This document shows positions 1 through 40,675 of a stretch of DNA of 40,675 nucleotides, piece after piece. The stretch comes from Flavobacteriaceae bacterium (lineage in GTDB: Bacteria > Bacteroidota > Bacteroidia > Flavobacteriales > Flavobacteriaceae), in the NCBI GenBank assembly GCA_009886625.1, contig QXZA01000010.1, positions 1 to 40,675 of the forward strand. Direction: 5' to 3'. Each line of letters opens with the position of its first letter. The first letter of the stretch is position 1. Made by a program: the position numbers and the translations under genes. Below the pieces are notes generated by a model. That model searched no databases, was not told where the DNA came from, and saw only the letters and a list, made by a program, of their open reading frames with translations.

Positions 1-9
1 CACCACTTC

Positions 10-37
10 AACCTCACTTTTTAAGTGAGGTTTTTTT
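10..37 (+). terminator. Intrinsic terminator of a gene left of the window
   Basis: A 10-bp perfect stem (positions 10-19 with 23-32, core CCTCACTT/AAGTGAGG) with a 3-nt loop runs into a T-tract at 31-37. The T-tract orientation means it ends a rightward transcript that enters from outside the window, facing the leftward XRE gene. Confidence 0.85.
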
Positions 38-65
38 ATTATCTAATTTTAAATTCCTTAGTTTT

Positions 66-278
66 TTAAGGCAATTTGAATAGGTCTTCAACCTTACATT
101 CAATTGTTTTAGCAATTTTTAATGCTAAAACAGTAGAAGGAATATAGATGCCATTTTCTATAGCATTTATGCTTTTTCTCGATACCTCAGCATTAACAGA
201 TAATTCTTGTTGGGTGAAGCCAGCCGATTTTCGGAGCTCTTCAAGGTTGTTTAATAGTTTTTTATGATGTTTGCCCAA
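66..278 (-). CDS. XRE-family helix-turn-helix regulator, 70 aa
   Basis: This is a minimal Cro/C1-type DNA-binding protein consisting of little more than one HTH domain. The motif runs from LEELRKSAGFTQQELS through VSRKSINAIENG to a final FKLP, and the family consensus for small Bacillus/Bacteroidota regulators (LRK..G.TQ.ELA...VSR.TI..IE.G...PS...A..IA......E.LF) is clear. There is no ATG: the reading frame opens with TTG at 278, only 2 nt after the stop of the upstream membrane protein, so translation is probably coupled. Such pairs of small regulator and small membrane protein are common, and the regulator likely represses its own operon. The operator candidate lies at 697-742. Confidence 0.85.
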   Translation of the reverse strand: MGKHHKKLLNNLEELRKSAGFTQQELSVNAEVSRKSINAIENGIYIPSTVLALKIAKTIECKVEDLFKLP

Positions 279-280
279 GA

Positions 281-679
281 TTATTTTTTTTCAAATTCTT
301 CAACGGCGTTGGTAAGCTCTTTTCCTGTGTTTGGATAAAGGTATCCGGCGATTAAAGTTCCAATACCAATTGCGGTTACAAGAAATCCAACTCCTTCTAA
401 GATATTCCCAAAGGCCATAATAAAGCCAAGAAGGTAGAGACCAATTCCTACAAATATTGTGATGACACCATTTCTTCGGTAATCAATTGGTTCTTTTTTT
501 CTGTCGTCGAAAATTCTTAAAAGTTCTTCCAGTTTTTCAGGATTTTCTAATTGTTTGGAAATCTCAAGGATTGTTTCTCTTTTGCCTTTGCCCTCATAAT
601 AGAGCCATATAAATACTGAAACAGGGATAATAACTCCTACTAGCATTCCGAAAATTGGGATAATAATATTTTGATCCAT
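281..679 (-). CDS. Small membrane protein cotranscribed with XRE regulator
   Basis: A 132-aa protein with one hydrophobic segment at about residues 6-28, a charged cytoplasmic-looking stretch (about 30-68, including KRETILEISKQLENPEKLEE), then two further membrane segments at about 73-113 and a charged tail. The architecture resembles the DUF6249-type membrane proteins of Bacteroidota, but I cannot confirm this without a search. It starts at an ATG (679) about 20 nt after the predicted transcription start and precedes the XRE gene in one operon. The function is unknown; it could sense membrane or envelope state for the regulator, which is inference from pairing only. Confidence 0.75.
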   Translation of the reverse strand: MDQNIIIPIFGMLVGVIIPVSVFIWLYYEGKGKRETILEISKQLENPEKLEELLRIFDDRKKEPIDYRRNGVITIFVGIGLYLLGFIMAFGNILEGVGFLVTAIGIGTLIAGYLYPNTGKELTNAVEEFEKK

Positions 680-696
680 AGGTTTAAATTAGTTTA

Positions 697-742
697 AATG
701 TAACGCAAAATTAACATTTTTTTGAGAAGTAAACGTTACATT
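697..742 (-). promoter_or_regulatory. Promoter with flanking 9-bp inverted repeat, likely XRE operator
   Basis: On the minus strand TAATTTTG (706-713) matches the Bacteroidota -7 element TAnnTTTG, about 27 nt before the ATG at 679. A perfect 9-bp inverted repeat, AATGTAACG (697-705) and CGTTACATT (734-742), brackets this element. One half-site falls on the expected transcription start, the other near the -33 region. That geometry suits repression by the XRE protein encoded downstream, which is inference. Confidence 0.6.
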
Positions 743-883
743 AGTAGTGTTTTTTAACTTTTTTTCAATTTTATTTTAGATAGCAAAGAAACCTTACCTG
801 TAAATTTTAATATTTTTTTAGCATTTCAGGATGTAACTTTTGAACGCTTAAAATGTCTATTATATAAATTGGTTTATTGTTAT

Positions 884-967
884 CCTATCCACTTTATGTC
901 TTCATTTTGATAATTTTTTTGATTTTAGTTAAATAATTCAGACTAAGAAAAGTGGATAGGTTTTTTT
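884..967 (+). repeat. 12-bp inverted repeat with 53-nt loop and T-tract
   Basis: CCTATCCACTTT (884-895) is perfectly complementary to AAAGTGGATAGG (949-960), and the second arm runs straight into seven T (961-967). It looks like a rightward terminator with an unusually long loop, yet no rightward gene precedes it; the nearest -7-like sequence is around 840-850 (TAACTTTTG, one base too long). It may end a small RNA or be a tiny miniature element. The rest of the gene-free stretch 743-1040 is AT-rich and shows nothing else that I recognise. Confidence 0.5.
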
Positions 968-1040
968 CTTCCTACGTAAATACTTTTATCAGTCTAGAAG
1001 AATTCTCTTTTAATTTTATACTTTAGAAAAAAATCCATCT

Positions 1041-1472
1041 ATGTCTAAAATTGGAATTACAGATCGTTTTGCGCTTGTAATGGTAGTGTTATTCTACCTC
1101 ACTACGGTTGCTATAGGTGTTTTTTATCATCCCAGATCAGTCAAAAGTGAGCTAACCTCAAAAGTTGAGCAAAAGATGTTAAATCATATTGTGCTCATAA
1201 AGTTTAAGCCAGATATTACTACTACAGACCTACAGTTGATTTCTGATGGGGGATATAGTCTTCAACAGATAGAAGGAGTAGTAGATTTAAATTTCACAGA
1301 AAATGTATCTCCAGAGGGGTTGACACAGGGGTTTACTCATAGTTTGACGATGAAATTTACCAAAGCGGTAGATCGAGATAGCATTTATCTACCTCACTCC
1401 ATTCATCAGAAATTCGTAAAATTATTTGTACCCTTTACTGAATCGGTATTGGTGTATGATTATTGGGATTAA
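1041..1472 (+). CDS. Dabb (stress-responsive A/B barrel) domain protein
   Basis: A 143-aa protein with an N-terminal hydrophobic segment (residues about 9-27) followed by a Dabb ferredoxin-like domain that begins at MLNHIVLIKFKPD and ends FTESVLVYDYWD. In the family, HxVLxKFK at the start and a conserved His before F-V-x-P...V.V.DY at the end are typical; here LPHSIHQKFVKLFVPF supplies the latter. The family forms dimers and its role in bacteria is mostly undefined. The membrane anchor ahead of the barrel is less usual. The gene is monocistronic and converges on the DUF164 gene. Confidence 0.8.
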   Translation: MSKIGITDRFALVMVVLFYLTTVAIGVFYHPRSVKSELTSKVEQKMLNHIVLIKFKPDITTTDLQLISDGGYSLQQIEGVVDLNFTENVSPEGLTQGFTHSLTMKFTKAVDRDSIYLPHSIHQKFVKLFVPFTESVLVYDYWD

Positions 1473-1474
1473 AT

Positions 1475-2251
1475 TTAGTTCCCAATTAGTTTTTGAATCT
1501 TTTCAGACTCTTCTTTAGCAAGATCTGCGTCCACTAGGATACGTCCACTGTGCTCATCCATAATGATTTTGTTACGTGAAGCAATCTCTAATTGAACTTG
1601 TGGAGGAATAGTGAAGTAGGATCCCCCAGAGGCACCACGTTCAACAGCAACAATGGCCAGTCCGTTTTTGACACTTCCACGAATACGTTTGTATGCGTTT
1701 ACAAAGCGCTCCTCGATTAGCTTCTCAAATTCGTCAGATTTCTTTTGAAGAAGATCTTCTTCTTTTTGAGTCTCTTTTAAAATTTCATCCAATTCATCAT
1801 TTTTAGCTTTTAAGTGGGCTTTACGCTCATCAAGTTTCTCGTTGATGGTGTATAGGACCTCTTGTTTTTGTTCTATGCGCGCTTTGAATTCTTTAATTTT
1901 CTTTTCAGCTAATTGACTTTCAAGATCTTGAAATTCTTGTTCTTTAACGATGGAGTTGTACTCTCTGTTGTTACGAACATTCTTTAACTTCTCCTCGTAT
2001 TTTTTTAATAGCTCTTTAGAAGTCTCAATGGTTTGCTTTTGTTCGGTAATTCCATGTTCATTTTCCTGAACCTCAGCTTTTACTTTATCAAGCTTAGTGA
2101 CCAAACCTGCAATTTCATTTTCTAAATCTTCAACCTCTAGCGGTAATTCTCCTCTAAGATTTTTTATTTCATCTATGCGTGAATCAATAAGTTGTAAATC
2201 ATAAAGTGCTCTTAACTTATTTTCTACTGAGATTTCTTTTTTTTTGGCCAT
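1475..2251 (-). CDS. DUF164/CdsZ-like coiled-coil protein lacking zinc ligands
   Basis: The protein has a long coiled coil (about residues 10-180) and the C-terminal region of the DUF164 'C4-type zinc ribbon' family, recognisable from YKRIRGSVKNGLAIVAV, IPPQVQLEI and HSGRILVD. The four ribbon cysteines are absent: the places where CxxC pairs normally stand read ERGASGGSYF and IIMDEHSG, and the whole protein has no Cys. I start it at ATG 2251 (MAKKKEIS, 258 aa) rather than the TTG at 2260, leaving 2 nt after the Nif3 stop. Cotranscription with Nif3 is a standard Bacteroidota arrangement. The role is unknown; it is a probable nucleic-acid or partner-binding coiled-coil protein. Confidence 0.85.
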   Translation of the reverse strand: MAKKKEISVENKLRALYDLQLIDSRIDEIKNLRGELPLEVEDLENEIAGLVTKLDKVKAEVQENEHGITEQKQTIETSKELLKKYEEKLKNVRNNREYNSIVKEQEFQDLESQLAEKKIKEFKARIEQKQEVLYTINEKLDERKAHLKAKNDELDEILKETQKEEDLLQKKSDEFEKLIEERFVNAYKRIRGSVKNGLAIVAVERGASGGSYFTIPPQVQLEIASRNKIIMDEHSGRILVDADLAKEESEKIQKLIGN

Positions 2252-2253
2252 AG

Positions 2254-3348
2254 CTAGCAATAATTAACTGGATTGGTTTTTGTACTTGATAAAACGATTG
2301 CAAAATTAGGCATTTTTTTGCTAAGAAAATCAAATATCAAATTTTTGGTGAATTGTTCACTTTCATAATGTCCAACATCGACTAAAAAAAGGGTTTTCTC
2401 ACCCATATAAAATTGGTGGTATTTTAAGTCTGCGGTTATAAAAGCATCCGCACCTTGTTGCTTTGCATTTTCAATTGCAAAACTACCCGAACCACCAAGA
2501 ACAGCAACTTTTTGTATCTTCTTGGTCAGTATTGGACTGTGACGAATCAATGCCGTATTGAGTGTTTTTTTTACATAGCTTAAAAAGTCATTTGGATTCA
2601 TGACTTCTTTCAGAATTCCTATCCTTCCCATTCCTAATTCTGAGTTGGGATTGTCTAAATTGAAAATTTCAAAAGCTACAGTCTCATAGGGATGGGAGTG
2701 TTGAAGTGCGTTCTGTATGGCTAAATTAAGATGGGATTCAAAAGTAACTTCAATATGAATTTCTTTGACAATTGTTTTTTCATTTGACTGTCCGGTAAAA
2801 GGAGTGCTATTTTCATTTCCACGAAACCGACCTATTCCCTCAGAGGTAAAACTGCATTCGCTATAGTTACCAATTGACCCAGCACCCGCATTGTGAAGTG
2901 CATCCAAGACAGTGTCTTGATGTGTGACAGGGACATAAGTACTCAGTTTTTTTAAGCTTTCTTTTTTTGGAATTAAAACTTTTGTTTTTGTTAATCCCAA
3001 ACGTTTGCACAAAATATCATTAACACCTTCAGGGTGATTGTCTAATCGTGTATGAAGCGCTACGATGCAAATATTATTTTGAATGGCTTTTATAACGACA
3101 CGTTCAACATAGTTTTTTCCTGTTATTTTTTTCAAACCCGAAAATACAATGGGATGAAAACATACAATGAGGTTACATTTGTTTTCAATCGCTTCCTCTA
3201 CTACTTTTTCTGTACAATCTAAACTGACCAAGACCCCTTTACATTCTTCTTTGTCATTTCCAATCAAGAGTCCAACATTGTCAAAGTCTTCAGCATAGGC
3301 CTTTGGTGCCCATTCATCAAGGAGTTCAATAATTTTTTTAATGATCAT
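2254..3348 (-). CDS. Nif3-like dinuclear metal centre protein
   Basis: This is a full-length Nif3/YqfO family protein (364 aa from ATG 3348). Metal-site motifs are visible: CFHPIVFSGLKK, ALHTRLDNHPEGVND and, near the C-terminus, DVGHYESEQF. The central insert (about residues 130-235, with HPYETVAFEIF) is the PII/CutA-like domain of the longer YqfO type. An ATG at 3357 is in frame, but the -7 element at 3367-3374 would leave it almost leaderless and family members begin near MIIKKIIELLDEWAP, so 3348 is preferred. The protein forms a toroidal hexamer in known structures; proposed activities (GTP cyclohydrolase 1 type 2-like, hydrolase) are not settled. Confidence 0.9.
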   Translation of the reverse strand: MIIKKIIELLDEWAPKAYAEDFDNVGLLIGNDKEECKGVLVSLDCTEKVVEEAIENKCNLIVCFHPIVFSGLKKITGKNYVERVVIKAIQNNICIVALHTRLDNHPEGVNDILCKRLGLTKTKVLIPKKESLKKLSTYVPVTHQDTVLDALHNAGAGSIGNYSECSFTSEGIGRFRGNENSTPFTGQSNEKTIVKEIHIEVTFESHLNLAIQNALQHSHPYETVAFEIFNLDNPNSELGMGRIGILKEVMNPNDFLSYVKKTLNTALIRHSPILTKKIQKVAVLGGSGSFAIENAKQQGADAFITADLKYHQFYMGEKTLFLVDVGHYESEQFTKNLIFDFLSKKMPNFAIVLSSTKTNPVNYC

Positions 3349-3366
3349 AACGGTCATGAATTATCA

Positions 3367-3374
3367 CAAATATA
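3367..3374 (-). promoter_or_regulatory. Bacteroidota -7 element for nif3-DUF164
   Basis: TATATTTG on the minus strand is a perfect TAnnTTTG match. A start about 5-7 nt downstream would give a leader of roughly 12 nt to ATG 3348. No clear -33 TTG is seen at the usual distance. Confidence 0.5.
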
Positions 3375-3392
3375 ATATTTATCTTCATGGGC

Positions 3393-4415
3393 ATGAAAAT
3401 CATTAAGGGCTTGTTTTTTCCATTCGCTATCATTTATGATCTAATTGTAATGATTAGAAATATATTATTTGATTCTGGTGTTCTTAAAGAGCATCAAATT
3501 TTAAAGCCAAGTATTGGAGTAGGGAATCTTTCTTCAGGTGGAACGGGCAAGTCAGTTGTGGTTGATTATCTCATTTGTCTCTTAAAAGAAAAGTATTCTT
3601 TAGTAGTTCTTAGTAGAGGGTATAAACGAAATACAAAAGGTGTAATAGTGGGTTCTCATGAAAGTAACGCTGCCTCACTGGGAGATGAGCCCTTTCAGTT
3701 TATGAAAAAACATCCTGAAATTTCTGTTGTTGTGGCTGAAAAAAGGGTGCTGGGTATTCAAAAGATAGATAAGATCGCAAAAAAGGATTCAGTGATTTTA
3801 TTGGATGATGTGATGCAACATCGTTATGTTAAACCCAGTTTAATGATTTTAACATCAACCTTTGAAACCCCATATTTTTCAGATCAAATTCTCCCTGTAG
3901 GAAGTTTGAGAGAATCGAAAAAAGGAAGTAAACGAGCCGATATCATTTTAATAACAAAATGTCCGGAGGATATGAAGCAAGAACAGATCCATTTTTTTAA
4001 GAAAAAACTTTCTTTGCAGAAGCACCAACAATTATTTTTCACTTCAATTGGCTATAGTACTCACATACAAAATACATCTAAAAGTTTATCGCTTAAAAAA
4101 ATTTCAAACCCTTTCTTATTGATCACTGGAATTGCTGAACCTAAGCCTTTATTGGTCTTTTTAAATGAAAAGCAATTGATTTTTGAACACTTATCCTATC
4201 CAGATCATCATAATTTTAATTCCTCTGATATTGCTCACATTCAAAAACGAAGAGGAGATAAAATGATACTGACCACAGAAAAAGATTACACAAGATTGTC
4301 TCCTTTAATTGAAGACGAAAACGTGTATTATTTACCAATAAAAATGGAGTTTATCAATCATGAAGATCAAATTCTTTTTGACAAAACAATTCAAAATTCA
4401 ATAAAACTGTCCTAA
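3393..4415 (+). CDS. lpxK: Tetraacyldisaccharide 4'-kinase LpxK
   Basis: LpxK phosphorylates the 4' position of the lipid A disaccharide precursor at the inner face of the cytoplasmic membrane. An N-terminal hydrophobic helix (LFFPFAIIYDLIVMIRNILF) is followed by a P-loop, VGNLSSGGTGKSV, then LSRGYKRNTKGV, LGDEPFQF, VILLDDVMQHR and the late TTEKDYTRL motif, all typical of the family. Length (340 aa) is normal. Two ATGs six bases apart (3387, 3393) are possible; family alignments favour MKIIKGLFFPF. It is divergent from nif3, and its stop overlaps the lipA stop by 4 nt on the opposite strand. Confidence 0.93.
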   Translation: MKIIKGLFFPFAIIYDLIVMIRNILFDSGVLKEHQILKPSIGVGNLSSGGTGKSVVVDYLICLLKEKYSLVVLSRGYKRNTKGVIVGSHESNAASLGDEPFQFMKKHPEISVVVAEKRVLGIQKIDKIAKKDSVILLDDVMQHRYVKPSLMILTSTFETPYFSDQILPVGSLRESKKGSKRADIILITKCPEDMKQEQIHFFKKKLSLQKHQQLFFTSIGYSTHIQNTSKSLSLKKISNPFLLITGIAEPKPLLVFLNEKQLIFEHLSYPDHHNFNSSDIAHIQKRRGDKMILTTEKDYTRLSPLIEDENVYYLPIKMEFINHEDQILFDKTIQNSIKLS

Positions 4416-5281
4416 GCGATATGTTTGTGAGCTTTATATGAAGAGCGAACTAAAGGTCCACTTTCAACGTGTTTGAATCCTAAATCTAAAGCAAAAGTTT
4501 CATATTTTTTGAAAACGTCAGGGGTGATAAAGGAGTGAACTGGAAGATGCTTTTTACTTGGTTGTAGATATTGTCCAATCGTAACCACATCCACAGCGGA
4601 GGCTCTCAAGTCATGAAGAGATTGTAATACCTCTTCTTCTTTTTCGCCTAAACCAAGCATTATTCCAGATTTGGTTCTATTGATTCCCTCTTCTTTTAAA
4701 TAATGTAGCACTTCGAGACTAGTTTGATATTTAGCTTGAACACGAACTTTTCTAGTTAATCGTTTTACGGTTTCAATATTATGTGAAACCACTTCAGGAG
4801 TAACTTGAACAATCCGATCAATATTTCTTTTGTTCCCTTGAAAATCAGGAATCAAAGTCTCAAGAGTTGTTTGGGGACTGATTCTTCTTATAGCATTCAC
4901 AGTTTCAGCCCAAATGATGGATCCCATGTCTTTTAAATCGTCTCTGTCAACTGAAGTAAGCACAGCATGCTTGATATTCATTATTTTAATGGAGTTTGCA
5001 ACTTTCTCTGGTTCTGTCCAATCAACAGCTCCAGGACGTCCAGTTTGTACTCCACAAAAGCCACAAGAACGGGTGCAAATATTACCTAAAATCATAAAGG
5101 TAGCTGTTCCTTCTGCCCAGCATTCACCCATATTTGGGCAACTACCAGATGTACAGATAGTGTTGAGTTTGTATTTGTCTACCAGGCCTCTTAGTTCTGT
5201 ATATTTTTTACCCGTAGGGAGTTTTACTCGAATCCAATCTGGTTTTTTAGTATGTTTTGCAGCCTTGTCTTGAATCTCCAT
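4412..5281 (-). CDS. lipA: Lipoyl synthase (radical SAM)
   Basis: LipA inserts two sulfurs into octanoyl groups on E2 and GcvH proteins. Both iron-sulfur clusters are readable: the auxiliary cluster CTSGSCPNMGEC (Cys 43, 48, 54) and the radical SAM cluster CTRSCGFC (Cys 69, 73, 76). The C-terminal RSSY that ligates the auxiliary cluster is present in VRSSYKAHKH. The start is ATG 5281 (MEIQDKAAKH, 289 aa); the frame extends to a TTG two codons upstream. It is the last gene of a leftward run with the Nramp-like transporter and sigma factor, 32 nt after the transporter stop, and meets lpxK tail to tail with a 4-nt overlap. Confidence 0.96.
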   Translation of the reverse strand: MEIQDKAAKHTKKPDWIRVKLPTGKKYTELRGLVDKYKLNTICTSGSCPNMGECWAEGTATFMILGNICTRSCGFCGVQTGRPGAVDWTEPEKVANSIKIMNIKHAVLTSVDRDDLKDMGSIIWAETVNAIRRISPQTTLETLIPDFQGNKRNIDRIVQVTPEVVSHNIETVKRLTRKVRVQAKYQTSLEVLHYLKEEGINRTKSGIMLGLGEKEEEVLQSLHDLRASAVDVVTIGQYLQPSKKHLPVHSFITPDVFKKYETFALDLGFKHVESGPLVRSSYKAHKHIA

Positions 5282-5313
5282 CTTCAATCTTTTTTACAAA
5301 GATAATCTAAAGC

Positions 5314-6528
5314 TTATAGACTAAAAAGATAAAAAACAGTAAAGCCTGTCAAAAAGAGCAAACCCAACACACTCAAAATTCGTAATCCTCTCTTTGGCTT
5401 GTCTTTTTCAGGCATTTGATTACTTATCACTAAACGGTAATTTAAGAATGCATAAAGAGGTGCAGTAATAAACGAGAGTACAGTTGCAATTTGGACTAAT
5501 TGTCCCATTTCAGACAAAAGAAAAAGGAAGATACAACCCGTACCGATCGCGAGAATAAGCATCCAGTGTGTGTAGAAGTTGGTATCTTTTTTATTAAAGA
5601 GCAATTGAATAGTTTTGGACATAGCCCGTGGTGAAGCGTCAAGCGTTGTAAGCGTTGTGCTAAGCATGGTCGTAAAAGCTGCAATACCAATAATACCGTA
5701 AGCTGCATCACCCAAACTTGAAGTGTATAATTGAATGAGTTGTCCTGCAAAAACTCCTCCTTGATTTGAAAACTCAAGTCCTGTCCCAAACATAACCAGA
5801 GCGCCTAATCCAAGAAAACAAAGGGCTAATATAACAGTAGCTAAATAACCTACATTAAAGTCAAAAAGACTTTCCTTAAGACTCGCTTTTTTGGGGCTTG
5901 TTTTGTTTTTTTCTAGGGTCCAAATAGAATGCCAAATTGAAATGTCTAAGGGTGCGGGCATCCAACCCAAAAACGCAATCAAGAATAAAAGACCTGTTTG
6001 ATCTGGAAAAACTTGTTGCAAGGAAATTGGCTGTTCATTTTTAAAGAAGGCAAAAACCAGAGCTAGGACACTACTCACAGCCAAAACCGCCATGATAATT
6101 TTAATCAATTTGTCCAACCAACTATATTTCCCCAAAAGAAGAAGTATACCACAAATCACAGTGATAGCCACACTCCAAGTTACGACATCAGTGGTAATAC
6201 CAAATAAAGTGGTTGCGATTCCTGCGGTAACAACAGTTACCGCACTTTGGATAGTGAACATGGTACCAAAGTTGAGAATGAAATAGGCCCATAAATAGCC
6301 TTTTCCTAATTTGAAATAACCATCCAATAAAGTTTCTCCAGTAGCTTGCGCATATCTTGGCCCGTATTGAAAAAATGGATATTTGAAAAGATTGATTAGT
6401 AACAGCGCCCAAACTAAACCCCAGCCAAAATCTGCACCTGCACGAGTAGATTGAACCAGGTGGGAGACACCAATTGCAGCGCCTGCAAATAATAAACCTG
6501 GACCGAGTTTTGAGAGTTTAATTTGCAT
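5314..6528 (-). CDS. Nramp-related divalent metal transporter, noncanonical site
   Basis: A 404-aa polytopic protein with about 11 hydrophobic segments and the Nramp opening GPGLLFAGAAIGVSHLVQST. In canonical Nramp proteins the first membrane helix carries DPGN and helix 6 carries MPH, which build the Mn/Fe site. Here the equivalents read AAIGVSHL and GWMPAPLDIS, so Asp, Asn and His are not in their usual places. Such members are known in Bacteroidota, but their substrate is not predictable from canonical relatives; Mg2+ or another ion is possible, as for the NRMT branch. The start codon overlaps the sigma factor stop region by 11 nt, so the two are translationally linked. Confidence 0.85.
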   Translation of the reverse strand: MQIKLSKLGPGLLFAGAAIGVSHLVQSTRAGADFGWGLVWALLLINLFKYPFFQYGPRYAQATGETLLDGYFKLGKGYLWAYFILNFGTMFTIQSAVTVVTAGIATTLFGITTDVVTWSVAITVICGILLLLGKYSWLDKLIKIIMAVLAVSSVLALVFAFFKNEQPISLQQVFPDQTGLLFLIAFLGWMPAPLDISIWHSIWTLEKNKTSPKKASLKESLFDFNVGYLATVILALCFLGLGALVMFGTGLEFSNQGGVFAGQLIQLYTSSLGDAAYGIIGIAAFTTMLSTTLTTLDASPRAMSKTIQLLFNKKDTNFYTHWMLILAIGTGCIFLFLLSEMGQLVQIATVLSFITAPLYAFLNYRLVISNQMPEKDKPKRGLRILSVLGLLFLTGFTVFYLFSL

Positions 6529-7078
6529 CTTTTTTTAATAAGGTAGCTAACATTTTTTTTGCGCGGAATAATTTTACGCGAACCGTGGAGGCAGATTCAT
6601 CTAATTTTTTTTCAATTTCTTTATAGGATAGGTCCTCAAAGTAGCGCATCTTTAAAATTGTTCGATATTCTTTTTTCAATGATTTTATATGACTGAGTAT
6701 TAAATCTAAATCTTGATTTGAAATCATAAGGTCCTCTGGAGAAGGTTCTAGATCCTGAGGTTCATAAGTATCGTTTTCGTCAATTTCCTTGTGGGTAACG
6801 TTTTCTTTTTGTGTTCTTCTAAAACGATCAATTTGATGATTTTTTGCAATCGTCAAAATCCATGCAATAAAAGGTTGTTCCTCATCAAATAGAGCAAGTT
6901 TGTCAAATGCCTTTGCAAAAGTTTCAATCGCCAATTCTTCAGCCAACGTATAATTTAAAGTTCTATCATTTAAAAAAAAAAATAATGCATCCCAATAAGA
7001 GTTGAAAAGGAGGTTGAAAGCGGTTTGATCTCCAGCTTTGGCACGCTTGATTATTTCTTTTTCAACTTTAGCCTCCAT
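6518..7078 (-). CDS. ECF-type RNA polymerase sigma factor
   Basis: A 186-aa sigma-70 family protein of group IV size. Region 2 covers about residues 12-83 (AFNLLFNSYWDALFFFL to FIAWILTIAKNHQIDRFRR) and region 4 about 130-180 (LKKEYRTILKMRYFEDLSY, then KEIEKKLDESASTVRVKL as the -35-recognising HTH). No anti-sigma gene follows in the usual sense: the next gene is the Nramp-like transporter, overlapping by 11 nt, and the preceding gene is a small membrane protein 9 nt upstream. A membrane partner controlling it is therefore not evident, although the small upstream protein is a candidate by position. Confidence 0.92.
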   Translation of the reverse strand: MEAKVEKEIIKRAKAGDQTAFNLLFNSYWDALFFFLNDRTLNYTLAEELAIETFAKAFDKLALFDEEQPFIAWILTIAKNHQIDRFRRTQKENVTHKEIDENDTYEPQDLEPSPEDLMISNQDLDLILSHIKSLKKEYRTILKMRYFEDLSYKEIEKKLDESASTVRVKLFRAKKMLATLLKKDAN

Positions 7079-7087
7079 AAGGGTCAG

Positions 7088-7297
7088 TTATGGGTTTTGT
7101 ACAACCTTAGGGTTTTTACAGTCTGCTTCCTCAGGCATTTTACCACATAGACCACAAGGTTGGTTGTCTTTGTTTAAAAAAGGACTTTGGCTTGCGCAGG
7201 TTCCAGAAAATTCCCCATCTTTTTTTGCCCATATTTTAATTGCAATTCCTGCAAAAGCAAGTCCAAGAAGTAAAAATGTGATTAAAAATAATTCCAT
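7088..7297 (-). CDS. Small single-pass membrane protein with four cysteines
   Basis: A 69-aa protein: an N-terminal membrane segment (residues 2-23, FLITFLLLGLAFAGIAIKIW) and a hydrophilic tail with Cys in FSGTCASQ, QPCGLCGK and ADCKNP. Four cysteines including CxxC in so short a tail suggest metal or Fe-S binding or disulfides. Proteins of this shape are annotated 'membrane or secreted protein' in Flavobacteriia; no function is established that I know. It is 9 nt upstream of the sigma factor gene and probably cotranscribed. Confidence 0.75.
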   Translation of the reverse strand: MELFLITFLLLGLAFAGIAIKIWAKKDGEFSGTCASQSPFLNKDNQPCGLCGKMPEEADCKNPKVVQNP

Positions 7298-7502
7298 TTG
7301 TATGCTTATTTGCTGTAAAAATAGTAATCTTTATTGGAAGAATAGTGCAGGGCTTAATTTGTAGGAATTTACTTACAAATAAATTTATCCAATCTCCCCC
7401 ATTTATTCATAAATCAATACAACAAGACACTTAATTAGCTTGTTTCATCCACTCTAATGTCATTTCCACCCATTTTTCCCATATTTGAATGTAATAATCC
7501 CA

Positions 7503-7769
7503 ATGCCCCGAATTAAATTATTTTTTATGTTTACAACTACCCAAACTAGAATTAATAATTCTTTGATAAGTAAGGAAATGGTGATTCTAAAGTCAATTGC
7601 CCTTGGTTTAGACTGCGGTATAATCAGAAAACTTATTGAGATATCCGAAAGTGAGTATCAAAACGTTTGCCAAAAAGTATTTTATAAGCTTCAAGTTGGT
7701 AATGGTTTTGCAGCAGTACAAAAAGCATTTCAAATTGGACTGTTAAAGCAAAAGGAGTACACCAACTAA
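7503..7769 (+). CDS. Small LuxR-type HTH protein
   Basis: An 88-aa protein whose residues about 25-85 look like a degenerate LuxR/GerE helix-turn-helix: ISKEMVILKSIALGLDC corresponds to the conserved L..RE.EVL..IA.G at the start, and FAAVQKAFQIGLL to the final A..A...GLL helix. The normally conserved NKEIA and TVK..R segments are replaced by GIIRKLIEISESEYQNVC. A CATATTTG at 7480-7487 (one mismatch to TAnnTTTG) precedes it. ATG 7527 (MFTTTQTR) is an alternative start. No receiver domain is attached. It lies immediately upstream of the decayed CRISPR-Cas locus but there is no evidence that it belongs to it. Confidence 0.6.
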   Translation: MPRIKLFFMFTTTQTRINNSLISKEMVILKSIALGLDCGIIRKLIEISESEYQNVCQKVFYKLQVGNGFAAVQKAFQIGLLKQKEYTN

Positions 7770-7895
7770 AAGATAAAAGGATTAGCGCTTGAATTTGCAA
7801 CCAAAAATTTGGAAAATATTAAGGTGATTTCAGGAACAGTTTCTAAAAATAGTCTCTGGGTCTTTTATGATCTACTTCTAGATTTTGTAACATAA
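7770..7895 (+). other. In-frame open fragment after the HTH gene
   Basis: Directly after the TAA at 7767-7769 the same frame stays open for 41 codons and ends at TAA 7893-7895; it reads protein-like (ALEFATKNLENIKVISG, then NSLWVFYDLLLDF). It has no start codon of its own near the beginning. It could be the former C-terminus of the HTH protein, cut off by a nonsense change, or a fragment of an unrelated gene. I do not recognise the family. Confidence 0.25.
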
Positions 7896-7926
7896 TTAGA
7901 GCAAACCTAAGACTCTTATACCCTTG

Positions 7927-7998
7927 AAAAATAAAAATCCTACAGAAGAGGGATTTGAGAATTCATCTACGGCTTCTAGCCTTATTGTGATAAGATTT
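7927..7998 (-). ncRNA. tracrRNA-like gene of decayed type II-C CRISPR-Cas
   Basis: Read on the minus strand the segment shows the parts of a type II-C tracrRNA in order. First comes an anti-repeat ending ATCTTATCACAAT (7996-7984). It is followed without gap by AAGGCTAGAAGCCG (7983-7970), the short nexus hairpin with stem GGCT/AGCC; the junction ACAATAAGGC is the same as in the Neisseria meningitidis tracrRNA, as I recall it. A spacer GTAGATGAATTCTC leads to a terminator hairpin AAATCC/GGATTT (7956-7951 with 7940-7935) and a T-rich tail to 7927. It points away from the cas9 fragment, and a perfect -7 element sits at 8004-8011. About 72 nt long. No functional cas9 remains next to it. Confidence 0.72.
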
Positions 7999-8003
7999 AA
8001 AAA

Positions 8004-8011
8004 CAAATCTA
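8004..8011 (-). promoter_or_regulatory. -7 element for the tracrRNA-like gene
   Basis: TAGATTTG on the minus strand matches TAnnTTTG exactly and would start transcription near 7998, just at the anti-repeat. It lies 13 nt in front of the divergent cas9 fragment start. No -33 TTG at standard spacing is seen. Confidence 0.55.
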
Positions 8012-8024
8012 TAAATTTTTTAAT

Positions 8025-8333
8025 ATGCCTAATCTTTTAGGATTATCTATCGATGTAAATGGAATCGGCTAAGCGTTGCTTGATCAACAGAGTCTTCAAA
8101 TTAAGGCAATGGGTTCGAGGGTCTTTCCTGTTGGTTGTGAAAATTTTGTAGAACGAAAAACAGGATGGCTTTCACATAACCCAATTAAAGTATTGATGAA
8201 TTCCATTCGAAAATTGGAGTATAAAGATGAATTTAACCTATTTATAAAGCTCAAAAAACCTACGTATGAAGTAATTCCCTTTCGCAAATGCCCATGTATT
8301 GTTATGCTTTACTTAGAAAGTATTAAAAATTAA
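8025..8333 (+). pseudogene. Decayed 5' fragment of type II-C cas9
   Basis: From ATG 8025 the frame reads MPNLLGLSIDVNGIG, then an in-frame TAA (8070-8072), then ALLDQQSLQIKAMGSRVFPV and on to a stop at 8331-8333. Cas9 proteins begin with the RuvC-I motif ILGLDLGTNSIGWALV, followed in II-C members by a loop and a strand like I..MGSRIFPxG.E. The match is position by position: the stop replaces the Trp of IGWAL, and the catalytic Asp of LDLG is Ser (residue 8). Downstream, LSHNPIKVL corresponds to the SKNA.R segment before the bridge helix and RKCPC to the KMCPL end of it, now with most arginines lost. Only about 100 of over 1,000 codons remain; HNH and the rest are absent. TTG 8076 could open the distal part but a functional product is unlikely. 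Confidence 0.78.
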
Positions 8334-8372
8334 TGCTGAAGGCATTCATAACATTCATTAAATAAATATAGT

Positions 8373-8386
8373 GTTGTGGTTTGATT
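8373..8386 (+). CRISPR. Single CRISPR repeat-like remnant
   Basis: GTTGTGGTTTGATT lies 40 nt after the cas9 fragment. Many Bacteroidota type II-C repeats start GTTGTG (recollection, not a search). Its first 13 bases can pair with the anti-repeat of the tracrRNA-like gene with nine Watson-Crick pairs, two G-U pairs and two adjacent mismatches, which is the pattern of a repeat:anti-repeat duplex. No second copy or spacer array is present, so this is a solitary relic. The remaining gene-free bases to 8418 show nothing else. Confidence 0.4.
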
Positions 8387-8418
8387 GATTTTTTTGTGAA
8401 AGGGATTGCTTTCTCGTA

Positions 8419-8919
8419 TTAAAAGAGTTGAGTTCTAAATTCCCAAAGTATTTTTATGAAATAGTAGGCAAAGGCTAAGCCTATTAATAATTTTAAAAAG
8501 ACCCCTGTTAAGAAACCGATTAACGCACCAAAAGCAGCTTTTAAGGCCCCCTTTTTATTGTTTTGATTTACGTAAAGTTCCCCAAGAAAAGCACCGCAAA
8601 AAGGACCGATAATCAAACCAAAAGGCCCTAAAAATAGAATGCCAATAATAATCCCTAAACTACTTCCTACGGTACTTCCCCTTCCGCCACCAAATTTTTT
8701 GGCTCCCAATATAGGTATTATGTTATCCAACAGAAATATGAATAACGCAATGCAAAAACAGAGGATTAAAAAACGATTTTCAATTTTTACTATGGAAGAA
8801 AATCGAAGAAGAAATAATCCAAACCAAGATGTTAATGGTCCTGGAATAATAGGAAGAAAACTACCTGCTATTCCCAGTAAAATGAAAAACCCTGAAAACC
8901 CAATAATAAGTGCATCCAT
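8419..8919 (-). CDS. DUF456 family membrane protein
   Basis: A 166-aa very hydrophobic, glycine-rich protein with about four to five membrane segments. The opening GIAGSFLPIIPGPLTSWFG and the central GSSLGIIIGILFLGPFGLI plus GPFCGAFLGEL are hallmarks of DUF456 (PF04306), a family of unknown function with a pseudo-repeat structure. It starts at ATG 8919 and is transcribed alone, divergent from the lipoprotein gene at 9013. Confidence 0.88.
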   Translation of the reverse strand: MDALIIGFSGFFILLGIAGSFLPIIPGPLTSWFGLFLLRFSSIVKIENRFLILCFCIALFIFLLDNIIPILGAKKFGGGRGSTVGSSLGIIIGILFLGPFGLIIGPFCGAFLGELYVNQNNKKGALKAAFGALIGFLTGVFLKLLIGLAFAYYFIKILWEFRTQLF

Positions 8920-9012
8920 AAGCTAAAATTATCAATTTATCTCTAACCCATAACTGTATTAAAGAACAAATGAATAAAAAAATTGTAATTTTAATCCATA
9001 AAACTTTAATCC

Positions 9013-9504
9013 ATGCATTTTAATACAAAGCCTTTTTTGTTTTTGCTTATAAGCGTATCTTTTTTATCCTTAACCAGCTGTCATTTATTCGAATCAACTA
9101 TAGTTCCCAAGAGTGAAATTGTTGCTGCTTCAAAATGGTCGGATAAGGACCAATATCCAAAATTTGGAAGCTGTGAAGGCCTAGAACCTGAAGAAGAAAA
9201 AGAGTGTTTTGAATCTGTGATCACATCTGCAATCTTGGATTATATAAGTGAACAGGGGTGGATTGCTTCTGCAAATATTGATACTGAAGTTAATTTAAAT
9301 CTTTTGGTTGATCAAGACGGAATGATTTCCATGTCTTCTTTAGATGCTCCAGATTATGTTATTGAGGCGATTCCCAACCTTGAGGCTACTTTATACGAAG
9401 CAATAAATCTCATTCCACAAGCAGAAGCTGGAGTAAAGACAAATGTGGGTGTTTTAGTTACTACCTCATTTACATTACCCTTACGAATCTTTGCTCAGGA
9501 ATAG
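9013..9504 (+). CDS. Lipoprotein with TonB C-terminal-like domain
   Basis: A 163-aa exported protein. Residues 1-23 form a lipoprotein signal ending in the lipobox LTSC, so the mature protein starts at Cys 23 and should be acylated. The C-terminal 80 residues follow the pattern of the TonB C-terminal fold: LNLLVDQDGMISMSSLDAP, then a helix (LEATLYEAINLIP), then VLVTTSFTLPLRI. Such stand-alone domains are frequent in Bacteroidota envelopes. Two further cysteines (GSCEGL, EECF-like KECFES) may form a disulfide. The ruvC start is 5 nt after its stop, so the genes are likely cotranscribed. Confidence 0.7.
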   Translation: MHFNTKPFLFLLISVSFLSLTSCHLFESTIVPKSEIVAASKWSDKDQYPKFGSCEGLEPEEEKECFESVITSAILDYISEQGWIASANIDTEVNLNLLVDQDGMISMSSLDAPDYVIEAIPNLEATLYEAINLIPQAEAGVKTNVGVLVTTSFTLPLRIFAQE

Positions 9505-9509
9505 AATTG

Positions 9510-10064
9510 ATGCCTAATGAACAAATAATTCTTGGTGTAGACCCTGGAACAACCATTATGGGTTTTGGACTTATCAAAACAACCAAAACCAGTATGGAAC
9601 TAATTCAAATGCATGAGTTACATTTAAAAAAATATGATGACCATTTCCTTAAATTGGGAATAATCTTTAAACGAACTATAGAGCTCATTGAGGAATATCA
9701 CCCGGATGAGTTAGCCATCGAAGCTCCTTTTTTTGGAAAAAATGTTCAATCAATGTTAAAGTTGGGAAGAGCCCAAGGGGTCGCAATGGCTGCAGGATTG
9801 TCAAGAGAAATTCCCATTACTGAGTATTCTCCCAAAAAAATAAAGATGGCGATAACAGGAAATGGAAATGCTTCCAAAGAGCAAGTGGCAAAAATGCTTC
9901 AAGGTCTTTTGAAAATAAAAACGCTTCCTAAAAACTTGGACGCAACAGATGGTTTAGCTGCGGCAGTATGTCACTATTACAATCAAGGAACAGCTACTCA
10001 AGGGAAATCCTATACTGGATGGAGCGCTTTTGTAAATCAAAATCCCAAAAAAGTAAAATCATAA
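9510..10064 (+). CDS. ruvC: Holliday junction resolvase RuvC
   Basis: RuvC cleaves four-way junctions in recombinational repair with RuvAB. The RNase H-like active site is complete: Asp 11 in GVDPGT, Glu 71 in AIEAPFFGKN, and Asp 144/147 in LDATDGLAAAVCHYY. The protein is 184 aa from ATG 9510; a TTG directly before it (9507) is in frame but unnecessary. Length is slightly above the family norm because of a C-terminal tail of about 25 residues. It sits between a lipoprotein gene (5 nt) and hemW (24 nt) on the same strand. Confidence 0.96.
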   Translation: MPNEQIILGVDPGTTIMGFGLIKTTKTSMELIQMHELHLKKYDDHFLKLGIIFKRTIELIEEYHPDELAIEAPFFGKNVQSMLKLGRAQGVAMAAGLSREIPITEYSPKKIKMAITGNGNASKEQVAKMLQGLLKIKTLPKNLDATDGLAAAVCHYYNQGTATQGKSYTGWSAFVNQNPKKVKS

Positions 10065-10088
10065 ACACTATTTTTATTCTACTTGGCA

Positions 10089-11213
10089 ATGTCCAATTTA
10101 TATTTTCACTATCCCTTCTGTAAACAAGCATGTCATTATTGTAATTTTCATTTCTCTACTAATCAAAAACAGGTAGACCAAATGTGGCATAGTATGCAAC
10201 GAGAATTGGAAATTCGTTTTGATGAGGTGAAAGTTCCTTTGCAAAGTATTTATTTTGGGGGAGGATCTCCCTCTCTTTTGCCTCCAGATAAAATCGCTTC
10301 TTTACTTGACCAAGTGAAAACACAACATTCAATTCATGATTCCCTTGAAATCACAATGGAGGTAAATCCTGACGATGTAACAAGGGAATATTTAAAAGAA
10401 ATAAAGCAGGCAGGAGTAAATCGCTTAAGTCTAGGAATTCAATCTTTTCAAGAAAAGGATCTACAGCTTATGAATCGAGCGCACACGGTTGACCATGCTC
10501 TTAATGCCTTGGAGTGGGTTTCTGATATTTTTCTCAATTTTTCAATTGACCTTATCTACGGAATGCCAAATTCGACTTTGAAGGAATGGGAAGAAAATCT
10601 TAATAAAGCCCTTGAGTTTAATCCACCGCATATCTCAACCTATGCACTAACCGTAGAAGAAAAAACAGTTCTTTATCATCAAGTTGAAAAAGGAGAGGTA
10701 CATCTAGTCGATGAGGATGAAGTAAAAGCGCAGTACGATTTTATAAGAAACCGACTGGAAGAATTGAATTTCATAAATTATGAATTTTCAAATTTTGGAA
10801 AAGAAGGTTTTTTTTCGGTTAACAATCAAAATTATTGGAACGGTAGACCCTATATAGGAATTGGACCTTCAGCTCATAGTTATGATGGGGTATCGATTCG
10901 AAGTTGGAATGTGTCAAACAATCACAAATACATTAGCTCAATTGAAAAGGGAGAATTAGATAGAGAGGAAGAGTCTTTAAGCAAAAAAGATCAGTATAAC
11001 GAGTATGTAATGACGGGTCTGAGAAAAATAGAAGGCCTCTCACTGGAATATATTGAGCTCACATACGGTAAAATGTATGCTGCCTATTTCGAGGCTCAAG
11101 TATCTCGTCATCTAAAAGAAAGAAACTTTTTCTGGGATGGTGATTTTTTAAAAATCAACCCAAAATCAAAATTTTTAACAGACGGGCTAGCAGCTGATTT
11201 GTTTAAAATTTAA
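10089..11213 (+). CDS. hemW: Radical SAM heme chaperone HemW
   Basis: A 374-aa HemN-like protein of the HemW class. The cluster motif is YFHYPFCKQACHYCNF (CxxxCxxC with the following Phe), then GGGSPSLLP, EVNPDD, RLSLGIQSF and GIGPSAHSY, all conserved in HemW. HemW is a membrane-associated heme carrier rather than the coproporphyrinogen oxidase HemN, from which it differs by lacking the N-terminal extension and by this cluster context. I start at ATG 10089 (MSNLYFHYPF); the TTG at 10083 is an alternative two codons earlier. Confidence 0.93.
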   Translation: MSNLYFHYPFCKQACHYCNFHFSTNQKQVDQMWHSMQRELEIRFDEVKVPLQSIYFGGGSPSLLPPDKIASLLDQVKTQHSIHDSLEITMEVNPDDVTREYLKEIKQAGVNRLSLGIQSFQEKDLQLMNRAHTVDHALNALEWVSDIFLNFSIDLIYGMPNSTLKEWEENLNKALEFNPPHISTYALTVEEKTVLYHQVEKGEVHLVDEDEVKAQYDFIRNRLEELNFINYEFSNFGKEGFFSVNNQNYWNGRPYIGIGPSAHSYDGVSIRSWNVSNNHKYISSIEKGELDREEESLSKKDQYNEYVMTGLRKIEGLSLEYIELTYGKMYAAYFEAQVSRHLKERNFFWDGDFLKINPKSKFLTDGLAADLFKI

Positions 11214-11219
11214 GCAGCA

Positions 11220-12599
11220 TTATTTTTCGTTATACAAGGCTACATAGTGTCTGTAAAAATTAGGAATGGTATCAATTCCTTTAAAGAAATTAAAAAGACC
11301 ATAATGTTCATTTGGAGAATGAATTGCGTCACTATCAAGTCCAAAGCCCATTAAAATAGATTTTACTCCTAATTCTTTTTCAAACATAGGGACAATAGGA
11401 ATGCTTCCGCCACCTCTACTCGGAATCGGAGGAATACCAAAAGTTTCAAGGTAAGCTTTGTGAGCAGCTTGATATCCAATCGTCTCTGTAGGAGTTACAT
11501 ATGCATATCCTCCGTGGTGTTTCTCAACTTCTACAGTTACTCCTTCTGGTGCTAAAGATTTGAAATAAGTAGTAAACAAGTCGCTAATCTCATTCCATTC
11601 TTGACCAGGGACTAATCTCATGGATATTTTTGCATGTGCTTTACTGGCGATGACTGTTTTTGCACCTTCTCCTGTGTACCCTCCCCATATACCATTCACA
11701 TCTAATGTGGGACGGATGGTTCTTCTTTCTTCATTACTGTAACCTTCTTCTCCTTGAACTGCATTAATGCCAATAGAAGATTTGAATTCCTCAAGGTCAA
11801 AAGGGGCTTTGGCCATCTCATTGCGTTCCTCTTGTGAAAGTTCTTCCACACGATCATAAAATCCGGGTATGGTTATTTTTCGATTCTCATCGTGGAGTTT
11901 CGCAATCATTTCACATAATATGTTGATCGGATTAGCAACAGATCCTCCATACAGACCTGAGTGTAGATCACGATTGGGTCCGGTTACTATCACTTCCATA
12001 TAACTCAAGCCTCTCAGGCCTGTTGATATTGAGGGTTGAGTTTTAGAAATCATTCCAGTATCAGAAATTAAAATGACATCACATTTTAATTTTTCATTAT
12101 TGTTTCTGACAAAATCTTCTAAATTATCACTACCTACTTCTTCTTCTCCCTCGATCATAAATTTGATATTACAATCTATCGCTCCTTCACTCAGCATAAC
12201 TTCTAGTGCTTTTACGTGCATAAAAACTTGACCTTTATCATCACAGGCACCTCTAGCAAATACTGCCCCTTCGGGATGAATTTCCGTAGTTTTTATTACT
12301 GGCTCAAAAGGTGGACTGTCCCATAATTCGATTGGGTCAGGAGGTTGTACGTCATAGTGACCGTAAACAAGAATCGTGGGTAAGTTGGGATCCACTTTGT
12401 ATTCTCCATATACTATAGGATGACCAGGAGTCTCAATAATTTCAGTGTGCTTACAGCCTGCTTTTTGTAACGCATTGTTAACCCATTCAGCAGCAGTCTT
12501 TACATCGTTTTTATAGGCCGGATCCGCACTAACAGAGGGGATTTTTAAGAATTCCATCCATTCGTTTAAAAACCGTTTTTGAGTTAGTGATAAGTCCAT
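11220..12599 (-). CDS. M20 family dipeptidase
   Basis: A 459-aa cytosolic zinc peptidase of the M20/ArgE/DapE/CPG2 superfamily, close to the carnosinase-like dipeptidases. Zinc-binding and catalytic segments are readable: VYGHYDVQPPD (His ligand and adjacent Asp), ARGACDDKGQ (bridging Asp), EGEEEVGS (catalytic Glu and ligand Glu), LISDTGM (Asp ligand) and DAIHSPNEHY (last His). The insert from about residue 205 to 370 is the dimerisation domain, with RDLHSGLYGGSVANP as a typical element. No signal peptide is seen. It is converging on hemW, and divergent from the tRNA-Leu gene. Confidence 0.92.
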   Translation of the reverse strand: MDLSLTQKRFLNEWMEFLKIPSVSADPAYKNDVKTAAEWVNNALQKAGCKHTEIIETPGHPIVYGEYKVDPNLPTILVYGHYDVQPPDPIELWDSPPFEPVIKTTEIHPEGAVFARGACDDKGQVFMHVKALEVMLSEGAIDCNIKFMIEGEEEVGSDNLEDFVRNNNEKLKCDVILISDTGMISKTQPSISTGLRGLSYMEVIVTGPNRDLHSGLYGGSVANPINILCEMIAKLHDENRKITIPGFYDRVEELSQEERNEMAKAPFDLEEFKSSIGINAVQGEEGYSNEERRTIRPTLDVNGIWGGYTGEGAKTVIASKAHAKISMRLVPGQEWNEISDLFTTYFKSLAPEGVTVEVEKHHGGYAYVTPTETIGYQAAHKAYLETFGIPPIPSRGGGSIPIVPMFEKELGVKSILMGFGLDSDAIHSPNEHYGLFNFFKGIDTIPNFYRHYVALYNEK

Positions 12600-12679
12600 T
12601 TTTTTTGTCTTCTTGATTTATTTGTAAAGTTAACCAATGTATTTTTTTTAGAAGAGGAAATTTTATTGGAAAACTTAAT

Positions 12680-12687
12680 TATATTTG
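12680..12687 (+). promoter_or_regulatory. -7 element for tRNA-Leu
   Basis: TATATTTG is a perfect TAnnTTTG match ending 11 nt before the mature tRNA 5' end, so the primary transcript would start only a few bases before the tRNA. Confidence 0.55.
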
Positions 12688-12698
12688 TCCTCCCTAGA

Positions 12699-12780
12699 GC
12701 GGGTGTGGTGAAATTGGTAGACACGCTAGACTTAGGATCTAGTGCTTCGCGGCATGGGGGTTCGAGTCCCTTCACCCGCA
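12699..12780 (+). tRNA. tRNA-Leu (anticodon TAG)
   Basis: The acceptor stem GCGGGTG (12699-12705) pairs with CACCCGC (12773-12779), followed by discriminator A 12780; CCA is not encoded. The anticodon stem ctaga/tctag (12726-12730, 12738-12742) encloses the loop CTTAGGA with anticodon TAG at 12733-12735. The variable arm (tgc-ttcgc-ggca) is long as in class II tRNAs, and GGTTCGAGTCC forms the T arm. It reads CUN leucine codons. Confidence 0.97.
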
Positions 12781-12785
12781 CAATC

Positions 12786-12817
12786 AAAAAGCCAAGCCTT
12801 TGTTCTTGGCTTTTTTT
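12786..12817 (+). terminator. Intrinsic terminator after tRNA-Leu
   Basis: AAAAAGCCAAG (12786-12796) pairs with CTTGGCTTTTT (12805-12815), with an 8-nt loop and a T-tract to 12817. It follows the tRNA by 5 nt. The small membrane ORF beginning at 12823 lies behind it and would need its own promoter or read-through. Confidence 0.85.
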
Positions 12818-12822
12818 ATTTT

Positions 12823-13014
12823 ATGGGTCCAGAAATTCTCATTGCATTTTTTATGTTTCTTGGTCTCCTTTTTTGGGGGATGGTAAGGGCAATTTGGTGG
12901 GTGCTGAAAAAAATTTTAAACTTTATTTTTATTCCTTGGATGTACATCACTAATTACATTCGAACACGTTTTTGGGACCTACCCAAGCGAGAGAAAGGCA
13001 ACGATCTTTTTTGA
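12823..13014 (+). CDS. Small membrane protein, 63 aa
   Basis: From ATG 12823 a 63-aa product with a hydrophobic helix at residues 3-23 (ILIAFFMFLGLLFWGMV), a second amphipathic or membrane stretch (WWVLKKILNFIFIPWMYI) and a basic tail ending KREKGNDLF. The same frame is open back into the tRNA gene (12742), but that part cannot be coding. Length and composition look like a real small membrane protein, though I recognise no family and see no clear promoter behind the tRNA terminator. Confidence 0.5.
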   Translation: MGPEILIAFFMFLGLLFWGMVRAIWWVLKKILNFIFIPWMYITNYIRTRFWDLPKREKGNDLF

Positions 13015-13084
13015 CAAAAATTTCATTATGATTTTGTCAAGAAACAGCTTTTATACTTTTTAGTATTATTGTAAAAATTTCAAT

Positions 13085-13378
13085 ATGAAATCTTTGAATG
13101 AAAATTGGTTTGCTTTTACGTTAGTTGCCATTGTGTTTGGTCTTTTAGGATTTTTATTAGGAAGACAAGGAGGATACAACAAATGCCAAATAATGGACAT
13201 GCCTCATGGTATGCATATTAAAAAAATGCAGGATATGAAAAAAGGGGTAAATGTGTTTATGTTTAAATCAGATGAAATAATGGAAGGAGAAGAAGGATTT
13301 GAAATTGAAATAGACACAATTCAATCTGAAGGAGAACGACAAATTAGAGTAAGTATAATAACAGATAAAGAGGAATAA
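13085..13378 (+). CDS. Membrane-anchored hypothetical protein, 97 aa
   Basis: A short protein with one N-terminal membrane helix (about residues 8-27, FAFTLVAIVFGLLGFLLGR) and an acidic extracytoplasmic or cytoplasmic domain rich in Met and Lys (MPHGMHIKKMQDMKKGV) ending in EIEIDTIQSEGERQIRVSI. One Cys (NKCQIMDMPH) and a cluster of Met/His residues (MDMPHGMH) are suggestive of copper or other metal contact, which is speculation. No family recognised. It is convergent with the CDGSH gene. Confidence 0.65.
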   Translation: MKSLNENWFAFTLVAIVFGLLGFLLGRQGGYNKCQIMDMPHGMHIKKMQDMKKGVNVFMFKSDEIMEGEEGFEIEIDTIQSEGERQIRVSIITDKEE

Positions 13379-13412
13379 TTTTTTCACTTCCCTTTTGTTA
13401 AGTTCCAACATT

Positions 13413-13607
13413 CTACTTTGGAAGTGATTCAATCTCATTATGCGCCCCATCACAAAAAGGTAGCTTCTGAGATCTTCCACAGCCACAAAGGGTAAAACGA
13501 TCACCATGAGGGATCTCCTTTCCCTCTTCATCGGTTAGTTTTATGTGTCCATTGATTACAATCTGTCCTTTGGACTTCCTAAAAATATGTGTTCTTTCGT
13601 CTTTCAT
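13413..13607 (-). CDS. CDGSH iron-sulfur domain protein
   Basis: A 64-aa protein carrying a single CDGSH-type 2Fe-2S binding motif: CGCGRSQKLPFCDGAH, with Cys 41, Cys 43, Cys 52 and His 56 as ligands (C-x-C-x2-S-x3-P-x-C-D-G-x-H). Single-motif bacterial members are thought to be redox or cluster-handling proteins. The start ATG (13607) overlaps the stop of the upstream DUF885 gene by 4 nt, so the two are cotranscribed and translationally coupled. An 8-bp inverted repeat (13384-13391/13420-13427) overlaps its end but lacks a T-tract. Confidence 0.93.
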   Translation of the reverse strand: MKDERTHIFRKSKGQIVINGHIKLTDEEGKEIPHGDRFTLCGCGRSQKLPFCDGAHNEIESLPK

Positions 13608-15319
13608 TTATTTTTTTTGGATTGAATATAGTGTATTATTCTTTTTTCAAGCAGGGGTAAGGTAACGGTTCCTTTTTCTAAAATTACTTCATGAAATTCA
13701 CGAATATCAAAAAGAGAGCCCAATTCATTTTCTGCTTTTTCTCTTAATTCACGAATTTTAAGTTCCCCAATTTTATATGATAGGGCTTGTCCTGGCCAAG
13801 AGATGTAACGATCAATTTCAGTGTTTACTTCATGAAGTGACAGTGCTGTATTTTTTGACATAAAATCTACAGCCTCTTCTCGGGTCCATCCGAAGACATG
13901 AATACCTGTGTCTACTACCAACCGACAAGCACGCCACATTTCATAGGTGAGTTTTCCAAAATGCTCATATGGAGTTGTGTAAATACCCATTTCATTGGCA
14001 AGGTATTCAGTATATAGCCCCCAGCCTTCACCATAAGCAGAGAGGTATAAATTTCTTCTAAATTGAGGGATGGTTTCAGGAAGTTCGCTATTGAGTGCAC
14101 CCTGAAGATGATGCCCAGGTACTGCTTCATGCGCAGTGAGTGAAGGGATTGCATATAAAGGTCTGCTGGGGAGATCATAGGTGTTTACCCAGTAATAACC
14201 GGGATCGGTACTGTCTGGAGAAGTGCCAACATATCGGCCACTGGTGTATTTGGGTGCGATCGCATCTGGTACAGGAGCAACGCCATAAGGTTTTCTGGGT
14301 AATGTTTTGAAATATCTTGGCAGTTGTTCATCTAGTTTTTTAGCTATATTTCGGGCATGAGCCAAAAGCTCATCAGGTGTTTTTGCATAAAATTTTGGAT
14401 CAGTTCTTAAGTAACGAAGAAATTCACTGAAGGATCCTTTGAATTTCACTTCTTGAATAATCGCTTCCATTTGTTTTTTGATACGAGCTACTTCTTCAAG
14501 ACCTTTCTTGTGAATGCTTTCTGGGGTCATTTCTAGGGTAGTATAAAAGTCTATTCGACTTTGATAATATTCTTTTCCATTGGGCGATGTAGAGACACCA
14601 ATTGCCGTTCTTGTGTTTGGGTAATAGGTGTCTTCAAAAAAGGATTTCACTTTCATAAAAGAAGGTATAACTGACTTGAGGATTACTTCTTTTGCTGCTT
14701 TACGCAGTGAGTCTTTTTCTCTTTCGCTTATAGGTTCGGGGAGGTTTAGAAAAGGTGAATAATAGAAATTCTCCTCTACGGTGGGGGTGATATGTTGATC
14801 ATAGGTTGATTCATATCCCTCAAAAATTACCAATGGCTGTCCAATACCTGCTTCCAAACCCTTAGAAATTAATTCCTTTTGTTGGTCTATGTAGGTTGGA
14901 ATTGCTTTCAAGAGGGATAAATATTTTAATGCTGTTTTTTTACTGGTAATAGGCCTCACACGATAGGTCAAACTGGAATGGAATCCAGCATCTGAAAGTA
15001 TAGGATTCCAATGCGTTTTGAAGTTATATTTTACTGATGTTTCTTTTAGTTTAAAATGTAAGAGTTCGTGAGAAATTTGATCATCTTCACCTAGACTTTT
15101 GACGTCAATAGTTTCGAGTTCTGTTTTTATTGAGTCACAAAAGACAGCATATTTTTTAAAACGAGACTCGCGGTAATCACCAAGAGGAAATTCATCACGA
15201 TTATTTCCCTCGTAATTTTGATATACTTCAATTAGTGTATTTAATTTATCCTTAGACGAAGTTAAATTGTTGCAGTTTATAAGTAGAACCGCTAAGCTGA
15301 ACAGGAATATTTTTTTCAT
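13604..15319 (-). CDS. DUF885 family lipoprotein (putative metallopeptidase)
   Basis: A 571-aa exported protein. Residues 1-16 are a lipoprotein signal ending LLINC, so it should be acylated at Cys 16. The DUF885 signature AHEAVPGHHLQGAL, a variant zinc-binding HExxxGHH motif, lies at about residue 394; further family segments are EGWGLYTEYLANEMG and the late SWPGQALSYKIGELKI. The family is distantly related to M2/M3-like peptidases and is assumed to be peptidolytic, without much direct evidence. It is the first gene of a two-gene operon with the CDGSH protein. Confidence 0.9.
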   Translation of the reverse strand: MKKIFLFSLAVLLINCNNLTSSKDKLNTLIEVYQNYEGNNRDEFPLGDYRESRFKKYAVFCDSIKTELETIDVKSLGEDDQISHELLHFKLKETSVKYNFKTHWNPILSDAGFHSSLTYRVRPITSKKTALKYLSLLKAIPTYIDQQKELISKGLEAGIGQPLVIFEGYESTYDQHITPTVEENFYYSPFLNLPEPISEREKDSLRKAAKEVILKSVIPSFMKVKSFFEDTYYPNTRTAIGVSTSPNGKEYYQSRIDFYTTLEMTPESIHKKGLEEVARIKKQMEAIIQEVKFKGSFSEFLRYLRTDPKFYAKTPDELLAHARNIAKKLDEQLPRYFKTLPRKPYGVAPVPDAIAPKYTSGRYVGTSPDSTDPGYYWVNTYDLPSRPLYAIPSLTAHEAVPGHHLQGALNSELPETIPQFRRNLYLSAYGEGWGLYTEYLANEMGIYTTPYEHFGKLTYEMWRACRLVVDTGIHVFGWTREEAVDFMSKNTALSLHEVNTEIDRYISWPGQALSYKIGELKIRELREKAENELGSLFDIREFHEVILEKGTVTLPLLEKRIIHYIQSKKNK

Positions 15320-15542
15320 AAACTCAAGGTTGATTATTTTGTAATGGGGTATAAAGTATTGATAGGTTCGAGAACTTATGCCTAAAACTTACCCAATTAA
15401 ACACTTCTGTATAGATGTAGAAGCTGCTAATGAAAATAGCATTGAAGCTAGGGGGAGGACTCAGAATTACGTTAAAAGGGAAAATTATTGATGACATTGT
15501 TGCATTTTAAAACAAGATACAACAATGCGTTAGGATTCAAAA

Positions 15543-16283
15543 TCATTTTCGAGTGACTCTAAAAATATCAAATTTGATATCATCTAAACCTTCATCATCA
15601 AAAGGATATTCCATTTGATCTTGAATGTTGTACAACGAAATTAGAATGAACTCACTCAAGATTACAATAAAAAAGGTAAGCCAACTTGGAGTGTCATAAC
15701 CAATTTTATTAATGATGGTAGGGGTATAAATGATAGGGAATATATAGATAAAAATAAGACAGTAGGCTTTAAGACTTACAGGTGTTCTATGTGAATGAAT
15801 TGCAATTAAGTTATCTGCACTTTCTACACTGTCTTTAAAAAAGCGTAATGCTTTTTCTCTAGTTCCATTTCCTATTACGTCACTTTTTTCACTTAAAAAA
15901 GAATAAAACTCTTCTACCTTTTTGTCAAAGGGTTGAAAATTTTCTTCTTTCGTTTTTAGGTGATCAAAAAGAGTTTCATTCACTTCATTTAAAATTAGCC
16001 TAGCATGATCTTTATCTTCTTGAGGAACTTTGGTACTGCTCTGAAAAACGTTAATTACCGTTTTTAAGCTTGATCTGAAGCGACTCAAATATTCCAAAGC
16101 TTTTTCTCTTCTTCTGAAGGCACCTCTAATTGTAAAGACGAGAGGAAATATAATCGCAATGCTCAATAAAGTTAAGTCAATGTTGTAGATTACCTCAAAA
16201 TTATATGCCAAAAAAGGCATTAATATGGATAAAATCAAAGTCAACAAAGTGCGATGATTGATTATAATGAGATATCTTGACAT
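15543..16283 (-). CDS. Bestrophin-like membrane protein
   Basis: A 246-aa protein with two membrane segments near the N-terminus (about 10-30 and 33-52), a soluble helical middle part with LEYLSRFRSSLKTVINVFQ, and two more segments at about 168-215. The second segment followed by AFRRREKALEYL and the late YNIQDQMEYPFDDEGLDDIK (compare IENPFG.D.NDL) resemble bestrophin-type anion channels, a weak resemblance that only a profile search can settle. The intergenic stretch 15320-15542 before the DUF885 gene shows only a weak hairpin (CATTGTTG/CAACAATG, 15495-15527). Divergent from the CotH-like gene. Confidence 0.55.
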   Translation of the reverse strand: MSRYLIIINHRTLLTLILSILMPFLAYNFEVIYNIDLTLLSIAIIFPLVFTIRGAFRRREKALEYLSRFRSSLKTVINVFQSSTKVPQEDKDHARLILNEVNETLFDHLKTKEENFQPFDKKVEEFYSFLSEKSDVIGNGTREKALRFFKDSVESADNLIAIHSHRTPVSLKAYCLIFIYIFPIIYTPTIINKIGYDTPSWLTFFIVILSEFILISLYNIQDQMEYPFDDEGLDDIKFDIFRVTRK

Positions 16284-16306
16284 AATGATTAATTTTGTTA
16301 CATTTG
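16277..16306 (+). promoter_or_regulatory. Bacteroidota promoter for the CotH-like gene
   Basis: TTG (16277-16279) and TACATTTG (16299-16306) are separated by 19 nt, the canonical spacing of -33 and -7 elements. A second TAnnTTTG (TAATTTTG, 16290-16297) overlaps the spacer. A start near 16312 leaves a 15-nt leader to ATG 16328. Confidence 0.65.
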
Positions 16307-16327
16307 GGTAAATCTATAAACTATATT

Positions 16328-17353
16328 ATGAAGAAACAAGTTATATCTATGATCATTTTGTTGATTTCATTTGTTGGTTTCTCACAAAAAGCAATGAAAT
16401 CAGATGCACTATTTTCTGATCAAACTCCTCTTGAAATTAAATTAGGATATTCAAACAAGGATATGAATCGAAAAACAAATGATTCAACATTTATTGACAC
16501 AACCTTAGAGTTCCTGCAAGACGAAAAATGGTCTTCTTTACAAGTGAATCTTAGAGCTAGAGGGAACTTTAGACGAAATGAATGTTATTTTCCTCCTATC
16601 AAAATGAAAATAAAGAAAGATCAGTACCAGGGAACAATTTTTGATGGAAATAAAACTATGAAGTTGGTTTTACCATGTAAACTTGAATCTGAAAATAACG
16701 ACAACATTCTTCAAGAGTATATAGCTTATAAAATATATGAGCGGATTTCCCCATTTCATTTTAAAACACGTAGGGTGAATATTGATTTTTCAGAACCTAA
16801 AGGCAAAAAAATCAAGAAGTTTGCTTTAAAAGGATTTTTAATAGAAGATGATAAGCGTGTGGCAAAGCGTCATGAGGGCAAGGTTTTTGAAAGATACGTT
16901 CATCCGATGGGAATGGATCACTTAACTTCCGTTCACAACGCTTTTTTTCAATATCTATTAGGAAATACTGATTTTTCTGTTGCCTACCAACATAACGGAA
17001 AATTAATGTATTCAGAGGCAGATAAAAAAATCATTCCGTTACCTTATGATTTTGACATGACTGGATGGGTTAACCCAAGTTATGCAACCGTAAATACCAC
17101 CCTAGGTATTAAATCGGTTCAAGATCGTAAATACAGAGGATTCAAACGTGAACAAAAATATTTTGACCAAGTCCGCAAAGAATTTTTAGATAAGAAAGCT
17201 TCACTTATTGAAATGGTTGCTTCTTTTGAATCTGAATTTACTGATCCAAAAGAATACAAAAATATGTTTGATTTTATGAATGATTTTTACGAAGTAATGG
17301 AAGATGACAATAAATTTAAAAAATCAATTGTAGACGAATCCAGAACCAAGTAA
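16328..17353 (+). CDS. Secreted CotH-like protein
   Basis: A 341-aa exported protein; residues 1-20 are a signal peptide ending GFSQ/KA. LQVNLRARGNFRR resembles the RGN(S/T) segment of CotH-type spore-coat kinases, MKLVLPCKLES and the long helix DNILQEYIAYKIYERI match the region that follows it, and PLPYDFDMTGWVNPSY resembles the metal-binding DWD(L/M) motif. I therefore place it as a distant CotH relative (atypical protein kinase fold), with the activity unproven. The frame opens at TTG 16295, but this lies inside the promoter; ATG 16328 is the start. It converges with the alkaline phosphatase, 4 nt apart. Confidence 0.65.
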   Translation: MKKQVISMIILLISFVGFSQKAMKSDALFSDQTPLEIKLGYSNKDMNRKTNDSTFIDTTLEFLQDEKWSSLQVNLRARGNFRRNECYFPPIKMKIKKDQYQGTIFDGNKTMKLVLPCKLESENNDNILQEYIAYKIYERISPFHFKTRRVNIDFSEPKGKKIKKFALKGFLIEDDKRVAKRHEGKVFERYVHPMGMDHLTSVHNAFFQYLLGNTDFSVAYQHNGKLMYSEADKKIIPLPYDFDMTGWVNPSYATVNTTLGIKSVQDRKYRGFKREQKYFDQVRKEFLDKKASLIEMVASFESEFTDPKEYKNMFDFMNDFYEVMEDDNKFKKSIVDESRTK

Positions 17354-17357
17354 TTTA

Positions 17358-18404
17358 TTACCTGGTAACACTTTCAAGCATTTTATCAAATATAGCAGTG
17401 TTTTCGTAGATTCCTTTGAATAATTCAGCACTAGGTCCGTAGCTAAAAACTGGAACCATAGTAGCAGAGTGACCTTTAGTACTGAAAGTGCCTTTTGATA
17501 TTCCTCTTTGAACACTTCCTCCGCTCAAAGTTAAGCCTCCTGTTTCGTGATCAGCAGTAACAATTACTAATGTATTTCCATCAGCCTTTGCAAATTCTAA
17601 AACACGTTGTATTGTAGTGTTGAATTCTTCAAATTCAGATAAAACATAGTCCATTTCATTTGCATGTCCACCCCAGTCAATTTGTGAGCCTTCAATCATC
17701 ATAAAGAAAGGTTTTCCAAATGATTCCATTTTTTCTAGACTAGAAGATGCAATGTCTTCAAGAGCTGGTTTTCTTCCATCCATCTTTTTTGGGGGCTCTT
17801 CTTTGTAGGTCAAATATCCAATCTTTTCTGATTTACTATCTCGAAGTTGATCAAGATCTTTTACAAATTCATATTGCGTCATTTCTTCTAATAAATCTCT
17901 TTTGTCGTCACGCTTATTAAAAAACATTTTTCCTCCTCCAATAAATAAATCAACATCGTGTTGGCTCAGTTGTAAAGCAATTTCCTCATATTTTCTTCTT
18001 GAATCAATTTTGGCATAAAATGAAGCCGGTGTAGCATGTGCAATATTTGAGGTAGCGATTAATGCAGTTTTGTATCCTTTTTCTTGGCAAATTTCTAGAA
18101 TGCTTTTGTGTGAAATATTTTTTGAATCTATTCCAAGAACGCCATTATAGGTTTTTACTCCCGTAGCCATTGCTGTTCCGCTTGCTGCAGAGTCGGTTAT
18201 GAATTGATCGTAGGCATGAGTTTTTGAAAGACCTATAAATTCAAACCCCTCCAAAGCAGTATTGTTGTTGTTTGCATACATTCCTGCACTTATTTGAGTT
18301 AACCCCATTCCATCTCCAATCATAAGAATGATGTTTGGAGAATCTTGTTGTGCAACTCCAAAAGTGCAAAGAAGAACTATAAATAAACTCAATAAATTAC
18401 GCAT
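17358..18404 (-). CDS. Alkaline phosphatase (PhoA superfamily)
   Basis: A 348-aa secreted phosphomonoesterase. The signal peptide covers residues 1-19 (ending FGVAQQ). Active-site elements are IILMIGDGMG (metal Asp), ITDSAASGTAMATG (nucleophile Ser after DS-A-A), SQIDWGGHAN (ligands Asp and His), VTADHETGG (Asp-His pair) and KGHSATMVP (last His). All metal ligands of the classical enzyme are recognisable. ATG 18428 is in frame but falls in the -7 element, so ATG 18404 is the start. It likely scavenges phosphate from organic phosphate esters in the periplasm. Confidence 0.93.
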   Translation of the reverse strand: MRNLLSLFIVLLCTFGVAQQDSPNIILMIGDGMGLTQISAGMYANNNNTALEGFEFIGLSKTHAYDQFITDSAASGTAMATGVKTYNGVLGIDSKNISHKSILEICQEKGYKTALIATSNIAHATPASFYAKIDSRRKYEEIALQLSQHDVDLFIGGGKMFFNKRDDKRDLLEEMTQYEFVKDLDQLRDSKSEKIGYLTYKEEPPKKMDGRKPALEDIASSSLEKMESFGKPFFMMIEGSQIDWGGHANEMDYVLSEFEEFNTTIQRVLEFAKADGNTLVIVTADHETGGLTLSGGSVQRGISKGTFSTKGHSATMVPVFSYGPSAELFKGIYENTAIFDKMLESVTR

Positions 18405-18425
18405 GAATAAAATCTTAAATTCAAT

Positions 18426-18433
18426 CAAATATA
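18426..18433 (-). promoter_or_regulatory. -7 element for alkaline phosphatase
   Basis: TATATTTG on the minus strand, perfect TAnnTTTG, about 22 nt before ATG 18404. No Pho-box-like direct repeat is evident upstream. Confidence 0.5.
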
Positions 18434-18556
18434 CAATTCCTACACAGATATGAATTAATTATTTTATGCATAATTAATTTTCAAACTACTAAAGTAGGTT
18501 TTAGCTGTTTTTAAGCCAAAATCAAATTCCTACCTTAGCACATTCAAAAGGGAAAA

Positions 18557-19558
18557 TTGATAACAACAAATTCAAAGCCGATAGATGTGGTTATTGCCTG
18601 GGTAGATGGCGCAGATCCAGCGCATAGAAAAAACCGACTCAGTTATTTGAATAAAAAGAGTAATGTCGTCCCCGCTGGAGCAGCAGAGACACGATTTCAT
18701 TCTTTGAATGAAGTTGAATATTGTGTATTGTCAATTTTGAAATTCGCTCCTTTTGTCCGAAATATTTTTATAGTCACTGATAATCAAGATCCTAAAGTTA
18801 GTACTGCTGTTCACAAGTATTTTCCAACTCGTCAGAATGATATTCGAATTGTAGATCACAAAGAGATTTTTGAGGGTTACGAGCAGTTTTTACCCACTTT
18901 TAACAGTATTTGTATTAGTAATATGCTGTGGAGGATTAAAGGCTTATCAGATCATTTTGTTTATTTTAATGATGATATCTTTCTACTACGTCAAGTGAAG
19001 CCTGAGACTTGGTTTGTTAATTCAAAACCAGTACTCAGAGGGAGTTGGTTTACGCCTCCTTATGAGCGATTGCTTTGGGATAAAATTATAAAAGGAGTAA
19101 TTAAGTTGTTTCAACCCCACAAAGAAATTGATTTGCAAGCATCTTTTCAAGTGAACCAGTGGACTGCTGCGGCATTACTCGGGTTTAGATTTAGGTATTT
19201 CAAGTCGGGACATACCCCTTTGGCATTAAATAGAAAAAGTTTAGAACGTTATTTTGAGTCTTTTCCTGAAATTCTAGAAAACAATATCTCGCATCGATTC
19301 AGAAAATATGAACAGTTCAATACAGTTTCTTTAGCAAATCATTTAGAAATTAAGTCCCAGAACACCAACTTTGCTCCTTCTCAAGCCGTGTATATGCAGC
19401 CTCACAATCGAGGAAATAAATACGTTAAAAACAAATTTCAGGAATGTAAATCAGATCAGTCAAAACTTTTTGTATGTGTACAGAGCTTGGATCAAGCCAC
19501 TGTTGAAGATCAAATGAAAGTCCTTCTTGAAATGAAATCTATTTTAGAGTTAAATTAA
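18557..19558 (+). CDS. Stealth-family polysaccharide phosphotransferase
   Basis: A 333-aa enzyme of the Stealth family, which transfers sugar-1-phosphate groups in capsule-type polysaccharides. CR1 is IDVVIAWVDGADPAHRKN, and CR2 spans about residues 44-150, including HSLNEVEYCVLSILKFAP, IFIVTDNQDP and HFVYFNDDIFL. A CR3-like segment with GHTPLALNRKSLERYF and HRFRKYEQFN follows; CR4 is not evident. There is no ATG: an in-frame TAG at 18536-18538 leaves TTG 18557 as the only sensible start. TACCTTAG just upstream is a near match to the -7 element. Its stop overlaps the next ATG by 1 nt. Confidence 0.88.
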   Translation: MITTNSKPIDVVIAWVDGADPAHRKNRLSYLNKKSNVVPAGAAETRFHSLNEVEYCVLSILKFAPFVRNIFIVTDNQDPKVSTAVHKYFPTRQNDIRIVDHKEIFEGYEQFLPTFNSICISNMLWRIKGLSDHFVYFNDDIFLLRQVKPETWFVNSKPVLRGSWFTPPYERLLWDKIIKGVIKLFQPHKEIDLQASFQVNQWTAAALLGFRFRYFKSGHTPLALNRKSLERYFESFPEILENNISHRFRKYEQFNTVSLANHLEIKSQNTNFAPSQAVYMQPHNRGNKYVKNKFQECKSDQSKLFVCVQSLDQATVEDQMKVLLEMKSILELN

Positions 19559-20400
19559 TGAAAGAGAAAGCTTCTGTTGCGGTTATATCCATGGTAAGAA
19601 ACGACACCTTTTTTGCTGATAAATGGATTGCATATTATGGAGCTCAATTTGGGTTTAAAAACCTTTTTCTGTTTGTTGATGGTCTTGATCAACAGTTGCC
19701 AATATTGGCAGACAAAATAAATTACTTTCAAAACCCCCACCAACCAATGAAGCGGGCCAAAGGAGATCGCTATAGAGCCCGAATGATTTCTGATTTTGCA
19801 AAAAATTTATTTCATTCTTACAAGGTAGTTTTAGCGATGGATATAGATGAATTTTTGGTGATAGATCCTGATCAAGACTTGTCTTTAAAACACTATTTAC
19901 TTCAAGATTTTTCTTCCGATTCTCTTTCTGCCCTTGGTATAGATATGGGGGAGCACCCTGTTGTGGAAAGTGCCATAGATCTAGAAAAACCTTTCTTATC
20001 CCAAAGACACTATGGTCAAGTTTCAGATCGTTATACCAAGCCTATTGTTACATTCAAGCCTTTGACATGGGGTTCCGGTTTTCATAGAATAAAAGGAAGA
20101 AACTTTACAGTGGACTCCAGTTTGTATTTATTTCATTTTGGCTTAGTGGATAGGAAAACAGCCATGAATAAAAAAGACAAAAAAGAGATTCAAGAAAGGG
20201 GTTGGGAAGGTCACTTAGGAAGAAGATTCAAGCTTTATAACGCACTGAAAGAAGAAACGCCTCTAGATGCGGATGTTTTTTTTCAAGAGGCAAGAAAACA
20301 ATTGATGAAAAAAAGGAAGTGGTATGCCTATAATAAGCCTGCACCTTTGAAAGGAAATGCTGTTGTCAGTATACCCAAACGTTTTCATAACATAGTATAA
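19558..20400 (+). CDS. Glycosyltransferase family 2-like protein
   Basis: A 280-aa glycosyltransferase of the Glyco_tranf_2_4 type (GT-A fold). It opens with VAVISMVRNDTFFADKWIAY, a pattern of this group in which the enzyme follows strand 1 with a RNE/RND motif, and carries the DxD metal site in LAMDIDEFLVID. The later GSGFHRIKGRNF and LYLFHFGLVDR are typical C-terminal elements. It shares one base with the Stealth gene stop (TAATG), so the two are cotranslated; the product is probably a surface polysaccharide or LPS side chain. The acceptor cannot be predicted. Confidence 0.85.
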   Translation: MKEKASVAVISMVRNDTFFADKWIAYYGAQFGFKNLFLFVDGLDQQLPILADKINYFQNPHQPMKRAKGDRYRARMISDFAKNLFHSYKVVLAMDIDEFLVIDPDQDLSLKHYLLQDFSSDSLSALGIDMGEHPVVESAIDLEKPFLSQRHYGQVSDRYTKPIVTFKPLTWGSGFHRIKGRNFTVDSSLYLFHFGLVDRKTAMNKKDKKEIQERGWEGHLGRRFKLYNALKEETPLDADVFFQEARKQLMKKRKWYAYNKPAPLKGNAVVSIPKRFHNIV

Positions 20401-20417
20401 GGCAAAGGAATCCTACT

Positions 20418-20425
20418 TATATTTG
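20418..20425 (+). promoter_or_regulatory. -7 element for the aminotransferase gene
   Basis: TATATTTG, perfect TAnnTTTG, 22 nt before ATG 20447. The candidate TTG start at 20423 lies inside it, which supports ATG 20447. Confidence 0.55.
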
Positions 20426-20446
20426 TATAAAACCGCTACAGTTTCT

Positions 20447-21586
20447 ATGAAAAAAATTCAAATGGTGGACTTAAAAAGTCAATATAACTTCATTCAAGAT
20501 GAGGTGCAAACTTCCATCCAAGAAGTCTTGGAAACATCATCATTTATTAATGGGCCAGCGGTAAAAGAATTTCAAAGGGATTTGGAACATTACTTGGGAG
20601 TAAAGCATGTAATTCCTTGTGCTAATGGTACAGATGCACTTCAAATTGCTTTGATGGGTTTGAAGTTACAGCCTGGAGATGAGGTGATTACTGCTGATTT
20701 TACATTTGCTGCTACAGTGGAAGTGATTTCATTATTACAGCTGAAACCCATTTTAATTGACGTTGATCTATTGACTTTCAATATTGATCCAGCAAGGATA
20801 GAAGCAGCCATTACTCCCAAAACAAAAGCGATCATCCCAGTACATTTATTTGGTCAAGTAGCCGATATAGATGCAATAAATACCATAGCTCAAAAACATA
20901 ATTTGTATGTGGTAGAAGATAATGCTCAGGGCATCGGTGCACGCTATGTAAATAATAAAGGAGAGAAAGCGATGACAGGAACCTTGAGTCATGTAGCCGC
21001 AACTTCTTTTTTTCCGTCCAAGAATCTTGGTGCTTATGGGGATGGCGGAGCCATATTTACCAATGATGATGAATTAGCTTATTTTATCAGAGGGATTGTT
21101 AATCATGGCATGTATGAACGTTACTATCATGATGTTGTAGGGGTGAATTCCCGTTTAGACTCAATGCAGGCTGCGGTTTTAAAAATCAAACTAAAGTATT
21201 TAGATTTCTATAATGAAAGAAGAAAAGAAGCAGCCATTCGCTACACTCAGTTACTTTCAAATCACCCCAATATAATAACCCCACATCGTGCACAAGCTTG
21301 TGATTCCCATGTCTTTCATCAATACACCTTGAGAATTGTTAATGCTGACCGAGATGCACTAGTTAAGTATTTAAATGAACATGATATTCCTTGCGGGGTT
21401 TATTACCCAGTTCCTTTACACAGACAAAAAGCATATGCTGATGTAGGAGTAAAAGAGGAAAATTTCCCTGTCACAAATCAATTAGTGAAGGAGGTAATCT
21501 CGTTACCCATGCATTCTGAATTAGATACAGATCAAATTAAGTATATCACAGATAAAGTCCTTAGGTTTTTAGATCAAAAAAACTAA
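20447..21586 (+). CDS. DegT/DnrJ/EryC1/StrS sugar aminotransferase
   Basis: A 379-aa PLP enzyme that aminates keto-sugar nucleotides for surface polysaccharides. The opening IQMVDLKSQYNFI, the cofactor pocket CANGTDALQIAL, VVEDNAQGIGA and the Schiff-base lysine (Lys 192) in FFPSKNLGAYGDGGA are clear, as is the C-terminal YYPVPLHRQKAY. Overall pattern is closest to WbpE/FdtB-like enzymes acting on dTDP- or UDP-3-keto sugars, but the substrate is not readable. It follows the Stealth and GT genes by 46 nt with its own promoter. It converges on fabD with a 4-nt overlap of stops. Confidence 0.92.
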   Translation: MKKIQMVDLKSQYNFIQDEVQTSIQEVLETSSFINGPAVKEFQRDLEHYLGVKHVIPCANGTDALQIALMGLKLQPGDEVITADFTFAATVEVISLLQLKPILIDVDLLTFNIDPARIEAAITPKTKAIIPVHLFGQVADIDAINTIAQKHNLYVVEDNAQGIGARYVNNKGEKAMTGTLSHVAATSFFPSKNLGAYGDGGAIFTNDDELAYFIRGIVNHGMYERYYHDVVGVNSRLDSMQAAVLKIKLKYLDFYNERRKEAAIRYTQLLSNHPNIITPHRAQACDSHVFHQYTLRIVNADRDALVKYLNEHDIPCGVYYPVPLHRQKAYADVGVKEENFPVTNQLVKEVISLPMHSELDTDQIKYITDKVLRFLDQKN

Positions 21587-22461
21587 GCTCCAGATTGAGT
21601 TTCCATACTTCTGTCAATTTTTTTAACCAACCCTTGAAGTACTTTTCCAGGCCCTACTTCAGTGAAGTGAGTAGCGCCATCTGAAATCATTTGTTGAACA
21701 CTTTGAGTCCATCTTACTGGAGCAGTAAGTTGAGCAACCAAATTAGATTTAATCACTTCGGGGTCGGAGGTACCCTGAGCAGTGACATTTTGATACACTG
21801 GACAGCTTGGAGTATTGAATGTGGCGTTTTCGATTGCTTTTGCCAAACGTGTTTTAGCAGGTTCCATCAAGGGAGAGTGAAAAGCGCCTCCCACTGGAAG
21901 AAGTAAAGCTCTTCTTGCTCCAGCTTCTTTGAAGGATTCGCAGGCATTTTCTACAGCTTCTTGTGCTCCAGAAATAACCAATTGACCTGGACAATTATAA
22001 TTGGCTGCAACCACTATTCCAGATGTTTTCTTGCAAATAGATTCGACTAAATCATCTTCTAGACCTAAAATAGCTGCCATAGTTCCAGGGGCTTCATCAC
22101 ACGCTGCTTGCATTGCAAGGGCTCTTTCATACACCAATTTTAGCCCACTTTCAAATGATAATGCTCCGGCTGCTACTAAAGCAGAAAATTCTCCCAACGA
22201 ATGACCAGCAATCATCTGAGGAGTAAATCGCTTCCCCATTACTTCACTTAAAATTGTAGAATGTAAAAAGATGGCGGGCTGTGTTACCTGTGTTTCTTTG
22301 AGCGCCTCCGCATCTTCACCAAACATAATATCGGTAATGTTAAAGCCTAAAATATCGTTAGCTTGTTCAAAGCGTTTTCTAGTAAGAGTGTGGGTTTCAA
22401 AAAGGTCTTTTCCCATTCCTGGAAATTGAGCTCCTTGTCCTGGAAATACAAAAGCATTCAT
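21583..22461 (-). CDS. fabD: Malonyl-CoA:ACP transacylase FabD
   Basis: FabD loads malonate onto acyl carrier protein for fatty acid synthesis. The opening FVFPGQGAQFPGMG, nucleophile Ser 88 in AGHSLGEFSALVAAG and catalytic His 195 in GGAFHSPLMEPA are standard; the length of 292 aa is slightly short of E. coli (309). It is 4 nt overlapped (ATGA) with the folA gene upstream, so these two unrelated housekeeping genes form one operon; no other fab genes lie in the window. Confidence 0.95.
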   Translation of the reverse strand: MNAFVFPGQGAQFPGMGKDLFETHTLTRKRFEQANDILGFNITDIMFGEDAEALKETQVTQPAIFLHSTILSEVMGKRFTPQMIAGHSLGEFSALVAAGALSFESGLKLVYERALAMQAACDEAPGTMAAILGLEDDLVESICKKTSGIVVAANYNCPGQLVISGAQEAVENACESFKEAGARRALLLPVGGAFHSPLMEPAKTRLAKAIENATFNTPSCPVYQNVTAQGTSDPEVIKSNLVAQLTAPVRWTQSVQQMISDGATHFTEVGPGKVLQGLVKKIDRSMETQSGA

Positions 22462-22970
22462 TGGTTTTGTTTTTTATATGTTAAATATGAATAAGCATAA
22501 GGTTGTTCTGGGCTAGATGTATATTTTTCTACAGCATTCAAATTCCATTCTTGTGGATCAATTTCAGGAAAAAAAGCATCTGCTTCAAAATCATCATGAA
22601 CACGGGTAAGTTCTATCGTATGTGCAATGGGAAGAAAAAGGGAGTAAATTTCTCCTCCACCGATGATAAAGGGTTGAGGATCATCACTTGCAAATTCAAG
22701 TGCTTCTTCAATGGTATGCGCAACAAATGCATCGTTGGCCTTATAGGCTCTATTTCGTGTTAAAATAATGTTCTTTCTATTGGGTAATGCTTTTGGCATG
22801 GATTCAAAAGTTTTTCTTCCCATAATGATCGCATGTCCACTGGTGAGGCGTTTAAAACGTTTTAGATCATCTGAAATATGCCAAATCAATTGATTGTCTT
22901 TTCCAAGGGCATTATTTTCAGAAGCAGCTGCAATCAAGGTAATATCTTTTTGAAATACTGATTCGTTCAT
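22458..22970 (-). CDS. folA: Dihydrofolate reductase
   Basis: A 170-aa type I DHFR that makes tetrahydrofolate for thymidylate and methyl-group metabolism. ITLIAAASENNALGKDNQ, LIWHISDDLKRFKRLT (with the conserved Asp of the active site), IIMGRKTFESMP, NIILTRN and FIIGGGEIYSLFLP are the family signature segments. It starts at ATG 22970 after a leader of about 20 nt from the promoter at 22996-23003. thyA, which consumes methylene-THF and makes DHF, lies about 1 kb away on the same strand but under a separate promoter. Confidence 0.95.
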   Translation of the reverse strand: MNESVFQKDITLIAAASENNALGKDNQLIWHISDDLKRFKRLTSGHAIIMGRKTFESMPKALPNRKNIILTRNRAYKANDAFVAHTIEEALEFASDDPQPFIIGGGEIYSLFLPIAHTIELTRVHDDFEADAFFPEIDPQEWNLNAVEKYTSSPEQPYAYSYLTYKKQNQ

Positions 22971-22983
22971 TTATTTAAATGAT

Positions 22984-22991
22984 TAAATTTG
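22984..22991 (+). promoter_or_regulatory. -7 element for the class V aminotransferase gene
   Basis: TAAATTTG, perfect TAnnTTTG. The expected start near 22997 gives a 25-nt leader to ATG 23022. It is only 4 nt away from the opposing folA element, so the two promoters overlap. Confidence 0.5.
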
Positions 22992-22995
22992 ATCA

Positions 22996-23003
22996 CAAAA
23001 ATA
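22996..23003 (-). promoter_or_regulatory. -7 element for folA-fabD
   Basis: TATTTTTG on the minus strand, perfect TAnnTTTG; the expected start near 22989 gives a leader of about 19 nt to ATG 22970. Its -33 region would lie within the first codons of the divergent gene. Confidence 0.5.
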
Positions 23004-23021
23004 CACTTTCTAACACATTAT

Positions 23022-24062
23022 ATGTATTCTGAGTTTCTGCCATTATTAACAAACTGTACTTATTTAAATACCGCCTATGTAGGCCCAATGAGTAGTAAGT
23101 TGGCAAAATATAGAAGGGAACAAGATGAACATTTTATCCACACTGGAGGTGATTTTAAGTTAAAGGCTTATGATGCACTAGAGGAAACCCATGAGTTGAT
23201 AGCGCATTTTTTTGGAGCGATACCAAAGTATAGCTTTGTTGTTCCAAATTTTTCATTTGGGATTCGACAAGCTTTAGCGCTTTTGCCTAAAAATTTGAAT
23301 GTATTGTTATTGGAAGAAGATTATCCCTCATTGTGTGATGCTTTTGTTGAAAAAGAATTTAATATAAATACTATTGCGCAAGTAAGCGATTTAGAGCAAT
23401 CTATTAAGGCTAGAATTGAGATAGGTGAAATTGACATATTAGCTCTTAGTATAGTACAATACACTTCAGGATTGCTCATTGACATAAATTTTTTAAAAGA
23501 CTTAAAAAAACAATTTCCTAAATTATTGATCATTGGAGATGGGACTCAGTTTCTAGGGGCTCATGCCTTTAATTTTTCTGAGGCTTCATTTGATATAGTT
23601 GTTGGCAGTGGTTATAAATGGCTTATGGCTGGATTTGGAAATGGAGTATTGCTCACCTCAAAGCATTTTTATAACCTATCTAATGCAACTCCAGAGCAAT
23701 TATATGATCAAGTTTTTACCGGACATTTTAATATTTTGGCGACCTCGAGTTTGCGTTTTGCGATTGAAGAGTTGAACCGCTATGACTTTAAGGCATTAAT
23801 GGAGCAAAAGGAACAATTGTCTCAGGAGGTAAAACACAGACTGATTGAACACGATTTTATTGATTCATGGGTAGGTGAACGAAAATCTCACAGTAGTATT
23901 TTTAGTCTAAAGGGTGGTAAAGAATTGTATGAAAAACTTCAAAAGCAAAAAATTCATTGCGCTCTAAGAGGAAGTGGTGTGCGCGTTTCTTTTCACTTTT
24001 ACAACCAATTAGAAGAGCTTGATCGTTTAGTGGTAGTGCTTAATTCATTGAAGGTTAAATAG
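23022..24062 (+). CDS. Class V aminotransferase-fold PLP enzyme
   Basis: A 346-aa fold-type I PLP protein of the class V (NifS/kynureninase-like) group. [49 protein letters not shown] (the PLP-contacting Asp) and the lysine in [18 protein letters not shown] are typical; lack of a reactive-Cys motif argues against a desulfurase. ATG 23022 (MYSEFLPLL) is chosen because the earlier TTG 22989 lies inside the promoter. Substrate unknown. It overlaps thyA by 8 nt in a tail-to-tail arrangement. Confidence 0.85.
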
Positions 24063-24879
24063 CCACTTTACCCTTAATTAACGGATAAGGGTCGTAATTG
24101 ACAAGCTCAAAATCTTCGTAAGTAAAATCAAAAATATTTTTAATTGCTGGATTCAAGCGCATTTCAGGTAATGGCTTTGGTGTTCTTTTGAGTTGTTCGT
24201 TGACTTGATCAAAATGATTGGAATAGATGTGTACATCTCCAAAAGAATGCACAAATTCTCCAGCTTCGTAACCACAAACTTGTGCTACCATAAGCGTCAA
24301 TAAAGCATATGAAGCGATGTTGAAAGGCACACCTAAAAATACATCAGCACTGCGTTGATAGAGTTGACATGAAAGTTTTCCATCTGCAACATAAAATTGA
24401 AAAAAGGCATGACAGGGAGGAAGCGCAGCTTTGTTTTTTGCAACATTTTCTGAAAAAGTTGCTTTGGTGTCTGGCATTACACTGGGGTTCCAAGCAGAAA
24501 CTAGCATTCTTCTACTATCTGGATTAGTCTTTAAAGTATTTATGACTTCTTGGATTTGATCAATTCCCTCACTATTCCAATTACGCCATTGATGCCCATA
24601 TACAGGACCTAAATTTCCTTTTTCGTCAGCCCATTCATTCCATATACGAACCCCATTTTCTTTGAGGTATTCAATATTTGTATCGCCTTTTAAAAACCAC
24701 AACAACTCATGAACAACTGATTTAACGTGAATCTTTTTTGTAGTAACTAAAGGGAATCCATCAGAAAGATTAAAACGCATTTGGTAACCAAAGACACTTT
24801 TAGTTCCTGTTCCTGTACGATCCGTTTTTTCAGTTCCTGTGGTGAATACATGGTTCACCAAATCTAAATATTGCTTCAC
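24055..24879 (-). CDS. thyA: Thymidylate synthase ThyA
   Basis: ThyA methylates dUMP with methylene-THF. The protein is 274 aa from a GTG start at 24879 ([12 protein letters not shown]), with folate and dUMP-binding segments [29 protein letters not shown], the nucleophile Cys 156 in [30 protein letters not shown] and [12 protein letters not shown] short insert before the active-site Cys (about residues 137-152, with [12 protein letters not shown]) lengthens it by roughly ten residues relative to E. coli. No ATG lies near the start, and the -7 element at 24895-24902 leaves only about a 10-nt leader. Confidence 0.96.
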
Positions 24880-24894
24880 TTTTATCTATTTTTT

Positions 24895-24902
24895 CAAAAA
24901 TA
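24895..24902 (-). promoter_or_regulatory. -7 element for thyA
   Basis: TATTTTTG on the minus strand, perfect TAnnTTTG, 15 nt before the GTG start. Confidence 0.45.
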
Positions 24903-24969
24903 GATGCATTTGTTGTAGTTTACTTCTTTTGGAGGGAAAGATTATCAAAAAAAATTAACAATTTTATAT

Positions 24970-25584
24970 CTATCTTTTTCGCTTGGAGATTTCATCACGA
25001 ACACGAACTGCTTTTTCATAATTTTCTTGTGAGACTAGCTTTGATAATAAGGTCTTTAATTTTGAGAGTGATAATTCCTTGAGGTCTTTTGGGATCTCAC
25101 TTTTTTCACTTTGTTCAGTGACAAAATTTTGTATCCAGTTGTCTTCAGAGAGTTTTTTTTCTCTTGTAGATACAGCTGCGGTAAATCCTGCTTTTTTTAA
25201 AATAGAATCATAAATAAAAATAGGAGCTTTATAACGAAGGGCCAAGGCAATGGCATCTGATGTTCTGGAATCAATGATTTCCTCGATTTTATCACGCTCA
25301 CAGATAATACTAGCATAAAAAACACCGTCTACCAGTTTGTGAATGATTACTTGTTTTACGATAATTAAAAAGCGTTCTGCAAAACTTTTAAATAAATCAT
25401 GGGTCAGTGGACGCGAAGGTTTTATTTCTTGCTCCAAGGCAATGGCAATGGATTGTGCTTCAAAACCTCCTATGATTACTGGAAGTTTTCGATTCCCATC
25501 ATTTTCACTCAAAATAAGAGCGTAAGCCCCAGTTTGCGTTTCACTGTAGGAAATCCCCTTTACCGTCATCTGTATCAACTTCAT
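24970..25584 (-). CDS. Bifunctional nuclease-domain protein with UVR motif
   Basis: A 204-aa two-domain protein. Residues about 1-130 form the BFN domain (DUF151), recognisable from LPVIIGGFEAQSIAIAL, RPLTHDLF, DGVFYASIICE and IDSRTSDAIALALRYKAPIF. Residues about 165-203 form a UvrB/UvrC-like UVR motif (LLSKLVSQENYEKAVRVRDE). BFN was named after plant proteins with RNase/DNase activity; in bacteria the role is not well defined. The BFN plus UVR arrangement is common in Bacteroidota. It is divergent from pdhB. Confidence 0.9.
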   Translation of the reverse strand: MKLIQMTVKGISYSETQTGAYALILSENDGNRKLPVIIGGFEAQSIAIALEQEIKPSRPLTHDLFKSFAERFLIIVKQVIIHKLVDGVFYASIICERDKIEEIIDSRTSDAIALALRYKAPIFIYDSILKKAGFTAAVSTREKKLSEDNWIQNFVTEQSEKSEIPKDLKELSLSKLKTLLSKLVSQENYEKAVRVRDEISKRKR

Positions 25585-25687
25585 ATCTATTTCAATAATG
25601 CATTATAAATTTAACTTTATTGAGGCGTATTTTAATAAACGTACATTTTCATTCTTTATTGAGTAAAGTAAATAGATAATTATTGAT

Positions 25688-25695
25688 TAAATTTG
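25688..25695 (+). promoter_or_regulatory. -7 element for pdhB
   Basis: TAAATTTG, perfect TAnnTTTG, 20 nt before ATG 25716. Confidence 0.5.
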
Positions 25696-25715
25696 CAAAC
25701 GAATGAATTTTACAC

Positions 25716-26693
25716 ATGAAGACCATACAATTTAGACAAGCCATCGCAGAGGCAATGAGCGAAGAAATGAGACGCGACGAATCCATTTATTTGATGGGTG
25801 AAGAAGTTGCTGAATACAACGGGGCATACAAAGCCTCTAAAGGAATGTTAGATGAATTTGGAGCAAAACGCGTAATCGATACTCCTATTTCAGAATTAGG
25901 ATTTTCGGGGATTGGCGTAGGATCTACAATGACTGGAAACCGCCCAATTATTGAATTCATGACCTTTAATTTTGCTCTAGTAGGGATAGATCAAATTATT
26001 AATAATGCTGCAAAAATTCGACAAATGTCTGGTGGACAATTCCCATGTCCTATTGTCTTTAGAGGACCTACGGGTTCTGCAGGACAACTCGCAGCTACAC
26101 ACTCTCAAGCTTTTGAAAGTTGGTACGCTAATTGTCCTGGTTTGAAAGTAATTGTACCTTCTAATCCATATGATGCAAAAGGGCTATTGAAATCGGCAAT
26201 TCGTGATGACGATCCAGTGATTTTTATGGAGTCAGAACAGATGTATGGAGATAAAGGGGAAGTACCGGAAGGAGAATACACCCTCCCAATTGGTGTCGCT
26301 GAAATTAAAAGAGCAGGAAAAGATGTTACTTTAGTTTCTTTCGGGAAAATCTTAAAGGAGGCTTTACATGCTGCTGAAGAATTATCAAAAGAAGGAATTG
26401 ATTGTGAAGTAATTGATTTAAGAACAATCCGTCCTTTGGACTATAATACCATATTTGAATCAGTTAAAAAAACAAACCGTTTGGTTATACTTGAAGAGTC
26501 TTGGCCTTTTGGGAATATTTCTACAGAAATCACATATCAGGTACAGAATCAAATATTTGATTATTTAGATGCCCCTGTTGAAAAAATTAACACTGCAGAT
26601 ACTCCAGCACCCTATTCACCAGTTCTTTTAAAAGAATGGTTACCAGATTATCAAGATGTAATTAAAGGAATCAAACGCGTGATGTATCATTAA
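25716..26693 (+). CDS. pdhB: Pyruvate dehydrogenase E1 component, beta subunit
   Basis: A 325-aa E1 beta subunit that, with E1 alpha, decarboxylates pyruvate on thiamine diphosphate. Typical segments are MKTIQFRQAIAEAMSEEM, LMGEEVAEYNGAYK (the Glu that activates ThDP), GIGVGSTMTGNRPIIEFM, GGQFPCPIVFRGPTG, THSQAFESWYANCPGLKVI and the C-terminal YSPVLLKEWLPD. The closeness to pyruvate (rather than branched-chain) members is judged from overall pattern. pdhA and the E2 gene are not in the window, the usual Bacteroidota situation of a detached E1 beta. Confidence 0.92.
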   Translation: MKTIQFRQAIAEAMSEEMRRDESIYLMGEEVAEYNGAYKASKGMLDEFGAKRVIDTPISELGFSGIGVGSTMTGNRPIIEFMTFNFALVGIDQIINNAAKIRQMSGGQFPCPIVFRGPTGSAGQLAATHSQAFESWYANCPGLKVIVPSNPYDAKGLLKSAIRDDDPVIFMESEQMYGDKGEVPEGEYTLPIGVAEIKRAGKDVTLVSFGKILKEALHAAEELSKEGIDCEVIDLRTIRPLDYNTIFESVKKTNRLVILEESWPFGNISTEITYQVQNQIFDYLDAPVEKINTADTPAPYSPVLLKEWLPDYQDVIKGIKRVMYH

Positions 26694-26818
26694 CCTATCA
26701 CAAACTAGTTCAGAAAAAAATTGACTTAAAATGCTCAATTTTATTAGCCCATAAATGAGGTTTTGTATTCTAGTTTGTTTTACTATTTTTACCACACTTT
26801 TTAAATAAAAAATTTAAC

Positions 26819-29155
26819 ATGGAATTAATCATAACATTTTTACCTGCCTTTGGAATCTTGGCTTTACTATTTGTTTTTATAAAGAACAACTGGGTTGCCA
26901 AACAAGAAGTTGGAAGTGAGAAAATGGCAAGAATCGCCAAGAATATTGCCGATGGTGCAATGTCATTTCTTAAAGCAGAATACAAGATTCTTTCAATTTT
27001 TGTTGCTGCAGTAGCAGTGCTTTTATTCTTCAAGGGAAGTAATGAAGAAGGTTCAAACGGAATGGTTGCAGTATCCTTTGTAGTAGGTGCAATTTGTTCT
27101 GCCCTGGCAGGATTTATTGGAATGCGAGTTGCAACTAAAGCCAACGTAAGAACTACTCAAGCAGCAAGAACTTCTTTAGGAAGAGCCTTGGAAGTAGCAT
27201 TTGCTGGAGGTGCAGTGATGGGATTGGGTGTTGTAGGTCTTGGTGTATTAGGACTTAGTAGTCTTTTCGCTATTTATCAAAACATTTGGCCTGGTGCAGA
27301 AAACCTCACTTTGGTATTGAATGTATTAACAGGATTTTCCATGGGAGCTTCTTCAATTGCATTATTTGCAAGAGTAGGAGGAGGAATTTATACTAAAGCA
27401 GCCGATGTAGGTGCAGATTTAGTAGGTAAAGTTGAAGCGGGTATTCCAGAAGACCACCCACTAAACCCTGCTACAATTGCTGATAATGTTGGGGATAACG
27501 TAGGAGATGTTGCTGGAATGGGAGCCGATCTTTTTGAATCTTATGTAGGTTCAATTATTGGGACCATGGTTTTAGGAGCATTTATAATTACTCCAGATTT
27601 TGCTGGATTAGGAGCAGTATACCTTCCTCTAGTACTCGCTGCTGTAGGGATTATCATGTCCATTATAGGAACATTCTTTGTACGAGTAAAAGAAGGTGGT
27701 AACCCACAAAGTGCTTTAAACATTGGTGAGTTTGGTTCTGCAGGTTTGATGGTAATTGCCTCATATTTCATCATTACAACAATGATTCCAGATGCTGTAG
27801 AAGGATTGCCTTATGGAGCTATGGGTATTTTCTGGGCCACAATTGCTGGTTTAGTAGCTGGTTTAGGAGTAGGAAAAATAACAGAATATTATACAGGTAC
27901 AGGAACCAAACCAGTACAGTCAATTGTAAATCAATCTGAAACGGGTGCTGCAACCAATATTATTGCTGGATTGGGTGTAGGGATGATGTCAACAATGATT
28001 CCAATTCTTTTGATCGCTGCCGCAATTTTAGTGTCACATCACTTTGCAGGACTCTATGGTATTGCAATTGCAGCTGTGGGTATGTTAGCAAATACGGGGA
28101 TCCAATTAGCGGTAGATGCTTACGGACCAATCTCGGATAACGCGGGTGGAATCGCTGAAATGGCAGAATTACCAAGCGAAGTAAGAGAGCGTACCGATAC
28201 CTTAGATGCTGTAGGTAATACTACTGCTGCAATAGGAAAAGGTTTTGCTATTGCTTCTGCTGCTTTAACTGCATTGGCTTTATTTTCCGCCTTTATGCAG
28301 GTAGCTAATGTAAGAAGCATAGATGTTTCACAACCACGAATCATGGCAGGGTTGCTTGTTGGGGGAATGCTTCCCTTCGTATTTTCTGCATTGTCTATGA
28401 ACGCTGTAGGTAGAGCCGCTATGGCAATGATCGAAGAAGTTAGACGACAGTTTAAAAATATTCCCGAATTGAAGGCAGCTCTTGAAGTGATGCGAAAGTA
28501 TGACTCAGATATGACAAAAGCTTCGGATAAAGATCGTGCAACTTTTGATGCTGCAGACGGGAAAGCTGATTATCAAAAATGTGTTGAAATTTCAACTACA
28601 GCCTCGATTAAAGAAATGGTATTACCAGGATTATTAGCAATTGCTGTTCCTGTTGCCGTTGGTTTTATTGGTGGAGCAGAAATGCTTGGAGGTTTATTAG
28701 CTGGGGTTACTACATGTGGTGTTCTTATGGCAATCTTCCAATCCAACGCAGGTGGTGCATGGGATAATGCTAAAAAAATGATCGAATCTGACGGAAGAAA
28801 AGGTACTGATGCTCACAAAGCAGCAGTTGTTGGTGATACTGTAGGAGATCCTTTTAAAGACACTTCAGGTCCTTCTCTAAACATTTTATTGAAATTGATG
28901 TCGGTTGTGGCTTTAGTAATTGCACCTAGCATTGCAATGAATAGCGATGCCGTTGCAAGCTACACAAACGATAAAATTGAAAATAAAGCAACTACTGAAC
29001 TATTAGTTCCTGGTTCTGATGACATTACGGTTACAGTAAAGTCTGTAAACGAAGATAAAAGCTTTACTGTTGAAGTTTCTCTTGAAGGGGATCAAGCAGC
29101 AGTATTAGAAACTCTAGATGGATTGACTACTGAAATCGATCAGATTTTAGAATAA
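26819..29155 (+). CDS. hppA: Membrane-bound ion-translocating pyrophosphatase
   Basis: A 778-aa, about 16-helix pump that couples PPi hydrolysis to Na+ or H+ export. The PPi/Mg sites are complete: [54 protein letters not shown] and [17 protein letters not shown]. The segment [13 protein letters not shown] has Ala where K+-independent enzymes have Lys, so this is a K+-dependent type. Whether it pumps Na+, H+ or both depends on the position of a Glu in helix 6 that I will not assign by eye. A hydrophilic tail of about 60 residues follows the last helix (from about [16 protein letters not shown]), longer than in most family members. Confidence 0.95.
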
Positions 29156-29170
29156 GATTCATTATTTAAT

Positions 29171-29202
29171 AAAAAAAGCGGCTCATTAGAGCCGCTTTTT
29201 TT
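29171..29202. terminator. Bidirectional terminator between hppA and the dNK gene
   Basis: AAAAAAAGCGGCTC (29171-29184) and GAGCCGCTTTTTTT (29189-29202) form a 14-bp stem with a 4-nt ATTA loop; the A and T runs at both ends make it functional on either strand for the two convergent genes. Confidence 0.92.
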
Positions 29203-29208
29203 ATGCCT

Positions 29209-29814
29209 TTATTTTAATTTTTCATCAATGATTTGAATCACTTTGGTCAAATCTTCTTTGTTGTCCACAAAGTCTAGGGAATCCACATCAATGATAATCA
29301 GTTTTTTTTCATCGTATGTACTGATCCAAGCTTCATAACGTTCATTAAGACGGCTCAAATAATCAATACTAATAGAGTTTTCATATTCCCGTCCTCGCTT
29401 GTGAATCTTACTAACTAAGTTGGGGATGGAGGACCTCAAATAAATCAACAGATCAGGTCCTTTTATAAGGGATTCCATTAAACTAAAGATACCCTGATAG
29501 TTATTGAAATCTCTCTGATTCATAAGCCCCATAGCGTTGAGGTTGGGAGCAAAGATATGTGCGTCTTCGTATATGGTGCGATCCTGAATGATTGTTTTTT
29601 TGCTTTCTCTGAAAGAAAGAAGCTGTTCAAATCGACTCTTTAAAAAGTAGATTTGAAGATTAAAAGACCAACGTTCCATATGATTATAGAAATCATCTAA
29701 ATAAGGGTTGTCAATGACATCCTCAAAATGGGCTTCCCAATGATAGTGTTTTGCTAATAGTTCTGTTAAGCTTGTTTTTCCAGCGCCAATATTTCCGGCA
29801 ATAGCAATGTGCAT
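29209..29814 (-). CDS. Deoxynucleoside kinase
   Basis: A 201-aa enzyme of the deoxyguanosine/deoxyadenosine kinase family that salvages deoxynucleosides. The P-loop is IAGNIGAGKTSLTELLAKHY, followed by WEAHFEDVIDNPYLDDFY, IIQDRTIYEDAHIFA (the DRS-type motif), LLIYLRSS and the LID segment HKRGREYENSIS. Substrate preference cannot be decided by eye. It starts at ATG 29814 and is transcribed alone, away from the metK operon. Confidence 0.92.
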   Translation of the reverse strand: MHIAIAGNIGAGKTSLTELLAKHYHWEAHFEDVIDNPYLDDFYNHMERWSFNLQIYFLKSRFEQLLSFRESKKTIIQDRTIYEDAHIFAPNLNAMGLMNQRDFNNYQGIFSLMESLIKGPDLLIYLRSSIPNLVSKIHKRGREYENSISIDYLSRLNERYEAWISTYDEKKLIIIDVDSLDFVDNKEDLTKVIQIIDEKLK

Positions 29815-29935
29815 AGTCTTTTGTGTTTATTTATTGTATTGCAAAGTAGGGGCTTTTTTGAAAAGAAAAAAATGCTACTTAGATTAAAAAACAGCTATTT
29901 TTTTATAAAAAAGTTTCTTCGCTTAAAAAAATGTG

Positions 29936-29943
29936 TACATTTG
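29936..29943 (+). promoter_or_regulatory. -7 element for the methionine operon
   Basis: TACATTTG is a perfect TAnnTTTG match; transcription would start at about 29949, immediately before the riboswitch stem at 29954. This puts the aptamer at the extreme 5' end of the mRNA. Confidence 0.65.
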
Positions 29944-29953
29944 TAATGTTAAA

Positions 29954-30004
29954 CGAGGAAGGATTTGACTGATTGCACACCTCGAAAAAAAAATGCTAAA
30001 CCAG
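29954..30004 (+). promoter_or_regulatory. SAM-II-type riboswitch for the metK operon
   Basis: P1 is CGAGG (29954-29958) with CCTCG (29980-29984). The loop reads AAGGATTTGACTGATTGCA and the 3' single strand runs through an A-rich linker to TGCTAAA (29994-30000) and CCAG. This follows the SAM-II pattern known from Alphaproteobacteria and Bacteroidota (P1, then GAUUUaAC...UUGCA, closing P1, A-rich linker, GCUAAA for the pseudoknot). The ligand would be S-adenosylmethionine, the product of the first gene. Bases 29956-29966 can alternatively pair with 30030-30040. The start codon is 30057, so the aptamer does not itself cover the ribosome site. Confidence 0.82.
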
Positions 30005-30056
30005 AGTTGCTTTTTTTAAACAACTGTTTAAATCCTTCCTAAAAAGCAATAAATAA

Positions 30057-31313
30057 ATGTCATATTTTTTTACCTCAGAATCTGTAAGTGAAGGTCACCC
30101 AGACAAAATCGCTGATCAAATTAGCGATGCTTTACTCGATAATTTTTTAGCTTTTGACCCTGAAAGTAAGGTTGCTTGTGAAACGCTAGTGACTACAGGG
30201 CAAGTGATTTTAGCAGGAGAAGTCAAAAGTGCAACCTATCTTGATGTTCAGTCCATTGCACGAGAAACAATAAATGCCATAGGATATACCAAGGGAGAAT
30301 ATCAGTTTAGTGGAGATTCTTGTGGTGTAATTTCACTCATACATGAACAGTCCCAAGATATTAATCGTGGAGTAGATCGAGAAGATAAAGAAGCTCAAGG
30401 AGCAGGAGATCAAGGAATTATGTTTGGTTATGCTACGGTAGAGACGGAGTCTTATTCCCCGCTAGCACTTGATCTTTCACATAAAATTTTAATTGAACAT
30501 GCTGCGTTAAGAAGAGAAAATAACGAAATCACTTATTTACGTCCTGACGCAAAATCTCAAGTTACCATTGAGTATGATGAAAACAATAAGCCTTTAAGTA
30601 TTGACACCATAGTTGTGTCTACCCAGCACGATGATTTTGATGCTGATGAAGTGGCGATGTTAGAAAAAATCAAAGCAGATGTTATTTCGATTTTAATTCC
30701 AAGAGTTAAGAAAAACTTACCTCAAGAGATTCAAAATCTTTTTGGAGAGGATATTACCTATCACGTAAATCCAACAGGAAAGTTTGTAATTGGCGGACCA
30801 CACGGTGATACCGGTTTAACTGGACGCAAAATTATTGTGGACACTTATGGCGGAAAAGGCGGTCATGGTGGAGGAGCCTTTAGCGGAAAAGATCCAAGTA
30901 AAGTAGATCGAAGTGCAGCTTATGCAGCCCGTCATATGGCAAAAAATCTTGTTGCTGCAGGAGTAGCCGATGAAATTTTAGTGCAACTGAGTTATGCCAT
31001 TGGAGTAGTAGAACCTACTTCAATCAATATTAAAACGTTTGGAACCTCCAATGTTTCCCTAAGTGACTCCGAAATTGCAGAAAAAGCAGCAACCCTTTTT
31101 GATATGCGTCCATATGCTATAGAACAACGTTTGAAGCTAAGAAATCCGATGTATTTGGAAACCGCTTCTTATGGACACATGGGGCGCCAGCCTCTTACTA
31201 TAACAAAAACGTTTGAGTCCCCTTACAACGGAAAAGTATCGAAGGAAGTAGAGCTTTTCACCTGGGAAAAATTAGATTATTTAGAGACGATTAAAAAAAC
31301 CTTTCAACTATGA
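30057..31313 (+). CDS. metK: S-adenosylmethionine synthetase
   Basis: MetK makes SAM from methionine and ATP. The 418-aa protein is complete: [20 protein letters not shown], then [33 protein letters not shown] (P-loop-like), [20 protein letters not shown] and the C-terminal SYGHMGR. It starts at ATG 30057, with a leader of about 110 nt containing the riboswitch; the bases before the start (30041-30056) are A-rich without Shine-Dalgarno. It leads the operon and its TGA overlaps the next ATG by 4 nt. Confidence 0.97.
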
Positions 31314-32581
31314 GTACTTCATTAGCAACCAAGGCATTACATGCAGGACATGATGCCAATAATACACAAGGATCACAAGCTGTTCCTATTTATCAAACAA
31401 CATCTTATGTGTTCAAGGATTCGGACCATGCAGCAAATCTATTTTCTCTTGCAGAGCCTGGATATATTTACACACGACTAAACAATCCAACCAATGATGT
31501 TTTAGAACAGCGTTTAGCCACTCTAGAAGGCGGTGTGGCAGCAGTAGCTACTGCTTCTGGAACTGCTGCTATCGCAACCACTTTAATGGTGATTTTAAAA
31601 ACAGGAGATCATATTGTAGCCTCTAACAGTTTATATGGAGGAACCTATAATTTACTAGCCAATACACTTCCTCGTTTTGGAATTACAACCACTTTTGTAG
31701 ATCCCGATGCTCCAGAGGAATTCTCAAAAGCTGTTCAGCCCAATACACGTGCCTTCTTTGCGGAGTCTTTAGGGAATCCAAAATTGGATGTGTTAGATTT
31801 GAAAGCGATTTCAGATCACGCAAAAACAGCTAAAGTTCCGTTTATTGTAGACAATACAGTGGCTTCTCCCGCATTATTGAATCCTATTGAACATGGTGCC
31901 AATATAGTGATCCATTCCCTGACTAAATATTTGACTGGAAATGGAACTTCTTTAGGGGGGATTATTATTGATGGAGGAACTTTTGACTGGGGCAATGGAT
32001 TGTTTCCAGAATTTACAGAACCCAATCCAAGTTATCATGGATTAAATTATCACGAAGCTCTAGGAGCAATTGCTTTTATTGCTAAAGTTCGAATTGAAGG
32101 ACTTCGTGATTTAGGAAGTGCACCAAGTCCTTTTAATAGTTTTCAAACTATTCAAGGAATTGAAACTTTAGATATCCGAATGAAGAAACATTCAGAAAAT
32201 GCACTAAAACTTTCTGCTTGGCTTTCAACTAGAGACGAAGTAGCATGGGTAAATTACCCTGGATTAAAAACGTCCAAATACAATACTCTTGCACAGAAAT
32301 ACCTGCCTAAAGGACAAAGTGGAATCATAACCTTTGGATTAAAGTCTGGTTTTGAAGGAGGAAAAAAAGTGGCAGATCACACAAAACTATTTGCACTTTT
32401 AGCCAATATTGGAGACACAAAATCTTTGATTATACACCCTGCAAGTACAACTCATCAACAATTGGATGAAGCAACTCAGAAAACAACGGGAGTAACACAA
32501 GACCTCATTCGATTGTCTGTAGGTTTGGAAGATATTAAAGATTTAATCGAAGATCTAGAAGCAGCTTTTGCAAAACTATAA
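31310..32581 (+). CDS. metY: O-acetylhomoserine sulfhydrylase (MetY type)
   Basis: A 423-aa PLP enzyme of the Cys/Met metabolism family that makes homocysteine from O-acetylhomoserine and sulfide. Typical segments: [74 protein letters not shown] and the PLP lysine in [16 protein letters not shown]. The long form (about 420-430 aa with an insert after the lysine, FDWGNG) is characteristic of MetY rather than MetB/MetZ. The ATG overlaps the metK stop by 4 nt. Confidence 0.93.
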
Positions 32582-32591
32582 GCATCGGTAA

Positions 32592-33560
32592 GTGGAAGTA
32601 CAAACTCTTTCGATTTCAAATTATAAGACCCATACTGGTGCTTCTTATGACCTGATTAAACTACATTATCACCGGTTTGGACAAGCTATAGGAACAGCAC
32701 CAGTCGTGTTGGTCAATCATTCCTTGACGGGCGATTCGATTGTCTGTGGAGATCAAGGATGGTGGAATGAAATCATTGGAGATGGACAAACTATTGACAC
32801 TAATCGGTATACAGTACTCGCTTTTAATATTCCTGGAAACGGGATGTTGGAGCAAATATTTTCAAGACCAGAGGATTTTCATACAGGGGATATTGCAGCT
32901 CTTTTTTTAGAGGGCTTAAAACTTTTGGGAGTTCCACATTTATTTGCATTAATTGGTGGGTCAATTGGAGGGGGAATTGCGTGGGAAATGGCAGCATTGG
33001 CTCCTGACTTTGCAGAATACCTAATTCCTATTGCTGCAGATTGGAAAGCGAACGATTGGATTATTGCCAATACATTCCTTCAAAAGCGTATCCTAGAAAA
33101 TTCTAAAAATCCACTAGAAGATGCTCGAATTCATGCCATGCTTACTTACAGAACACCACAGTCCTTCGACTTTCGTTTTGGAAGAACTAAAAATGAAGAG
33201 CAAGGAATTTATAATATAGAGAGTTGGTTGCTGCATCATGGTAACAAATTAGCACAACGATTTAGCCTTGAGGCTTATGTGATGATGAACCATCTTTTAA
33301 GTACGGTCAATATTGAACGAGAAGGAAAAAAAATAGACGAAATTGTACAAGAAATCACAGCTGAAATCCATTTAATAGCTATTGATAGTGACTTGTTTTT
33401 TACTGCAGCCGAAGACCAGAGAACCCTGCAGTTAGCAAAGTCAATAAACGAAAACGTGTTTTATCATGAGTTGAGTTCCATTCATGGACATGATGCTTTT
33501 TTAATAGAGAATGATGCTGTTATACAAATATTAGATCCAATTTTTAACTCTAAAAATTAA
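32592..33560 (+). CDS. metX: Homoserine O-acetyltransferase-like (MetX) alpha/beta hydrolase
   Basis: A 322-aa alpha/beta-hydrolase-fold acyltransferase. SLTGDS replaces the usual oxyanion-loop pattern, the nucleophile Ser is in IGGSIGGGIAWEMA (MetX: GGSMGG), and the acid/base pair is in AIDSDLFFTAAEDQ and SIHGHDAFLIE. It is about 50 residues shorter than standard MetX (about 370). GTG 32592 follows an in-frame TAA directly (32589-32591), so it is the first possible start; no ATG occurs early. Position between MetY and MetZ argues that it supplies O-acetylhomoserine, but transfer of succinyl instead cannot be excluded by eye. Confidence 0.88.
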   Translation: MEVQTLSISNYKTHTGASYDLIKLHYHRFGQAIGTAPVVLVNHSLTGDSIVCGDQGWWNEIIGDGQTIDTNRYTVLAFNIPGNGMLEQIFSRPEDFHTGDIAALFLEGLKLLGVPHLFALIGGSIGGGIAWEMAALAPDFAEYLIPIAADWKANDWIIANTFLQKRILENSKNPLEDARIHAMLTYRTPQSFDFRFGRTKNEEQGIYNIESWLLHHGNKLAQRFSLEAYVMMNHLLSTVNIEREGKKIDEIVQEITAEIHLIAIDSDLFFTAAEDQRTLQLAKSINENVFYHELSSIHGHDAFLIENDAVIQILDPIFNSKN

Positions 33561-33563
33561 AAA

Positions 33564-33989
33564 ATGAAAATAGCCTTAGAACGTGTGAATGAAGATTATC
33601 TTTTTAGAACAACAAATTCAAATGGACATCATGTTTTATTAGATAATAAATCTAAAACAACAGGAGAAGTTCAAGGGATAAGTCCTATGGAGTTATTATT
33701 AATGGGAGTAGCGGGCTGTAGTAGTATAGATATCGTTGCTATTTTAAATAAGCAAAAAATAAATCCAACTTCTTTAAAAATGGACGTGGAAGGCTTGCGA
33801 TATGAAGGGACTGTGCCAGCCTTGTTTTATCAAATTGATATTACAATTCATTTGGAAGGAGATTTTTCAGCAGAAAAAGCAAAACGTGCCGCACAATTAT
33901 CTTTTGAAAAATATTGTTCTGTTTCCAAAACTTTAGAACCTACCGCTAAAATCAATCACCACATAATTTTAAATGGTATCGCTATATGA
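33564..33989 (+). CDS. OsmC/Ohr family protein
   Basis: A 141-aa OsmC-fold protein with the two reactive cysteines in GVAGCSSIDIVAIL and FEKYCSVSKTLEP. Many members are thiol peroxidases acting on organic hydroperoxides with lipoyl or other dithiol reductants. The gene starts 3 nt after metX and its stop overlaps metZ by 4 nt (ATGA), so it is translated as part of the methionine operon; the link might be sulfide/persulfide handling or protecting reactive sulfur intermediates, which is only inferred from context. Confidence 0.9.
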   Translation: MKIALERVNEDYLFRTTNSNGHHVLLDNKSKTTGEVQGISPMELLLMGVAGCSSIDIVAILNKQKINPTSLKMDVEGLRYEGTVPALFYQIDITIHLEGDFSAEKAKRAAQLSFEKYCSVSKTLEPTAKINHHIILNGIAI

Positions 33990-35158
33990 GCAAAAAATTT
34001 GAAACCAATGCCATTCGAAATCAAATGGAACGTTCTCAAAATTTGGAACATTCCACTCCACTTCACTTAACTTCAAGTTTTGTTTTCGAAGATGCTGAAG
34101 ATATGCGTGCTTCTTTTGCTGAAGAAAAAGAACGAAATATATATAGCCGTTTTACAAATCCGAACACAACAGAATTTGTTGATAAAGTTGCACAAATGGA
34201 AGGCGCAGAGGCAGGAGTTGCTTTTGCAACCGGAATGGGGGCTGTGTTTGCAACCTTTGCTACATTTTTAAACGCAGGAGACCATATTGTTTCTGCACGT
34301 GCTTTGTTTGGATCAACTCATACATTGTTTACTAAGTATTTGCCCAAGTGGCAAATTACCACGAGCTATTTTCCTTCTGATGATCTTTCCCTTATTGAAG
34401 GGCTGATTAAGCCTAATACAAAATGTATCTATGTCGAATCTCCTACTAATCCCGGAGTAGACATACTGGATTTAGAGGCAATAGGTAAAATTGCAAAACA
34501 ACATAAATTACTTTTCATTGTAGATAATTGTTTTGCAACACCTTACTTGCAGCAACCCATTCAATACGGAGCCGATTTAGTCATTCATTCTGCAACAAAA
34601 TTGATGGATGGACAAGGGCGAGTGTTAGGAGGAATTACAGTAGGGAGTAAGCAACTTGTTAGAGAGTTATTTCTTTTTGCGAGAAATACTGGAGCATCAC
34701 TTTCTCCATTTAATGCCTGGATATTGTCTAAAAGTTTGGAGACACTGGCCGTAAGAATTGATCGTCATTGTAAGAATGCTCATGTTATTGCAGAAAAGCT
34801 AGAAGCGTGTCAAGAAATAAATTGGGTAAAATACCCCTTTTTAAAATCTCATCCCCAATATGCTTTAGCTAAAAAACAAATGTTGAAAGGAGGAAATATT
34901 ATTGCCTTCGAACTAAAAGGAGGGATAGACGCAGGACGAAATTTTATCAATGCAATTGAATTGTGTTCGCTGTCTTCTAATTTAGGAGATTCTCGAACAA
35001 TTATTACCCATCCCGCTTCAACCACACATAGTAAACTATCTGAAGAAGACCGCTTGGCAGTGGGAATAACCGATGGAATGATTCGTCTTTCTGTGGGGCT
35101 AGAACATCATGAAGATATTTGGAATGACCTAAAAAATGCCTTAAGCAAGATAGTATGA
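33986..35158 (+). CDS. metZ: O-succinylhomoserine sulfhydrylase-like enzyme (MetZ type)
   Basis: A second PLP Cys/Met-metabolism enzyme in the same operon (390 aa). The MetZ-like features are FETNAIRNQMERSQNLEHST, IYSRFTNPNTTEFVDKVAQM, FATGMGAVFATFATFL, VDNCFATPYLQQPIQYGADL and HSATKLMDGQGRVLGGITV, where SATK.DGQGR is typical of the MetZ branch. It lacks the MetY insert. Two parallel sulfhydrylases suggest use of different acyl-homoserines or conditions. It overlaps OsmC by 4 nt and the metH part by 4 nt. Confidence 0.88.
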   Translation: MSKKFETNAIRNQMERSQNLEHSTPLHLTSSFVFEDAEDMRASFAEEKERNIYSRFTNPNTTEFVDKVAQMEGAEAGVAFATGMGAVFATFATFLNAGDHIVSARALFGSTHTLFTKYLPKWQITTSYFPSDDLSLIEGLIKPNTKCIYVESPTNPGVDILDLEAIGKIAKQHKLLFIVDNCFATPYLQQPIQYGADLVIHSATKLMDGQGRVLGGITVGSKQLVRELFLFARNTGASLSPFNAWILSKSLETLAVRIDRHCKNAHVIAEKLEACQEINWVKYPFLKSHPQYALAKKQMLKGGNIIAFELKGGIDAGRNFINAIELCSLSSNLGDSRTIITHPASTTHSKLSEEDRLAVGITDGMIRLSVGLEHHEDIWNDLKNALSKIV

Positions 35159-36159
35159 TTATAGAAAAAGATTTAGAAAAACGAATTTTAGTTTTAGATG
35201 GTGCTATGGGCACCATGATTCAAAACCACAACCTAGAGGAAGCTGATTTCCGAGGGGAGCGTTTTTTGGATCATCCTGCTATTTTAAAGGGAAATAATGA
35301 TCTCCTTTCAATTACCCAACCCGAAATTATCAAAGGAATTCATAGAGATTATTTTGATGCCGGAGCCGATATTGTAGAAACCAATACTTTTTCCTCAACC
35401 TCTGTCGGAATGGCAGACTATGAAATGGAACCCCTTGCCTATGAGTTGAATTATGAAAGTGCTAAAATAGCCAAAGAAGTCAGTCAGGAATATTTAGAAA
35501 AAACACCAGATCAAGCACGATATGTGGCAGGTTCTATAGGCCCTACAAATAAGACTGCCAGTATGTCTCCAGATGTAAATGATCCTGGGTACCGTGCTAT
35601 TACTTTTGATGCGCTGGTTACTTCCTATCGCGAGCAAATTAATGGACTTGTAGATGGTGGCGCTGACTTGCTTTTAGTGGAAACTATTTTTGATACTTTA
35701 AATGCTAAAGCTGCACTATATGCAATCAATGAAATAAAAGAAGAGCGTCAAATTGATATTCCCGTAATGGTGAGTGGGACCATTACAGATGCCAGTGGAA
35801 GGACACTTTCTGGACAAACCGTGGAGGCCTTTCGGATTTCGATGAGTCATATTCCTATTTTGAGTATTGGATTTAATTGTGCCTTGGGAGCAGATCAATT
35901 ACTGCCTTATGTAAAACGATTAGCGAACCAGAGTGATCTATTCGTTTCTGCTCACCCCAATGCGGGTTTGCCCAATGCCTTTGGTGCTTATGACCAGTCT
36001 CCCGAAGAAATGCAGACTTTGATTGAAGACTACCTCAAACAAAATGCTGTTAACATTATCGGCGGGTGTTGCGGTACTACCCCCGATCACATTAGATTAA
36101 TTGCAGAAGTGGCTAAAAAGTACACACCTAGAAATCCTAAACAGTTGTCCAATGTCTAA
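35155..36159 (+). CDS. metH: Methionine synthase, homocysteine-binding part (split MetH)
   Basis: A 334-aa homocysteine S-methyltransferase module. [19 protein letters not shown] starts it, [15 protein letters not shown] and [17 protein letters not shown] are MetH-type, and zinc ligands sit in [10 protein letters not shown] and [13 protein letters not shown]. Standing alone it equals residues 1-330 of E. coli MetH. It ends where the second gene begins, with an 8-nt overlap (36152-36159), so a frame break separates domains that in E. coli are one chain. This split is usual in Flavobacteriia, so it is likely a normal functional arrangement. Confidence 0.93.
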
Positions 36160-38839
36160 ACAAGAACGGAAACCTTTATTGTTATCTGGTTTGGAACCTT
36201 TGGTGATTTCAGAAACTACAAATTTTGTCAATATTGGTGAACGTACAAATGTTACGGGTTCAAGAAAGTTTTTACGATTAATAGAGAATAAAAAATATAA
36301 CGAGGCTATTGAAGTGGCTCGTGAACAAGTATTGGGAGGAGCTCAGATCATCGACGTCAATATGGATGAGGGAATGATTGATGGGGTAGAAGCGATGACT
36401 ACTTTTTTGAATTTAATGGCAGCAGAGCCAGATATTGCCCGTATTCCAGTAATGATTGATAGTTCCAAATGGGAGATAATTGAAGCAGGACTCAAAGTTG
36501 CACAAGGCAAAAGTGTTGTCAACTCCATTAGTTTAAAAGAAGGAGAAGCCAATTTTGTAGCTCAAGCCAAGACCATAAAAAAATATGGTGCTGCTGTGAT
36601 TGTAATGGCTTTTGACGAAGACGGTCAAGCCGATTCCTTAGAACGACGCATAGAAATTTGTGAACGCTCTTATGATGTGCTAGTAGAAAAAGTAAACTTT
36701 GCACCAGAAGATATCATTTTTGACCCTAATATTTTTCCTGTTGCAACAGGAATGGAAGAGCATCGTGAAAATGCACTTGACTTTTTTAATGCTACTAAAT
36801 GGATACGAGAAAATTTACCCCACGCAAGCGTAAGTGGGGGAGTGAGTAACGTTTCTTTTTCATTTAGAGGAAACAACACAGTTCGTGAAGCGATGCATGC
36901 TTCCTTTTTGTACCACGCAATTCAACATGGAATGAATATGGGTATCGTTAACCCTTCTATGTTGGAAGTGTATGACGAGGTGCCTAAAGAATTGATGGAG
37001 CATGTAGAGGATGTTTTACTCGATCGAAGAGAAGACGCCACGGAACGTTTATTGGAATATGCTGAAAATGTAGTTTCCGTAAAAAAGGAAGGAAAAAAAG
37101 AAGACGATGCATGGCGTGAGGAAGATTTAAAAAGTAGAATCACTCATGCTTTAATTAAAGGAATTGACGCTTTTATAGAAGAAGATACAGAAGAAGCAAG
37201 AAAAGAAGCCAACCGACCTATTGAAGTGATCGAAGGACCTTTGATGGACGGAATGAATGTTGTAGGAGATTTATTTGGTGCTGGAAAAATGTTTTTACCT
37301 CAAGTGGTTAAATCGGCTCGAGTGATGAAAAAAGCGGTGGCCTACTTACAGCCCTTTATTGAAGCAGAGAAAAACGAGGGAGCTCAATTTGCTGGTAAGG
37401 TATTGATGGCTACAGTAAAAGGAGATGTTCACGATATAGGTAAAAACATAGTGAGCGTAGTACTGGCATGCAATAATTATGAGATTATAGATTTAGGAGT
37501 GATGGTTCCTCCAGAGGTAATCATCCAGCGGGCTGTTGAGGAACAAGTCGACATTATTGGTCTTTCAGGATTAATTACCCCTTCATTGGACGAAATGGTG
37601 TATTTGGCAAAAGAGTTGGATCGTCAGAATATAAAAATTCCTGTTTTAATTGGGGGCGCAACAACTTCCAAAGCACATACAGCAGTGAAAATAGCACCTG
37701 TATCTCAAGGGCCAGTCATTCACGTTAACGATGCCTCTAGAGCAGTTGCAGTAGTTAGTAATTTATTACAAAAAGACAAAAAGGAACCTTACATATTGAA
37801 AATAAGAGAAGAATATGAAGTGTTCAAAGAAAAATTTTTAGAGCGAACTTCTTCTAAAACCTATTTAACATACGAGCTAGCTCAGCAGAATGCTCTTTCG
37901 TTGGATTGGAATCAATTTACTCCCACTAAGCCCAAAGTTCAGGGAGGGATCACTTTAAACAATTTTCCTCTGGAGGAATTAGTGCCTTTTATTGATTGGT
38001 CTCCTTTTTTTCGTTCTTGGGATTTACACGGAAAATACCCAGATATTTTAACCGATAATGTAGTAGGAGAGCAAGCACAAAGCTTGTTTGCTGATGCAAA
38101 AAACATGCTGTCTCAACTGGTGGAGGAAAAATGGTTGACTGCAAAAGCACGTTTTGGAATTTTTCCTGCCAATTCCCATGGTGATGATGTTGAGGTCTAT
38201 GCAAATGAAGATCGAGAATCGGTTCAAGCAACCTGGCTCACCTTAAGACAACAATTGAAAAAAACAAAAGACCAGCCTAATATTGCTTTATCTGATTTCA
38301 TTGCGCCTAAGACTACTGGGGTAGCAGATTATATAGGAGCCTTTTGTGTGTGTACAGGTTTTGGAACCGCCGAGAGAGCAAAAGCTTTTGAAGAAGAAAA
38401 TGATGATTACAACTCCATCATGATCAAAGCCCTGGCAGATCGCTTGGCAGAAGCTTTTGCCGAATACTTGCACTTGAAAGTGCGAAAAGAATATTGGGGG
38501 TATGCCTCTGACGAAAAATTGATAAATGAAGAGTTAATAAAAGAAAGCTATAAGGGGATTCGCCCAGCGCCTGGTTATCCCGCCTGTCCGGATCATTTGG
38601 AGAAGAAGACTCTTTGGGAACTTTTAAAAGTAGAAGAAGAAATTGGAGTACAGCTTACGGAAAGTTTAGCTATGTGGCCAGCAGCTGCAGTTTCAGGCTA
38701 CTATTTTGCGCACCCTGATGCACGCTATTTTGGGCTTGGAAAAATCAAAGAAGATCAATTGCTGTCCTATAGCAAAAGAAGAAAAATTTCATTGGATGAA
38801 GCACGAAAATGGTTGAATCCTAATTTAATTGAAGACTAG
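36152..38839 (+). CDS. metH: Methionine synthase, folate/B12/activation part (split MetH)
   Basis: An 895-aa protein with the remaining MetH domains. The pterin-binding domain is at about residues 20-290 ([42 protein letters not shown]). The B12 cap and Rossmann domain lie at about 310-560, with [17 protein letters not shown] carrying the His that ligates cobalt. The C-terminal activation domain (about 640-895) has [15 protein letters not shown] for SAM binding. Start ATG 36152 is chosen because the open frame upstream (from 36101) lies within the previous gene. Cobalamin dependence follows from the domain set; no metE is in the window. Confidence 0.95.
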
Positions 38840-39796
38840 ATGAAAGTAACAGAACATATCGCTAAAGCCAAGGGAAAAACCCAGTTTACCTTTGAAATAC
38901 TCCCACCTTTAAAAGGGCAGCATATCAATGCTTTATTTAATTCTATCGATGATTTGATGGAGTTTAAGCCTCCCTTTATAGATGTAACCTATCACAGAGA
39001 AGAACATGTGTATAAGGACAGAGGAAACGGTTTGCTGGAGCTCAAGGTAATTAAAAAACGTCCTGGAACTGTGGGGATCTGTGCCGCAATACAAAGTAAG
39101 TATAAGGTGGATGCTATTCCGCATATTTTGTGCGGTGGATTTTCTAAAGAAGATACTGAGAACTTTTTGGTGGATTTGGATTATCTCGAGATTGATAATG
39201 TAGTGGCATTACGAGGGGATTCGGTAAAATCAGAAACCTATTTTAAGCCCACTAAAGATGGCCACACTTATGCTAATGAATTGGTACAGCAGATTGCAGA
39301 GCTAAACCAAGGAAAATATTTGGATGAGGAATTGTTAAATTCTCATGCGACCCACTTTTGTATTGGAGTATCGGGCTATCCTGAAAAACATATGGAAGCA
39401 CCCAGCCTTGAAAGTGATTTACACTTTTTGAAGAAAAAAATTAATGCAGGAGCCGACTATATCGTAACTCAAATGTTTTTTGATAATCAAAAGTTTTTTG
39501 ACTTTGTAGCTAAAGCCAGAGCCGAGGGCATTACTGTACCAATTATTCCAGGATTGAAACCCCTTTCTACCCTTAAACAACTCAATATGATTCCCCACCG
39601 TTTTCATGTGGATCTTCCCGAAGCTTTGATCAAAGATGTGATTAAATGTAAAGACAATAAAGCGGTACGTCAGGTGGGTGTGGAGTGGTGTATTCAACAA
39701 AGTAAAGAATTGATGGCAGCCGAGGTTCCCTTTTTACATTATTACTCCATGGGAAAATCAGACAACATTAGGCAAATTGCAGAGAGCGTGTTTTAA
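38840..39796 (+). CDS. metF: Methylenetetrahydrofolate reductase MetF
   Basis: MetF reduces methylene-THF to the methyl-THF used by MetH. The 318-aa TIM-barrel flavoprotein shows FTFEILPPLKG (catalytic Glu in the FE.FPP region), VTYHREEH, HILCGGFSKEDTENFLVDL, NVVALRGD and YIVTQMFFDNQKFFDFV. The ATG directly abuts the metH TAG (0 nt spacing), making it the last gene of the operon. No clear terminator follows; 39797-40075 is AT-rich with one -7-like element at 39867. Confidence 0.95.
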   Translation: MKVTEHIAKAKGKTQFTFEILPPLKGQHINALFNSIDDLMEFKPPFIDVTYHREEHVYKDRGNGLLELKVIKKRPGTVGICAAIQSKYKVDAIPHILCGGFSKEDTENFLVDLDYLEIDNVVALRGDSVKSETYFKPTKDGHTYANELVQQIAELNQGKYLDEELLNSHATHFCIGVSGYPEKHMEAPSLESDLHFLKKKINAGADYIVTQMFFDNQKFFDFVAKARAEGITVPIIPGLKPLSTLKQLNMIPHRFHVDLPEALIKDVIKCKDNKAVRQVGVEWCIQQSKELMAAEVPFLHYYSMGKSDNIRQIAESVF

Positions 39797-39866
39797 ACCC
39801 TCTTTTTTGTCTCAAAAACCTTTTTTAAATCTATCAATTTATTAAACGATAACATGAAAAATTTGT

Positions 39867-39874
39867 TAGATTTG
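39867..39874 (+). promoter_or_regulatory. -7-like element downstream of metF
   Basis: TAGATTTG matches TAnnTTTG. It is about 200 nt before the next gene, so its use is uncertain; chance occurrence is possible in this AT-rich stretch. Confidence 0.3.
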
Positions 39875-40075
39875 AAATCGTTTTTAAATTTTGGAAAATC
39901 GATTGAAACATATTGTATTCACAAGGTTTTTCAATAGTTTTTAATTTAAATAAACATCAAATTGCTTATAATAATGTACCCCAATTAATGGATTTTACCA
40001 AAGCTGTTTTTTTAATGTTCAAAGCCTCTAGAAATCAAAAATAATTCAAAATCTAATTTTAGTGTTAGCAAACGA

Positions 40076-40660
40076 TTGACTTTACTCAATCGCTATTATC
40101 AAATTACAAAGTTTTATTCTTTTTTAAAGAATACTGCTTATAAAGGAGGTACAGCCATAATCATTTTTGTTCTTTTTCTAGTAGGTTTAGAGCTCTTTGT
40201 GCTGGATTTTAATTCTTTGCTTAATCATCTTATAGCCAATTATTCTCAAGAATTTATCTTCTTCTTTTTTTTAGTTTCTGAAACTATTTTAGGGATAATA
40301 CCACCAGAAGCTTTTATTGCATGGGCATCAAAGTCAAACAGTCCTTGGTTGTTTTTGTTTATACTGGCTTCGATTTCCTACTTGGGCGGAATTATTTCCT
40401 ACTTATTTGGAAACCGATTGTTTTTAATCCCTAGCATAAAAAATTACATTGAAAATAAAATTGCAAAGCATATCCTTAATTTAAAAAAATGGGGAGGTCT
40501 TTTTGTGTTTTTAGGTGCAACTAGTCCAATACCACATTCAATTGTAAGCCTTGCCTCTGGCCTTATTAAATAGGACTTTAAGCACTATTTGATGTGGTCC
40601 CTTTTTCGGTATTTACGCTTTGTCATTTATGCTCTGATTATTTTTAAAGTAGTTGGCTAG
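40076..40660 (+). pseudogene. VTT/DedA-type membrane protein gene broken by in-frame TAG
   Basis: The frame encodes a hydrophobic protein with a VTT (SNARE-associated) core: an N-terminal helix, then FFFFLVSETILGIIPPEAFI, FILASISYLGGIISYLFGN, and LGATSPIPHSIVSLASGLIK. A TAG at 40571-40573 interrupts it. The same frame continues for 28 more codons (DFKHYLMWSLFRYLRFVIYA) to TAG 40658-40660, which is the expected last membrane segment of the family. No ATG occurs between the upstream in-frame TAA (40013) and the first helix; TTG 40076 would be the start. So either a young pseudogene or a sequencing error; a 165-aa truncated product is also conceivable. Confidence 0.7.
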
Positions 40661-40675
40661 GTCCTTTTAAGATTT

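Follow-up and report, generated by a model that had tools for sequence, protein, structure and literature searches.

Remains of a probable domesticated, nuclease-dead Cas9 module in a Flavobacteriaceae genome and its counterparts in related genera

In Bacteroidota, a dead CRISPR nuclease, dCas12f, is encoded beside a sigma factor, and RNA-guided transcription has been proposed for this pairing with a transcription factor. It belongs to a nuclease family other than that of the locus described here, whose neighboring ECF sigma factor gene is not kept and lost together with cas9. In Francisella novicida, a chromosomally encoded guide (scaRNA) with 11 bp of complementarity places Cas9 at a 5' untranslated region, and a lipoprotein gene is thereby repressed with no cutting of DNA (PMC12231574). 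The scheme proposed below resembles the Francisella case in its guide of short complementarity and in repression without cutting. The Francisella protein, however, is a type II-B Cas9 that has kept its nuclease, whereas the present Cas9 has lost the nuclease, and an immune locus was not observed. TldR proteins are nuclease dead and domesticated, retain their guide RNA, and repress with guides for which 6 nt suffice; the clade of the cited study is phage encoded and lies beside flagellin genes (PMC13418256). TldRs are derived from TnpB, whereas the present module is derived from Cas9, has a tracrRNA, and occupies one chromosomal slot.

The active type II-C systems of the Flavobacteriaceae (for example, those of G120, G106, G261, and G370) encode a homologous Cas9 of about 1,130 aa that matches the module copy of genome G013 at 39 to 43%. 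Their tracrRNA core, common to all eight active II-C loci examined, is near-identical to that of the module, and their repeat start, GTTGTGGTTTGATTAAAG..., shares its first 14 nt with the module repeat. Arrays of GTTGTGGTTTGATTAAAG... were found in seven of the eight loci; the period was 65 to 66 nt in six and 56 to 65 nt in one, and one locus had no array in the stretch examined. The active systems differ from the module in that all catalytic residues are present and in that cas1 was found in both genomes tested.

The window, by which we mean the whole stretch of DNA analyzed, comprises 40,675 nt of contig QXZA01000010.1 from a Flavobacteriaceae genome (GCA_009886625.1). We consider it likely, with a probability of roughly three in four, that it contains what is left of a nuclease-dead, domesticated Cas9 module that would have served, when intact, as a natural RNA-guided DNA-binding regulator. 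The module is descended from a type II-C immune system but is not one. An earlier reading, made from the sequence only, had described the ruins of a type II-C immune locus; the derivation from a II-C cas9 locus holds, and the immune function does not. The features at and around the module are the following.

6521 to 7078, minus strand: ECF-type sigma factor gene, a neighbor only (Pfam sigma-70 regions 2 and 4)
7530 to 7958, plus strand: broken GerE/LuxR-type HTH gene (tblastn, 47% to the HTH protein of G012, E = 4.4e-32; translation with stops)
7926 to 8000, minus strand: remnant of the tracrRNA gene (DNA profile match, E = 1.2e-18)
8025 to 8150, plus strand: 5' end of the dead cas9, about codons 1 to 42 (match to residues 1 to 43 of an intact syntenic Cas9)
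8141 to 8150, plus strand: deletion junction in cas9 (comparison with sister genome G026)
8148 to 8255, plus strand: 3' end of cas9, about codons 1094 to 1128 (tblastn, E = 2.8e-6; G026 comparison)
8261 to 8288, plus strand: closing stem of the guide RNA unit, 5' arm (window copy, duplex z of -5.2 and fold z of -4.8)
8351 to 8372, plus strand: guide-like stretch ACATTCATTAAATAAATATAGT (about 22 nt directly before the repeat, conserved)
8373 to 8388, plus strand: repeat-like GTTGTGGTTTGATTGA (pairs with the tracrRNA anti-repeat; duplex of -13.5 kcal/mol in the window copy)
8394 to 8419, plus strand: closing stem of the guide RNA unit, 3' arm (duplex and fold z of the window copy)
8419 to 8919, minus strand: DUF456 gene, the syntenic boundary outside the module (Pfam PF04306, E = 2.1e-34)

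The sequence-only reading had been built on three pieces, a minus-strand tracrRNA-like gene, a plus-strand cas9 start, and a repeat-like sequence, and all three are genuine, with matches far above chance. The profile that identified the tracrRNA gene and a crRNA-unit profile, which matched the window at 8348 to 8411 (E = 7.6e-16), were each made from seven relatives, with the window left out of both. From the window alone, the cas9 start gave a weak match to TIGR01865 (E = 0.0062) and no match in a Pfam search, so its identity was settled by relatives. Positions 8025 to 8153 share 65% identity with residues 1 to 43 of an intact syntenic Cas9 (E = 3.3e-12), and a second comparison with relatives gave 64% (E = 5e-13); the translated comparison with Cas9 that had been suggested for the frame at 8025 is thus convincing through syntenic relatives and weak by TIGR01865. 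The RuvC-I region of the piece reads LGLSIDVNGIG, and an in-frame TAA interrupts it at codon 16 (8070 to 8072). The HTH gene has an in-frame stop at 7767 to 7769 and additional stops downstream. The broken frame of the window also gave weak matches to a family of leucine-rich effectors, which were judged to be chance.

Two parts of the locus had escaped the sequence-only reading, namely, the end of cas9 at about 8148 to 8255 and the conserved guide-like stretch before the repeat. In the window, the first approximately 42 codons of cas9 are fused in frame to the last approximately 35, and about 3.15 kb is missing between them relative to G026. The G026 gene has ...GAAAATTTTGGATCGG... near its start and ...AATAATTTTGGAGAACG... 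near its end, the window fusion reads ...GAAAATTTTGTAGAACG..., and AATTTTGGA flanks, in G026, both ends of the stretch that is missing from the window. This loss is an in-frame deletion, explained most simply by the short direct repeats AATTTTGGA. Together with the stops in cas9 and in the HTH gene, it bears out the large internal deletion and subsequent point decay that had been supposed. The original cas9 stop is bypassed in the window by a frame shift, and the window tracrRNA has an intact anti-repeat and nexus and a decayed terminator hairpin in which pairs have been lost. The G026 cas9 is damaged elsewhere than the window copy, by two in-frame TAA codons.

The locus was compared across 42 genomes, 31 of the 38 of the window's genus and 11 others, mostly draft or metagenome assemblies. 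In the genus, the gene order is lipA, an Nramp-like transporter gene, the ECF sigma factor gene, and a small ORF, followed by the divergent module and then by the DUF456 gene on the minus strand; the module itself is arranged as HTH gene, tracrRNA (minus strand), cas9, and crRNA-like unit. DUF456 was present in all 42 genomes, and the other flanking genes are present in the genus irrespective of cas9. A Cas9 match was found in 9 of the 38 genomes of the genus, the window's included. G012 and G013 carry the complete gene, the G019 copy is divided between two contigs, and partial copies remain in G027 (C-terminal half) and in G017, G024, and G036 (tails). The synteny comparison of the interval between the HTH and DUF456 genes, which had been proposed as a check, found an intact locus there in relatives. 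Outside the genus, the slot beside DUF456 holds an unbroken full-length cas9 in G208, G079, G247, G102, G227, and G403. In the same slot, the gene of G209 is in two frames, G326 has a fragment at a contig end, and in G210, a record of Candidatus Arcticimaribacter, the contig stops within the gene. The module thus spreads over the window's genus, four other labelled genera (g40, g63, g184, and g204), and G208 to G210; G158 and G197 contain module relics.

The HTH gene is part of the module in most lineages. It is intact in four relatives (131 to 140 aa), with two of the four homologues above the Pfam GerE cutoff and the other two without a Pfam hit, and within the genus it occurs without any cas9 sequence as truncated copies only (G007 and G023). 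The g63 and g184 loci have a different upstream gene, and no HTH gene was found there. The ECF sigma factor gene is found in 30 of the 31 same-genus genomes regardless of cas9 (in the exception, G033, the stretch ends early), and none was found beside the G247 module. Since it is present with or without cas9, it is an unlikely partner and was rejected as such; the linked gene is the GerE-type HTH gene. In G024 (L045, 2781 to 3290), a separate deletion has produced an in-frame fusion between the HTH gene and the end of cas9, with an open frame that might be expressed. At L192 and L193 (G158 and G197), L049, L185, and L050, module deletions stop short of the 3' end of cas9 and of the guide RNA unit.

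The intact proteins of the dead clade are 1,118 to 1,143 aa long, and their assignment to the Cas9 family is based on NCBIfam, a PDB sequence search, and a tree. Three intact copies scored 345 to 366 bits against TIGR01865, whose cutoff is 100, and the cut G210 copy scored 331. The RuvC-I aspartate is replaced in the dead clade by serine, tyrosine, phenylalanine, or arginine, and by histidine in G227 and G403. In every readable copy, the HNH Glu-His pair is replaced by V, I, S, or L and by Y or M, and the RuvC-III aspartate is replaced by V, L, K, N, H, or Q. The RuvC-II glutamate is retained in 7 of the 11 readable copies, the RuvC-III histidine is retained in G079, G102, and the G027 fragment, and the HNH asparagine is retained in all readable copies. 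In the active Cas9s, by comparison, these residues are D (RuvC-I), E (RuvC-II), E-H and N (HNH), and H and D (RuvC-III) in all 12 whose sites are readable; the 13th, from G450, is an 86-aa fragment that covers none of these sites. An AlphaFold model from five sequences was uninformative (pLDDT, 46).

Dead and active Cas9s are split with an ultrafast bootstrap value of 100 in a tree of 22 sequences that includes the 86-aa G450 fragment and the cut G210 copy, and the dead sequences form a single clade when the tree is rooted by the longer Cas9s. The dead clade is under purifying selection, with dS values that are rough and near saturation. Its dN/dS was 0.10 to 0.15 in four pairs, two of the six pairs being saturated; dN and dS were 0.375 and 2.56 for G013/G012, 0.284 and 2.96 for G227/G403, and 0.273 and 2.19 for G019/G026. 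Pairs of active Cas9s gave dN of 0.105 to 0.150, dS of 1.19 to 1.44, and dN/dS of 0.09 to 0.11. Relative to the active Cas9s, with region borders set by the author, the C-terminal PAM-interacting region (CTD/PI) is the best conserved and RuvC-III is the worst. Catalysis has thus been lost while the protein and the RNA parts have been kept under selection.

A predicted tracrRNA with an anti-repeat is present at the module loci. In an alignment of 13 copies, the anti-repeat CTTATCACA[AC]TAAGGC and the nexus stem are found in all. Across three helices, 96.2% of cells are paired, and both sides have changed in 7 cells; the sequences are related, so the shuffles used for these pair statistics serve as a guide only. 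Repeat and anti-repeat were computed to form duplexes of between -11 and -18 kcal/mol in each of nine cases. A TAnnTTTG-type box, which we take to be of the Bacteroidota type, lies just upstream of the window tracrRNA in the direction of transcription, and such a box precedes many of the other copies. The active II-C locus of G261 has a second, diverged tracrRNA-like copy just past the first (L122, about 5091).

In the crRNA-like unit, the guide-like stretch stands directly 5' of the repeat-like GTTGTGGTTTGATTGA. Its last 12 nt, AATAAATATAGT, are identical in every one of the eight units from outside the genus that were tested (G079, G247, G208, G209, both units of G210, G158, and G197); in the relic G197, the end of the repeat is changed. 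Within the genus, the seed and the 16-nt repeat are perfect in all nine genomes that retain any cas9 sequence, and one or the other is altered in all four genomes that have the unit without cas9 (G003, G021, G023, and G034). The guide unit of G210 is tandemly duplicated with the same guide, the copies lying 185 nt apart (L109, 91 to 154 and 276 to 339). At L188, L190, L191, and L194 (G102, G227, G403, and G326), the dead cas9 is followed by two guide units with different conserved seeds, which in the g63 and g184 genomes are AGTTAAAATTT and a drifted ...ATAGT.

The arms of the closing stem covary. Over 23 units, with those of G227 and G403 left out because the search pattern missed them, a unit's own arms averaged -23.5 kcal/mol, compared with -16.0 kcal/mol for arms swapped between species, and none of 20,000 permutations was as good as the own arms. 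The own arm was the best partner in 10 of the 23 units, a fraction lowered by the sharing of arms among close relatives, and there was little signal in G102_A and G326_A. Among the four cas9-less genomes with a unit, the stem is lost in three (z of 0.7, -1.0, and -0.2) and kept in G003 (z of -4.6). The closing stem may also serve the convergent DUF456 gene as a terminator. In the guide RNA alone, the repeat is able to pair with sequence upstream of the guide, perhaps as a switch or as a competing fold.

Comparative sequence analysis thus shows a dead protein under selection, RNA parts, and the decay of these parts together with cas9. The intact module of the relatives consists of a full-length, II-C-derived Cas9 without catalytic residues, a tracrRNA encoded 5' of it on the minus strand, and a built-in guide after cas9, to which most lineages add the small GerE-type HTH protein. 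From these we infer that the tracrRNA and guide would load the dead Cas9 and that the loaded protein would use a short PAM-proximal seed (about 9 to 12 nt, ending in AATATAGT) to bind chromosomal DNA and would regulate transcription without cutting. Most tentatively, the PAM may be NARTNA, the targets may be promoter elements of a -7-like type (TNAYTN-ACTATATTT on the coding strand) that belong to genes for surface and secreted proteins, and the HTH protein may be the partner of the dead Cas9. In the window genome, the module has been ruined by the in-frame deletion and point decay.

Searches of the chromosomes for targets gave mixed results. Matches of 17 nt to the guide numbered 21 in seven genomes, compared with 25 for the reversed control, and no near-full-length guide targets exceeded the control. 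Matches to an 11-nt seed were clearly above the control only in G247 and G012. In G247, 9 of the 10 such sites outside the locus are followed by NARTNA; in five other module genomes, NARTNA follows 3 of 26. At the locus itself the sequence that follows is GTTGTG, so the locus would not be bound by its own complex if NARTNA is the PAM. The motif AAATATAGTNARTNA, derived from G247, was counted in 35 genomes with the reversed pattern as the control. Forward and control counts were 27 and 5 in the nine genomes that have the module and this seed (the G026 copy being damaged), or 17 and 4 without G247, and 7 and 26 in the 13 same-genus genomes without the module; comparison of 17:4 with 7:26 gave a Fisher p of 2e-5, a contrast that is partly due to the high control counts in the module-less genomes. 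Forward counts per genome were about 2.1 with the module versus 0.5 without it. The corresponding counts were 5 and 7 in seven relic genomes, 2 and 4 in four genomes with other seeds (those with two guides), and 4 and 4 in two genomes with an active Cas9. The excess comes mainly from G247, G210, and G209, and there is none in G208 (1:2), G079 (2:2), or G019 (0:0).

Ten of the 17 AAATATAGTNARTNA sites in the module genomes other than G247 are located 4 to 52 nt upstream of a start codon and read TNAYTN-ACTATATTT on the gene strand. Three of the seven sites in module-less genomes also precede a start codon (two of these three inside the preceding frame), so position alone proves nothing. The genes that follow such sites include those for SusC-type receptors (an orthologous pair in G208 and G209, and G247), lipoproteins, and secreted proteins, and some of the G247 sites fall within signal-peptide codons. 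One site is also present in the window's own genome (G000), which lacks a functional Cas9, and it lies ahead of a SusC-type gene. The candidate target motif resembles a general promoter box. The PAM-like NARTNA and the surface-protein promoter sites are accordingly best treated as candidate targets, a lead only. We regard as possible but rather doubtful a wider reading in which the dead Cas9 has held one slot since the ancestor of several genera, its seed mimics the complement of the -7 element, and it acts as a global regulator of surface and secreted protein promoters with NARTNA as the PAM and the GerE-type HTH protein as its partner, which would make it the Cas9-lineage counterpart of the TldR and dCas12f regulators; our estimate for this wider reading was lowered because start-codon sites also occur in the module-less genomes.

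In G208 and G209 (L105 and L110), the intergenic region of PRODH and aroB has a 15- to 18-nt guide match in a conserved hairpin before the proline dehydrogenase gene. As a general target this site was rejected: it was found only in these two genomes among 24 upstream regions listed and lacks the putative PAM. The PRODH gene itself occurs in 27 of 30 genomes. A search with the first guide (AGTTAAAATTT) of the lineages that have two guides turned up no orthologous site in common beyond the locus.

An ordinary decayed type II-C immune locus that has lost cas1, cas2, and its array, as the sequence-only reading had it, would account for a Cas9, a tracrRNA, and a repeat that are clearly derived from the II-C systems of the family. 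That reading took cas1, cas2, the HNH domain, and the array to have been lost from this place, whereas no cas1, cas2, or array was seen at the locus in the relatives with an intact module, whose Cas9 has already lost its active-site residues. The same minimal set, the dead sites, and the fixed guide recur in complete copies from several genera, and purifying selection continued after catalysis was lost. A search for cas1 was negative in all 14 module or relic genomes and positive in both active controls; many of these assemblies are incomplete, with G079 and G102 at 99% completeness. Visual inspection of the larger ORFs next to cas9 in module-bearing relatives showed no cas2, and the module locus has no CRISPR array but one unit, or two in G210, G102, G326, G227, and G403. 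An immune ruin is thus very improbable. A module that is selfish or functionless baggage everywhere and merely slow to decay would fit its repeated loss or ruin in the genus, where 29 of the 38 genomes, some of them incomplete assemblies, have no cas9 match. It is hard to square with open frames of about 1,130 codons that persist at near-saturated synonymous divergence with the low dN/dS given above, and with guide and repeat changes that occur in the genus only where cas9 is wholly gone; we consider it extremely improbable.

That the dead Cas9 and its fixed guide block a mobile element or phage without cutting, rather than acting on host genes, is unlikely. The built-in single guide, the origin in an immune system, and the lack of a strong chromosomal target would suit such a role, but a phage target was rejected because a 19-nt guide pattern occurred in five IMG/VR contigs versus eight for the reversed control, a chance level, with four of the five contigs sharing one sequence context; a guide that is constant across genera would also be ill suited to fast-changing elements. 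No relatives of the dead Cas9 were confirmed in viral contigs, phage records gave one distant match (22.4% over 30% of the query), and plasmid matches reached at most 24.3% identity among the 20 of 50 matches listed. Alternatively, the RNA unit could be mainly cis-acting, as a 3' untranslated region of cas9, a terminator, or a switch, with the dead Cas9 doing something unrelated to DNA binding, such as RNA binding. The long closing stem does adjoin a convergent gene, the 3' end has been spared by deletions in several relics, and the repeat can pair within the unit. Against this, the seed and repeat stay constant while the stem changes in sequence with compensation, the pairing of repeat and anti-repeat is kept, and CTD/PI is the best-kept part of the protein, which together make a cis-acting unit quite improbable.

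The domesticated, RNA-guided dead Cas9 that we favor, if borne out, would mean that Cas9, too, and not only relatives of TnpB and Cas12, became a regulator. Laboratory dCas9 is a man-made mutant, whereas the module seems to be nature's own, derived from type II-C and long kept with a fixed guide. No report of a natural dead Cas9 was found in the literature searched, which was covered in part (listings, with few subscription papers or preprints). The find supplies parts that can be tested, namely, the protein, the tracrRNA, the guide, a candidate PAM, and candidate promoters, and some stray tracrRNA or repeat fragments in CRISPR-less genomes could have such an origin. Elsewhere in the window, a SAM-II riboswitch is located at 29949 to 30009 on the plus strand (71.4 bits).
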